Shown here in pieces: positions 1 through 44,919 of a DNA stretch of 44,919 nt. Origin of the DNA: Spirochaetota bacterium (lineage in GTDB: Bacteria; Spirochaetota; Spirochaetia; Treponematales; UBA12059); contig JAHIWF010000237.1 of assembly GCA_018815555.1 (NCBI GenBank), positions 1-44,919 of the forward strand, given 5' to 3'. A program made the position numbers and the translations under genes. The notes below the pieces were generated by a model that saw nothing but the letters and a program-made list of their open reading frames with translations, was not told the origin of the DNA and searched no databases. Each line of letters opens with the position of its first letter. The first letter of the stretch is position 1.

Positions 1-1
1 C

Positions 2-307
2 GAACCTAGCCCGGAGGATGTGCAGGCGGCCCGGGACGGTCTGGCTGAGGTGGCAGTTTTGCTGGCCTCCGGCGATTTTGATGTGGTGGTGCTCGACGAG
101 GCTAATATTGCCCTGTATTACAAGCTTTTTTCGTTTGACGAATTATGGTCGGCGGTAGCGGCGCGTGCTCCGCAGGTAGAAGTGGTCATTACCGGCCGTT
201 ATGCTCCCCCCGAGCTGATTGAGAAGGCCGATCTGGTTACCGAGATGGTTGAGGTAAAGCATTACTACAGCCGTGGGGTGGAAGCCCGCACCGGCATCGA
301 AAAATAA
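2..307 (+). CDS. cobO: Cob(I)alamin adenosyltransferase, C-terminal part (5' end outside window)
   Basis: This enzyme transfers the adenosyl group of ATP to the cobalt of cob(I)alamin or cob(I)yrinic acid diamide in the cytosol, making coenzyme B12. Only about the last 101 residues are in the window and the frame is open to the left edge. The BtuR/CobO signature is visible: a hydrophobic strand ending in VVLDEAN (Walker B-like), the helix LFSFDELWSAV, then VVITGRYAPPELIEKADLVTEM and a C-terminal VKHYYSRGVEARTGIEK, which matches the family's usual VKH...G..A..GI.. ending. The family is about 170-200 aa, so roughly half is missing. No partner gene is visible upstream. Directly after the stop lies a cluster of short palindromes. 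The family call is firm; the symbol (cobO versus btuR or cobA) is convention. Confidence 0.85.
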   Translation, partial: EPSPEDVQAARDGLAEVAVLLASGDFDVVVLDEANIALYYKLFSFDELWSAVAARAPQVEVVITGRYAPPELIEKADLVTEMVEVKHYYSRGVEARTGIEK

Positions 308-316
308 ACCCGCCTG

Positions 317-442
317 GGGGTCAGACCCCACGGCAGCTTCAGTTGGGGTCTGACCCCACAGCGGCTCCGGAGAGGGTCTGACCCCACAGCGGCTCCGGAG
401 AGGGTCTGACCCCACGCCGGTTTCAATATGGGGTCTGACCCC
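317..442. repeat. Cluster of five GGGGTCTGACCCC-type palindromes
   Basis: Five near-identical 13-bp palindromes lie at 317-329 (GGGGTCAGACCCC), 345-357, 373-385 (first base A), 401-413 (first base A) and 430-442. The third and fourth copies are each preceded by the same spacer GCGGCTCCGGAG, so this part is a 28-bp tandem duplication. Another two copies occur at 29535-29575. Short GC-rich palindromes of this kind in intergenic gaps resemble REP elements mobilised by RAYT transposases, which is an inference; no transposase is in the window. They sit between the end of cobO and the promoter of the following regulator and could act as a transcription block or mRNA end-stabiliser. Confidence 0.8.
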
Positions 443-456
443 GCTACCGATTTTCC

Positions 457-485
457 TTACCTCTTTGGTATACCTGTGCTAAAAT
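457..485 (+). promoter_or_regulatory. Candidate extended -10 promoter for the sensory operon
   Basis: TAAAAT at 480-485 is preceded by TGC, giving an extended -10 element. The -35 position 17 bp upstream (TTACCT, 457-462) is poor. Transcription would start about 492, giving a leader of about 30 nt before the GTG start of the response regulator. It lies just right of the palindrome cluster. Confidence 0.35.
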
Positions 486-522
486 TGTGGCTGCAGCCTG
501 CGCGGCTGTCTGTGGAGGATCC

Positions 523-2124
523 GTGGCCGAACCGTATAAAATAATCCTGGTAGATGACGAGGACGAGGTGCGCGGCCGTATTTCGTCCAAGATATCGGCC
601 GAAAGCGGTTTTCAGGTGGTCGGCACAGCCGGCAATGGCTACGACGCGCTTGAACTTATCGAGCAGCACTCGCCCCAGGTGGTGCTGACTGATATAAAGA
701 TGCCCTATATCGATGGTCTGGAACTGGCTTCAATAATACGGCGCGACCATCCGACGGTGCGCATCGGCTTCATCACCGGTTATGACGAGTTTGATTACGC
801 CCGCGAGGCCATCGAGCTGAACGTGCGCAGTTATCTTACCAAGCCGCTCACCCAAGAGGACATCTCGCGTTTCCTGCACAAGCTGAAGTTGGAGCTGGAT
901 ACCGAGATACAGGAAAATTACAACCGCGAGCAAATCCAGCAGCGCTATCAGCAGAGCCTGCCGCTTATTATAGAAAACTACTTCGTTTCGCTGCTGGCTT
1001 CCGGTGTGGCTACCAGCCAGTCCGATGTTGAGCAGTTGCGCCAGCATGGCGTTACCCTGGACGACAGCCCCTATGTTCTGGTGTCCGTGTATGTGGAACG
1101 ACTGCCCGAGCATTGGGGGGTAATCGAGTATCAGAAGCTGAAAATGGCGGTGCGCAACCGGCTGAATGCTCTGCTAAAGCTGGAAAATCTTGACCACTAT
1201 CATTTCAGTTTCCACGAGAGCCTGGTTTTCATCATCAAGCAGCGCAGTCAGTCCAACAGCCAGCAGCTGGACGTGCTCCTGAACCGCATGGTGCAGACTA
1301 CCAAGCATTTTCTGGCGGTACCGGTAGACATCGGCGTAAGCGATCGGCACAGCGATTTTCGGCAGCTGGCAGCGGCCTACGAGGAGGCCGACCGGGCTCT
1401 CTCGTCCAGCCGCTTTTCGTCGATTAGCCCCATTACCTATTACAATCAGCAGTCCAGCAGCGAAGTACGGCGACTGCGCTTTAAAGAAGAAGATGCCCGC
1501 ACCTTCGAGCATGCCCTGCGCTTCAGCCCGGATGCTGAACTGAAAGCCTTGCTGGATGATTTGAGGCAGAATGCCTCCGCCGCCGCTACGGACGGTGGGA
1601 ATTTCGACCTGTACATTCTTAACCTGGCTTCACTGCTGGCTAACTATGCCGCTGCCGGCGATGTCGATCTGGATGCCCTGCTGGGTGACAATTTACTGAC
1701 TCTATTGCAGAAACTGCGCGGGGTTGACCAGCTTTTCGATTGGGTATATTCGCTGGTGCTGCGTATCCGCTCGCAGGGCATGGCTTCAAAGGCCAGCAAC
1801 TCGCATAAACTACTGGCAGCGGCCAAAACCGCCATACGCACCAGATATGCTGATCCGGATCTTACAATGGAAGATTTGTGTGACCAGCTGGCCATCAGTC
1901 CGTCGTATCTCGGGCAGCTGTTCAAAAAATACGAGGACAGCAGTTTTGTGCGTTTTCTTACCGCCGTGCGCATGGAGAAAGCCAAAGAACTGCTGGCTAC
2001 GACCGGGGACCGGATAGTTGAACTGGCCGTGCAGTGCGGCTACCGGGATGTGTACTATTTTAGTCACAGTTTTAAAAAATACCACGGGCTGTCCCCGAAG
2101 AAATATCGTGAAGAACATCCTTAA
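523..2124 (+). CDS. YesN-type response regulator with AraC DNA-binding domain
   Basis: This cytoplasmic transcription regulator is activated by phosphotransfer from the kinase encoded next to it. The protein is 533 aa. Its N-terminal receiver domain (about 5-125) has acidic pocket D11/D12, phospho-acceptor D57 in LTDIKMP and conserved K107 in YLTKPL. A long linker of about 300 aa follows, then a C-terminal AraC-type double helix-turn-helix (about 430-533) ending in the typical VQCGYRDVYYFSHSFKKYHG segment. The GTG at 523 is chosen because GGAGG at 514-518 precedes it and the receiver begins at once; the frame stays open to 487 but adds only a non-conserved stretch. The kinase gene overlaps its end by 17 bp, so the two are co-translated. 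Targets are probably the downstream mgl genes (inference from position and from the XylFII-LytS-YesN precedent). Confidence 0.9.
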   Translation: MAEPYKIILVDDEDEVRGRISSKISAESGFQVVGTAGNGYDALELIEQHSPQVVLTDIKMPYIDGLELASIIRRDHPTVRIGFITGYDEFDYAREAIELNVRSYLTKPLTQEDISRFLHKLKLELDTEIQENYNREQIQQRYQQSLPLIIENYFVSLLASGVATSQSDVEQLRQHGVTLDDSPYVLVSVYVERLPEHWGVIEYQKLKMAVRNRLNALLKLENLDHYHFSFHESLVFIIKQRSQSNSQQLDVLLNRMVQTTKHFLAVPVDIGVSDRHSDFRQLAAAYEEADRALSSSRFSSISPITYYNQQSSSEVRRLRFKEEDARTFEHALRFSPDAELKALLDDLRQNASAAATDGGNFDLYILNLASLLANYAAAGDVDLDALLGDNLLTLLQKLRGVDQLFDWVYSLVLRIRSQGMASKASNSHKLLAAAKTAIRTRYADPDLTMEDLCDQLAISPSYLGQLFKKYEDSSFVRFLTAVRMEKAKELLATTGDRIVELAVQCGYRDVYYFSHSFKKYHGLSPKKYREEHP

Positions 2125-3844
2125 ATCATCCGTTTCGATCGGATTTAATATTTTTATAGCTACTCTTGTTATCGTGTTTATCGCAATTTTGGTAACAACG
2201 CTGGTTTTTGTACTGATTTTTTCCGGTACGCTCGACAATCTGGTGGCAACCCAATCGCGCGAGATCAATAAACAGATTGTCATGAATTTCGAAAGTTATA
2301 TTAACAGCGTAATGGAAACCGCAAACTACATCCATCTGGCTTCGTTTAACATGGATATCAGCCAGGACGGCGGAGTGCTTTCGGATCTGTATCAGGTTAA
2401 CGCCAGCATGAAGAAAGACGTGGTGGCTATTTTTCTGTTTGATTCTAAGGGTAACAAGCTGATCGGGCCGGAGCTGGATGTCAGCCAGCTGCGCAATATT
2501 GCCCAGCGCGGCTGGTTCCGTTCAGCGTTGGCTGTTTCCGAAATATTCCACTTTAATGCCTGGCAGCAAAGCAGTCTGGCCGACAATCGTGAAGAACAGG
2601 TTATTCCGGTATCCAAGTCTTTCGAATACTTGTATGCCGGCAAGGTGGAAACCGGCATCCTCTTAATCGAACTGAACAACCAGCTGCTTACCGATCTGGC
2701 GCGCAAAACCAATCTCGGAGAGCTCGGACATTTATTGATCCTCGATGAAGCCGGCGGTTTGTTGTATTCCTCCGAGCCGGCTCCGTATCGGCTTACTGCC
2801 CAGAGTATGGCCATTGCCTCCCGGCTGTTTTTAGGCGGGCAACGGGCGATGTACGGCAATATCGACATGTTCCTGAATGTGAATACTTTGGGGCAGACCC
2901 GCTGGCGTATTGTTACCGTCAGTAACGCTAACGAAATCAACGAGGCTTTGCGCCAGCTGGTGCTGGTGCTGGTGGCTGTCGTAGCGGTAATTGTTCTGCT
3001 GAGCGCATTTTTCTCCGGCCTTATCTCGCTGCGGCTTACCCTGCCTATCAGCCAGCTGAAATCAGCCATGTTAAAAATCGAGGACGGTGATTTTTCTGGT
3101 CCTATCCAGGTGTCCGGACAGAAAGAGATCGTACTGCTGGCGCATTCATTTAACAGTATGGTGCAGAAGGTACAGGAACTGATGGATAATCTGGTAGAGG
3201 AGCAGCACGAGAAACGCAAAACTGAATTGCGCGCCCTGCAGAACCAGATTAATCCGCATTTTCTGTACAATACCCTGGATTCGATAGTCTGGCTGGCCGA
3301 ACATGAACGCAACCGCGATGTAATAAATACCGTTGTGTCGCTGGCCCGTTTTTTCAGAATTGCCATCTCCAAGGGCGAAGCTTTTATAACGGTTGCCGAA
3401 GAGCTTGCTCATGTTCAGAACTATCTGAATATCCAGACTATTCGTTATGTTAATAAATTTAATTGCAGTTTTGATATGCCGGACGAACTTAAGAATTACA
3501 AGGTGATGAAGCTGATCCTGCAGCCATTGGTAGAAAACGCCATTTACCATGGGGTAGGTGACGAAGGCGGCGATATTGATGTAGTTGTGCGTAAAGAAGG
3601 CGACAGTCTGATTTTCAGGGTGTCCAATACCGGTTACGGGATCAGCGATAGCAAAATTCAGGAAATGTATCAGATGATGCGCGGAGATTCCGAACGCAGC
3701 AGTGTGGGTATCCGTAATGTATACCAGCGCCTGAATCTGTATTATGGCGAAAGAGCCCAGATGCTGATTTCCAGTGTTCCGGACGAGAGTACTACAGTTA
3801 CCCTGATTATTCCTACCGTTCCTGTCCGAGAGGAGAATAACTGA
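2108..3844 (+). CDS. YesM/LytS-type sensor histidine kinase
   Basis: This 578-aa inner-membrane kinase phosphorylates the preceding response regulator. Visible order: TM1 (about 12-38), an extracytoplasmic sensor region (about 40-282) rich in predicted helices and strands, TM2 (about 283-305), HAMP (about 306-360), the His_kinase motif LQNQINPHFLYNTLDS with phospho-acceptor H384, and a HATPase domain with N-box PLVENAIYHG, later GYGI and a C-terminal SSVGIRNVYQRL. The GTG at 2108 is preferred because TM1 follows directly; it overlaps the regulator's end by 17 bp. The frame is open to an ATG at 2018, but that would add 30 residues with no family resemblance. The lipoprotein gene follows after 1 nt, so the three genes form one unit. 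In related clostridial systems a sugar-binding lipoprotein contacts the sensor region of such a kinase. Confidence 0.92.
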   Translation: MKNILKSSVSIGFNIFIATLVIVFIAILVTTLVFVLIFSGTLDNLVATQSREINKQIVMNFESYINSVMETANYIHLASFNMDISQDGGVLSDLYQVNASMKKDVVAIFLFDSKGNKLIGPELDVSQLRNIAQRGWFRSALAVSEIFHFNAWQQSSLADNREEQVIPVSKSFEYLYAGKVETGILLIELNNQLLTDLARKTNLGELGHLLILDEAGGLLYSSEPAPYRLTAQSMAIASRLFLGGQRAMYGNIDMFLNVNTLGQTRWRIVTVSNANEINEALRQLVLVLVAVVAVIVLLSAFFSGLISLRLTLPISQLKSAMLKIEDGDFSGPIQVSGQKEIVLLAHSFNSMVQKVQELMDNLVEEQHEKRKTELRALQNQINPHFLYNTLDSIVWLAEHERNRDVINTVVSLARFFRIAISKGEAFITVAEELAHVQNYLNIQTIRYVNKFNCSFDMPDELKNYKVMKLILQPLVENAIYHGVGDEGGDIDVVVRKEGDSLIFRVSNTGYGISDSKIQEMYQMMRGDSERSSVGIRNVYQRLNLYYGERAQMLISSVPDESTTVTLIIPTVPVREENN

Positions 3845-3845
3845 A

Positions 3846-4874
3846 ATGATACATAAAAAGTGGCTGCGTATATGTATGGCCTGCCTGCTGTTGTGTGCGC
3901 TGGTTTCGTGCAGGCCGGCGAAGCCGGAGCTTGGCCTGTTTCTCTATAATGAGGCCGATCCGTATATTCTGGAATTTGGCCGGCAGATTATCGAGGTTGC
4001 CGGGGCTTCTTTTATGGTTCACAAATTTGATGCGGCCAATTCACAGCCGATTCAAAACGAACAGATTGAAAGCTGGCTGCGTGCGGATACCGGGGTTGTT
4101 ATCGTAAATCCGGTAGACCGGCTTGGGGCGTATGCCGTCATAAACCGCTTGCGCCAACTGGATGTTCCGGTAATATTTTTTAACCGTGAGCCCCTGCCGG
4201 CGGATATGGCCCTATGGGACGAGGTGTGGTACGTTGGCGCTCAGGCTGCCCAGTCGGGGCGGATGCAGGCCGAGTTGGTAATGAACCTGTTCGGTAATAA
4301 TCCTGAGCAGCTGAATGAGTATGACCGTAATGGCGATGGCAGAATCCAGACGGTACTGCTTAAGGGCGAACAGGGGCACCAGGATGCTGAAATACGTACG
4401 GCCGAGGGTTTGAAAGCTTTCGAGGAAAAGGGCTTCGTTATCGACGTACTGGCGCTGGAGGTGGCCAACTGGAACCAGGCCCAGGCCTACGATACCATCG
4501 GCAGGGTGCTTCGCGATCATCAGGATGCGATGGAGCTGGTGATTTCCAACAACGACGCCATGGCCCTCGGTGCCATCAACCGCCTGCGTCAGGCAGGGTT
4601 TTTCAAAGATAACAATGGCAACGGCCAGGTTGACCGCGCAGACAGCAGCTGGCTGCCGGTTGTGGGCATAGACGGTCTGCGCGAAGCCGAGGAGGCAATT
4701 GCCGACGGCTTTTTATATGGCACGGTCAAGAATGATTCCTACAGCATGGCGATTGCCATAGCCGAGCTTGCCGAGCTGATAATGGGTACCAGAGACAGTC
4801 TGAGTGTGGCACATACCCTTATGGATGGTCGCTATATTTGGATCGATTATTTGCCTTTTGTATCGCAACAATGA
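3846..4874 (+). CDS. MglB-like sugar-binding lipoprotein, probable sensor accessory protein
   Basis: This 342-aa periplasmic binding protein has a lipoprotein signal: a hydrophobic stretch ending LVSC, with lipidated C22. It is a paralogue of the MglB encoded next to it. By eye alignment with E. coli MglB it keeps the galactose/glucose contact residues: Y34, D38, Y40 (Phe in MglB), N113, H178, D180, R184, W209, N236, D276 and N296. It also keeps the calcium-loop pattern DRNGDGRIQ (160-168). Its start is 1 nt after the kinase stop, with GGAG 10 nt upstream. A dedicated binding protein translated with the YesM/YesN pair, separate from the transporter's own MglB, suggests it presents ligand to the kinase, as XylFII does with LytS/YesN. 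It could instead be a second transport binding protein feeding MglA/MglC. Confidence 0.88.
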   Translation: MIHKKWLRICMACLLLCALVSCRPAKPELGLFLYNEADPYILEFGRQIIEVAGASFMVHKFDAANSQPIQNEQIESWLRADTGVVIVNPVDRLGAYAVINRLRQLDVPVIFFNREPLPADMALWDEVWYVGAQAAQSGRMQAELVMNLFGNNPEQLNEYDRNGDGRIQTVLLKGEQGHQDAEIRTAEGLKAFEEKGFVIDVLALEVANWNQAQAYDTIGRVLRDHQDAMELVISNNDAMALGAINRLRQAGFFKDNNGNGQVDRADSSWLPVVGIDGLREAEEAIADGFLYGTVKNDSYSMAIAIAELAELIMGTRDSLSVAHTLMDGRYIWIDYLPFVSQQ

Positions 4875-4928
4875 TCGAAAGAATCGGCAAGAGTGCGAAA
4901 TTTTATAAATAGTCCGTCGATTTTTACA

Positions 4929-4957
4929 TTGTTGGCTTCCCAAAGCGCCCCTATGAT
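4929..4957 (+). promoter_or_regulatory. Candidate promoter for mglBAC
   Basis: TTGTTG (4929-4934) and TATGAT (4952-4957) are separated by 17 bp. The -10 matches the consensus in 5 of 6 positions, the -35 only in 3. Transcription would begin near 4964, giving a leader of about 46 nt. It lies in the 135-bp gap between the sensor lipoprotein and mglB. A weak -35 fits a promoter needing an activator such as the upstream AraC-type regulator (inference). Confidence 0.4.
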
Positions 4958-5009
4958 GATGACAACGAGAGCACCGTTGGGTGTTCCCATCCATGTCAAG
5001 GAGTTTTAT

Positions 5010-6029
5010 ATGAAGAGAAGCATCGTATTGCTCGCTCTGCTGGCCCTGCTTGCAACCAGCTTGTTTGCTGCCGGCCAGAAAGATGGCGGAGAGATCGTCA
5101 TCGGCGCTAACATTTACAGTTTTGCCGATAATTTCATGAACGGTGTCATGAAGCCCGAGCTCGAGCGCTATGCCGCCTCCAAAGGTGCCCGCATTGAAAT
5201 CGTGGACTCAGAAGGCCAGCAGGCCAAGCTGAATGATCAGGTCGACGTGTTCATTACCCGCAAGGTAAGTGTCCTGGCCATCAACCTGGTTGACCCGGCT
5301 TCTGCTTCTGCCATCATTGCCAAGGCTAAAGCTGCCGGCATTCCGCTTATTTTGTTCAATAAAGAACCCACCGAGCGCGGTGTCATGGCTTCCTACGACA
5401 AAGTATGGTATGTAGGTACCAACTCTGCCGAATCCGGTATCATCCAGGGCCAGATGATGGTTGCTGATTGGCGTGCCAATCCCTCCTGGGATAAAAATGG
5501 CGACGGTGTTGTTCAGTATGTTATGCTGAAGGGCGAGCCCGGACATCCGGACGCCGAAGCCCGCACTCTTGAATCCGTAAAAGCTTTTACCGATGCCGGT
5601 ATCAAAGTTGAGCAGCTGGCTCTCGAAGCCGATCCCAACTGGTCTACCCAGCACGGTAATGACAAAATGGCTGCCTGGCTTACTTCCGCTTTTGCTTCAC
5701 GCATCGAGCTGGTAATCTGTAACAACGATGGTATGGCTTTTGGTGCTATCAATGCCCTTAAGGCTGCTAAGGTTAAGTTGCCGATCTATAGTGTAGACGC
5801 TCTTGATCAGGCTCTTACTCACATTGCTGATGGCGAGCTGAATGGTACCGTACTTAATGACGGTGTTAATCAGAGCCGCGCTACTCTCGATCTGGCTATC
5901 AATGCCGCCATGGGAAAAGCCAATGTTGTTGAAGGTACCCAATGGACCATCACAACTGACGGTACCAAGGCTGTTCGCGTTCCCTATCTCCCGGTAACTC
6001 CCAAGAACTACCAGGAATTCCGTAAATAA
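5010..6029 (+). CDS. mglB: Galactose/glucose-binding periplasmic protein MglB
   Basis: This 339-aa binding protein delivers D-galactose or D-glucose to the MglA/MglC importer. The N-terminal signal peptide (about 1-21, MKRSIVLLALLALLATSLFA) has no lipobox Cys, so it is probably a soluble periplasmic protein. Residues matching the E. coli sugar site are Y36, D40, F42, N117, H179, D181, R185, W211, N239, D263 and N283. The calcium loop is DKNGDGVVQ (161-169). The ATG at 5010 is chosen because AAGGAG lies just upstream (4998-5003) and the signal peptide starts there; the frame is open further to 4893 but that would bury the signal peptide. A strong 12-bp stem-loop follows the stop, as expected for a binding protein made in excess of its transporter. 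Confidence 0.95.
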   Translation: MKRSIVLLALLALLATSLFAAGQKDGGEIVIGANIYSFADNFMNGVMKPELERYAASKGARIEIVDSEGQQAKLNDQVDVFITRKVSVLAINLVDPASASAIIAKAKAAGIPLILFNKEPTERGVMASYDKVWYVGTNSAESGIIQGQMMVADWRANPSWDKNGDGVVQYVMLKGEPGHPDAEARTLESVKAFTDAGIKVEQLALEADPNWSTQHGNDKMAAWLTSAFASRIELVICNNDGMAFGAINALKAAKVKLPIYSVDALDQALTHIADGELNGTVLNDGVNQSRATLDLAINAAMGKANVVEGTQWTITTDGTKAVRVPYLPVTPKNYQEFRK

Positions 6030-6049
6030 TTAAAAGTAACTGAAAGTGG

Positions 6050-6076
6050 GTCGCGGGAAGCTTTGCTTCCCGCGAC
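6050..6076 (+). promoter_or_regulatory. Perfect 12-bp stem-loop between mglB and mglA
   Basis: GTCGCGGGAAGC (6050-6061), loop TTT, GCTTCCCGCGAC (6065-6076) is a perfect inverted repeat. It is followed by ATTTCTG and not by a U-tract, so it is not a classical terminator. In binding-protein transporters such a hairpin usually stabilises the upstream message or partly attenuates, raising MglB over MglA/C. Both roles are inferred from position. Confidence 0.75.
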
Positions 6077-6099
6077 ATTTCTGTATGGAGGGGGCTTGC

Positions 6100-7620
6100 A
6101 TGCAAGAATATCTGTTGAGCATGAAGGGAATATGCAAATCATTTTCCGGAGTGCAGGTGCTGAAAGACGTTCATCTTGAGGTCAAGCCCGGCACGGTTCA
6201 TTCGCTTATGGGAGAAAACGGAGCCGGTAAATCCACGTTGATGAAATGTCTTTTTGGAATCTACCGTCAGGATGCCGGTGAGTTTTTTCTTGATGGTCAG
6301 GCTTTCAATTTTACCGATCCCAAGCATGCCTTGGAGAACGGTGTGTCCATGGTACATCAGGAGCTGAACCAGGTTATCCAGCGTACCATTTCGGACAATA
6401 TCTGGCTGGGGCGCTATCCTGTAAAACGTTTTTTTGTAGACGAGAAAAAAATGCGCGCCGATACACTGGCGCTATTCGCAAAACTGAACATACATCTGGA
6501 TCCTGACACCATGCTGCATACCTTGTCGGTTTCGCAGCGGCAGATGGTGGAGATTGCCAAGGCTGTTTCCTATGATGCCAAAGTAATCGTGCTCGACGAA
6601 CCGACCTCTTCACTGACCGATAAAGAAGTGGATATGTTGTTCGACATTATCAAGGTGCTGAAAGGCCAGGGTGTCGGAGTTATTTATATATCGCATAAGA
6701 TGGACGAGATTTTCCGCATTTCCGATTACGTTACAGTACTGCGCGACGGCAAATACATCGGCACCGATTCTATCCAGAACCTCACTATCGAGCATGTGGT
6801 AAACATGATGGTTGGTCGGGACCTGGAAGATCGTTTTCCGCCTAAAACCAATGAGCCGGGATCGGTTCATATGTCGGTGCGCAATGTAAGTACCAAGTAT
6901 GAGCCTCAGGTAACTGATGTAAACTTCGACTTGCGCCGCGGCGAGATTCTGGGTATCGCCGGTCTGGTAGGAGCTGGCAGAACCGAACTGCTGGAGGCAA
7001 TATTCGGAACGCGCACACTGCTTTCCGGAGAAGTGCAGATAGACGGAAAGTTGATAAAAAATAACAATCCGCATGTCGCCATAAAAAACCGCTTTGCCTA
7101 CCTTACCGAGGAAAGGCGCGAGACCGGTATCTATCCGCTGTCTGACATTACTTTTAACACCACTATTGCCAATGTTGCCGCCTATCGCAACAAGCTCGGA
7201 TTATTGCGCAAAGATATGATGGAAAAAGATACTGACCAGCAGATTAAGGCTATGCGTATCAAGACTCCCGGGAAACGCGAGCCTATCCGCTCGCTTTCCG
7301 GCGGTAATCAGCAGAAGGTGATTATCGGCCGGTGGCTGCTCACCAATCCTGATATCCTGCTGCTGGACGAACCTACCCGTGGTATTGACGTAGGCGCAAA
7401 ATACGAGATTTACCAGCTGATAATAAAACTTGCCCAGAGTGGCAGGTCGGTTATTGTAGTCTCTTCGGAAATGCCCGAGCTGATCGGCATAACCAACCGC
7501 ATTCTGGTCATGAGTAACGGCCGGATGGCCGGTATTGTCGATACTGACAAGACTACACAGACCGAGATTTTTCATTTGTCCACGAAGTACCTGAATAATT
7601 CAAGGGAGGCTGAAGTATGA
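6100..7620 (+). CDS. mglA: Galactose/methyl-galactoside import ATPase MglA
   Basis: This 506-aa cytoplasmic ATPase energises sugar import; the length equals that of E. coli MglA. It has two ABC domains. The first has Walker A GENGAGKST (38-46), Q-loop VHQE, signature LSVSQRQMVEIA and Walker B VIVLDEPTSSL. The second has the degenerate P-loop GLVGAGRTE typical of this sugar family, signature LSGGNQQKVIIG and Walker B DILLLDEPTRGID. The ATG at 6100 is used because GGAGGGGG (6087-6094) is its ribosome site. An earlier ATG at 6085 would put the ribosome site inside the gene. The stop overlaps the start of mglC by 4 bp (ATGA), so the two are coupled. Confidence 0.95.
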   Translation: MQEYLLSMKGICKSFSGVQVLKDVHLEVKPGTVHSLMGENGAGKSTLMKCLFGIYRQDAGEFFLDGQAFNFTDPKHALENGVSMVHQELNQVIQRTISDNIWLGRYPVKRFFVDEKKMRADTLALFAKLNIHLDPDTMLHTLSVSQRQMVEIAKAVSYDAKVIVLDEPTSSLTDKEVDMLFDIIKVLKGQGVGVIYISHKMDEIFRISDYVTVLRDGKYIGTDSIQNLTIEHVVNMMVGRDLEDRFPPKTNEPGSVHMSVRNVSTKYEPQVTDVNFDLRRGEILGIAGLVGAGRTELLEAIFGTRTLLSGEVQIDGKLIKNNNPHVAIKNRFAYLTEERRETGIYPLSDITFNTTIANVAAYRNKLGLLRKDMMEKDTDQQIKAMRIKTPGKREPIRSLSGGNQQKVIIGRWLLTNPDILLLDEPTRGIDVGAKYEIYQLIIKLAQSGRSVIVVSSEMPELIGITNRILVMSNGRMAGIVDTDKTTQTEIFHLSTKYLNNSREAEV

Positions 7621-8645
7621 CCGCGTTAAGTATCGGCAAGATACGTGCCATGAGCAAAGAACAATGGAAGGAACTGTTTGTCAAGAACGCGATCTACATC
7701 GTTATTCTGGCGATCATTGCCTTTATCATCATCAGTGAGCCGGCATTTTTGTCTTTCACTGTGTTTCGCAATATTCTTACCCAAAGTGCGGTGCGTCTGA
7801 TTCTGGCCTTCGGCGTCGGTGGTATCATCATCACGCAGGGCACTGATTTATCGCTCGGCCGCTCTGTTGGCTTTGCCGCGGTTATTGCCGGCTCACTGCT
7901 GCAGCGGGCTGATTATGCCTCGCGCTTTTATCCGGATCTGGTAGCTTTGCCACTGGTTGTACCGCTGCTGCTGGCCTGTGCGGTTAGCGCTTTTTTCAGT
8001 GCGATTAACGGCTGGGTGGTGGCCAAGTTTAAGATCCATCCCTTCCTGGCAACGCTTGGTATGATGATTACTCTGTACGGTGTTCTTTCAATCTACTTTG
8101 CCTCCGGTGCTCCGGGGCCGCAGCCTATTGGCGGTTTTGATACCCGCTATACTGAATTTGTAATCGGTTCCACTTTCGGCATCCCCCATCTGGTCATTTA
8201 TGCCGCCATCGTAAGTGTTATTGTCTGGGTGTTGTGGAATAAGACCACGTTCGGCAAGAATCTGTATGCGGTCGGCGGAAACCCGGAAGCCGCCAAAGTA
8301 TCCGGTGTAAATGTTTCCAAGACCATTATCCTGGTGTACATTATGGCCGGTGTGCTGTACGGCATCGGCGGTTTTCTGGAAGCTGCCCGTATCGGCAGCG
8401 CCAACAATGGAACCGGTTTCGGGTATGAGCTGGATGCGATTGCGGCCTGTGTAGTCGGCGGTATTTCTTTCTCCGGCGGTATAGGAAAAGTGTCCGGCGC
8501 GATAACTGGTGTGCTGATGTTTACCATCATCAGTTACGGTATGACCTTTATCGGAATGGATCAATATTATCAATATATAATCAAAGGGGCCATCATCGTG
8601 GCGGCTGTCGCCCTGGATGCCAAAAAATACATCAAGAAGACCTGA
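7617..8645 (+). CDS. mglC: Galactose/methyl-galactoside permease MglC
   Basis: This 342-aa inner-membrane permease of the ribose/xylose/galactose (BPD_transp_2) family works as the pore partner of MglA. About eight to ten hydrophobic segments are visible, beginning with IYIVILAIIAFIIIS. The conserved loop LYAVGGNPEAAKVSGVNV is the family's cytoplasmic coupling region. The segment IITQGTDLSLGRSVG is also typical (usual form: GIDLSVG). Length is close to the E. coli protein (336 aa). The start overlaps the mglA stop (ATGA). The VOC gene follows after 3 nt and may share the transcript. Confidence 0.94.
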   Translation: MTALSIGKIRAMSKEQWKELFVKNAIYIVILAIIAFIIISEPAFLSFTVFRNILTQSAVRLILAFGVGGIIITQGTDLSLGRSVGFAAVIAGSLLQRADYASRFYPDLVALPLVVPLLLACAVSAFFSAINGWVVAKFKIHPFLATLGMMITLYGVLSIYFASGAPGPQPIGGFDTRYTEFVIGSTFGIPHLVIYAAIVSVIVWVLWNKTTFGKNLYAVGGNPEAAKVSGVNVSKTIILVYIMAGVLYGIGGFLEAARIGSANNGTGFGYELDAIAACVVGGISFSGGIGKVSGAITGVLMFTIISYGMTFIGMDQYYQYIIKGAIIVAAVALDAKKYIKKT

Positions 8646-8648
8646 TCC

Positions 8649-9032
8649 GTGCTGCTGGCGGTTCATCATGTGGCATTGATCGTAACTGATTATGCCGCAT
8701 CCAAAAAATTTTATACCGAAGTGCTCGGGCTGGAGATTCTGGCCGAGCACTGGCGGGCCGAACGCTCTTCCTGGAAACTAGATCTGGGGTTGGATGGTCA
8801 TTATGTGCTTGAGCTGTTTTCTTTTCCGGATGCGCCGCCGCGGGTAGATAGCCCGGAAGCCCGCGGTTTACGCCATCTGGCTTTTGCGACAGCTGATATT
8901 CAGGCAGAAAAAGTCCGGCTTGAAGCTGCCGGTGTTGCCGTAGAACCGGTCCGGGCCGATCCCGGTACCGGCTCTCGTTATACTTTCTTTAAGGATCCGG
9001 ACGGCCAGCCACTCGAACTGTACGAAATTTGA
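8649..9032 (+). CDS. VOC-superfamily (glyoxalase-like) protein, YaeR/GloA2 type
   Basis: This 127-aa protein closely resembles YaeR/SMU508-family proteins by eye: HHVALIVTDYAASKKFY at the start, VLELFSFPDAPPR in the middle, GLRHLAFATADI, and the ending FFKDPDGQPLELYEI. The four metal-ligand positions of the fold are recognisable: His near residue 6 or 7, Glu in ELFSFP, His in LRHLAF and the final Glu in LELYE. The reaction is unknown; a glyoxalase-like metal lyase or isomerase activity is only family-level inference. Start is GTG, 3 nt after the mglC stop, with no good ribosome site, so translation is probably coupled. Convergent with the MFS gene, whose end lies 41 nt away. Confidence 0.88.
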   Translation: MLLAVHHVALIVTDYAASKKFYTEVLGLEILAEHWRAERSSWKLDLGLDGHYVLELFSFPDAPPRVDSPEARGLRHLAFATADIQAEKVRLEAAGVAVEPVRADPGTGSRYTFFKDPDGQPLELYEI

Positions 9033-9073
9033 AAACTTAGCAGGGTCTCCGCTTTTCGCTTGCGCCTGTAATA

Positions 9074-10255
9074 TCAAGCCGGCGCTGTCAGTTTATTTCG
9101 CTTTTCATACCTTACATCAACAGCAATTATCACCAGTATCAGCAGCAGGCCTATCGGCACATACAGTAATGCCGTTTTCATGTTTGCCGTGTCAGCAAGC
9201 CTGCCCAGCAGAAAAGGAGCAAGACCAATGGCCGAACCTGAAGCTACTGGCGCCATGGCGCTGGCTTTGGCTACTGCCGCAGGCGCGGCACTCAGGGACA
9301 TGGAAAGCCCGAGAGGGTAGAAGGTAGAGGTGGAAAAGCCGCAGAGCATCAAGCCAAAAAAACTGGCGGCTATACCTGCCTGCATCCAGTAAAAAGGAAA
9401 TCCCGCACCCAGCAGTACCAGCATCATCAGCAGCAATTGCCGGTCGGAATAACGTTTTGCCAGTCTGCTGGAAACCAATCTGCCGAATACCGCTGAGATT
9501 CCCAGTACTACGGTTCCGGCTGTAGCCAGCTGGATACCGGTTTCTGGTATTTCTAAAAGATAGCTCATGCACCAGAAGCTGATGGCCCATTCCACCGTTA
9601 CTCCGGCAAAAATTATTAACCACATTCTCCAGTAGCGGCCGGGCAGTCTTTCTTCCTTGCGGTGGTGTTCTGCATGCTTGTCTTTCAGTTTTTGTCTGGT
9701 CTGGCGGATGCCGAAAGCAGCCAGGGCCAGGCCGAGAATCGCCAGAAAGGGGAGCACGATACGCCAGCCAAACGGGGTATAGCGGCCGGCCAGAAGAACC
9801 AGGGGTACCAGCATGGTCATTATGCTGGCCATAACATTAGCTTCCATAATCATTCTACCGCGGACGGCTTGGGCTTCATGGGCAAAGCACAATTGTATCG
9901 AGGACAGCAACAGGGTGCCGCTTAGTGCCATCAAAAAAACACCGCTCATGCTTAAAAAAAGTCCGCGGCCGAGGGTCATGACCGCGACACCGGCTACCAG
10001 TCCAGCCAGGCTTCCCCAGAGGCTTCGCTGTACGCCGAGTCGTTTCATGATCGGTGCGGCTGAAAAGCCCATTATAACCATAGCGATGGCAACTATAGTT
10101 TGATGGAATCCGGCCAGACTGTAGCTCATTCCGGTTTCAGCTTGCAGGTATGGAACCATTGGGCCTATCATGGTAAGCATGAAGGAAAAGATACCGAGTA
10201 AAAAATATAGAACCCATATATAGCTTGAACGCACCAATACTGTTTGATCGGTCAT
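9074..10255 (-). CDS. Major facilitator superfamily transporter
   Basis: This 393-aa inner-membrane protein has about twelve hydrophobic segments, split by a basic loop in the middle (RQTRQKLKDKHAEHHRKEERLPGRY, about residues 185-210), the usual MFS 6+6 layout. The loop between TM2 and TM3 reads APIMKRLGVQRSLWGSL, a degenerate form of the family's G-x-x-x-D-R-x-G-R-R motif. The substrate cannot be told; sugar or drug efflux are both possible. The start ATG has AGAGAGG a few nucleotides upstream. It is divergent from the exported protein at 10355 and convergent with the VOC gene. Confidence 0.88.
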   Translation of the reverse strand: MTDQTVLVRSSYIWVLYFLLGIFSFMLTMIGPMVPYLQAETGMSYSLAGFHQTIVAIAMVIMGFSAAPIMKRLGVQRSLWGSLAGLVAGVAVMTLGRGLFLSMSGVFLMALSGTLLLSSIQLCFAHEAQAVRGRMIMEANVMASIMTMLVPLVLLAGRYTPFGWRIVLPFLAILGLALAAFGIRQTRQKLKDKHAEHHRKEERLPGRYWRMWLIIFAGVTVEWAISFWCMSYLLEIPETGIQLATAGTVVLGISAVFGRLVSSRLAKRYSDRQLLLMMLVLLGAGFPFYWMQAGIAASFFGLMLCGFSTSTFYPLGLSMSLSAAPAAVAKASAMAPVASGSAIGLAPFLLGRLADTANMKTALLYVPIGLLLILVIIAVDVRYEKRNKLTAPA

Positions 10256-10272
10256 GATTACCTCTCTGTCAG

Positions 10273-10287
10273 CTGCTATGATAGCAG
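10273..10287. promoter_or_regulatory. Inverted repeat between divergent genes
   Basis: CTGCTAT-G-ATAGCAG is a perfect 7-bp inverted repeat around one central base, lying in the 99-bp gap between the MFS gene and the exported unknown. Its size and place fit an operator, but no matching regulator is adjacent, so this is only a candidate. Confidence 0.35.
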
Positions 10288-10319
10288 TTTGGCGTATTTT
10301 TAGCTACAGTATGCGGTAT

Positions 10320-10348
10320 TTGACAATCATGGTTGCAGTGTATATCTT
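10320..10348 (+). promoter_or_regulatory. Candidate sigma-70 promoter abutting the start codon at 10355
   Basis: Perfect TTGACA (10320-10325), 17-bp spacer, TATCTT (10343-10348, 4 of 6). The expected transcription start (about 10355) coincides with the ATG of the exported protein, and there is no ribosome site before that ATG, so the message may be leaderless. Confidence 0.5.
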
Positions 10349-10354
10349 TAGAAA

Positions 10355-11074
10355 ATGAATGTTTCAGAAAAACTGCGCAACTTCCTTCCGGGAGTTGTTT
10401 TACTGGGTATGTTCAGTCTGGTATCCATTTCTGCAGCCTTTGCCGAGGACTCAGCCAGTACCGCGGATAGTCTGTGGCAAAAGGCAAATCAGGATTGGCG
10501 CCTTGGGCAGACCTTCCAGGCACACCGGATGCGGATTGTCGCAGATGAATTGGACAAGCGCGGGCAGATTGATTCCACTACCATTACAGACTTGGCTATG
10601 CGCTATGTGGGTGAACAAACTTTTACCGAAGTTTTAAATTCCTCCAAGGACGGAAGGGATACAACGGCAAAGACCAGGGCGGATTATGCCAAGCGTGACG
10701 GAAGCCAGAATGAAGGCCCCATGGATCCGATGGATTTCATTCCTTTCAGTGCCACTGTTTCCGAATTTCTGCGGCGCGGGCCGGCTGCCTGGGTTGGTGG
10801 GGTTTTATCCGTGCCATACGAAATAACCAAACCAAAATCCGGCTCAGAGGGAATCCTGTTTTTTTCCGCACAGGGCAGTCCGGAATACCTTGAATACAGC
10901 ATGAAGCCGCTGCCTCCGCTGGTAAGTCATTTCAGGGGTGAAATCCATTTTCTCCGTTTGCCCGAAGGCGCGCTGGTAATATCCGGGATGCGCTTTGATG
11001 CAGAGGGTGGTATACTGCTGATCCGCAAGCGCTATGCCATTCGCATGGAGTTTTCTGATTATCGCCGGCCGTAA
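10355..11074 (+). CDS. Exported protein of unknown function
   Basis: I do not recognise this 239-aa protein. It begins with a convincing signal peptide: a short basic start, a hydrophobic core VVLLGMFSLVSISAAFA (about 14-30), then a polar mature region. No lipobox Cys is seen, so it is probably periplasmic. The first mature part (about 31-115) is helical and charged; the second (about 125-239) has alternating strands, including GEIHFLRLPEGALVISG. No transmembrane segment is seen after the signal. The MscS channel gene follows after 27 nt in the same direction, suggesting a link to the envelope or osmotic state (weak inference). The start has no ribosome site and sits at the predicted transcription start. 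Confidence 0.75.
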   Translation: MNVSEKLRNFLPGVVLLGMFSLVSISAAFAEDSASTADSLWQKANQDWRLGQTFQAHRMRIVADELDKRGQIDSTTITDLAMRYVGEQTFTEVLNSSKDGRDTTAKTRADYAKRDGSQNEGPMDPMDFIPFSATVSEFLRRGPAAWVGGVLSVPYEITKPKSGSEGILFFSAQGSPEYLEYSMKPLPPLVSHFRGEIHFLRLPEGALVISGMRFDAEGGILLIRKRYAIRMEFSDYRRP

Positions 11075-11101
11075 TACATAAGGCTTGTACAAGGAGTAGC
11101 T

Positions 11102-12319
11102 GTGTTGGATTTTTTGAAGCAGGGCATGGAATTTTTTAAGCACCCCGTTCAAGTAGCCGGTATCGTTTTCAGTTTTAGCCTGCTGCAGTTTATGCTCGAA
11201 TTTTTTCTGCCCGCTGCTGGCTTGCTGTTCTTTGCAAGATTGGTAAAAAAGGCTTTTGCTCGGTGGGAAAGCGGCAGTACGCCCCATAGCCCTGGCCTGG
11301 TCAAATTTTTCAAAATTGCAAATAAATTATTTCATGTTTCTTTGATTTTGCTGATTCTTGTGCTTTTAGGTCGCCTGCTGGGTGCGCAAATAATGACCAC
11401 ACTGCAGGATGTCGGCCGCTTATTGTCCCGGCCGATTATGGAGGCCGGAGATACAAAAATAACAATTGTAACTGTGCTTTTGTCTATTCCTCTGGTGTAC
11501 CTGGCCGGAAAAATCGGCGGGTTTGTTAAAAAGTATTCTCGTGAAACATTTTTGTCCAGTGTAGATGCGGACCGCCAAGGATCTATCTCGACTATGCTGC
11601 AATATCTGGGTGGCGCTCTGGTCCTGCTTGTAGGGCTCTCGATTCTAGGAGTCGATCTCAGCAGCCTGACTGTGCTTTTTGGAATACTGGGTATAGGTAT
11701 CGGTTTTGGTTTGCAGAATCAGATTGCCAATATGTTTGCCGGCTTGCTGATTCTTGTAACCAGGCCGGTAAAAGAAGGTGATCGTATACAGTGTGGTTCG
11801 TACGAGGGAACAGTCAGCAGTATTCGCTTGATGAATACAGTGCTGACTACCCTTACTAATGAAGCTATTATCATACCGAATAGTTTGCTGGTTAACCGGG
11901 AAATCCTTAATTACTCGTATGATACACCATCAGTCGTTATCATTAATTCTGTGCAGGTGTCGTATGGCTCGGATCTTGATTTGGTTATCCGCTTGTTACG
12001 GACTGTCCCTGCACGTAACCCCTTTGCTGTTTTCGAAGCTGATCACTCAGCAACAGTTGCCAGTTTTGATGATTCAGGAATAACGCTAGAGTTGCGTACC
12101 TGGATCCGTTCGGTCTTTGATCGTTTGCCAGCCCGATCCTGGACCAATCTGGAGATCTGGCGCGAGTTCCGGAAAAACGCTATCGAGATTCCTTTCCCAC
12201 AGCTCGACCTGCATATGGATAAAGGCTGCTTGAAACCGCCTTCCGCTGAAGTCGACATAGCTAAGGCAGATAGCGCTGAAGCTGACAATAAGGAGTTCGG
12301 TGATGGCCCTGCTCGGTAA
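11102..12319 (+). CDS. MscS-family mechanosensitive channel
   Basis: This 405-aa inner-membrane channel should release solutes when membrane tension rises. Hydrophobic segments lie at about 15-45, 75-95, 115-140 and 155-180. The pore helix and first beta segment are visible as GIGIGFGLQNQIANMFAGLLIL, followed by RPVKEGDRI, the usual MscS signature. The beta domain and alpha/beta C-terminal domain follow (IIIPNSLLVNREILNYS). The last 30 residues are acidic, Ala-rich and not conserved. The GTG start has AAGGAG 5 nt upstream. The aminotransferase gene overlaps its end by 17 bp, so the three genes from 10355 to 13205 probably form one transcript. Confidence 0.92.
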   Translation: MLDFLKQGMEFFKHPVQVAGIVFSFSLLQFMLEFFLPAAGLLFFARLVKKAFARWESGSTPHSPGLVKFFKIANKLFHVSLILLILVLLGRLLGAQIMTTLQDVGRLLSRPIMEAGDTKITIVTVLLSIPLVYLAGKIGGFVKKYSRETFLSSVDADRQGSISTMLQYLGGALVLLVGLSILGVDLSSLTVLFGILGIGIGFGLQNQIANMFAGLLILVTRPVKEGDRIQCGSYEGTVSSIRLMNTVLTTLTNEAIIIPNSLLVNREILNYSYDTPSVVIINSVQVSYGSDLDLVIRLLRTVPARNPFAVFEADHSATVASFDDSGITLELRTWIRSVFDRLPARSWTNLEIWREFRKNAIEIPFPQLDLHMDKGCLKPPSAEVDIAKADSAEADNKEFGDGPAR

Positions 12320-13205
12320 GCATATTTTGGTAAATGGGGTAACAGGTAGTCCGGCTCAGGCAAATATCCGATTGGATGATCCGGATCTTCCCTATGGCTA
12401 CGGTTGTTATGAAGTTCTTAAATTGCGTAAAGGGCGCTTATATTTCCCGGAGTTTCATGAAGAACGCTTGCTGCATTCGACCGCGTTGCTCGGGTTCCGG
12501 CATAATCTGCAGCCTGGCTTTTTGGCTCCGGCACTCCAGCATCTGATTGGGTTGAATGGTTTTGCGGACAGCAATATCCGGGTTTTATTGATTGCGCATC
12601 AGGATCGACTTGCCGACTGGTACGCGTTTCAGGTGCCCCCTCTTGTTCCCCCTCCAGGGGCGCCGCAGCACGGCGTCGCCTGTCTACTGTATCATGGCGA
12701 GCGAACCTTCCCGGCGGCAAAAAGCCTGAATCTGCTTATGTCCACAATTGCCTTCCGTGAAGCCCAGGCACTGGATTGCTATGACGCCCTGCTGGTAGGA
12801 CACGATGGGATGCTTACAGAAGGTACCCGTACCAATCTTTTCTGGCTTGACGAAGCTTTCCCGCATACGGTTTTTACTACGCCGCTGGACCGGGTATTAT
12901 CCGGTGTAACCAGGCGAACGCTGCGTGAATCATTGCTGGAGGCCGCATGGAGCGTCGAGGAAACCTTGCTCTCCGAGTCTGCCCTTCTGGCTGCTTCGGG
13001 CCAGGCCGCTGGCAGCAGCAAAAGGCTGAGCCTTTTTATAACCAGCACCTCCTCGCTGGTTTTGCCGATATGTACGCTTATTGCAGCCTCACGTACAGTG
13101 GGGTACGCAACCGTAACAAAACCTTATCAGAAGTATGGCTTGCCTGTGTCTGCAGCGCTGGCGGAAGTACAAGAAATATATAGGCAGTGGCTGGATAATA
13201 ACTGA
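12303..13205 (+). CDS. Class IV PLP-dependent aminotransferase
   Basis: This 300-aa cytosolic enzyme belongs to the fold-type IV family that holds branched-chain aminotransferase, D-amino-acid aminotransferase and aminodeoxychorismate lyase. Visible hallmarks are DPDLPYGYGCYEVLK near the N-terminus, the PLP lysine K140 in AAKSLNLL, and the phosphate-binding region EGTRTNLFW (173-181). The sequence does not by itself separate IlvE, DAAT and PabC; the sequence SLNLL after the lysine recalls the SLNYL of IlvE more than the HLNRL of PabC, but this is weak. The ATG at 12303 is preferred over GTG at 12300 because AGGAG (12291-12295) gives 7-nt spacing. It overlaps the MscS gene. Confidence 0.87.
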   Translation: MALLGKHILVNGVTGSPAQANIRLDDPDLPYGYGCYEVLKLRKGRLYFPEFHEERLLHSTALLGFRHNLQPGFLAPALQHLIGLNGFADSNIRVLLIAHQDRLADWYAFQVPPLVPPPGAPQHGVACLLYHGERTFPAAKSLNLLMSTIAFREAQALDCYDALLVGHDGMLTEGTRTNLFWLDEAFPHTVFTTPLDRVLSGVTRRTLRESLLEAAWSVEETLLSESALLAASGQAAGSSKRLSLFITSTSSLVLPICTLIAASRTVGYATVTKPYQKYGLPVSAALAEVQEIYRQWLDNN

Positions 13206-13259
13206 GCCTTGCCGCTTGCTTGCCTGGCGGTTTTCGGTGCCTGAGCTGGCGGCCTGTTT

Positions 13260-13952
13260 TTACGGCTGCGCCTTAAGCTCAGCTTGCTGCCGCAGCCGGC
13301 AGTATGTTTCCGGCGTATCAATATCCTGCAGGATGGAGTCGTCAGGCCACTCCATGGTACTGTATGCTTTGCCGGTCAGGAAGGGCCGCAGGCGTTCACT
13401 TGGCTGCAGTTTTTCCATTTCCGGCAGCAGCTCGTAGCTAATCCATACTGGATGGCCTGCTTGGTTTTGATACACGGGAAAAATGCTTCGGGGACTTGGT
13501 GCTTTGCTTGCAGCCTGTCCTGGTCTGCTGATGCTGTCTGCCCCGGCAGTAGTTAATAGCTTGCGGATTATTTCAGCTGACAGTAGGGGCATGTCGGCCG
13601 GCACGACCAGGCAGCCGTTCCGGCAGTAGTCAGCTTGTTGCGAATCAACGATTCTTGCAGCCTCCTGTATTCCAAGCCGCACCGAGCCAAGCATCCCTTG
13701 TTCCCAAAGCGGATTATCAACTAATAGCAGATCCGTATGTCGGGATAGTCGTTCTCTGAGTTCTGCACCCCGCCAGCCACATACTATGAGTGGAATGTTA
13801 GCGCTTTGCTGTATTGTTGAAATTACCGTTTCGATTATAGTCGAGCTGCTCCAGGGCAGCAGCGGTTTCCAGTCGCCCATTCTGGACGAGCGGCCGGCAG
13901 CCGGTACTATACAGATTGCAGGCAATTCGGGCCTGTCGGATGCTTCGGGCAT
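13260..13952 (-). CDS. MobA/MocA-like nucleotidyltransferase
   Basis: This 230-aa protein has the MobA-like NTP-transferase fold. The nucleotide-binding start is IVPAAGRSSRMGDWKPLLPW (the AAGxSxRMGxxKxLL motif), then GWRGAELRERL, NPLWEQGMLGSVRLGI (close to the NPxWxxGMxxSI pattern of the molybdenum cofactor cytidylyltransferases) and the metal-binding VVPADMPLLS. The family attaches CMP or GMP to molybdopterin, or transfers nucleotides to sugars. The MocA-type motifs suggest a cytidylyltransferase for a molybdenum hydroxylase, but no such enzyme is in the window. GGGAG 6 nt upstream supports the ATG. It is convergent with the aminotransferase (54-nt gap). Confidence 0.84.
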   Translation of the reverse strand: MPEASDRPELPAICIVPAAGRSSRMGDWKPLLPWSSSTIIETVISTIQQSANIPLIVCGWRGAELRERLSRHTDLLLVDNPLWEQGMLGSVRLGIQEAARIVDSQQADYCRNGCLVVPADMPLLSAEIIRKLLTTAGADSISRPGQAASKAPSPRSIFPVYQNQAGHPVWISYELLPEMEKLQPSERLRPFLTGKAYSTMEWPDDSILQDIDTPETYCRLRQQAELKAQP

Positions 13953-14004
13953 GACGTGCTCCCTAGGATAAAAAGCGGTATGGCGGACCGGCGAACAGCC
14001 GGAC

Positions 14005-14196
14005 TTATTTGAGTGTACTGTACCTGCCTTTTTCTTTCCAGAGCTGATAGTTGGGAAAATCAGCTCTGGGGTACTTCGGCAGCAGCCTTGCGATAAGCCC
14101 GGTATCGGACGGTAAATCCGCTATGTGGCCGTCTGGAACTCGCCTCGGCTTTGGCGGATATTCTTTTGCTTGACATTTTAGCAGGCTGCCCCTAGA
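14005..14196 (-). other. Open frame without a start codon, possible gene remnant
   Basis: Read on the minus strand, this stretch encodes an open frame of about 64 residues ending PRADFPNYQLWKEKGR... and TAA at 14007-14005. I find no ATG, GTG or TTG in frame back into the divergent metallophosphoesterase gene. The composition looks protein-like and the frame occupies the whole gap upstream of the nucleotidyltransferase, so it may be the 3' remnant of a decayed gene. An 11-bp inverted repeat CCAGAGCTGAT (14038-14048) / ATCAGCTCTGG (14059-14069) lies inside it. Chance is a real alternative. Confidence 0.25.
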
Positions 14197-14198
14197 GT
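14170..14198 (+). promoter_or_regulatory. Candidate promoter immediately before the metallophosphoesterase start
   Basis: Perfect TTGACA (14170-14175), 17-bp spacer, TAGAGT (14193-14198, 4 of 6). Transcription would begin near 14205, only about 4 nt before the ATG at 14209. If real, it rules out the alternative GTG start at 14197, which overlaps the -10 element. Confidence 0.45.
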
Positions 14199-14208
14199 GA
14201 ATGAACCC

Positions 14209-14874
14209 ATGAAAATTCTTTGTGTTGCCGACAACAAGGATCCTCTCCTGTATACAAATACTGTTCGTACCCGTTTTAAAGATATCGACCTGATTTTGGG
14301 TGCCGGGGATCTTGATCTGGATTACTACGAGTTTCTAGTATCAAGCTTAAACAAACCACTGCTGTTCGTATTCGGCAATCATAATCTGCAGTCTATCAGC
14401 CGTTACCGCAAGGAATTCGCACCGGCTCATGTTTCCTTTAACTATGACGGTCTTAATAAGGGAAGCAACGGCCTGCAATATATCGGGGGTTCGTGTAAGC
14501 GGGTAAAAAACCTGCTCGTTGCCGGTCTCGGCGGCAGTCAGCGCTATAATAAGGGCTTAAATCAATTTACTGAATTTGGCATGTTTTTATTCAGTCTGAG
14601 GTTGTTGCCAAGATTATTGTTTAATCGCCTGGTTCACGGGCGTTATCTAGATATTTTGCTTACGCACGCACCGCCGGCCGGTATTCATGACCTGCCGGAC
14701 CCCTGTCATCGCGGCTTTAAATTTTTCTTGTATTTCATGCGTTTTTTCCGGCCGCAATACTTGATTCATGGGCACGTGCATTTATATGATATCAATGCAC
14801 CGCGTCGTACTGAATACCTGGATACTACGGTTATTAACGCATATAACCATTTTGTGGTGCAGCTGGAGGAATAG
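14209..14874 (+). CDS. Calcineurin-like metallophosphoesterase
   Basis: This 221-aa cytosolic phosphoesterase starts MKILCVADNKDPLLY. Metal-site motifs in order are the first Asp (D8), GAGDLDLDYY (GD motif), FGNHN (57-59 region), LLTHAPP and HGHVH near the C-terminus. The first motif is usually D-x-H; here it is D-N-K, so one metal ligand differs, a variation I recall from related bacterial proteins of this type. The substrate is unknown. The ATG at 14209 is chosen because the fold begins there; GTG at 14197 would add four residues but overlaps a candidate -10. GGAGG near its end serves the next gene, whose ATG directly follows the stop, so the two are coupled. Confidence 0.85.
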   Translation: MKILCVADNKDPLLYTNTVRTRFKDIDLILGAGDLDLDYYEFLVSSLNKPLLFVFGNHNLQSISRYRKEFAPAHVSFNYDGLNKGSNGLQYIGGSCKRVKNLLVAGLGGSQRYNKGLNQFTEFGMFLFSLRLLPRLLFNRLVHGRYLDILLTHAPPAGIHDLPDPCHRGFKFFLYFMRFFRPQYLIHGHVHLYDINAPRRTEYLDTTVINAYNHFVVQLEE

Positions 14875-15792
14875 ATGGGTGACGAATATCTTTCCATGAA
14901 AGCCCGGGACGACTTTAATAAGGCTAAAACCCGGGCTACCATCGCATCAATTCTGAATGCCCTTACCCCCAGAAAGCAAACTCTGCTTTCTTTGCAGGAT
15001 GTCCGCCAGTTGCTCAAGCCGGCAAACGAAACTTACAAGGGTATGCGCGTAGTAGAGCTGGAAAAGATAATTGGCAGTGAAGGCCGCTATAACGATTTTT
15101 CCAAGGAGTTTTTTCCCCGCTACGAACATTTGCGCAAACGTTGGGAAGGCATCGACAAGGCTCATCTCAAGAGTGTAATTCTACCGCCCATAAAACTATA
15201 TCAGATCGGCGAAGTCTTTTTTGTCCGCGACGGGAATCATCGGGTTTCTGTGGCCAAGATGCAGGGTGTGCGCAATATTGATGCCGAGGTAATCGAACTC
15301 ACCAGTGAAATACCTGTAACTGAAGACATGGGTGTGGATGATCTGGTGCGTGCTGTAATTGAGTATGAGAAAAAACGTGTATATGCCGAAACCGAGATAG
15401 GCGAGATAATTCCTCAGGATGTTCTAGAATTTACCGAGCCTGGCCGTTATATCGAGATCCTGCGTCATATACAAGGTCATAAATATTTTATTAACATGGA
15501 TTTGGAAGAGGAAATGTCTTTTGTTGATGCCTGCCGTAGCTGGTATGAAAATATATATCTGCCAATTGTAGAAATAATCGACAAAGAAAATTACCTGACC
15601 CGCTTCCCAGGGCGCACCAAGGGTGACTTGTACATGTGGATAGTTAAGCACTGGGACAGTCTCAAGAAAAAATATGGCAACTCGTTTTCGGTCAAGTCAG
15701 CTGCTGATGATTATTCGCGGCAGTTCGGCATGAGTATGGGTGCTCAGTTCAGGAGTTTCATTAAGCTGTGGTTACGGGCGATTTTTAAATGA
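14875..15792 (+). CDS. ParB/Srx-fold protein with DGNHR motif, function unknown
   Basis: This 305-aa soluble protein has a recognisable core at about 98-140: VILPPIKLYQIGEVFFVRDG followed by NHRVSVAK, then IDAEV. The DGNHR motif (119-123) marks ParB/sulfiredoxin-fold proteins, where equivalent residues bind a nucleotide phosphate in ParB CTPases and in the free-serine kinase SerK. The N-terminal 95 residues are helical and basic; the C-terminal 150 hold charged helices such as WYENIYLPIVEII and a basic end. No DNA-binding helix-turn-helix is obvious. Its ATG abuts the stop of the metallophosphoesterase, with GGAGG 5 nt upstream, so the pair is probably made in fixed ratio. A nucleotide-dependent regulator or kinase countered by the phosphoesterase is a testable guess, not a conclusion. 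Confidence 0.7.
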   Translation: MGDEYLSMKARDDFNKAKTRATIASILNALTPRKQTLLSLQDVRQLLKPANETYKGMRVVELEKIIGSEGRYNDFSKEFFPRYEHLRKRWEGIDKAHLKSVILPPIKLYQIGEVFFVRDGNHRVSVAKMQGVRNIDAEVIELTSEIPVTEDMGVDDLVRAVIEYEKKRVYAETEIGEIIPQDVLEFTEPGRYIEILRHIQGHKYFINMDLEEEMSFVDACRSWYENIYLPIVEIIDKENYLTRFPGRTKGDLYMWIVKHWDSLKKKYGNSFSVKSAADDYSRQFGMSMGAQFRSFIKLWLRAIFK

Positions 15793-15883
15793 GCTTAAGC
15801 CTTGCATATGAGGTTTATCAGTAAGGCTGATCGGCGACTGTTGATCGACTGCTGGGGAGGCTCTCTATGCGTCGGCCAGCCGC

Positions 15884-16918
15884 CTAAACCTGCACCAAGC
15901 GCTTGCTGAATAATTGCGGCTGTGTTGTGTCGCGCTCTATGAATTTTGTTTCTACTATAAAATGATTGTACGGATTGTCCAAGCCTTCCAGGCTGTCTAT
16001 CAGCAGTTTGCATGCTTTATAGCCAAGCTCGGTCGGATTAATTTCAACTGAGCTTAGGGCCGGTGTTTGATACTGCCCGCGCACCGTGTTGTTAAAACCA
16101 ATTATCGGCAGCAGCGTCTGGTTAAAATCCTGCATGGCCCGTATTGCCCCGAAGGCCAGAATGTCGTCGGTCGCGGCTATGGCATCAACGGTGTTATTAT
16201 TTAATAGCTCTGATATCTGCTCATACGCCTCTTCTTCCGAAAAACGGGTTGTGGTGCATATCAGGTTTTCCTGCAGCTCAAGGCCATGGCTTTTTATCGC
16301 CTGTTTGTAGCCAGATAACCGGTTTAGCGTTACATCAAGTTCACGCAACCCGCCCAGGAATGCGATGGAACTGCAGTTTTTTTCGATCAAGTATTCAGTT
16401 ACACTGTACATCGCCTGGAAATTGTCATTGTCCACCCAAAAACCGGTTTCCGGACTGGATGGCCGTCCGATTACTGTAAAGGGGAATGCTCTTTTGTGCA
16501 GGTAGTTGATACATTTATCATCCTGGCGGGATGTGAACAATATTACCCCTTCTACCCAATTGTCGTGGATGTAGTTTTCCAGATACTCGATTTCTTCCTG
16601 CTCGTCTATCGAAAAATTATACATTAGCTTATAGCCATGCAATTTTGCATAAATGCTTATGCCCCGCATTGCCTGAATGAAAAAGCTGTTCTGGAACAAT
16701 TCGAGTTCATCATTGGGCAGTATAAGGCCGAGGGTTTTGGTATTAGATTTGGCCAGACTGCGGGCGATGGCATTAGGATGATAATTCAGGCTGTGCATGG
16801 CCTGCATCACGCGTTCTTTGGTGGTGTTGCTTATTCTGGAGTTGTCGTGCAGAACGCGTGAGACCGTTGAAGGTGAGACTTGTGCCAGTTTGGCCACGTC
16901 TTTAATTGTAGTCGCCAT
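15884..16918 (-). CDS. LacI-family repressor, probable maltose-system regulator
   Basis: This 344-aa cytosolic DNA-binding protein has an N-terminal LacI helix-turn-helix (IKDVAKLAQVSPSTVSRVL, about 5-23), hinge helix region NAIARSLAKS, and a sugar-binding core starting TKTLGLILPN. Effector-domain landmarks are WVEGVILFTS, CSSIAFLGG, DAIAATDDILAFGAI and LLPIIGFNNT. It is the last gene of the minus-strand mal cluster, 23 nt after the ATPase gene, and the malE promoter region carries a palindrome of LacI-type (TGTGCAA..TTGCACA). The simplest reading is a MalR-like repressor released by maltose or a maltodextrin. AAGGA lies upstream of the ATG. Confidence 0.9.
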   Translation of the reverse strand: MATTIKDVAKLAQVSPSTVSRVLHDNSRISNTTKERVMQAMHSLNYHPNAIARSLAKSNTKTLGLILPNDELELFQNSFFIQAMRGISIYAKLHGYKLMYNFSIDEQEEIEYLENYIHDNWVEGVILFTSRQDDKCINYLHKRAFPFTVIGRPSSPETGFWVDNDNFQAMYSVTEYLIEKNCSSIAFLGGLRELDVTLNRLSGYKQAIKSHGLELQENLICTTTRFSEEEAYEQISELLNNNTVDAIAATDDILAFGAIRAMQDFNQTLLPIIGFNNTVRGQYQTPALSSVEINPTELGYKACKLLIDSLEGLDNPYNHFIVETKFIERDTTQPQLFSKRLVQV

Positions 16919-16941
16919 CGTAGATATCCTTTTGGCCTGCC

Positions 16942-18027
16942 TTAATTAATGCGCAGTCCGGTTTCGCTGTCAAAATAATGTATTGCTTCAAGATCAAATC
17001 CGAAAGAATGATCCGCGCCTTCCTTGAATTCATAGTGGCCTGGAGCGGATACCACCAGCTCGGAGCCGTTTTCCAGCTTGATGTAAAGAATCTTTTCCTT
17101 CCCGAGCATTTCTACGGTATCAACTATAGCCTTGAATGTATCGCCGTATTCGCCGCGGCTGTCAAAACGCTCAGGGCGGATGCCTACCGAAACTTTTTTT
17201 CCTTCAAAATCTTTTAGTTTTTTGGCATCTGCTTCCGAGGGCTTTATTTTGATCAATTTGTGTTCGGCTACAAACTTGCCTTTATCCATGCTGCCATGAA
17301 TGATGTTCATGGTGGGCGATCCAATAAAGCGGGCTACAAAAATATTAGCCGGCCGGTTGTAGAAATCGTCCGGAATGCCGGCTTGTTGGATTACTCCTTC
17401 ATTCATGAGGACAATTTTAGTAGCCATGGTCATGGCTTCAACCTGGTCATGTGTAACATAGATGGAGGTGGTACCAAGCGCCTTGTGCAAGCGTACCAGT
17501 TCCACACGCATGTGTTCGCGTAATTTTGCATCCAGATTGGATAGTGGTTCGTCCATTAAAAATACTGCCGGCTTGCGTACCATTGCCCGCCCCAGCGCCA
17601 CCCGCTGTCGTTGCCCGCCGGAGATATCCGAGGGTTTGGAATACAGATACTCCTGTATCTGCAGTACCTCGGCAGCCTCCATAACCCGGTCGTGGATAAG
17701 CTTTTTGGGTTCCTTGCGCATGGCCAGCGAAAAAGCCATATTGTCATATACGGTCATGTGCGGGTAAAGCGCATATGACTGAAAAACCATGGCTATATCG
17801 CGGTCCTTGGATGGAACCTTGTTCATGCGCTTTTCACCGAATAAAAGATCGCCTTCGGTAATGGAATTCAGACCGGCAATCATGCGCAGCAAGGTGGTTT
17901 TGCCACAGCCGGACGGGCCCAGGATAACGCAAAAATCCTTGTCCTCAATATCAAGGTTTATGTCTTTAAGGGTGAATTCTTCGCGCCCTTCATACTTCTT
18001 GCCGATATTTCTAAGTGATACTTTCAT
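16942..18027 (-). CDS. Sugar ABC transporter ATPase, MalK/MsmK/UgpC type
   Basis: This 361-aa cytoplasmic ATPase powers the MalE-F-G importer. Walker A is GPSGCGKTT, Q-loop VFQSYALYPHMTVYDNM, signature ISGGQRQRVALGRA, Walker B VFLMDEPLSNLDAK and the switch His lies in THDQ. The C-terminal TOBE regulatory region (about 240-361) contains the typical VGIRPERF. Start ATG at 18027 has GGAGG 6 nt upstream. The frame runs on to 18210 but the extra 61 residues are not conserved. The 79-nt gap after malG contains a 7-bp stem (GGGAGCC 18051-18057 / GGCTCCC 18077-18083) without a U-tract. The symbol is left blank because shared MsmK-type ATPases and dedicated MalK cannot be told apart here. Confidence 0.93.
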   Translation of the reverse strand: MKVSLRNIGKKYEGREEFTLKDINLDIEDKDFCVILGPSGCGKTTLLRMIAGLNSITEGDLLFGEKRMNKVPSKDRDIAMVFQSYALYPHMTVYDNMAFSLAMRKEPKKLIHDRVMEAAEVLQIQEYLYSKPSDISGGQRQRVALGRAMVRKPAVFLMDEPLSNLDAKLREHMRVELVRLHKALGTTSIYVTHDQVEAMTMATKIVLMNEGVIQQAGIPDDFYNRPANIFVARFIGSPTMNIIHGSMDKGKFVAEHKLIKIKPSEADAKKLKDFEGKKVSVGIRPERFDSRGEYGDTFKAIVDTVEMLGKEKILYIKLENGSELVVSAPGHYEFKEGADHSFGFDLEAIHYFDSETGLRIN

Positions 18028-18106
18028 TCCAATCCTCCGCCTTGATGATTGGGAGCCCGGCTGCAATGCCCTGAATGGCTCCCTGGTTGTGTTCGCAAAA
18101 TCCCTT

Positions 18107-19003
18107 TCAGCCCTTGACTGCGCCTTTGGCCAGTCCGGAAACCAGCTGCTTTTGCAGTACCATGAACAGCGCAACAATAGGTACTGCGGTAAGCAATCCG
18201 CCTGCAGCAAATGCCGGTTGGTTCATCGTCCGGAAATCGTTCATCAACGTAAACAAGCCGGACGCCAAGGTATAATCCTGTGGCCGGTTAAGCAGAATGG
18301 CCGGCAGCATATAATCCATGAACGGACCGATAAATGACCATAGTGCAATGATGGCCAGCATAGGTTTGGCTATCGGCATAATGATCAGCCGGTACACCTG
18401 CATGTTGGAGCAACCATCGATGCGAGCGGCATCGTCCAGTTCGGTTGATATGGAATCGATATATCCTTTCAGCACAAAGGTGTTGCCGGCTATACCGCCT
18501 CCGGAATAAATCAGGATCAGCATCAGCTGCCGGGTAACCCAGGGAGCGTAATTCTGGATTATGGAATGCATGGTAAAGTAGGCGGTAATTCCAGCGAAAG
18601 CGGGAATGGTCTGTATGAGCATGATTGCCATCAGGCTGGCTTTGCGGCCTTTGAAGCGGAAACGCGAGTAGGCAAAGCCGGTAAAAGAAACTATCAGCAG
18701 CGTCAGTATTGCTGTACTGCCGGCAATAAACAGGGTGTTGAGCACCCAGCGTAGGTACAGTGTCTCGCTAAACAGAAACTGGAAATGCTTCCACGAAAAA
18801 GCAAAGTTCCGGTTGCTCATCAAGTATTGCGCCTGTTTGCCGTTAAAGGCCGACATGATCATCTGCGAGAGCGGCCAGAGGATGGCGACAACCCATGATA
18901 AAAGTATAACATATGATACAACCAGGCCTATCATTCCGACTACCGTTAGTGGCTGGTTGTCGGATAGGTACAGGCTGTTCTTTTTCCTGAACAAGCCGCT
19001 CAT
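18107..19003 (-). CDS. malG: Maltose-type ABC permease MalG
   Basis: This 298-aa inner-membrane permease pairs with MalF. Six hydrophobic segments are visible, starting IGLVVSYVILLSWVVAILWPL. The EAA loop that docks on the ATPase reads LDDAARIDGCSNMQVYRLIIMP, and the protein ends in the usual VSGLAKGAVKG, which inserts at the ATPase interface. Length matches E. coli MalG (296 aa). GGAGG precedes the ATG, which overlaps the malF stop by 4 nt (19000-19003). The second periplasmic loop is short, as in other bacterial MalG proteins. Confidence 0.93.
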   Translation of the reverse strand: MSGLFRKKNSLYLSDNQPLTVVGMIGLVVSYVILLSWVVAILWPLSQMIMSAFNGKQAQYLMSNRNFAFSWKHFQFLFSETLYLRWVLNTLFIAGSTAILTLLIVSFTGFAYSRFRFKGRKASLMAIMLIQTIPAFAGITAYFTMHSIIQNYAPWVTRQLMLILIYSGGGIAGNTFVLKGYIDSISTELDDAARIDGCSNMQVYRLIIMPIAKPMLAIIALWSFIGPFMDYMLPAILLNRPQDYTLASGLFTLMNDFRTMNQPAFAAGGLLTAVPIVALFMVLQKQLVSGLAKGAVKG

Positions 19004-21123
19004 AAGCGTTCCTCCTTGAAGGCCTTGGAGTTCTTGAAGCCGATATAGGCAAAGGCCATCAAGCCCAGTGAGATAACAATGGTGATGGCCGCACCAATAG
19101 ACTGATACTGGTTGTTCATGGTCAATTTGTATATATAGGAAATCAGTAGATCGGTGGTGCCGGCAAGGTTGCCGTATTTGGTTGGACTGAAAGGGCCGCC
19201 GCCGTTAAAAAGCCAGATAATCGAAAAATTGTTGAAGTTAAATGTATACTGTCCAACCAACAGCGGCGCGGTCTGAAACAGTACGATCGGGATGGTTATT
19301 TTAAACAGTTTCTGCCAGGTGCTTGCTCCGTCAATCTGTGCTGCTTCGTATAAATCGCCGGGAATGGCCTGCAGCACACCAGTTGCCAGCAGGAACACAT
19401 ACGAACTGCCCAGCCAGGTCTGCAACATAATCAAGGCTGTCCTCGATAGTGTAGGGTCGGTTTTAACATGAATGCGCATGTTGAACATGCTTTCCAGAAT
19501 CTCGGTAAGCGCACCGTTAGGCGCAAACATGATACTGAAGAACATGATGGTGATGAACGCCGGAACCGCCCAGGGCAGCAGATACACGGTACGGAAGAAG
19601 GCCTTGCCCTTTATACGCTCTTGATTGGCCAGCAAAGCCAAACCAAAACCGGTGAGTATGGCCATGCTGGTGGACACCAGCGTCCAGACCAGGGTCCAGC
19701 CCAGGATAAGCCAGAACACCGAACCGGCCAGGCCGCGACCCATGGCAATCGTGGCATAGTTGGCTATTCCCACCCAAGGGAATTTTGACTGGTTCTGCGG
19801 ATCCATACCGGTAAAGCTGAGCAACAGGGCTGTGGTAATCGGTACCAGCACAATAAAAGCGGTTACAATAAAAGCCGGCAGACTGACCATTATGGGAAAG
19901 CCGTCAGTTTCAAGTTTTACTCTGGTTTCAAACCAGTTGTTCGGCCTGATACCGCGTATCGCCGCCCGCTGTGTTTTGAAAACATCCTGAAAATTAAAGG
20001 CCAGAATGGCTGAGGCACCCAGCACCATAAAAATGGCCACAATACCCTCTATCATGAAGATCAGCGATTTGTCGATGCGTCGTGCCCCAGCCGCCAGGCT
20101 GACCAGTCCGGCTAATCCACGGCCCTGGTAATTGCTGTAGCCCAGCGCATAGGGAATAGCAATTATATAAATGAAGAGTGTGCCGATGATCAGCAAGGCG
20201 GCTTTTACATACTGCCGGTTAAGTACTTGGCCAAGCCCAGGCATGAATAATCCGATAAAGGCAAATAGCGGAACCCGCAGCCGGCGCTCTACCGGTATGC
20301 GCCTTCGCAGGTCGGAAATATTGGAGTTCAGCACCTTCAACTGCCGTCGGGTGCCGGTATTTATGATAAAGCGCTTATTGGTGATTATTTCCGACAGACT
20401 CTTGCGCTCCAGTGCGAACGAGTTTTTCAGGTCGGCTTCCTGACGCTTTTTATTCAGCTCCTGGATGCCATTGCTCAAGGCTTTGGTCGAAATCAAGCGA
20501 TTGCGCTGCTTCTCTTTCAGCTTGCGCACTGCCTGCCGGTATTTTGCCTGCTCGGCCTTTTTCTGTTCTTTGAATACTTTTAAGGCGGCTGTTTGCTCAG
20601 GACCGCTCAAGGCTGCGATTCTGGCTTTGGCTTCCCATAGTTCCTCACGTGCCCGGGCATAGGTTTCGATTACTTCCGGCAGCTGCTGGTATTCCAGGCG
20701 GCTTTGCTCATGAACCAGTTTGGTATCCCAGCTTAAGTCGGCATATTGACCATAAAAATCAGCCTTTTTGCCGCTACAGAAAAGCCGGAGCTGCAGTTGC
20801 CGCAAACGCTTCGGTAAGCTGCCGTCCAGCGCTGCCGCCTGCTGCTTTCGGTCTTCGGCAAGCTTTTTCAGAAACTGTTTCTCGGCAACCCTAAACGCCG
20901 CCAGTTTGAGGTTATAAGCATGGTTGTGCCGGTTCTGCCTGAGAGTCTTCAATCGATTCTTCAGAACCGCTTTTTCGGCCATATCAGCCTTGGCCAGTTC
21001 TGCCTGCAGTGCCAGAACTTCCGCTTCGTATTCGTTGCGTCTTGCGTAGCGATTGCCAATATCATCGCAGAGCGCCAAACTATTCTGGATCTCCAAGTTG
21101 CCACCACCCTTTCCGGACAGCAC
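19000..21123 (-). CDS. malF: MalF-type permease with a 280-residue N-terminal coiled-coil extension and TM2-like segment
   Basis: This 707-aa protein is far longer than the usual 300-aa permease or the 514-aa E. coli MalF. Residues 1-283 are highly charged (Lys, Arg, Glu, Gln) and strongly helical, compatible with coiled coils in the cytosol. Residues 284-330 hold FIGLFMPGLGQVLNRQY and a hydrophobic hairpin, resembling the PGLGQ-Y-N pattern of TM2/DUF5683-like domains. Another TM follows at 357-378. The true permease domain starts about 412 and has the ATPase-docking loop YEAAQIDGASTWQKLFKITI (592-611). Start is GTG at 21123 with GGAGGG 8 nt upstream. The extension is read in one frame with no stop, so it is not an annotation artefact. 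It may tether the transporter to a cytosolic partner or sense ATPase state; this is inference. Confidence 0.9.
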   Translation of the reverse strand: MLSGKGGGNLEIQNSLALCDDIGNRYARRNEYEAEVLALQAELAKADMAEKAVLKNRLKTLRQNRHNHAYNLKLAAFRVAEKQFLKKLAEDRKQQAAALDGSLPKRLRQLQLRLFCSGKKADFYGQYADLSWDTKLVHEQSRLEYQQLPEVIETYARAREELWEAKARIAALSGPEQTAALKVFKEQKKAEQAKYRQAVRKLKEKQRNRLISTKALSNGIQELNKKRQEADLKNSFALERKSLSEIITNKRFIINTGTRRQLKVLNSNISDLRRRIPVERRLRVPLFAFIGLFMPGLGQVLNRQYVKAALLIIGTLFIYIIAIPYALGYSNYQGRGLAGLVSLAAGARRIDKSLIFMIEGIVAIFMVLGASAILAFNFQDVFKTQRAAIRGIRPNNWFETRVKLETDGFPIMVSLPAFIVTAFIVLVPITTALLLSFTGMDPQNQSKFPWVGIANYATIAMGRGLAGSVFWLILGWTLVWTLVSTSMAILTGFGLALLANQERIKGKAFFRTVYLLPWAVPAFITIMFFSIMFAPNGALTEILESMFNMRIHVKTDPTLSRTALIMLQTWLGSSYVFLLATGVLQAIPGDLYEAAQIDGASTWQKLFKITIPIVLFQTAPLLVGQYTFNFNNFSIIWLFNGGGPFSPTKYGNLAGTTDLLISYIYKLTMNNQYQSIGAAITIVISLGLMAFAYIGFKNSKAFKEERL

Positions 21124-21170
21124 TGCCGCTGCCCTCCTGCTGATTCAGGCTCAGTCGAACCTCATAAAGC

Positions 21171-21632
21171 TTAGCTTTGAGACTGCTCAGCAGCCTCCCG
21201 GATCACCTGTGCCAGCGAAATGGTCGTGAAAAACAAGACCAGGTGAGCCGCAATATAAAAATATGTAAAGATCGAGCCGAAGCCCGAGCCTGCTATGCAA
21301 TAGGCAAGACTGCCTGCCGTCAGAACAGTCCAGATAAACACGAACAGATTGTTGATCCTGATTTTTATATAGGCGAAATAGCTATACAGCGCGTAGGCTG
21401 CCGGAATAATCAGTTTGGAAAAATAAAGCATCAATTGCAGACTTACATAGCTGCTGAAATCAGGACTAAGACCAGCGTCAGGATAGTCCGAAATAAAGGC
21501 CAGCCAGGTTTCATACAGATCCACATCCTTTACCCGGAACAGTACTTCCAACGAGGCCGCAAAAACAATAAGGGCACAAGGAACAAGTATACCATAGAGT
21601 TGTTTTTTGGGAAGCTTGATATGAGCAGTCAT
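21171..21632 (-). CDS. Small four-TM membrane protein of the mal operon
   Basis: I cannot name this 153-aa protein. After a short basic start (MTAHIKLPKKQLYG) it has four hydrophobic segments: about 13-33, 55-80, 85-108 and 118-140, with only short loops, so it sits in the inner membrane. It lies between malE and malF on the same strand, 47 nt before malF and after a hairpin that follows malE. The place suggests an accessory subunit or regulator of the transporter. The ATG at 21632 is chosen with AAGGAA 5 nt upstream; the frame extends to 21722 but that part lies in the hairpin region. Confidence 0.75.
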   Translation of the reverse strand: MTAHIKLPKKQLYGILVPCALIVFAASLEVLFRVKDVDLYETWLAFISDYPDAGLSPDFSSYVSLQLMLYFSKLIIPAAYALYSYFAYIKIRINNLFVFIWTVLTAGSLAYCIAGSGFGSIFTYFYIAAHLVLFFTTISLAQVIREAAEQSQS

Positions 21633-21650
21633 GCTATTCCTTGCGAATTG

Positions 21651-21687
21651 TAATAAAAAGCCCCGGAGAGCCAGGCTTCCCGGGGCT
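21651..21687 (-). terminator. Intrinsic terminator or attenuator downstream of malE
   Basis: On the minus strand the stem AGCCCCGG / CCGGGGCT (21659-21666 with 21680-21687; 8 bp plus inner pairs) is followed by CTTTTTATTA. A second 7-bp stem GTGGCGG / CCGCCAC (21699-21705 with 21716-21722) lies just before it. Both sit between malE and the small membrane gene. Partial termination here would give much MalE and less permease, the usual need of binding-protein transporters. Confidence 0.75.
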
Positions 21688-21741
21688 GCTGAATACTGGT
21701 GGCGGTTTTTTTCACCCGCCACAGCTTCGTTACGGGAAGAT

Positions 21742-23043
21742 TTAGAAATTAGCCATCATGGCTTTGAATGCAGCCTGAAGTTCAGAATAAGCAGCTTCAA
21801 CGGTAGCCGGCTTAACCGCAGACCAGCTGAGCATGCCATTTTCCCAAGTACTCCATACCTGACCCCACTCGGTAAAGAGCGGGCGGGCAGGAGCGTTCTT
21901 GTAGGAAGCGACAACTGCTGCAATGACAGTCTTGTCGGCGGCCGACAGGCCGGAAGCCTGGTAGGTGGCAGCCGGAACATTCTCGAGGATCTTGCCGGCA
22001 GCCTTAAACAGGCTCTCGGCAAATTTCGGGTTCACGATTTCTTCGATTATGGCCTGGGCAACTGCCATCTTGGCGGCGTCGTCTTCTACACGGGCGTTCA
22101 CGCCCAGACCCCAGCCACCTTTCCAGTGGGCCAGCGGTTTGCCGTTAAGGGTAACCTGGGTAATCGGCAGAATCTGGATGTTTTCAGCACCGGCATGGCC
22201 GGTCAGAGCGCCGGTGGACCAGGGGCCTTCAAGGCGGATAGCGGCTTTTTTACCGGGAGCAAACTGCTCGTCCATGTAACCCCAGGCAGCGCCGGAGTCC
22301 CACATCGGGGTGCCAGCGGTGTTATGGGCCTTCCAGTAGTTGAACAGAGCCAGAATAACGGCTTTTTTGTCAGCCGGCAGGCTGGCATAGTCCATGGTCA
22401 GGTCAGAGAACAGAACACCTTTACTGTCTTTGCCGAGCAGTTCAACGCCAGCGCTGTTTAAAAGGGCAACACCAAACCAGGCATTGAAGGCCGGAACCAG
22501 CATGGTTTCATGGTTCAGGGCGGTGAATTCAACCGGCTTACTCATGTCCAGGCCGGCGGCGCGGGCATTGGCTGAATTTACAAAGTTGATCAGAGTTTCA
22601 ATGTTATAGGGGAAGGCCATGTATTCGCCGTTGATCTTGAAGTTTCCACCCAGACCGGCGTCGTAGCTGGCAAAACCACCAACATTGTTAGCCATGGCGC
22701 GGGCATCGATTCCGGCCAATGCTTCATTTTTTACCAAGCCGTAGATGCGGTCGGCCGGCAGGGCAAAAACGTCAGCTACATCAGGATTGGTGACGGCTGT
22801 TGAGTCGATAACATCGAGATGGTCAAAAGAACCGGTCTCGATGAGGGTGATGGTGGCGTTCGGGAATTTAGCCTGCACCCGCTCGATAGCAGCCTGATAG
22901 TGGGGCAGCCAGCTGGATTCGACCTGTACACTGATGGCAACCGGAACGGCGGCGGCAGCTTCTTTTTCAGCCGCGGCCATAACCGGGAAGATGGCACCGA
23001 AAAGCAGTGCGCAAGCAAGAACAAGAATCATGGTTTTCTTCAT
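21742..23043 (-). CDS. malE: Maltose/maltodextrin-binding protein MalE
   Basis: This 433-aa extracellular solute-binding protein (family 1) captures the sugar for the MalF/MalG importer. Its signal peptide is MKKTMILVLACALLFGAIFPVMA, cut probably before AAEKE; no lipobox is seen near the cleavage site. The mature part shows typical family features: PDVADVFALPADRIYGL, YMAFPYNIETLINFVN, KAAIRLEGPWSTGAL, WKGGWGLGVN and the C-terminal WENGMLSWSAVKPA. The mature protein is rich in Ala. The ATG at 23043 has GGAGG 7 nt upstream; extension to 23109 would run through the promoter's operator. It is the first gene of the minus-strand mal operon. Confidence 0.93.
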   Translation of the reverse strand: MKKTMILVLACALLFGAIFPVMAAAEKEAAAAVPVAISVQVESSWLPHYQAAIERVQAKFPNATITLIETGSFDHLDVIDSTAVTNPDVADVFALPADRIYGLVKNEALAGIDARAMANNVGGFASYDAGLGGNFKINGEYMAFPYNIETLINFVNSANARAAGLDMSKPVEFTALNHETMLVPAFNAWFGVALLNSAGVELLGKDSKGVLFSDLTMDYASLPADKKAVILALFNYWKAHNTAGTPMWDSGAAWGYMDEQFAPGKKAAIRLEGPWSTGALTGHAGAENIQILPITQVTLNGKPLAHWKGGWGLGVNARVEDDAAKMAVAQAIIEEIVNPKFAESLFKAAGKILENVPAATYQASGLSAADKTVIAAVVASYKNAPARPLFTEWGQVWSTWENGMLSWSAVKPATVEAAYSELQAAFKAMMANF

Positions 23044-23090
23044 CGAAAAACCTCCTTGGTAGGTTCCCCTGATTTGGGGTGGTGCACAGT

Positions 23091-23108
23091 TGTGCAATCG
23101 TTTGCACA
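23091..23108 (-). promoter_or_regulatory. LacI-type operator of malE
   Basis: TGTGCAATCGTTTGCACA is a palindrome with 7-bp perfect arms (TGTGCAA / TTGCACA) and a central CG, the form of LacI/MalR-family operators. It lies directly after the -10 of the malE promoter and would cover the transcription start, so a bound repressor would block initiation. The likely ligand is the LacI-type protein at the end of the same operon. Confidence 0.8.
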
Positions 23109-23109
23109 C

Positions 23110-23138
23110 ATTCTATAACGGCATTATTGGGAGTGCAA
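23110..23138 (-). promoter_or_regulatory. malE operon promoter
   Basis: On the minus strand, TTGCAC (23138-23133), 17-bp spacer, TAGAAT (23115-23110; 5 of 6). The start site would fall within the adjoining operator. The remaining gap up to holA (23139-23287) is AT-rich and I see no other feature in it. Confidence 0.6.
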
Positions 23139-23287
23139 GTACTTTTTTGTGAATTTTCATACTTTTTTTCATAGTCGCTTTCATGATATCGATATAAAAA
23201 TAGCTGAATAATGCTTGTCGTGTTAGTAGAGCGATGCGGAACTGGCGGTTTTTGGGTGAATAGGCGTAACGGGTTATTCAGTAACGA

Positions 23288-24295
23288 TCAGAAAACCAGA
23301 GCCGAACTGGAACTATCACTTAGCTCCACCGGTCGACGGGCCTGCATGCAGGCATAAATGAACAATTCCACCAGGATACGTTCGTGGGCCTGGCCTAATG
23401 AGCGCAGCTGAATGTCAGTTTCCACACCATAGGCTATTAAGTGCCGACAGAGCTCGGCCGGCCAGCGCCGTCTGGCTCTGTCATAAATAGCCAGCATTTT
23501 GCGCGAGGTGATGCGCAGCAGCCTTGCGGCCTGCTCATAGGGGGTGCCGCCGGCCATAGCCTGATGCAGATTGGCCAGACGGCGCAGGCTCCATAAAAGA
23601 CCGGCCATCAGGCTAATGCCGTTGCTCTCGCGTGAAGCCAGAATTGCCATCCAGGTTTCCAGAGCCTGCTCAAAACTGCCGGCAGCCATCCGGTCAAACA
23701 GACTGAAGGCATCTTCACTGCGATTATGGGCGATGTATTGTTCAATATCAGCTTCTTTTATATGCGTTCCGGCTGCATAGAAGAGACAGAGTCGTGAGCA
23801 TTCCAGACGCAAGGCATCTGTATTGTTTTCTACCATTTCCAGAATCAGTTCCAGCGCATCCTGCTCGATGCGTAGGCCTTTGCCGGCAAAAAAGTCACTA
23901 ACCCAGCGTTCCATCTCGCCGGCGGACAGTTCCCAGAAAATTTTCTTGGCTTCTTTGGGAAGAGCATCTTCGATGCCTTTATCCACGCCATAGGTTTCGG
24001 ATACCAGAACGAGTACGGTGCGTTCTGCCGGATTGGCGATGTAACGGCTCAGCGCCTGTACGTCGGCTTTGCCCTTGATCTGTTCGGCTCCCATGTACAC
24101 GATAAATTTTCCGGAAGAAAAGAGTGTTCCGTTCATTGTTAGCGACAGGAGGGCGTCTACCGGGCTTTCGTGCGCATACAGGGTGTGGGCTTCAGCTTCT
24201 TCTTGCCATTCTTTGGCACATTGCGAGCGTAGTTGTTTTAAGTAGTCGTTGCGCCGGCCGGTTTCCGGGCCGCCTAGAATATGAACTGGCAGCAT
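23288..24295 (-). CDS. holA: DNA polymerase III delta subunit
   Basis: This 335-aa cytosolic subunit of the clamp loader opens the beta clamp. The sequence has the HolA layout: an N-terminal alpha/beta domain beginning VHILGGPETGRRNDYL (a P-loop-like turn lacking a proper Walker lysine, as is normal for delta), central AERTVLVLVSETYGVDKGIEDALP, then FAGKGLRIEQDALELILEMVENNTDALRLECSRL, and the helical collar domain with HNRSEDAFSLFDRMAAGSFEQAL. Length fits the family. It is the last gene of the minus-strand operon, 1 nt after lexA. The stop is followed by a 245-bp gap before malE. Confidence 0.88.
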   Translation of the reverse strand: MLPVHILGGPETGRRNDYLKQLRSQCAKEWQEEAEAHTLYAHESPVDALLSLTMNGTLFSSGKFIVYMGAEQIKGKADVQALSRYIANPAERTVLVLVSETYGVDKGIEDALPKEAKKIFWELSAGEMERWVSDFFAGKGLRIEQDALELILEMVENNTDALRLECSRLCLFYAAGTHIKEADIEQYIAHNRSEDAFSLFDRMAAGSFEQALETWMAILASRESNGISLMAGLLWSLRRLANLHQAMAGGTPYEQAARLLRITSRKMLAIYDRARRRWPAELCRHLIAYGVETDIQLRSLGQAHERILVELFIYACMQARRPVELSDSSSSALVF

Positions 24296-24296
24296 C

Positions 24297-24896
24297 TCAA
24301 TATTGTCGGATTATTCCGCGCAGCTTGCCCAGAATACGCAGGTCTTGAGTGAAGATCGGACTGTAGTGGGGGTTTTCGGCAGCCAGCCGGATGCGGTCTT
24401 TTTCCCGGAAAAAGCGCTTGAGCGTAACAGAATCTTCCATCATAGCGACGATGATGTCGCCATTGGTGGCAGTATTGCGCTTTTCGATGACAGCGGTGTC
24501 GCCATCAAGAATACCGGCATTTATCATGCTGTCACCGCGTACCCGCAGTGCGAAGCAGCTGTGGCCGCCGACCATGGTACAGGGAACCGAAACGCACTCG
24601 TCAAAATTCTCGTCTGCTAAAATCGGTTTGCCTGCGGCTACATCGCCAAGCAGCGGTATTTTTATCATGCCGTTGTCGCTTGGGGCCTTGCCTACCAGTT
24701 CCATGGTTCTGGAGCGATGATTGCCGCTCTTAATGCAGCCCTTGCGTTCCAAGGCCTTAACGTGGTCATACGCACCTTTGACCGATATGGCGAAATGTTC
24801 GGCAATCTCGCGCATGGTCGGAGGATACGGTTTTTTTTCGACATAGCCTTCAATAAAAGCCAGTACTTTCTGTTGACGCTCGGTTAATGGTCTCAT
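24297..24896 (-). CDS. lexA: LexA repressor
   Basis: This 199-aa SOS repressor cuts itself when RecA-ssDNA filaments form. N-terminal winged helix: LTERQQKVLAFIEGYVEK, then PPTMREIAEHFAISVKGAYDHVKALERKG. The self-cleavage site is A88-G89 in DVAAGKP. The catalytic dyad is S123 (RVRGDSMI) and K160 (VTLKRFF). The start ATG overlaps the stop of ntrX by 4 nt and holA follows after 1 nt. Being inside a long operon with ntrX and not alone is unusual for lexA. I could not assign a LexA box in the window, as spirochaete boxes vary. Confidence 0.95.
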   Translation of the reverse strand: MRPLTERQQKVLAFIEGYVEKKPYPPTMREIAEHFAISVKGAYDHVKALERKGCIKSGNHRSRTMELVGKAPSDNGMIKIPLLGDVAAGKPILADENFDECVSVPCTMVGGHSCFALRVRGDSMINAGILDGDTAVIEKRNTATNGDIIVAMMEDSVTLKRFFREKDRIRLAAENPHYSPIFTQDLRILGKLRGIIRQY

Positions 24897-26269
24897 TCCC
24901 CTGCCTCGATACTGTATTTCTTTATTTTGGCGTGAAGATTGCTCGGATAGATGCCCATGGTTTCAGCTGCCTTGGAGATAGTATAGCCTGACTTTCGCAG
25001 ATTGTGAACAAGGTAAAGTCGTTCAAAGTTATCTTTTGCCTCGGCAAGTTTGATGCCTAAAAGCGGTTCCAGGCGCAGATCGGTCTGTGCTTCGGGCGCA
25101 GCAAGTACTTCCGGAGTTTTGCCGAGCAGACTGCATACAGTTTCCGCCGAGATTTCCGCTTCGTCGCTGAGAATAATCAGCCGCTCCATGAAATTACGCA
25201 GTTCGCGGACATTACCCGGCCAGAGATGGCTTTTAAGAGCTGTACTTGCCTCTTCGGAGAAATGCCGGCCATGTTTGCCCACAAGTTCGGCCAGGAAGCA
25301 TTCTGCCAGCGCTTCGATGTCATCCAGCCGCTCGCGCAGAGCTGGCATTCGAATAGGCAGCACATTCAGGCGGAAAAAAAGATCCTCGCGGAAAGTACCG
25401 GCCTGTATTTCTGCCTGCAGGTCCTTGTTGGTGGCGGCGATAACCCGCACATCCACCTCGATGGAGCTTTCTCCGCCCAGACGTTCGAAACGCATATCCT
25501 GAATAACCCGGAGCACCTTTGCCTGTGCCTGCAGCGACATGTCCGCTATCTCGTCCAGGAAAATCGTTCCGGTATGGGCTACCTCAAACTTGCCCTTGCG
25601 GCGGCTGGAGGCGTCGGTAAATGCGCCTTTCTCGTGGCCGAACAGTTCACTCTCGATAAGTGTATCTGGAATGGCTGCGCAGTTTACGGCAATGAAGGGC
25701 CGGCTGGCGCGGGTAGATAATTCATGGATGCTTCGGGCTGCCAGTTCCTTGCCTGTGCCGTTTTCGCCAGTTATCAGCACCCGGGCATTGGACGTGGCCG
25801 CCTGGTCAATCTGTGCCCGGATGGTCTGAATGGCCGGAGAAGTACCATTGAGCTGGTTTGTGCCCGTGCCGGTCTGGCGCAGATGAAGATTCTCGTGCCG
25901 CAGGTCGGCAATAGCCTTGGCATTGCGTACTGCAGTAAGCAGGCGGTCGATAGACAGCGGCTTCTCTATAAAATCAAAAGCGCCTAGCTTTACCGCGTTA
26001 ACCGCCAGATCAATGCTGGCATGTCCGGAAATGATGATTATTTCTATGCTAGGCCAGTCTTTTTTTATAGCTTTAAGCACATCAATGCCGCCCATGCGTG
26101 GCAGCCAGACATCAAGAATGACAATATCTATATTTTCGTTGTGTATGATCTCAAGCCCGATTGGTCCGTCTTCGGCAGTGCGTACCTGATATTTTTCGTC
26201 TTCGAGGATGTCGCGAACAGTGTTGCGGATGCCTGGTTCATCGTCGATTATCAGAATTGTTCCTGCCAA
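24893..26269 (-). CDS. NtrC/NtrX-family sigma-54 response regulator
   Basis: This 458-aa activator works with RNA polymerase sigma-54. Receiver domain (about 1-120): acidic IIDDEPG, phospho-acceptor D53 in VILDVWLPRMGG, and conserved Lys in FIEKPL. AAA+ domain (about 140-375): Walker A GENGTGKE, sigma-54 contact loop ELFGHEKGAFTDA, Walker B TIFLDEIADM and arginine-finger region FREDLFFRLNVLPI. A C-terminal Fis-type helix-turn-helix follows (KSGYTISKAAETMGIYPSNLHAKI). The start is TTG at 26269, read with GAGG 6 nt upstream. It is paired with the upstream kinase gene (32-nt gap) and overlaps lexA. The family resembles NtrX more than NtrC; targets are unknown. Confidence 0.92.
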   Translation of the reverse strand: MAGTILIIDDEPGIRNTVRDILEDEKYQVRTAEDGPIGLEIIHNENIDIVILDVWLPRMGGIDVLKAIKKDWPSIEIIIISGHASIDLAVNAVKLGAFDFIEKPLSIDRLLTAVRNAKAIADLRHENLHLRQTGTGTNQLNGTSPAIQTIRAQIDQAATSNARVLITGENGTGKELAARSIHELSTRASRPFIAVNCAAIPDTLIESELFGHEKGAFTDASSRRKGKFEVAHTGTIFLDEIADMSLQAQAKVLRVIQDMRFERLGGESSIEVDVRVIAATNKDLQAEIQAGTFREDLFFRLNVLPIRMPALRERLDDIEALAECFLAELVGKHGRHFSEEASTALKSHLWPGNVRELRNFMERLIILSDEAEISAETVCSLLGKTPEVLAAPEAQTDLRLEPLLGIKLAEAKDNFERLYLVHNLRKSGYTISKAAETMGIYPSNLHAKIKKYSIEAGE

Positions 26270-26301
26270 ATGATCCTCATTCTTAACGTTGTTTCCAGAA
26301 C

Positions 26302-28104
26302 TTATGACTCTTGCTGGCCCGGCGAAGCGGCTGCCGGTGGATCTTCAGCCGGCAGATCAATATAAAAGACCGTTCCCAAGCCCTCGGACGATTCCAGCCG
26401 GATGGTTCCGCCATGACTGTTGACCACATGCTCGACAACAGCCAGCCCCAAGCCGGTTCCATGTTTTTTGGTAGTAAAATATGGCGAAAAGATTTTTTCG
26501 GCCAGTGCAGCCGGGATGCCATGTCCATTGTCCCGCAACTGAATCCTACAATAACGTGAATCAGCCGTTTTGACAAGGTCGGCCCGTATTTCGACCAGAC
26601 CGCGGTAATCAGTAGCGTCCGCGGCATTGGTCAGCAGATTGCCGAAGGCCTGTTTCAGATAGCCACGATCGGCTTTTACGGTGATGGTCGGGTCAATAGT
26701 GCCGATCTCGAAATGCATCGAAGGGTAGGAAGCCGAGTACAACAGCACTGTTTCCTGGACCAGGGCGGCCAGATTCAGCCAGTTTTTCTGAGCCTCAGGC
26801 AGGCGAGCAAAATCCTGAAATTCGCCCAGCAGGTTCTCCATATTTGAGGTTTCCTGCACAATGGCGATCATCGATTTTTCCAGAATCTCGCCTATCGTCG
26901 TCGGGTCATTACGGTAGCGGCGCAGTACCCGCTCAGCCGACAGTTTAATGGGGGTCAGAGGATTGCGCAGCTCATGGGCCAGTCGCCGGGCGATGTCGCG
27001 CCAAACACCAATTTTCTCGTTGCGCAGTTCGTCGTCGCGGCTGCGTTCGATGGTATCCAGCATCGAGTTAAAGCTTTCAACCAGCAATCCAGCTTCATCT
27101 CCGTGTTTGGCCAGCAGTTTTATCTGTCCAAGGCCGCTGCGCACCCGCCGGAATGCCTGCTCCAGCGAATTGATCGGCCGCAACAGCATGTCGCCCGCAG
27201 CCAGCGCAAACAGCAGAGCCAGCGTAAACAAAGGTACAATGTAGATTGTAATAAAAAATACCAAATATTGACCAAAGCCTATCGTCTGTCCGGCTATTGA
27301 TCCCATGCTGGTGCGGGCGATGGACAGGGTGCGGGCGCTTTCCTCCAGAATGTCCGGGTAGCGCATGGCGATTATGACAGCTACGCTCTGGCCAGTGCCG
27401 TCAGCTACGGCTGTGCGCAGCATAAAACGGCTCCAGCTGCCGTTCCCGGCAGCCAGCCGGGCCAGGAATCCTGCATCGAGCGCGGGCAGAATAGGTTCAG
27501 GTGTCCGGGTTTCGTTGTTTCCGGCGAAACTGAGGCTGGTTGCACCGCTACGGATTTCTACTCCCTGTATGGCCGGTTCGAATTGCTGCAATTCGCGGAG
27601 CAGTGCTGCAGCATCCGGCCCGTGCTGCTTGATCGCCTGCGGTACCAGCAGGCGGCTCAGTGTTTCCAGTCGGGTATCCTGTTCGCTGTAGTAGGCAAGC
27701 GCAAGATCGAAACTGCCGTCGATAGCTTCCTGGATGGCTGCTGTTGCCGGCAGTTCCATGGTACGCAGGGTCAGCAGGCTCATGAACAGCGAAGGCGGCC
27801 CGGCAGAAAGAATGATGGCAGATACAAAGAGTACAATCAGTTTCAGGCGCAGTCGCGAGCCCCACTCGTTGTGTTTGGCCTGTTTGAGTGATCGAATCAG
27901 ACTGGCAAAGAAAACGAACAGAAAGGCCAGGGGCAGCAGCGCCAGCAGTATTGCTGTAATCCGGCTGCCGAAATCAGGCAGTCCGGGGCTGCGCCTGAAC
28001 GCTTCCTGCAAAAAAAGAAAGGAGGAGATCAGGCTTACCAGATAAATGATGGATACGACCGCAATTTCCGGTATGCGGCGGCGGCCTTTGGCCCCGGCTA
28101 TCAT
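26302..28104 (-). CDS. NtrY-type sensor histidine kinase
   Basis: This 600-aa inner-membrane kinase is the likely partner of the NtrX-type regulator. Hydrophobic segments lie at about 13-33, 48-71, 88-112 and 278-303. A periplasmic region sits between the third and fourth. HAMP follows (about 305-360), then a PAS-less dimerisation helix with H377 in AHELRNPLTPIKLSAE and the ATPase domain with N-box QAFGNLLTNAADAT, G1 DNGHGIP, and GTGLGLAVVEHVV. Start ATG overlaps the HPr stop by 1 nt (TAATG). NtrY/NtrX pairs respond in some bacteria to nitrogen or redox signals; here linkage to HprK/HPr hints at carbon or phosphotransfer input, which is inference. Confidence 0.92.
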   Translation of the reverse strand: MIAGAKGRRRIPEIAVVSIIYLVSLISSFLFLQEAFRRSPGLPDFGSRITAILLALLPLAFLFVFFASLIRSLKQAKHNEWGSRLRLKLIVLFVSAIILSAGPPSLFMSLLTLRTMELPATAAIQEAIDGSFDLALAYYSEQDTRLETLSRLLVPQAIKQHGPDAAALLRELQQFEPAIQGVEIRSGATSLSFAGNNETRTPEPILPALDAGFLARLAAGNGSWSRFMLRTAVADGTGQSVAVIIAMRYPDILEESARTLSIARTSMGSIAGQTIGFGQYLVFFITIYIVPLFTLALLFALAAGDMLLRPINSLEQAFRRVRSGLGQIKLLAKHGDEAGLLVESFNSMLDTIERSRDDELRNEKIGVWRDIARRLAHELRNPLTPIKLSAERVLRRYRNDPTTIGEILEKSMIAIVQETSNMENLLGEFQDFARLPEAQKNWLNLAALVQETVLLYSASYPSMHFEIGTIDPTITVKADRGYLKQAFGNLLTNAADATDYRGLVEIRADLVKTADSRYCRIQLRDNGHGIPAALAEKIFSPYFTTKKHGTGLGLAVVEHVVNSHGGTIRLESSEGLGTVFYIDLPAEDPPAAASPGQQES

Positions 28105-28370
28105 TATTCTTCTTCGAAACGCTTTTCGAAGAGCAGCTGGATGGCATCTACCGCGGCTGCCTCATCTTCACCTTCGGCAATGATCCGGATTTCGGTATCA
28201 AAACCGGCTCCCAGCGTAATAATGCCCATAATACTTTTGGCATTTATGCGTGTTGTATCTTTTTCCAGAAATATTCTGGATTTAAACTTTCCGGCTGTCT
28301 GCACGATCATTGCGGCCGGCCTGGCATGGATACCGGCTCTGTTTTTGATAATGGTTGTTTTCTCAGTCAT
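28104..28370 (-). CDS. ptsH: Phosphocarrier protein HPr
   Basis: This 88-aa cytosolic phosphocarrier is the substrate of the adjacent HprK. Starting at the ATG at 28370 (GGAG 6 nt upstream) the active-site His is exactly H15 (GIHARPAA) and the regulatory serine is S46 (INAKSIMGI), both at their standard positions. An upstream TTG at 28382 would shift them. No enzyme I or PTS permease is in the window. In spirochaetes HPr and HprK occur without an obvious sugar PTS, so HPr may be a regulator here (family knowledge, not shown in the sequence). Confidence 0.96.
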   Translation of the reverse strand: MTEKTTIIKNRAGIHARPAAMIVQTAGKFKSRIFLEKDTTRINAKSIMGIITLGAGFDTEIRIIAEGEDEAAAVDAIQLLFEKRFEEE

Positions 28371-28420
28371 GCGTTGCTCCAAACCGGTAAAAATCCCGCC
28401 GGACCGACTTTGTCAGTCCG

Positions 28421-29413
28421 TTATATTGACTCATCTCTTCCGAAGTATACGGCACGGGCGCTCTCGCTCTCAAGCCATCTGAGTATATTTCTGTTGAATT
28501 CCTGGGCTGAATGATAGCCCATTTTTTTAAGCCGCTCGTTCATGGCAGCAGTTTCTACAATAATTGGTATGTTACGGCCGGGTTTTACCGGAATGTCCAG
28601 CAGCGGCACCTTTACATCAAGGATTGTATCAGTCTTTTCATCCGTTCCGATGCGGTCGTATACTTTGTTGGTGTCCCATTCTTCCAGATTGCAGATAAGT
28701 TGTACCTGCTTTTTATCGCGGATGGCGCGGACGCCGAACAGATGGGTTACATTGATGATGCCCAGGCCGCGTATTTCCATATGGTGACCAATAACCTTGT
28801 TGGCACCTGATCCCATGAGGATGTTACCGCTTACGCAGCGGATTTCCACCACATCGTCGGCTACCAGCCGATGCCCGCGTTCAATCAGTTCCAGGGCTGT
28901 TTCGCTTTTGCCTACGCCGGAATCGCCGGTTAGCAGTATGCCGATTCCGTATACCTCCACCAGAACTCCGTGTACGGTAGTTTTAGGTGCAAAAATACTG
29001 CTCAGCACCCGCATCAGCCGGTTCATGAACTCGGTGGAACTCAGCTCGGTCAGCAATACCGGACAATTGGCATTCTCGGCCATGTCCAGAAAAATAGCAT
29101 CCGGTTTTTCGTTGTTGGTAAAGATGAAGCAGGGTATGGCAAAGCTGAACAGATGGCGCAGCCCGTCGATTGAGGCTTCCTCGATAAGTTTTTTGATGTA
29201 GGCGTTTTCGCCCAAGCCCATGAGCTGTACCCGCTGCCAGGCAAAATTGTCGAAAAAACCGGAGAGAGCCAGGCCTGGCCGGTTAATGTCCGGCACGGTT
29301 ATGGCTCTCACCAGGCCTTTCCGGCCGGCAATGCAGCATAGTTCCAGCATGTCGTGGTCCTTTAGGTCCATGTCCAGAAGGTCCAGTACGGTCAGCTCTT
29401 TGTCTTCTATCAT
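28421..29413 (-). CDS. hprK: HPr kinase/phosphorylase
   Basis: This 330-aa bifunctional enzyme adds phosphate to, or removes it from, Ser46 of HPr. The N-terminal domain (about 1-130) is followed by the catalytic P-loop GDSGVGKSE (163-171), the acidic ADDVVEI (about 185-191) and the HprK signature EIRGLGIINV (about 213-222). Later motifs are VPLLDIPVKPGRNIPIIVE and the C-terminal helix. Length is normal (about 310-330 aa). It starts the minus-strand operon hprK-ptsH-ntrY-ntrX-lexA-holA and is divergent from murJ across a 443-bp repeat region. An extended -10 element lies so close to the ATG that the message may be leaderless. Confidence 0.95.
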   Translation of the reverse strand: MIEDKELTVLDLLDMDLKDHDMLELCCIAGRKGLVRAITVPDINRPGLALSGFFDNFAWQRVQLMGLGENAYIKKLIEEASIDGLRHLFSFAIPCFIFTNNEKPDAIFLDMAENANCPVLLTELSSTEFMNRLMRVLSSIFAPKTTVHGVLVEVYGIGILLTGDSGVGKSETALELIERGHRLVADDVVEIRCVSGNILMGSGANKVIGHHMEIRGLGIINVTHLFGVRAIRDKKQVQLICNLEEWDTNKVYDRIGTDEKTDTILDVKVPLLDIPVKPGRNIPIIVETAAMNERLKKMGYHSAQEFNRNILRWLESESARAVYFGRDESI

Positions 29414-29421
29414 AGCCTGAT

Positions 29422-29430
29422 TTTATAGCA
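29422..29430 (-). promoter_or_regulatory. Extended -10 promoter abutting the hprK start
   Basis: On the minus strand TGCTATAAA (29430-29422) is an extended -10 element. No good -35 is seen. Transcription would begin about 29415, only about 2 nt before the ATG at 29413, and there is no strong ribosome site (CAGGCT only), so the operon message may be leaderless. Confidence 0.4.
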
Positions 29431-29491
29431 TCGCGGCCACTTTGAAAAGCCGGAATCGGAAACCCCGCCGAACAACCCAAGGGAACCCCAA

Positions 29492-29605
29492 GGGGACAGT
29501 CCCCGTCTATGGAGTAAATTGAGTTATCCTTTATGGGGTCAGACCCTGCGCCGGTTTCCCGTGGGGTCTGACCCCACCTGTGGAGAAAATCGAGCTATCC
29601 GGGAT
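29492..29605. repeat. Palindromes and flanking direct repeat between hprK and murJ
   Basis: A GGGGACAGTCCCC palindrome lies at 29492-29504. Two further copies of the GGGGTCWGACCCC family lie at 29535-29547 (last base T) and 29563-29575. They are bracketed by an imperfect 20-bp direct repeat at 29510-29529 and 29581-29600 (17 of 20 matches, ending GTTATCC / GCTATCC). This looks like a tandem duplication carrying the same palindromes as the 317-442 cluster, or a REP-type insertion. The surrounding gap (29414-29856) has no gene apart from the tandem array further right. Confidence 0.7.
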
Positions 29606-29670
29606 GAGCAGTTCTTGGCGTGCGGGAAAAGAAGTTGCCCCTCTGGTTAGTGGAGGCAGCAGAACCAGTG

Positions 29671-29825
29671 CCGGGCTCTGCCGGGGACTGTCGGGCTCTG
29701 TCGGGGACTGTCGGGGACTGTCGGGCTCTGCCGGGGACTGTCGGGCTCTGCCGGGGACTGTCGGGCTCTGCCGGGGACTGTCGGGGACTGTCGGGGACTG
29801 TCGGGGACTGTCGGGGACTGTCCCC
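29671..29825 (+). repeat. Decanucleotide tandem array (15 units of 10 bp) before murJ
   Basis: From 29671 to 29820 the sequence is fifteen 10-bp units. Two variants alternate in blocks: TCGGGGACTG and (C/T)CGGGCTCTG, with CCGGGGACTG as a third form. The array ends in TCCCC so that a GGGGACTGTCCCC palindrome forms at 29813-29825, the same core as the palindrome at 29492-29504. Three phases of 10 bp give open reading on the plus strand in more than one frame, but codon content is low-complexity. Repeat number could change by slippage, altering spacing upstream of murJ by a non-multiple of three. Confidence 0.92.
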
Positions 29826-29856
29826 GCCGGCTAGCTGTATGCTAGAGTGGCTGCCT

Positions 29857-31470
29857 ATGAGTGATGAAGCCCAAAATCAGGCACGCAGCCGGTCTATGAT
29901 GCGCGAAAGCGGCAAGTTGTCCGCTCTTACCATGCTTTCGCGGGTGTTAGGATTGCTGCGTGAGATAACCCGCACCACCTTACTGGGTACTTCAGCCCTG
30001 GGTGAATCGTTCACGGTCGCTTTTGCTACGCCCAATTTATTCCGTCGGCTGCTGGCCGAGGGCGTCATGTCGACTGCGCTTATTCCCACCATGAAGACCT
30101 ACTTCGATGGCGAGGATGAGGCCGAAACCCGTACTTTTCTATCCGCTGCCTTTACCGCGCTCATGTTCGTCACTGCTGCGGTTGTTGCACTGGGTATGGC
30201 CGGCTCTCTGTATATCGCTCTGGCCTATGGGTTGATGAAGACGGACAGCGCGGTTGTGCAAAATGTCTCCGAAACCTCCTTTTTAATCCGCTTGATGTTC
30301 CCCTATCTGGCACTGGTGTCAGCCGGGGCTTTTCTGCAGGGTATACTAAATTCGCGCGGCAGTTTTGTGCCTTCCGGCATCGGCCCAATCCTGTTTAACC
30401 TGAGTTTTTTGCTGGTGCCGCCGTTGCTGGTGTACTGGGTGCCCAATCCGGCTCGGGCCATGGCACTTGGTGTGCTGGTCGGCGGCGTGCTGCAGGCCCT
30501 GTGCCAGTTGCCTTCTGTGCTGAAAATGGGAGTCCGCTTCGGGCTGGTAAGCCTGCCGCGGGCTTTTTCGCATCCCGGTGTAAAAAAGGTACTGCTGCTG
30601 ATGGCACCGACGCTGCTGGGTATGGCTGCCTACGAGCTGAATAGCGTGGTGTCCACCGGTTTGGCCTACGGCGTCGGTGCGGCGGTTACCCTGCAGATTT
30701 CCTTGCGCCTGCAGGAGCTGATTCTGGGGCTTTTTGTGGTCTCGATCGGCACGGTAATGCTGCCCGAGTTGTCCGGTCTGGCCGCACGGCAGGATTGGCA
30801 GCGCTTCCGCCAGCATTTCGAGCGCTCGCTGGAAGTGGTTATCCTGGTCACCCTGCCTATTGTGGTGTTTTCGCTTATGCAGCGGGTAAATATTGTGGCC
30901 GTACTCTTCCAGGGAGGCGAGTTTGATGCCGCCGCTGTTGCCGAAACGGCCGATATTTTCCTGTTTCACAGTCTGGGGCTCCTGTTTATTGCCCTGAACC
31001 GTATTATTACGCCGGCTTTTTACGCCTGCGCCGACACTAAAGGCCCGGCCTGGGCGGGAATTACCGCTTTTGTCGTCAATATACTGCTTGCCTGGTTGTT
31101 TTCGCTGCGCTTTAAGGGTAACGGCATCGCGCTGGCTTTGTCCGTGGCCAGTCTGGTCAATTTGGTGCTATTACTGGTGCTGCTGATTCGCAAGCCTATC
31201 GGCGGCCTTGGCCCGGTCTTTGGCCGCAGTTTATTGTATGCGCTGCGCCTTTTGCTTATTTCGGCTGTGGCTGCCGTTCCCACCTGGTTTGCCGGCCGTT
31301 GGTTGCAGCCGCGTTTTGCCGCTTTCAGTTCGCGTCTGCTGTTTGCCGGAGCCCCGCTGGTGCTTACTACCGTACTGTATGGCGGCATTGGCATTTTTCT
31401 GCTATGGGTGACCAGGGATCGGGTGGCAGGCTACCTTGTGGCAGTTTTCAGCCGGAAGAGTCACCGGTAG
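29857..31470 (+). CDS. murJ: Lipid II flippase MurJ
   Basis: This 537-aa inner-membrane protein moves lipid II across the membrane for peptidoglycan synthesis. The conserved start is visible as SALTMLSRVLGLLREITRTTLLG, then FTVAFATPNLFRRLLAEGVMSTALIP, the MurJ family signature. About fourteen hydrophobic segments follow, as expected for a MOP-superfamily flippase. The frame continues upstream to 29620 through the decanucleotide array, but the conserved region starts after the ATG at 29857, so the upstream part is treated as non-coding. No strong ribosome site is seen; ATG at 29839 (6 residues longer) is an alternative. Confidence 0.93.
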   Translation: MSDEAQNQARSRSMMRESGKLSALTMLSRVLGLLREITRTTLLGTSALGESFTVAFATPNLFRRLLAEGVMSTALIPTMKTYFDGEDEAETRTFLSAAFTALMFVTAAVVALGMAGSLYIALAYGLMKTDSAVVQNVSETSFLIRLMFPYLALVSAGAFLQGILNSRGSFVPSGIGPILFNLSFLLVPPLLVYWVPNPARAMALGVLVGGVLQALCQLPSVLKMGVRFGLVSLPRAFSHPGVKKVLLLMAPTLLGMAAYELNSVVSTGLAYGVGAAVTLQISLRLQELILGLFVVSIGTVMLPELSGLAARQDWQRFRQHFERSLEVVILVTLPIVVFSLMQRVNIVAVLFQGGEFDAAAVAETADIFLFHSLGLLFIALNRIITPAFYACADTKGPAWAGITAFVVNILLAWLFSLRFKGNGIALALSVASLVNLVLLLVLLIRKPIGGLGPVFGRSLLYALRLLLISAVAAVPTWFAGRWLQPRFAAFSSRLLFAGAPLVLTTVLYGGIGIFLLWVTRDRVAGYLVAVFSRKSHR

Positions 31471-31504
31471 AATGGGTCTGTTTAGACTGTGCGTTTTTTT
31501 AAAC

Positions 31505-31523
31505 AGCCTGCCCGGCTTTTTTT
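31505..31523 (+). terminator. Candidate terminator after murJ
   Basis: Short stem AGCC (31505-31508) / GGCT (31514-31517) with loop TGCCC, followed by TTTTTT. Stem is only 4 bp of GC plus A/T pairs, so it is modest, but it lies between murJ and the tRNA-Thr promoter. Confidence 0.45.
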
Positions 31524-31545
31524 GAACTTGGTACGCCATCTGCTA

Positions 31546-31574
31546 TTGACAAAATAGTCCCTAATTGATATTGT
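31546..31574 (+). promoter_or_regulatory. Promoter of the tRNA-Thr/rpmG/tRNA-Trp/secE/nusG unit
   Basis: Perfect TTGACA (31546-31551), 17-bp spacer and TATTGT (31569-31574; 4 of 6). Transcription would start near 31581, 8 nt before the tRNA-Thr. Confidence 0.65.
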
Positions 31575-31588
31575 ACCACCGCTGTAAC

Positions 31589-31661
31589 GCCCTTGTAGCT
31601 CAGTAGGTAGAGCACATCCATGGTAAGGATGAGGTCAGCGGTTCGATTCCGCTCGAGGGCT
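31589..31661 (+). tRNA. tRNA-Thr (GGT anticodon)
   Basis: Cloverleaf is clear: acceptor GCCCTTG pairs with CGAGGGC, D-arm TAGCTCAGTAGGTAGAGCA, anticodon stem CATCC/GGATG with loop ATGGTAA (anticodon GGT after U33), and T-arm with GGTTCGATTCC. The discriminator base is T and CCA is not encoded. It lies 176 nt before rpmG and is probably processed from the same transcript. Confidence 0.95.
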
Positions 31662-31836
31662 GTATCCCAGGCTTAGTTGTACGAGTCCAGGTGTGGTTCA
31701 GGATGTCTGGTTTGAGCGTTCAGGAATGGCGCGTTCCAGGCTCTTTTTTTTAATGGTGTGGCAGCCTGCTGTGCGCTATGAACCCTCCGGCTGTTGGCTC
31801 AGTCTGTCAGTTGTTTTTGTATGGAAGGAAAGACCC

Positions 31837-32013
31837 ATGGCTACCAAGAAGAAGCAAACTATCGAGACTATCGCTCTTGCCTGTAGTGAGTGCAAGCGCC
31901 GCAACTATACTACTACCAAAAACCGCAAGACCCAGCAGGAAAAGCTGGAACTTATGAAGTATTGCCGCTGGGAGCGCAAGCATACCCTGCATAAAGAAAC
32001 CAAGGTAAAATAA
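31837..32013 (+). CDS. rpmG: 50S ribosomal protein L33
   Basis: This 58-aa protein of the large ribosomal subunit matches L33 throughout: [20 protein letters not shown] and a C-terminal [15 protein letters not shown]. The zinc-ribbon form has CxxC...CxxC; here the first CxxC is intact but the second pair reads Cys-Arg-Trp-Glu, so the fourth ligand is Glu. The ATG at 31837 follows a GGAAGGA ribosome site; the frame extends to 31693 but that part is not conserved. It sits between two tRNA genes. Confidence 0.95.
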
Positions 32014-32072
32014 GTTTGTGCTTAGCCCCGTTCCGGCGGGGTTACCGGAGCGGTTGGTTCTGTTCCGTACCT

Positions 32073-32145
32073 AGGCCAGTAGCTCTAATGGTAGAGCGTC
32101 GGTCTCCAAAACCGAATGTTGAGGGTTCGAGTCCTTCCTGGCCTG
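32073..32145 (+). tRNA. tRNA-Trp (CCA anticodon)
   Basis: Acceptor AGGCCAG pairs with CTGGCCT; D-arm AGCTCTAATGGTAGAGC, anticodon stem TCGGT/ACCGA with loop CTCCAAA (anticodon CCA), and T-arm GGTTCGAGTCC. Discriminator base is G and CCA is not encoded. tRNA-Trp next to rpmG and secE is a common bacterial arrangement. Confidence 0.96.
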
Positions 32146-32225
32146 TTCGTTCCTGATTTTACCCGAAACTTGTGTGCTGCATGAGTCTGCGTCGGCCTTG
32201 CTTTTGCCGGCTTTAAGGAGTTCAT

Positions 32226-32405
32226 ATGAAAAAGATTATACAGTTTTTCAAAGACTGTGTAGGAGAGTTGCGCAAGGTTGTCTGGCCGACCCGTGACAAC
32301 GTTGTAGCTTCCACCAAAGTTGTAATCATATCAACTGTCCTCGTCGCAGTATTTCTTGGCGTTATCGACTTCGTCTGCGTCAGGTTGATTGATTTGTTAG
32401 TCTGA
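32226..32405 (+). CDS. secE: Preprotein translocase subunit SecE
   Basis: This 59-aa inner-membrane protein, read directly from the bases, begins MKKIIQFFKDCVGELRKVVW and continues PTRDNVVASTKVVIISTV. It then has a hydrophobic segment and ends LIDLLV, stop TGA at 32403-32405. The E-L-R-K-V-x-W-P-(S/T)-R motif is the SecE amphipathic helix signature, followed by one transmembrane segment (about 33-55). It clamps SecY in the Sec channel. AAGGAG lies 5-9 nt upstream. Short single-TM form, typical outside E. coli. Confidence 0.96.
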   Translation: MKKIIQFFKDCVGELRKVVWPTRDNVVASTKVVIISTVLVAVFLGVIDFVCVRLIDLLV

Positions 32406-32422
32406 TTCGGCCGGTATAGCAT

Positions 32423-32980
32423 ATGGCCAAATCATGGTATGTCCTGCACGTATACTCCGGCTATGAAGCCAAGATCGAGAAAACACTGCGCGTGTATCTC
32501 GCCAATGGTGAAATAGATCCGGCTGTACTCACCGACATAAAAATTCCGAGTGAAGAAGTTGTGGATGTGAAGGACGGCAAGCGCCGTACCAGCAGCCGCA
32601 AGATGCTTCCAGGGTACCTGCTGGTCGAAATGGATCTTCCCGAAGCCAATTGGAAGTCCGCCTGTTCAGTTATAAAAAAGATAAACGGAGTTACCGGTTT
32701 CGTCGGGGCGACAGCTCATAATAAACCGGCACCCATATCTGCTGAGGAGGCTCGCCAGATCCTTCAGCGGGCTGGTGATATCAAGGGCGAGAAACCTGTC
32801 AAGTCGCGCCAGAATTTTTCGGTCGGCGAGCAGGTTAAAATCATCGAGGGTCCCTTCGAGACCTTTACCGGCACCATCGAAGAAGTTATGCATGAAAAAA
32901 GCAAGCTTCGCGTTATGGTCGGTATTTTCGGCCGGGCAACCCCGGTAGAAGTCGACATGCTTCAGGTGGAAAAAGTCTGA
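32423..32980 (+). CDS. nusG: Transcription termination/antitermination protein NusG
   Basis: This 185-aa protein binds RNA polymerase and affects pausing, Rho termination and coupling with ribosomes. The N-terminal NGN domain starts KSWYVLHVYSGYEAKIEKTL and includes LLPGYLLVEM-type core (here MLPGYLLVEMDL). The C-terminal KOW domain has the motif VGEQVKIIEGPF, then FTGTIEEVMHEKSKLRVMVGIFGR. Length fits the family. It follows secE by 17 nt. A 262-nt leader with several hairpins separates it from rplK. Confidence 0.96.
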   Translation: MAKSWYVLHVYSGYEAKIEKTLRVYLANGEIDPAVLTDIKIPSEEVVDVKDGKRRTSSRKMLPGYLLVEMDLPEANWKSACSVIKKINGVTGFVGATAHNKPAPISAEEARQILQRAGDIKGEKPVKSRQNFSVGEQVKIIEGPFETFTGTIEEVMHEKSKLRVMVGIFGRATPVEVDMLQVEKV

Positions 32981-33062
32981 AGCGGCATAGCGGTTGCATA
33001 TCCAGCCGCAGTGATCTTTTAATGCAGCGTTTTAAGCGCTTCTCATAGAACGGTTTGGATGT

Positions 33063-33223
33063 GCCGGGCAAAACCAAGGTTTTGCTCCGGCCTCTCCGCA
33101 TGATGGGAGCCCCCGGCCGATGAATGGTATATGCCTTTCATCAAGCCAGGCCAGGGGGCGCTATCTCCGGCTCTCGTACCCTTAATGGGCGAACCGGAGC
33201 TTTCTGCCACTAATGGCGGAAAG
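33063..33223 (+). promoter_or_regulatory. Structured leader of the rplKAJL genes
   Basis: The 262-nt gap from nusG to rplK holds three hairpins. First, GCCGG+GCAAAACC, loop AA, GGTTTTGC, bulged T, CCGGC (33063-33091). Second, CTCCGG (33165-33170) with CCGGAG (33194-33199), with inner CCC/GGG pairs. Third, CTTTCTGCC (33200-33208) with GGCGGAAAG (33215-33223), one G-U pair, just before the rplK ribosome site. Leaders of rplK-rplA operons often bind L1 for feedback control; assigning which hairpin does so needs structure comparison. Confidence 0.6.
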
Positions 33224-33242
33224 TACCACGAAAGGAGTATTT

Positions 33243-33674
33243 ATGGCAAAGAAAGTGGTCACAGCAATGGTCAAGTTGCAGTGCCCGGCCGGTAAGGCTA
33301 CGCCGGCTCCGCCTGTCGGTCCTGCTCTTGGACCGCATGGTGTGAGTGCCCCCCAGTTCTGTCAGCAGTTTAATGACAGGACCAAGTCTATGGAGCCCGG
33401 ACTTATCATTCCGGCTCTGATTACGGTCTACAAAGACAAGACCTTCACCTTTATCCTCAAAACTCCGCCGGCTTCTGTGCTTATCAAGAAAGCTGCCGGA
33501 ATTGATAAAGGTTCGCCTATTCCGCACAAGCAGAAGGTAGCCAAGGTGCCGCGCGCTAAAATTACCGAAATTGCCAAGCTGAAGCTAAAAGATCTGTCTG
33601 CCAACGATATCGAAGCGGCCGAGAAGATTATCGCCGGTACTGCCCGCAGTATGGGCGTTGAAGTGGAGTGGTAA
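33243..33674 (+). CDS. rplK: 50S ribosomal protein L11
   Basis: This 143-aa protein forms the GTPase-associated region of the large subunit with L10/L12. The sequence matches L11 throughout: [52 protein letters not shown] and the C-terminal [10 protein letters not shown]. The ATG at 33243 has AAAGGAG upstream. The frame extends to 33213 without conservation. rplA starts 2 nt after its stop. Confidence 0.97.
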
Positions 33675-33676
33675 GC

Positions 33677-34360
33677 ATGAAGCACGGCAAAAAATACCGC
33701 GACGCGGTCAAGAAAATCGATACTGCAAAAATGTATGAAATTGATGAAGCCTGTAAGCTGCTCCAGGAGATCAAGACTGCCAAGTTTGATGAAACTGTAG
33801 AAGTTCATGTCCGGCTGAATCTGAAGAAGAGTCAGACTGTACGTGATACCGTTGTTCTTCCTTTTCAGTTTCGCGGCGAAAAACGCGTACTGGTGTTCTG
33901 CAAGCCGGAAAAGGAAAAAGAGGCCCTCGAGGCTGGCGCTACCTTTGCCGGCAGTGATGAACTGGTCGAGAAAATCAAGGGTGGCTGGATGGATTTCGAT
34001 ATCGCAGTGGCTACTCCGGATATGATGAAGGATGTCGGCCGGCTCGGTATGGTGCTCGGTCGTCGTGGTCTGATGCCCAATCCGAAGACCGGTACTGTAA
34101 CTTTTGACATCAAAGGTGCCATTGCCGAGCTTAAGAAGGGCCGCATCGAATTCCGCGCTGACAAAACCGGTATCGTGCACCTTGCTGTTGGCAAAGTGTC
34201 CATGGATCCGGCCAATCTGGCGGAAAACGTAAAAACCCTGATCGACGAAGTTGTGCGCAAGCGTCCTGCTGATGCAAAAGGCGAATTCGTACAATCAGTG
34301 TATCTGGCTTCTACAATGAGTCCTGGCGTCAAAGTCGCCATGGCCAAGGCGGAGAGGTAA
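33677..34360 (+). CDS. rplA: 50S ribosomal protein L1
   Basis: This 227-aa protein binds 23S rRNA at the L1 stalk and can repress its own operon by binding its mRNA. The conserved blocks are [24 protein letters not shown] and [19 protein letters not shown], plus a C-terminal VKVAMAKAE. The ATG at 33677 has GGAG 8 nt upstream; a GTG at 33668 is only an in-frame alternative. Only 2 nt lie between it and the rplK stop. Confidence 0.97.
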
Positions 34361-34363
34361 TTT

Positions 34364-34900
34364 ATGGCACTTTACGGAAAAAAATTACAACCTAGCAAAG
34401 TCGCCGCCATCGAAGAGGTGACAAGCAAGATTCAGAACAGCCGTGATTTCATCTTTACCGATTACCGCGGACTTACCGTGCAGCAGATTACTGCTCTGCG
34501 CGTTCAGTTGCGTGAAAAGAACGCTGAATATCATGTTATCAAAAACAACTTTGCCCGTTTAGCCTTCGAGAAGCTTAACTTCCCGAATGTAGCGGATTAT
34601 CTGACCGGTCCTACGGCCATTGCCTTTGCCGGCGATGATTCTAACGAAGTAGCCAAGGTTTTGGTCGATTTTGCCAAAGAAAATCCGGTAAAGCTCAAGG
34701 GCGGCATTGTAGACAAGAATGTCTATAACACTGCCCAGATGGAAGCTTTCTCCAGACTGCCCGGCAAGAATCAGCTCATCTCGATGTTGATGAGTGCGAT
34801 GAATGCTCCTCTGCAGAACCTGGTGTATGCCATCAATGGTGTTCCCACCAAACTGGTGCGCACCCTGCAAGCTGTAGCCGATCAGAAGGCCGGAAAATAA
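34364..34900 (+). CDS. rplJ: 50S ribosomal protein L10
   Basis: This 178-aa protein carries the L12 stalk. Conserved L10 features are the segment [24 protein letters not shown], then [28 protein letters not shown] and the C-terminal [11 protein letters not shown], where L12 dimers bind the preceding helix. It starts 3 nt after the rplA stop, with a GGAGAGG-type site. The 147-nt gap before rplL contains a UUCG-loop hairpin. Confidence 0.96.
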
Positions 34901-35000
34901 GCCTTCTGCCTATTGTTCATAGTGCGGTCAGGCTTCGGAGACGCTGCCGTTCCTGTCCGCTTTGAAGGATGCACATCATCTTGTATGGTGATGTATCCGG

Positions 35001-35016
35001 CCGTTCTTCGGAACGG
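35001..35016 (+). promoter_or_regulatory. UUCG tetraloop hairpin between rplJ and rplL
   Basis: CCGTTC (35001-35006), loop TTCG, GAACGG (35011-35016), a perfect 6-bp stem with the very stable UUCG loop, followed after TATCCG by TTTTT. Another stem ACATCATC / GGTGATGT (one G-U pair) lies upstream near 34974-34993. May be a partial attenuator or a processing signal that adjusts L12 supply. Confidence 0.6.
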
Positions 35017-35047
35017 TATCCGTTTTTAGCCATAAGGAGAAGATAAT

Positions 35048-35434
35048 ATGGCAGCACTTACTACTGATCAGATTCTGGACGCAATTGCCAGCATGACCGT
35101 GCTCGAAGTTTCCGAGCTTGTTAAGGCCATGGAAGAGAAATTCGGCGTTACCGCCGCCGCCCCGGTTGCCATGGCTGCCGGTCCTGCTGCCGGCCCCGCC
35201 GCTGCTGCTGAAGAGCAGACTGAATTCACCGTGATCCTCAAGAGCGGTGTTCCGGCCGACAAAAAGATCGCCATCATCAAGGAAGTCCGCACCATTACTG
35301 GTCTGGGCCTCAAGGAAGCCAAGGATCTGGTTGAAGCCGGTGACAAACCTCTTAAAGAAGGTATTGCCAAGGATGAAGCCGAGAAGATCAAGAAAGCCAT
35401 CACCGAAGCCGGTGGCGCTGTTGAGATCAAATAA
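35048..35434 (+). CDS. rplL: 50S ribosomal protein L7/L12
   Basis: This 128-aa stalk protein recruits translation factors. N-terminal dimerisation domain (about 1-35, [19 protein letters not shown]), Ala/Pro-rich hinge (about 36-52: [17 protein letters not shown]) and C-terminal domain beginning [10 protein letters not shown], with [21 protein letters not shown]. The length is typical (about 120-130). AAGGAGAAG lies before the ATG. A long hairpin separates it from rpoB. Confidence 0.97.
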
Positions 35435-35460
35435 GGTCTTTTACAAAAAAAACTAAACTC

Positions 35461-35496
35461 AAACCGCAGAAAACAGCAGGCTGTTTTCTGCGGTTT
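35461..35496 (+). promoter_or_regulatory. Perfect 16-bp stem-loop between rplL and rpoB
   Basis: AAACCGCAGAAAACAG (35461-35476), loop CAGG, CTGTTTTCTGCGGTTT (35481-35496). There is no U-tract after it (GGTCGTGTC), so it is not a simple terminator. In E. coli the same place holds an attenuator and an RNase III site that lower rpoBC relative to L12; the equal position suggests the same purpose. Confidence 0.85.
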
Positions 35497-35589
35497 GGTC
35501 GTGTCTTACTGCAAGAGAGGGGTGGCTTCCGGCTCGCCGGTAGTCTCCATGATGTAAAAAAATGACCCAATTCTTTCCAGGGGGTAATG

Positions 35590-38500
35590 ATGGCTTATAC
35601 CGAACACAAGATTGTCCGTAAATATGTCGGCAAGGATTATAAAGAGGCTCGTGAGCTTCCTAATCTTATAGATATCCAGCTTTCCAGTTTTGAGCGCTTC
35701 CTCCAGCACGACAAGGTGCTCAAAGGCAATGTGCCCGACATTCAGGGACTCGAAGAAGTGTTCCGGACCACCTTCCCGATTGAAAGTCCGAACGGCGACA
35801 TGCTGCTCGAGTATGAGCATTACCAGCTGGATGATACTGCCATCAAGTATACCGAGTTTGAGTGCAAGCAGAAGGGTATTACCTATGCCATTCCGCTGAA
35901 AGCCCGGATCAACCTGGTTTTTCAAAAAACCGGTGAGATCAGACAGAAAGATATTTATCTGGGTGATATTCCCCTGATGACCGATCGGGGAACATTTATT
36001 ATTAATGGCGCGGAGCGTGTTGTTGTCTCCCAGATTCACCGTTCGCCCGGTGTAATATTTTGTCACGAAAAAGGAATCTATAGCGCACGGATCATTCCGT
36101 ATCGCGGTTCCTGGCTGGAATTCGAGATTGACCAGAAAAAAGAACTCATTTACGCCAAAATTGACCGCAAGAAGCGTATTCTCGGCAGCATGTTCCTGCG
36201 TGCCATCGGCCTTGAAACGCGTGAAGATATTATTGCAGCATTTTATAAAACCAAAGAAATCAAAATTTCCGAAGAACGCGAAGACCGTGATGCAGCGGTT
36301 GGAGCGATTCTGTCCAGCGCTATCAAAATTGATCAGGATGGTGAGTCCCGTACCTTGTACCGTGCCGGTGACAAGTTGCACCTGCATGATGTCGACGAGT
36401 TGGTTGCCCAGAATATAACCACTCTCAAGGTTATAGACTTCCAGCATAAAGACGGTTTGCACTGGAATATGATCCTGAACTGCCTCGAGCGCGAGGACAT
36501 CAAGCTCATTAAAGAAGATCCGGACCAGGACGAGCCTACCCGCAGTGACGCCCTTTCCGCGGTGTATGCGACGCTCATGCCCGGTGAGCCTATCACCATC
36601 GAAAACGCCGAACGCGATCTGCACAGCCTGTTCTTCAGCACCCGCCGCTATGACCTGGGTAAGGTCGGACGCTACAAACTTAACAAAAAATTCGACTACG
36701 ATGTGCCGGTAAAAGATTATACTCTTGTGCGTGAAGATATTATCGCTACCATGAACTACCTCATGACCGTGTACTATGGCGAGAACAACCTCGATGATAT
36801 CGATCATCTGGGCAATCGCCGCATCCGGTCGGTAGGCGAGCTTTTGGCCAACGTTATGAAGAGCGCCTTCAGCCGCATGGAGCGCATCGCCAAAGAGCGC
36901 ATGAGCCTGAAGGAGACCGACACGATCCGGCCTCAGGATCTGATTTCCATCAAGCCGATTGTTGCCGCCATCAAGGAATTCTTCGGTTCCAGCCAGCTGT
37001 CGCAGTTTATGGACCAGGTTAACCCGCTGGCAGAACTGACCCACAAGCGCCGCCTGAACGCGCTGGGCCCCGGCGGTCTTTCCCGCGACCGTGCCGGCTT
37101 TGAGGTTCGTGACGTACACTATACCCATTACGGCCGCATGTGCCCGATCGAGACTCCTGAAGGTCCGAACATCGGTCTGATTGTTTCACTGGCCAGTTAT
37201 ACGACTGTTAACGAGTACGGTTTCCTTGAAACTCCGTACCGCAAGGTTATTGAGGGCAAGGCGACTGAAGACATCGAATTCCTGTCGGCCATGGATGAGG
37301 ACAAGTATCATATCGCCCAGGCCAGCGCCGTTATCAACGACAAAGGCGAGTTCCAGACCGAAACCGTATCCTGCCGCCACCAGGGTGACTATACCATGCG
37401 CAAGCCGGACGACCTGCAGTACATGGACGTTTCACCCAAGCAGGTTATCTCGGTCTCAGCCGCGCTCATCCCCTTTCTGGAGCACGACGACGCCAACCGT
37501 ACCCTCATGGGCTCGAACATGCAGCGCCAGGCAGTACCGCTGATCTTTACCGATCCGCCGCGGGTGGGTACCGGTATGGAATCCAAAATTGCCTACGACT
37601 CTGGTGTGCTTATAAAAGCCAAACGTTCCGGTGTGGTCAGCTTTGTCGATGCCTTCCGCGTAATCATCCAGCCGGATGAAGCCCCGGAAGCCCGTGATGA
37701 ATATCTGCTTATCAAGTACCAGCGTACCAACCAGGACACCTGTTACAATCAGCGTCCTATCGTCAAGTTTGGCGAGAAGATTCTCAAGGGTCAGGTTGTT
37801 GCCGACGGTCCGGCTACCAAAGACGGCGAGCTGGCTTTGGGCCGCAATATCGTTGCCGGGTTTGTACCCTGGAACGGTTACAACTATGAGGACGCCATTC
37901 TTATATCCGAGCGTGTAGTACGTGAAGACATGTTCACGTCTATCCATATCAAGGAGTATCAGATCGAGGTGCGCGAAACCAAGCTTGGTCCGGAACGCAT
38001 TACCCGTGATATTCCCAATACTTCCGAGAAGAGCCTGGATAACCTGGATGCCGAGGGCATTATCCGCCAGGGCGCTAAAATCAAGGCCGGCGATATTCTG
38101 GTTGGTAAGGTAACGCCAAAGAGCGAGACCGAAACCACTCCGGAGTTCAAGCTGCTTAACTCTATCTTCGGCGAGAAAGCCAAAGACGTGCGCGACAGTT
38201 CACTGCGCGTGCCGCACGGTATCGAAGGTACCATCATTGACGTACAGCGCCTGAAGCGCTCCGCCAACGATGATCTTTCTCCCGGTGTGGAAGAAGTAGT
38301 AAAGGTTCTGATCGCTGCCAAGCGCAAGCTGAAGGAAGGCGACAAGATGGCCGGTCGCCACGGAAACAAGGGTATCGTTGCCCGCGTGCTGCCGATTGAG
38401 GAAATGCCGTATCTCGAAGACGGTACTCCGCTGGACATCTGCCTTAATCCGCTGGGCGTACCCAGCCGTATGAATATCGGCCAGATTATGGAAACCGAGC

Positions 38501-39084
38501 TCGGCTGGGCAGCCAGTACCCTCGGTGAGTGGTACAGCTGTCCGGTATTCCAGTCGCCCGATCAGGACATGATCGAGCAGAAGCTGCAGGATGCCGGGTT
38601 GCCGGCCGCCTGTAAATCCAATGTGCGCGACGGCAAGACTGGCGAATTCTTCCAGAATCCGGTAACGGTCGGCGTGGTTTACTTCATGAAACTTTCGCAC
38701 CTTGTAGACGACAAGATGCATGCCCGTTCTACCGGTCCGTATTCGCTGGTAACTCAGCAGCCTCTGGGCGGTAAAGCCCAGTTCGGTGGTCAGCGTCTTG
38801 GTGAAATGGAAGTCTGGGCACTGGAAGCCTATGGTGCGGCCAATGTTCTGCAGGAGCTGCTTACCATAAAGTCCGATGATATGACCGGTCGCGCTAAAGT
38901 CTATGAATCTATCGTAAAGGGCGAGCCGCATACCGCAGCCGGTGTGCCGGAAGCCTTTAACGTAATGGTTCAGGAATTGCGCGGCCTGGCTCTGGATATG
39001 CGTATCTTTGACGCCAAAAACAAACAGATCGCCCTTACTGAACGCGACGAAGATCTGATTGCCAAACAGAGCAGCAACTTTTAA
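35590..39084 (+). CDS. rpoB: RNA polymerase beta subunit
   Basis: This 1164-aa subunit of core RNA polymerase forms one side of the active cleft. The rifampicin region reads [20 protein letters not shown] and then [12 protein letters not shown]. The residue matching E. coli Ser531 is Asn here (N490, codon AAC at 37057-37059), the change linked to natural rifampicin resistance of spirochaetes. Other landmarks are [50 protein letters not shown], and the C-terminal [18 protein letters not shown]. Two ATGs adjoin (35587, 35590); the second fits the AGGGGG site better. rpoC follows after 11 nt. Confidence 0.98.
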
Positions 39085-39095
39085 GGGGAGCCTAC

Positions 39096-42000
39096 ATGAG
39101 AGATATTCAGGACTTTGACAGTATAATGATTCGCCTCGCCAGCCCGGATCTGATCCGCAGCTGGAGTTATGGCGAAGTCAAGAAGCCCGAAACCATCAAT
39201 TATCGCACCTTGCGCCCCGAGAAAGACGGTCTGTTCTGCGAGCGCATTTTCGGTACCACCAAAGAGTGGGAATGCTTCTGCGGAAAATTTAAATCGATAC
39301 GTTATAAAGGTGTAATCTGCGATCGCTGCGGTGTCGAGGTTACCCACTTTAAGGTCCGGCGCGAGCGCATGGGCCACATCGAACTGGCCAGCCCAGTTTC
39401 GCATATCTGGTTTTACCGATCCGTTCCTTCGCGCATGGGTTTGCTGCTGGATCTTCCGGTGGCGGCTTTGCGTTCTGTTCTGTATTATGAAAAGTTCATT
39501 GTTATTGACGCCGGTGATACCGACCTCAAGAAGATGCAGCTGCTGACAGAGGAAGATTACAACGAAGCCCAGGATCGTTTTGGCGGTGCCTTCACCGCCG
39601 GTATGGGTGCCGAATCTATCCGCCAGCTGCTCGAAGGCATCGACCTTGACGAAATGGCCGCCGAGCTGCGGGCCAAGATGATCGAGAAGGGTGCCAAGAG
39701 CGACAAGCGTCTGCTTAAGCGTATCGAAATCGTCGAGAGCTTCCGCGGCTCCGGCAACCGTCCCGAGTGGATGATTCTGGACGCCATTCCGGTTATTCCG
39801 CCGGAACTGCGCCCGATGGTCCAGCTGGATGGTGGTCGCTTTGCAACCTCCGATCTGAATGATCTGTACCGCCGCGTCATCAACCGCAATAACCGTCTCC
39901 GCCGCCTGCAGGGTCTGAACGCTCCCGATATCATCATCCGCAATGAGAAGCGTATGTTGCAGGAAGCTGTAGATGCCCTGTTCGACAACAGCAAGAAAAA
40001 ACGGGTTGTAAAAGGCGCTTCCAACCGTCCGCTTAAATCACTGTCCGACATGCTTAAGGGAAAGCAGGGGCGTTTCCGCCAGAACCTGCTGGGTAAGCGC
40101 GTGGACTACTCCGGTCGTTCGGTAATCGTGGTCGGTCCTGAACTCAAATTGCATCAGTGCGGTCTTCCAACCAAGATGGCTCTCGAGCTGTTCAAGCCCT
40201 TCATTATGAAGAAGCTGGTGGAGAAGGACGTAGTTTATAATATTAAAAAGGCCAAGATGTTGGTCGAGCAGGAGACTCCGGAAGTTTTCGCCGTTCTGGA
40301 CGAAGTCGTCCGCGAACATCCGGTGATGCTCAACCGCGCGCCGACTCTGCACCGTCTGGGTATTCAGGCTTTTGAGCCGGTTCTGGTCGAAGGCAAAGCC
40401 ATCAAGCTGCACCCGCTGGTATGTAAGGCCTTTAATGCCGACTTTGATGGTGACCAGATGGCCGTGCATGTGCCGCTTACTTCGGCCGCGCAGGCTGAAT
40501 GCTGGACCCTGATGCTTTCCAGCCGGAACCTGCTGGACCCTGCCAACGGCAAGACCATCGTATATCCCTCGCAGGATATGGTATTGGGTATCTATTACCT
40601 GATGCGCGACAAGCCTAAAGCCAAAGGTGAAGGCAAGCGTTATACCGGTCCGGAAGAATGCTATATGGCTTGTGACCACGGGTCCTGCGACTGGGAAGCG
40701 TTGATTAAAGTTCCGGCACCCAAACGTCCGGTCTGGAGCAGTCTCGGGGTGGAGGATCAGGGAGCCAATGAAGGCACTCCTATCGTCACTACGCCGGCAC
40801 GCCTCTTGTTCAATGAAGCGATGCCGCCGCAGGTGCCCTATATCAATTACTCGATGGGTGAAAAAGATATTCGTCAGCTCATCGAGTGGGTGCACCGCAC
40901 TGAAGGTTCCTATATAACTGTTGTCATGCTCGATGCCATCAAAGATATGGGCTTTAAATATGCCACCTTCTTTGGTGCTACCATCGGTATGGATGATATT
41001 ATTATCCCGGCCGAGAAATATACCATGATTGACGCTGCCAACACCAAGGTAAGCAACATCCAGGAACAGTATCTGGCCGGACATATTACCCAGGAAGAGC
41101 GCTATAACCAGGTTGTTGAAGTTTGGTCCAAGACCAACGAAGACGTAACTGCGGTTATGATGAAGAATCTGGAGCGTCATAAAGACGGCTTCAACAACAT
41201 CTTCATGATGGCGCACTCCGGTGCCCGCGGTTCTAAAAACCAGATCCGTCAGCTTGCCGGTATGCGCGGTCTTATGGCCAAGCCGGGTGGTGACATTATC
41301 GAACTGCCGATCCGCTCCAACTTTAAGGAAGGCCTCTCGGTTATCGAGTTCTTTATCTCTACCAACGGTGCTCGTAAAGGTCTGGCCGATACCGCGCTTA
41401 AAACTGCCGACGCCGGTTATCTTACCCGTCGTCTGGTGGATATTGCCCAGGATGTGGTGGTCAATGAAGACGACTGTGGTACCATCAACGGTATCATGCA
41501 GATTGCCATCAAAGACGGTGAAGATATTATCGAGACGCTTAAAGAACGTATTGTCGGTCGCTATACGCTCGAACGCATCAAGCATCCTATCACCGACGAA
41601 CTGATCATTGATGTAAATGAAGAAATTACCGAAGATTTGGCCACCAAAATCGAGCAGGCCGGTGTAGAGTCGGTTACCATCCGTACTGTATTAACCTGCG
41701 AAGCCCGGCACGGCGTCTGCCGCAAGTGCTACGGCCGGAACCTGGCCAGCGGCCGGACGGTGGAGATCGGCGAGGCTGTCGGTATTATTGCCGCTCAGTC
41801 CATCGGTCAGCCCGGTACCCAGCTTACCATGCGTACCTTCCATATTGGTGGTGCGGCAACCAAGGCCTCCGAAGAAAACCGCATCGCACTCAAGTATCCG
41901 GTTCTGGTTACCGCCATCGAAGGCCTGCATGTAATGCTGCCGAACGGCCATCAGCTGTTTACCCGCAAGGGTTACCTGACGACCTGCAAAGTGTTCGGCG

Positions 42001-43457
42001 AGTGGACCTTCGAGAAAGGTGACAAAACACTGATCGAAGACGGCCGCCGTATCCTTAAAGGTGACGAGTTGATCAAGCGCAAGAATGGTGAAGTTGTTGT
42101 TGCTACGGACATTTCCTACGCCCGCATCATCGGCAACCGTTTCCTCTCTATCGCCCAGGAGGCTCGCGCAGAAGTTCGAAACGGTTCGGAAATCCTGGCC
42201 GCCATCAATGATGTGGTGCCGGCCGGAGTTGCGCTGGCAACCTTCGACCCCTTCGCCGATCCTATCATCTCCGAGCATGACGGCTATGTCCGTTATGAAG
42301 ATATTATTCCCGGGTCTACCTTGAAGGAAGAAATCAACGAGGATACCGGTAACGTCGAGAAGAAGATTACTGATTTTACCAGTGACCGAGATACCAAGCA
42401 GCCGCGTGTAGTAATTGCTGATGAAGCCGGAAACGAAATCATCACCTATCTGCTGCCGGGTGGCGCTTATCTTAATGTGGACGATGGCGAATCGATCAAG
42501 GCCGGCCGCATTCTGGCCAAAACCCTGAAAGAAGGCGCCCGGGCCATGGACATCGTAGGCGGTCTGCCGCGGGTAGGCGAGCTTTTTGAGGCCCGCAAGC
42601 CCAAGACTCCGACCGTTCTGGCTATGGTTTCCGGAAAAATATCAATCCGCGGTATCGTCAAGGGCAAGCGCGTCATCTTTGTCATGGATATTTTTGGCAA
42701 AGAGTACAAGCATCTTGTTCCGGTTGGACGCAGGCTGCTGGTACGCGATGGTGACTCTGTCGAGGCCGGCGATAAGCTGTGCGACGGCAATCCGAGCCCC
42801 CATGAGATTATGGCCATCTTGGGTGAACATGCCTGTCAGCGCTTTATCATGGATGAAGTTCAGCAGGTGTACCGTATCCAGGGTGTTGCCATCAACGACA
42901 AGCACATCGGCGTTATAGTACGTCAGATGATGAAAAAGGTTGAAATCGTCGCCCCCGGAGATACCCGCTTTATCTATGGTCAGCATATCGATAAGTACCG
43001 CTTCCATGAGGAAAACCGGCGCGTGTCGGCCGAAGGTGGTCAACCTTCGATCGCCCGTCCCTTGCTGATCGGTATTACCCGGGCTGCACTCAAGATTGAC
43101 TCCTTCATCTCGGCCGCTTCTTTCCAGGAAACGACCAAGGTGCTGACCGATGCCGCTATTGCCGGTGCCGTGGATACTCTGCATGGCCTGAAGGAAAATG
43201 TGGCCATCGGTCACTTGATTCCTGCCGGTACCGGTATGCGTCAATATAAGGGCGTAAAACTTTCCGACGGTGACCATGACGATATCGACCTCTATGTTAC
43301 CGAGATCATCGAACAGCGCAAAAAAGAACGCGAGATGGCCGCAATTCCCGAAGGTTTCGACCAGAACGGCTATGGCTATCAGGATGATATCGGCTTTGAA
43401 GAGGATACCACCTTCGAGAATGACGAAGGATTCAGTCCGGTAGACGAAGACGAATAA
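39096..43457 (+). CDS. rpoC: RNA polymerase beta' subunit
   Basis: This 1453-aa subunit holds the catalytic magnesium. Zinc-finger 1 has Cys residues in CFCGKFKS and VICDRCGVE. The active-site motif [10 protein letters not shown] gives catalytic Asp at 449, 451 and 453. Bridge-helix and trigger-loop blocks follow (e.g. [20 protein letters not shown] and [16 protein letters not shown]). The second zinc site is [17 protein letters not shown] lies just upstream of the ATG. The C-terminal 40 residues are acidic and poorly conserved. Its end is followed by a hairpin whose loop carries the rpsL -35 element. Confidence 0.98.
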
Positions 43458-43476
43458 GCGTCCCCGGTTCAGTGTA

Positions 43477-43513
43477 CCTGCCCGGTCCCTCATTGACACG
43501 GGCAGGCTGTTTT
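43477..43513 (+). terminator. Candidate rpoC terminator overlapping the rpsL promoter
   Basis: Stem CCTGCCCG (43477-43484) / CGGGCAGG (43499-43506), 8 bp, loop of 14 nt, followed by CTGTTTTC. The U-tract is short, so termination may be partial. The loop contains TTGACA, the -35 of the next promoter. Confidence 0.6.
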
Positions 43514-43520
43514 CTATATT
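43493..43520 (+). promoter_or_regulatory. rpsL-rpsG promoter
   Basis: Perfect TTGACA (43493-43498), 16-bp spacer, TATATT (43515-43520; 5 of 6). The start would be near 43527, giving a leader of about 98 nt before rpsL. Confidence 0.75.
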
Positions 43521-43624
43521 GTATTGGCTCAGTGCGTCTATCCAACGCATTGTTAAGTTGCTCGTGTACCAAGATTTCGCCGGATCATGCTGAGTTCCGG
43601 TCCAAGTTAGGAGACTTAGGTTTC

Positions 43625-43999
43625 ATGCCTACGATTAATCAGTTAGTCCGAATAGGTCGTAAACAGACCATTTGGAAGACAAAAAGCCCGGCTCTCGATG
43701 AGTGTCCGCAGAAACGCGGGGTGTGTACCCGTGTTATGACTGTTACGCCGAAGAAGCCGAACTCTGCTCTTCGCAAGGTCGCCCGTGTGCGCCTTTCCCA
43801 TGGTGTGGAAGTAACAGCATACATTCCCGGCGTTGGCCACAACCTTCAGGAGCACTCTGTAGTCCTTATTCGCGGTGGACGCGTAAAGGACCTTCCCGGT
43901 GTTCGTTATCACATTATTCGCGGTGCCAAGGATACTCTTGGCGTAACCGGACGCAAGCGCTCACGCTCTAAGTACGGCGCCAAGCGGCCAAAGGCATAA
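43625..43999 (+). CDS. rpsL: 30S ribosomal protein S12
   Basis: This 124-aa protein monitors decoding in the small subunit. It matches S12 throughout: [39 protein letters not shown] and the C-terminal [19 protein letters not shown]. The lysines at 43 and 44 and the [23 protein letters not shown] loop have wild-type, streptomycin-sensitive form. The ATG at 43625 is chosen because family sequences start there; the frame extends to 43472 without conservation. GTG of rpsG follows after 12 nt. Confidence 0.97.
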
Positions 44000-44011
44000 G
44001 GGAGGCTAAAC

Positions 44012-44482
44012 GTGGGTAGGAAAAAGAAGACTATCGACCGCGGCCATCAACCCGATGCCCGTTATAACAGCCTGGCTGTTACCAAATTTATCTGCCGCAT
44101 GATGTGGGAGGGCAAGAAAAGCACTTGCTCAACCATCATGTATGATGCTCTTGCCAAATTACAGGAGAAATCCGGTACTCCGGCCCTCGAAGCATTCACC
44201 AAGGCTATGGAAAACGTAAAACCGATGGTGGAAGTTAAATCACGCCGTGTCGGTGGCGCCACTTATCAGGTGCCGATTGAAATCAGGGAAGCCCGCCGCG
44301 AGGCGCTGGCTATGCGCTGGCTTATTACTGCTGCCCGCAAACGTTCCGGCAAATCCATGGCTGATCGCCTGGCTGCCGAATTCTCTGATGCCTTCAATAA
44401 TACCGGTACTGCGGTCAAAAAGCGGGAAGATACCCATCGTATGGCTGAAGCCAATAAGGCTTTCGCTCATTATCGCTGGTAA
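44012..44482 (+). CDS. rpsG: 30S ribosomal protein S7
   Basis: This 156-aa protein starts assembly of the 30S head and contacts E-site tRNA. The S7 blocks are visible: [40 protein letters not shown], and [22 protein letters not shown], ending [20 protein letters not shown]. The start is GTG with GGGAGG upstream. Length 156 is typical. A 132-nt gap with its own strong promoter leads to tuf. Confidence 0.97.
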
Positions 44483-44527
44483 TTCCTTTTCTGTTATGCC
44501 CTTGAGGGCCCGAGTCTGACGCAGTAC

Positions 44528-44556
44528 TTGAAAAAGCTGTGTCTGTTTACTATAAT
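44528..44556 (+). promoter_or_regulatory. Strong promoter of tuf
   Basis: TTGAAA (44528-44533; 5 of 6), 17-bp spacer, perfect TATAAT (44551-44556). Transcription would start near 44563, giving a leader of about 52 nt with AGGAGG (44603-44608) before the ATG. An independent promoter suits the high need for EF-Tu. A short GCCC/GGGC stem lies upstream at 44498-44509. Confidence 0.85.
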
Positions 44557-44614
44557 AATGAGACTGGCGGAAAGCTGGTCTCTGTTTTCCGAAAACTAGT
44601 CTAGGAGGATACGA

Positions 44615-44919
44615 ATGGCTAAAGAAAAGTTCGAGCGGAACAAAGTCCATATGAATGTTGGTACTATCGGCCACATTGACCATGGTAAGACCACGCTGAG
44701 CGCCGCTATTACAATGTACTGTGCCCATAAATTCGGCGACAAGGCTATGAGCTATGATCAGATTGACAATGCTCCCGAAGAAAAAGCACGTGGTATTACC
44801 ATTAACACCCGTCACTTGGAATATCAGTCAGATAAACGCCATTATGCGCACATTGACTGCCCCGGCCATGCTGACTATATCAAGAACATGATCACCGGTG
44901 CCGCCCAGATGGACGGTTC
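44615..44919 (+). CDS. tuf: Elongation factor Tu, N-terminal part (3' end outside window)
   Basis: EF-Tu brings aminoacyl-tRNA to the ribosome using GTP. About 101 codons are present; the frame runs off the window. It begins [20 protein letters not shown] and has the G1 motif GHIDHGKTT (19-27), the switch-1 ARGITINT and the G3 DCPGHADY. The start has AGGAGG 6 nt upstream and follows a strong promoter. Only the first quarter of the ~395-aa family length is visible. Confidence 0.96.

Follow-up and report, generated by a model that had tools for sequence, protein, structure and literature searches.

The DNA analysed here, a window of 44,919 nucleotides that constitutes contig JAHIWF010000237.1 of a Spirochaetota bacterium, carries on its forward strand a series of six genes in which a two-component system and a lipid-anchored binding protein precede a sugar importer of the Mgl type. 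The first gene (523-2124, + strand, GTG start) encodes a YesN-type response regulator (RR) composed of Response_reg, GGDEF_2-like linker and HTH_18 (AraC-type helix-turn-helix) domains of Pfam. The second (2108-3844, +) encodes a YesM-type sensor histidine kinase (HK) in which two transmembrane segments bracket a periplasmic dCache domain (dCache_1, below the Pfam gathering score) and are followed by HAMP, His_kinase and HATPase_c domains. The catalytic residues of both proteins are intact, namely the receiver D57 and K107 of RR and H384 of HK. The GTG at 2108 is the sole in-frame start of HK near its overlap with RR, which is accordingly 17 bp long. The third gene (3846-4874, +) begins 1 nt past the HK stop codon and encodes a lipobox lipoprotein (C22) that is a paralogue of MglB. 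This arrangement had been described in the original prediction and agrees exactly with the ORF calls; the gene order is repeated in dozens of genomes, which places it beyond chance. The importer genes lie downstream and comprise mglB, encoding the transport binding protein (5010-6029, +; ORF and Pfam), mglA, encoding the ATPase (6100-7620, +; ORF), and mglC, encoding the permease (7617-8645, +; ORF).

The lipoprotein and the window's MglB share the Pfam domain Peripla_BP_4 and are 38% identical over their matched part; besides MglB, no other close relative of the lipoprotein was found in the window's genome, whose own nearest relative found is Spirochaetes bacterium GWB1_60_80. Against the MglB equivalog NF011924 (cut-off 420) the lipoprotein scores 175.6 bits, and the transport MglB likewise falls under the cut-off, at 365.5. 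Upstream of RR, at positions 316-442, a near-palindrome of 13-14 nt, GGGGTC(A/T)GACCCC, occurs five times with a spacing of 28-29 bp. The sequence GGGGTCWGACCCC occurs in 126 exact copies in the window's genome, as against 0 for a reversed control pattern, and these copies are clustered, often with a spacing of about 28-29 or 39 bp.

A regulator-kinase-lipoprotein unit in three phyla

An alignment of eight orthologues of the lipoprotein, compared with 84,980 species genomes, yielded 66 loci. HK lies directly upstream of the lipoprotein gene in all 54 loci where that neighbour is visible, and RR lies upstream of HK in 45/45. In 55 of 56 loci the genes next in line are those of a CUT2-type sugar transporter, the automatic count of 56 having taken in L139, where the next gene encodes a MacB-type ABC protein rather than a sugar transporter. 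The host organisms belong to Spirochaetota, to Bacillota (Erysipelotrichaceae among others) and to Mycoplasmatota (relatives of Acholeplasma and Anaeroplasma, and Izimaplasma); cultured carriers of the unit include Anaeroplasma bactoclasticum and Petrocella. The RR-HK-lipoprotein set thus travels through at least three bacterial phyla; it was expected among spirochaetes and is found there, but it is not limited to them. Nor does the lipoprotein vary independently of the kinase, an outcome that the original prediction had named as fatal to its reading.

Because the lipoprotein had served as the query of this survey, a second search was begun from the kinase. Among Erysipelotrichales, kinases with at least 38% identity to HK over its length adjoin the lipoprotein in 7/7 cases. 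Where the identity is 29-33%, the position is taken by another binding protein, anchored in the membrane, and mgl-type genes are often still nearby (the neighbour in L184 was not resolved). Within the spirochaete order, full-length HK orthologues scoring above 400 bits adjoin the lipoprotein wherever the contig reaches the next gene, and remoter kinases mostly adjoin other binding proteins. Together these patterns indicate that some binding protein occupies this position in most cases and that it changes in step with the kinase. The unit is also kept in five of five held-out genomes.

The association with the importer is looser. The expectation that the unit always precedes mglBAC does not hold, since ten loci of Bacillota and Mycoplasmatota have a ChvE-like transporter instead (ChvE-likeness being tested in two of them). 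An invariable tie is ruled out as well by the window's own family, in which a different set of binding protein, kinase and regulator can stand before mglBAC. In that family, the mglBAC genes of L021, L022, L023 and L026 are preceded by a module composed of a membrane-anchored binding protein, a shorter kinase lacking a dCache hit, a YesN-type regulator and, in some cases, a second binding protein; the same importer is here accompanied by another three-component sensor. Additional sets of kinase, regulator and binding protein, some with binding protein ORFs of more than 600 aa, adjoin CUT2-type transporters in other spirochaete families (L064, L066, L070, L071 and L073), and systems of this kind are common in Spirochaetota.

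The lipoprotein, its kinase and their common inheritance

The lipobox cysteine of the lipoprotein, Cys22, is invariant across the eight orthologues. Ten residues had been named by eye as MglB sugar contacts, and all ten align with the corresponding positions of an enteric galactose-binding protein (GBP): in a phmmer alignment to Salmonella GBP, with residue offsets counted by hand on the printed alignment, Y34, D38, N113, H178 and D180 correspond to GBP Y10, D14, N91, H152 and D154, and R184, W209, N236, D276 and N296 to GBP R158, W183, N211, D236 and N256. Across the survey, the pocket Y34-D38-[YF]40-N113-H178-D180-R184-[WF]209-N236-D276-N296 is present in every sensor in which these residues are visible except that of L139. 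This deviating protein is the sole sensor without a sugar transporter behind it, and its locus has no predicted regulator site. An AlphaFold2 model of the lipoprotein (pLDDT 84) has members of the glucose/galactose-binding group as its twelve best PDB matches, the top one being 8fxu, a glucose-bound thermophilic protein. Both the sugar-contact residues and the fold therefore place the lipoprotein in the GBP group. At window positions 4608-4643 (lipoprotein residues 255-266) an inserted EF-hand-like loop, DNNGNGQVDRAD, is absent from the transport MglB; most sensors of spirochaetes and many of those of Erysipelotrichaceae have it, and Clostridia-type sensors lack it. It is possible that this loop provides a kinase contact or a second calcium site. 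Seven further residues, R92, L93, L117, Q176, S234, F253 and G277, are specific to the sensors and are candidates for a predicted interface with the kinase.

The genes found around the module bear on the identity of the sugar. In L110, galE, galT and galM lie directly upstream; galactokinase-type, galM or galE genes are found around L091, L092, L098, L105, L108 and L127 (in L127 a galactokinase-type gene is downstream), and several Erysipelotrichaceae loci have genes of these three types bordering the module. No gal genes adjoin the module in the window. The window's genome encodes a galactokinase (galK) over its curated cut-off, adjoining a melibiase-type gene; galT was absent from this genome in a search that covered the galT_1 type alone. 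The pocket, the fold, the Leloir neighbours and the galK-melibiase pair together favour galactose, which is a more likely ligand than glucose alone. A quite plausible alternative, to which we nonetheless give less than even weight, is that the sensor is real and responds to a different or broader signal, such as glucose, fucose, arabinose or several sugars as for ChvE, with galactose incidental. Pockets of the GBP type take glucose as well as galactose, and the nearest solved relative is glucose-bound; moreover, in the ten loci with a ChvE-like, multiple-monosaccharide transporter, W209 is replaced by F, a change that the tree traces to no more than one or two events. It is the Leloir genes near the module in several Bacillota and Mycoplasmatota, and galK beside the melibiase-type gene in the window's genome, that weigh against this alternative and for galactose.

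The partner that would read this lipoprotein is a dCache kinase. Residues 2-300 of HK, modelled by AlphaFold2 from 46 sequences (pLDDT 86.5), match dCache sensor domains, and the dCache_1 domain exceeds the Pfam gathering score in the members L108, L110 and L121. A precedent for such a pairing is LuxP-LuxQ of Vibrio, in which the dCache-like (tandem PAS) domain on the periplasmic side of a kinase reads a binding protein of the ribose-binding type, and which makes the pairing of lipoprotein and dCache domain plausible. That system differs in its quorum signal (AI-2), its hybrid kinase and its phosphorelay. Since dCache domains often bind ligands themselves, HK could sense something else too.

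The pattern of inheritance speaks to the division of labour between these proteins. For the 33 loci having all six genes complete, pairwise distances among RR, HK and lipoprotein correlate mutually at 0.93-0.97, and those among transport binding protein, MglA and MglC at 0.92-0.97, whereas the correlation between the two groups is 0.51-0.59. The partial correlation of lipoprotein with HK, given the transport protein, is 0.90, a value reached by 0 of 2000 permutations, and that of lipoprotein with transport protein, given HK, is 0.06 (p 0.19). When MglB-type loci alone are considered, the corresponding values are 0.79 and 0.24. In a maximum-likelihood tree (made by a short search, rooted at its midpoint and containing a few long branches), one branch with a support of 100 parts 55 sensor proteins from 48 transport proteins; a lineage-by-lineage origin of the sensor by local duplication of mglB is ruled out by this tree. 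The sensor evolves with the kinase and not with the transporter, a binding protein having moved from transport to signalling.

These data also bear on whether the lipoprotein might be a second transport binding protein, adding affinity to MglAC, with HK and RR sensing alone through the dCache domain of the kinase. Such a role would suit the identity of the lipoprotein pocket with that of MglB and the usual direct binding of small ligands by dCache domains, the structural neighbours of the HK model being proteins that bind amino acids; in addition, CuaSR lacking its binding protein CuaD kept some response to cellobiose (PMC10384115). We nevertheless regard it as unlikely. The sensors fall in a single clade that contains none of the transport proteins, share their inheritance with HK and RR rather than with the transporter, and still adjoin HK where the transporter has been swapped, and their gene lies between HK and a promoter-like site, that is, inside the kinase operon. 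A signalling role for the lipoprotein is accordingly the reading that we retain.

A predicted regulator site and the proposed circuit

The gap between the lipoprotein gene and mglB, 135 bp in length, contains the sequence ATTTTATAAATAGTCCGTCGATTTTTACATTGTTGG at 4900-4935 (+), a direct repeat with a 21-bp period whose half-sites are TTATA (4903-4907) and TTACA (4924-4928). An unbiased motif search in 42 sensor-transporter gaps returned a 36-bp motif, AttTtAcAAAaa.t..gtagAATaTTaCATTgt, likewise a direct repeat of 21-bp period, with a log-likelihood of 479 as compared with 109-126 in eight shuffled sets. The motif site outscores every other site in its locus in 47 of 51 cases, a count that is partly circular because the motif was trained on the same intergenic regions. 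The held-out tests are free of this circularity: the window's site scores 32.3 bits with the window and its relatives excluded from the model, and in all five genomes outside the model the best site of a 12-14 kb locus falls between lipoprotein and mglB (in three of the five, the mglB ORF as called is too long and includes the site, which precedes the likely start). Across the entire genome of the window, only the site upstream of mglB reaches significance (E 3e-5, the next match having 0.6). Among relatives' genomes the best match is at the sensor-mglB locus in all six with any match, with E <0.001 in four; for a seventh, G343, the motif search reported no match.

The second-best match in the window, at 11306-11341 (about 24 bits), lies within a mechanosensitive-channel-like coding sequence and has an E of 5.7 genome-wide; it was treated as due to chance, and its presence in a coding region indicates that AT-rich chance matches do occur. 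No comparable site was found upstream of the RR gene in the loci scanned. Autoregulation of RR through such a site is thus rejected, and expression of the sensor genes is probably independent of it. Many of the Bacillota and Mycoplasmatota loci (L091-L126) have sequences resembling CcpA cre sites, such as TGAAAGCGGTTACT and TGTAAACGCTTTCT, past the regulator site and ahead of the transport gene, which suggests that predicted catabolite control may be superimposed on the sensor.

By eye, a candidate mglB promoter (4929-4957, +) consists of a -35 element TTGTTG at 4929-4934 (3/6 matches), a 17-nt spacer and a -10 element TATGAT at 4952-4957 (5/6); a scan for the sigma-70 promoter consensus gave nothing over its threshold (9/12). 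The downstream half-site abuts or overlaps the weak -35, and a repeat so placed would look like part of an activator-dependent promoter. The position of the site and its co-occurrence with the module, including its absence from L139, point to RR as the protein that would bind it. That the regulator instead represses mglBAC when sugar is absent appears quite unlikely to us: the overlap of the downstream half-site with the -35 would accommodate repression, yet the YesN/AraC-type regulators of described systems induce (CuaR, PMC10384115), and class II activators of the AraC family usually have their direct repeat placed right before a poor -35. The original proposal that the module switches on mglBAC gains from this analysis a conserved predicted operator at the mglB promoter.

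We consider it probable that the module is a three-component sugar sensor that turns on the neighbouring importer mglBAC. On the outer side of the membrane, the lipid-anchored MglB-like protein would bind a galactose- or glucose-type hexose and signal its loaded state, presumably by direct contact, to the dCache domain of the YesM-type kinase, which would then phosphorylate the YesN-type regulator. The regulator would bind the 21-bp-period direct repeat that precedes and partly covers the -35 of the mglB promoter, where it could recruit RNA polymerase and thereby raise mglBAC expression. As to the origin of the system, we lean slightly towards a single ancestral split that gave rise to an MglB-type sensor lineage associated with one HK-RR pair. 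This would have formed a portable galactose/glucose module with its own 21-bp-period operator, later set before MglB-type or ChvE-type transporters in Spirochaetota, Bacillota and Mycoplasmatota, with W209 of the sensor pocket changing to F where the transporter changed.

The module has three features of such a three-component sensor: a conserved unit, a sensor binding protein distinct from the transport binding protein, and a YesM/YesN pair with its catalytic residues. Systems of this kind are already known. The precedent invoked originally, XylFII-LytS-YesN of Clostridium beijerinckii, similarly has a sensor binding protein apart from that of transport, a LytS/YesM-type kinase and a YesN-type regulator. 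It controls a sugar ABC transporter, whereas here the transporter adjoins the module and its control is inferred, and its ligand is xylose, whereas the sensor here is MglB-like. The periplasmic portion of LytS, the reader of XylFII, is described as a four-helix bundle (PMC9769921). HK has a dCache fold in its place and lies outside the XylFII-LytS subfamily so defined, so that the precedent is sound as to kind and does not extend to the kinase sensor. CuaD-CuaS-CuaR of Ruminiclostridium cellulolyticum, which responds to cellobiose, comprises a lipoprotein sensor, a HAMP kinase with two TM segments and about 265 aa in the periplasm, and a YesN-type regulator that induces a separate transporter operon, the cuaDSR sensor operon being constitutive (PMC10384115). 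The lipoprotein, the two-TM HAMP kinase and the YesN-type regulator are shared with the module here; the disaccharide ligand, the larger mature CuaD (410 residues) and the order cuaD-S-R differ. AraPST of Geobacillus stearothermophilus has two binding proteins, one sensing and one for uptake (as summarised in PMC10384115), and in related strains genes for a binding protein, a kinase and an AraC regulator adjoin a sugar ABC transporter (PMC4428132). The AraPST ligand, arabinose, and the gene order, binding protein-HK-RR, differ from those of the present module. In ChvE-VirA-VirG of Agrobacterium, a binding protein loaded with galactose, glucose or other sugars stimulates the periplasmic domain of the kinase (PMC4086400). 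The resemblance lies in a sugar-loaded binding protein that acts on the periplasmic part of a kinase, and the differences in the class of kinase, in the targets and in ChvE being chromosomally encoded outside any VirA-VirG unit. A single binding protein, ChvE, serves both transport and signalling.

The suggestion that a galactose or glucose version would be a different instance of this logic is therefore borne out in part: ChvE-VirA is already a galactose-responsive pair, but the literature searched, outside which most subscription papers lie, yielded no galactose system composed of a binding protein, YesM and YesN. Nor did the searchable literature yield a description of this galactose-type family, of its occurrence in three phyla or of its operator. 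The module predicts how import of the galactose type would be switched in dozens of mostly uncultured spirochaetes, Bacillota and Mycoplasmatota, and it offers a ligand (for the lipoprotein), a partner (the dCache domain of the kinase) and a DNA site (of 36 bp) as testable predictions. It also provides a clear example of a binding protein that has given up transport for a part in signalling and whose evolution follows the kinase, not the transporter.
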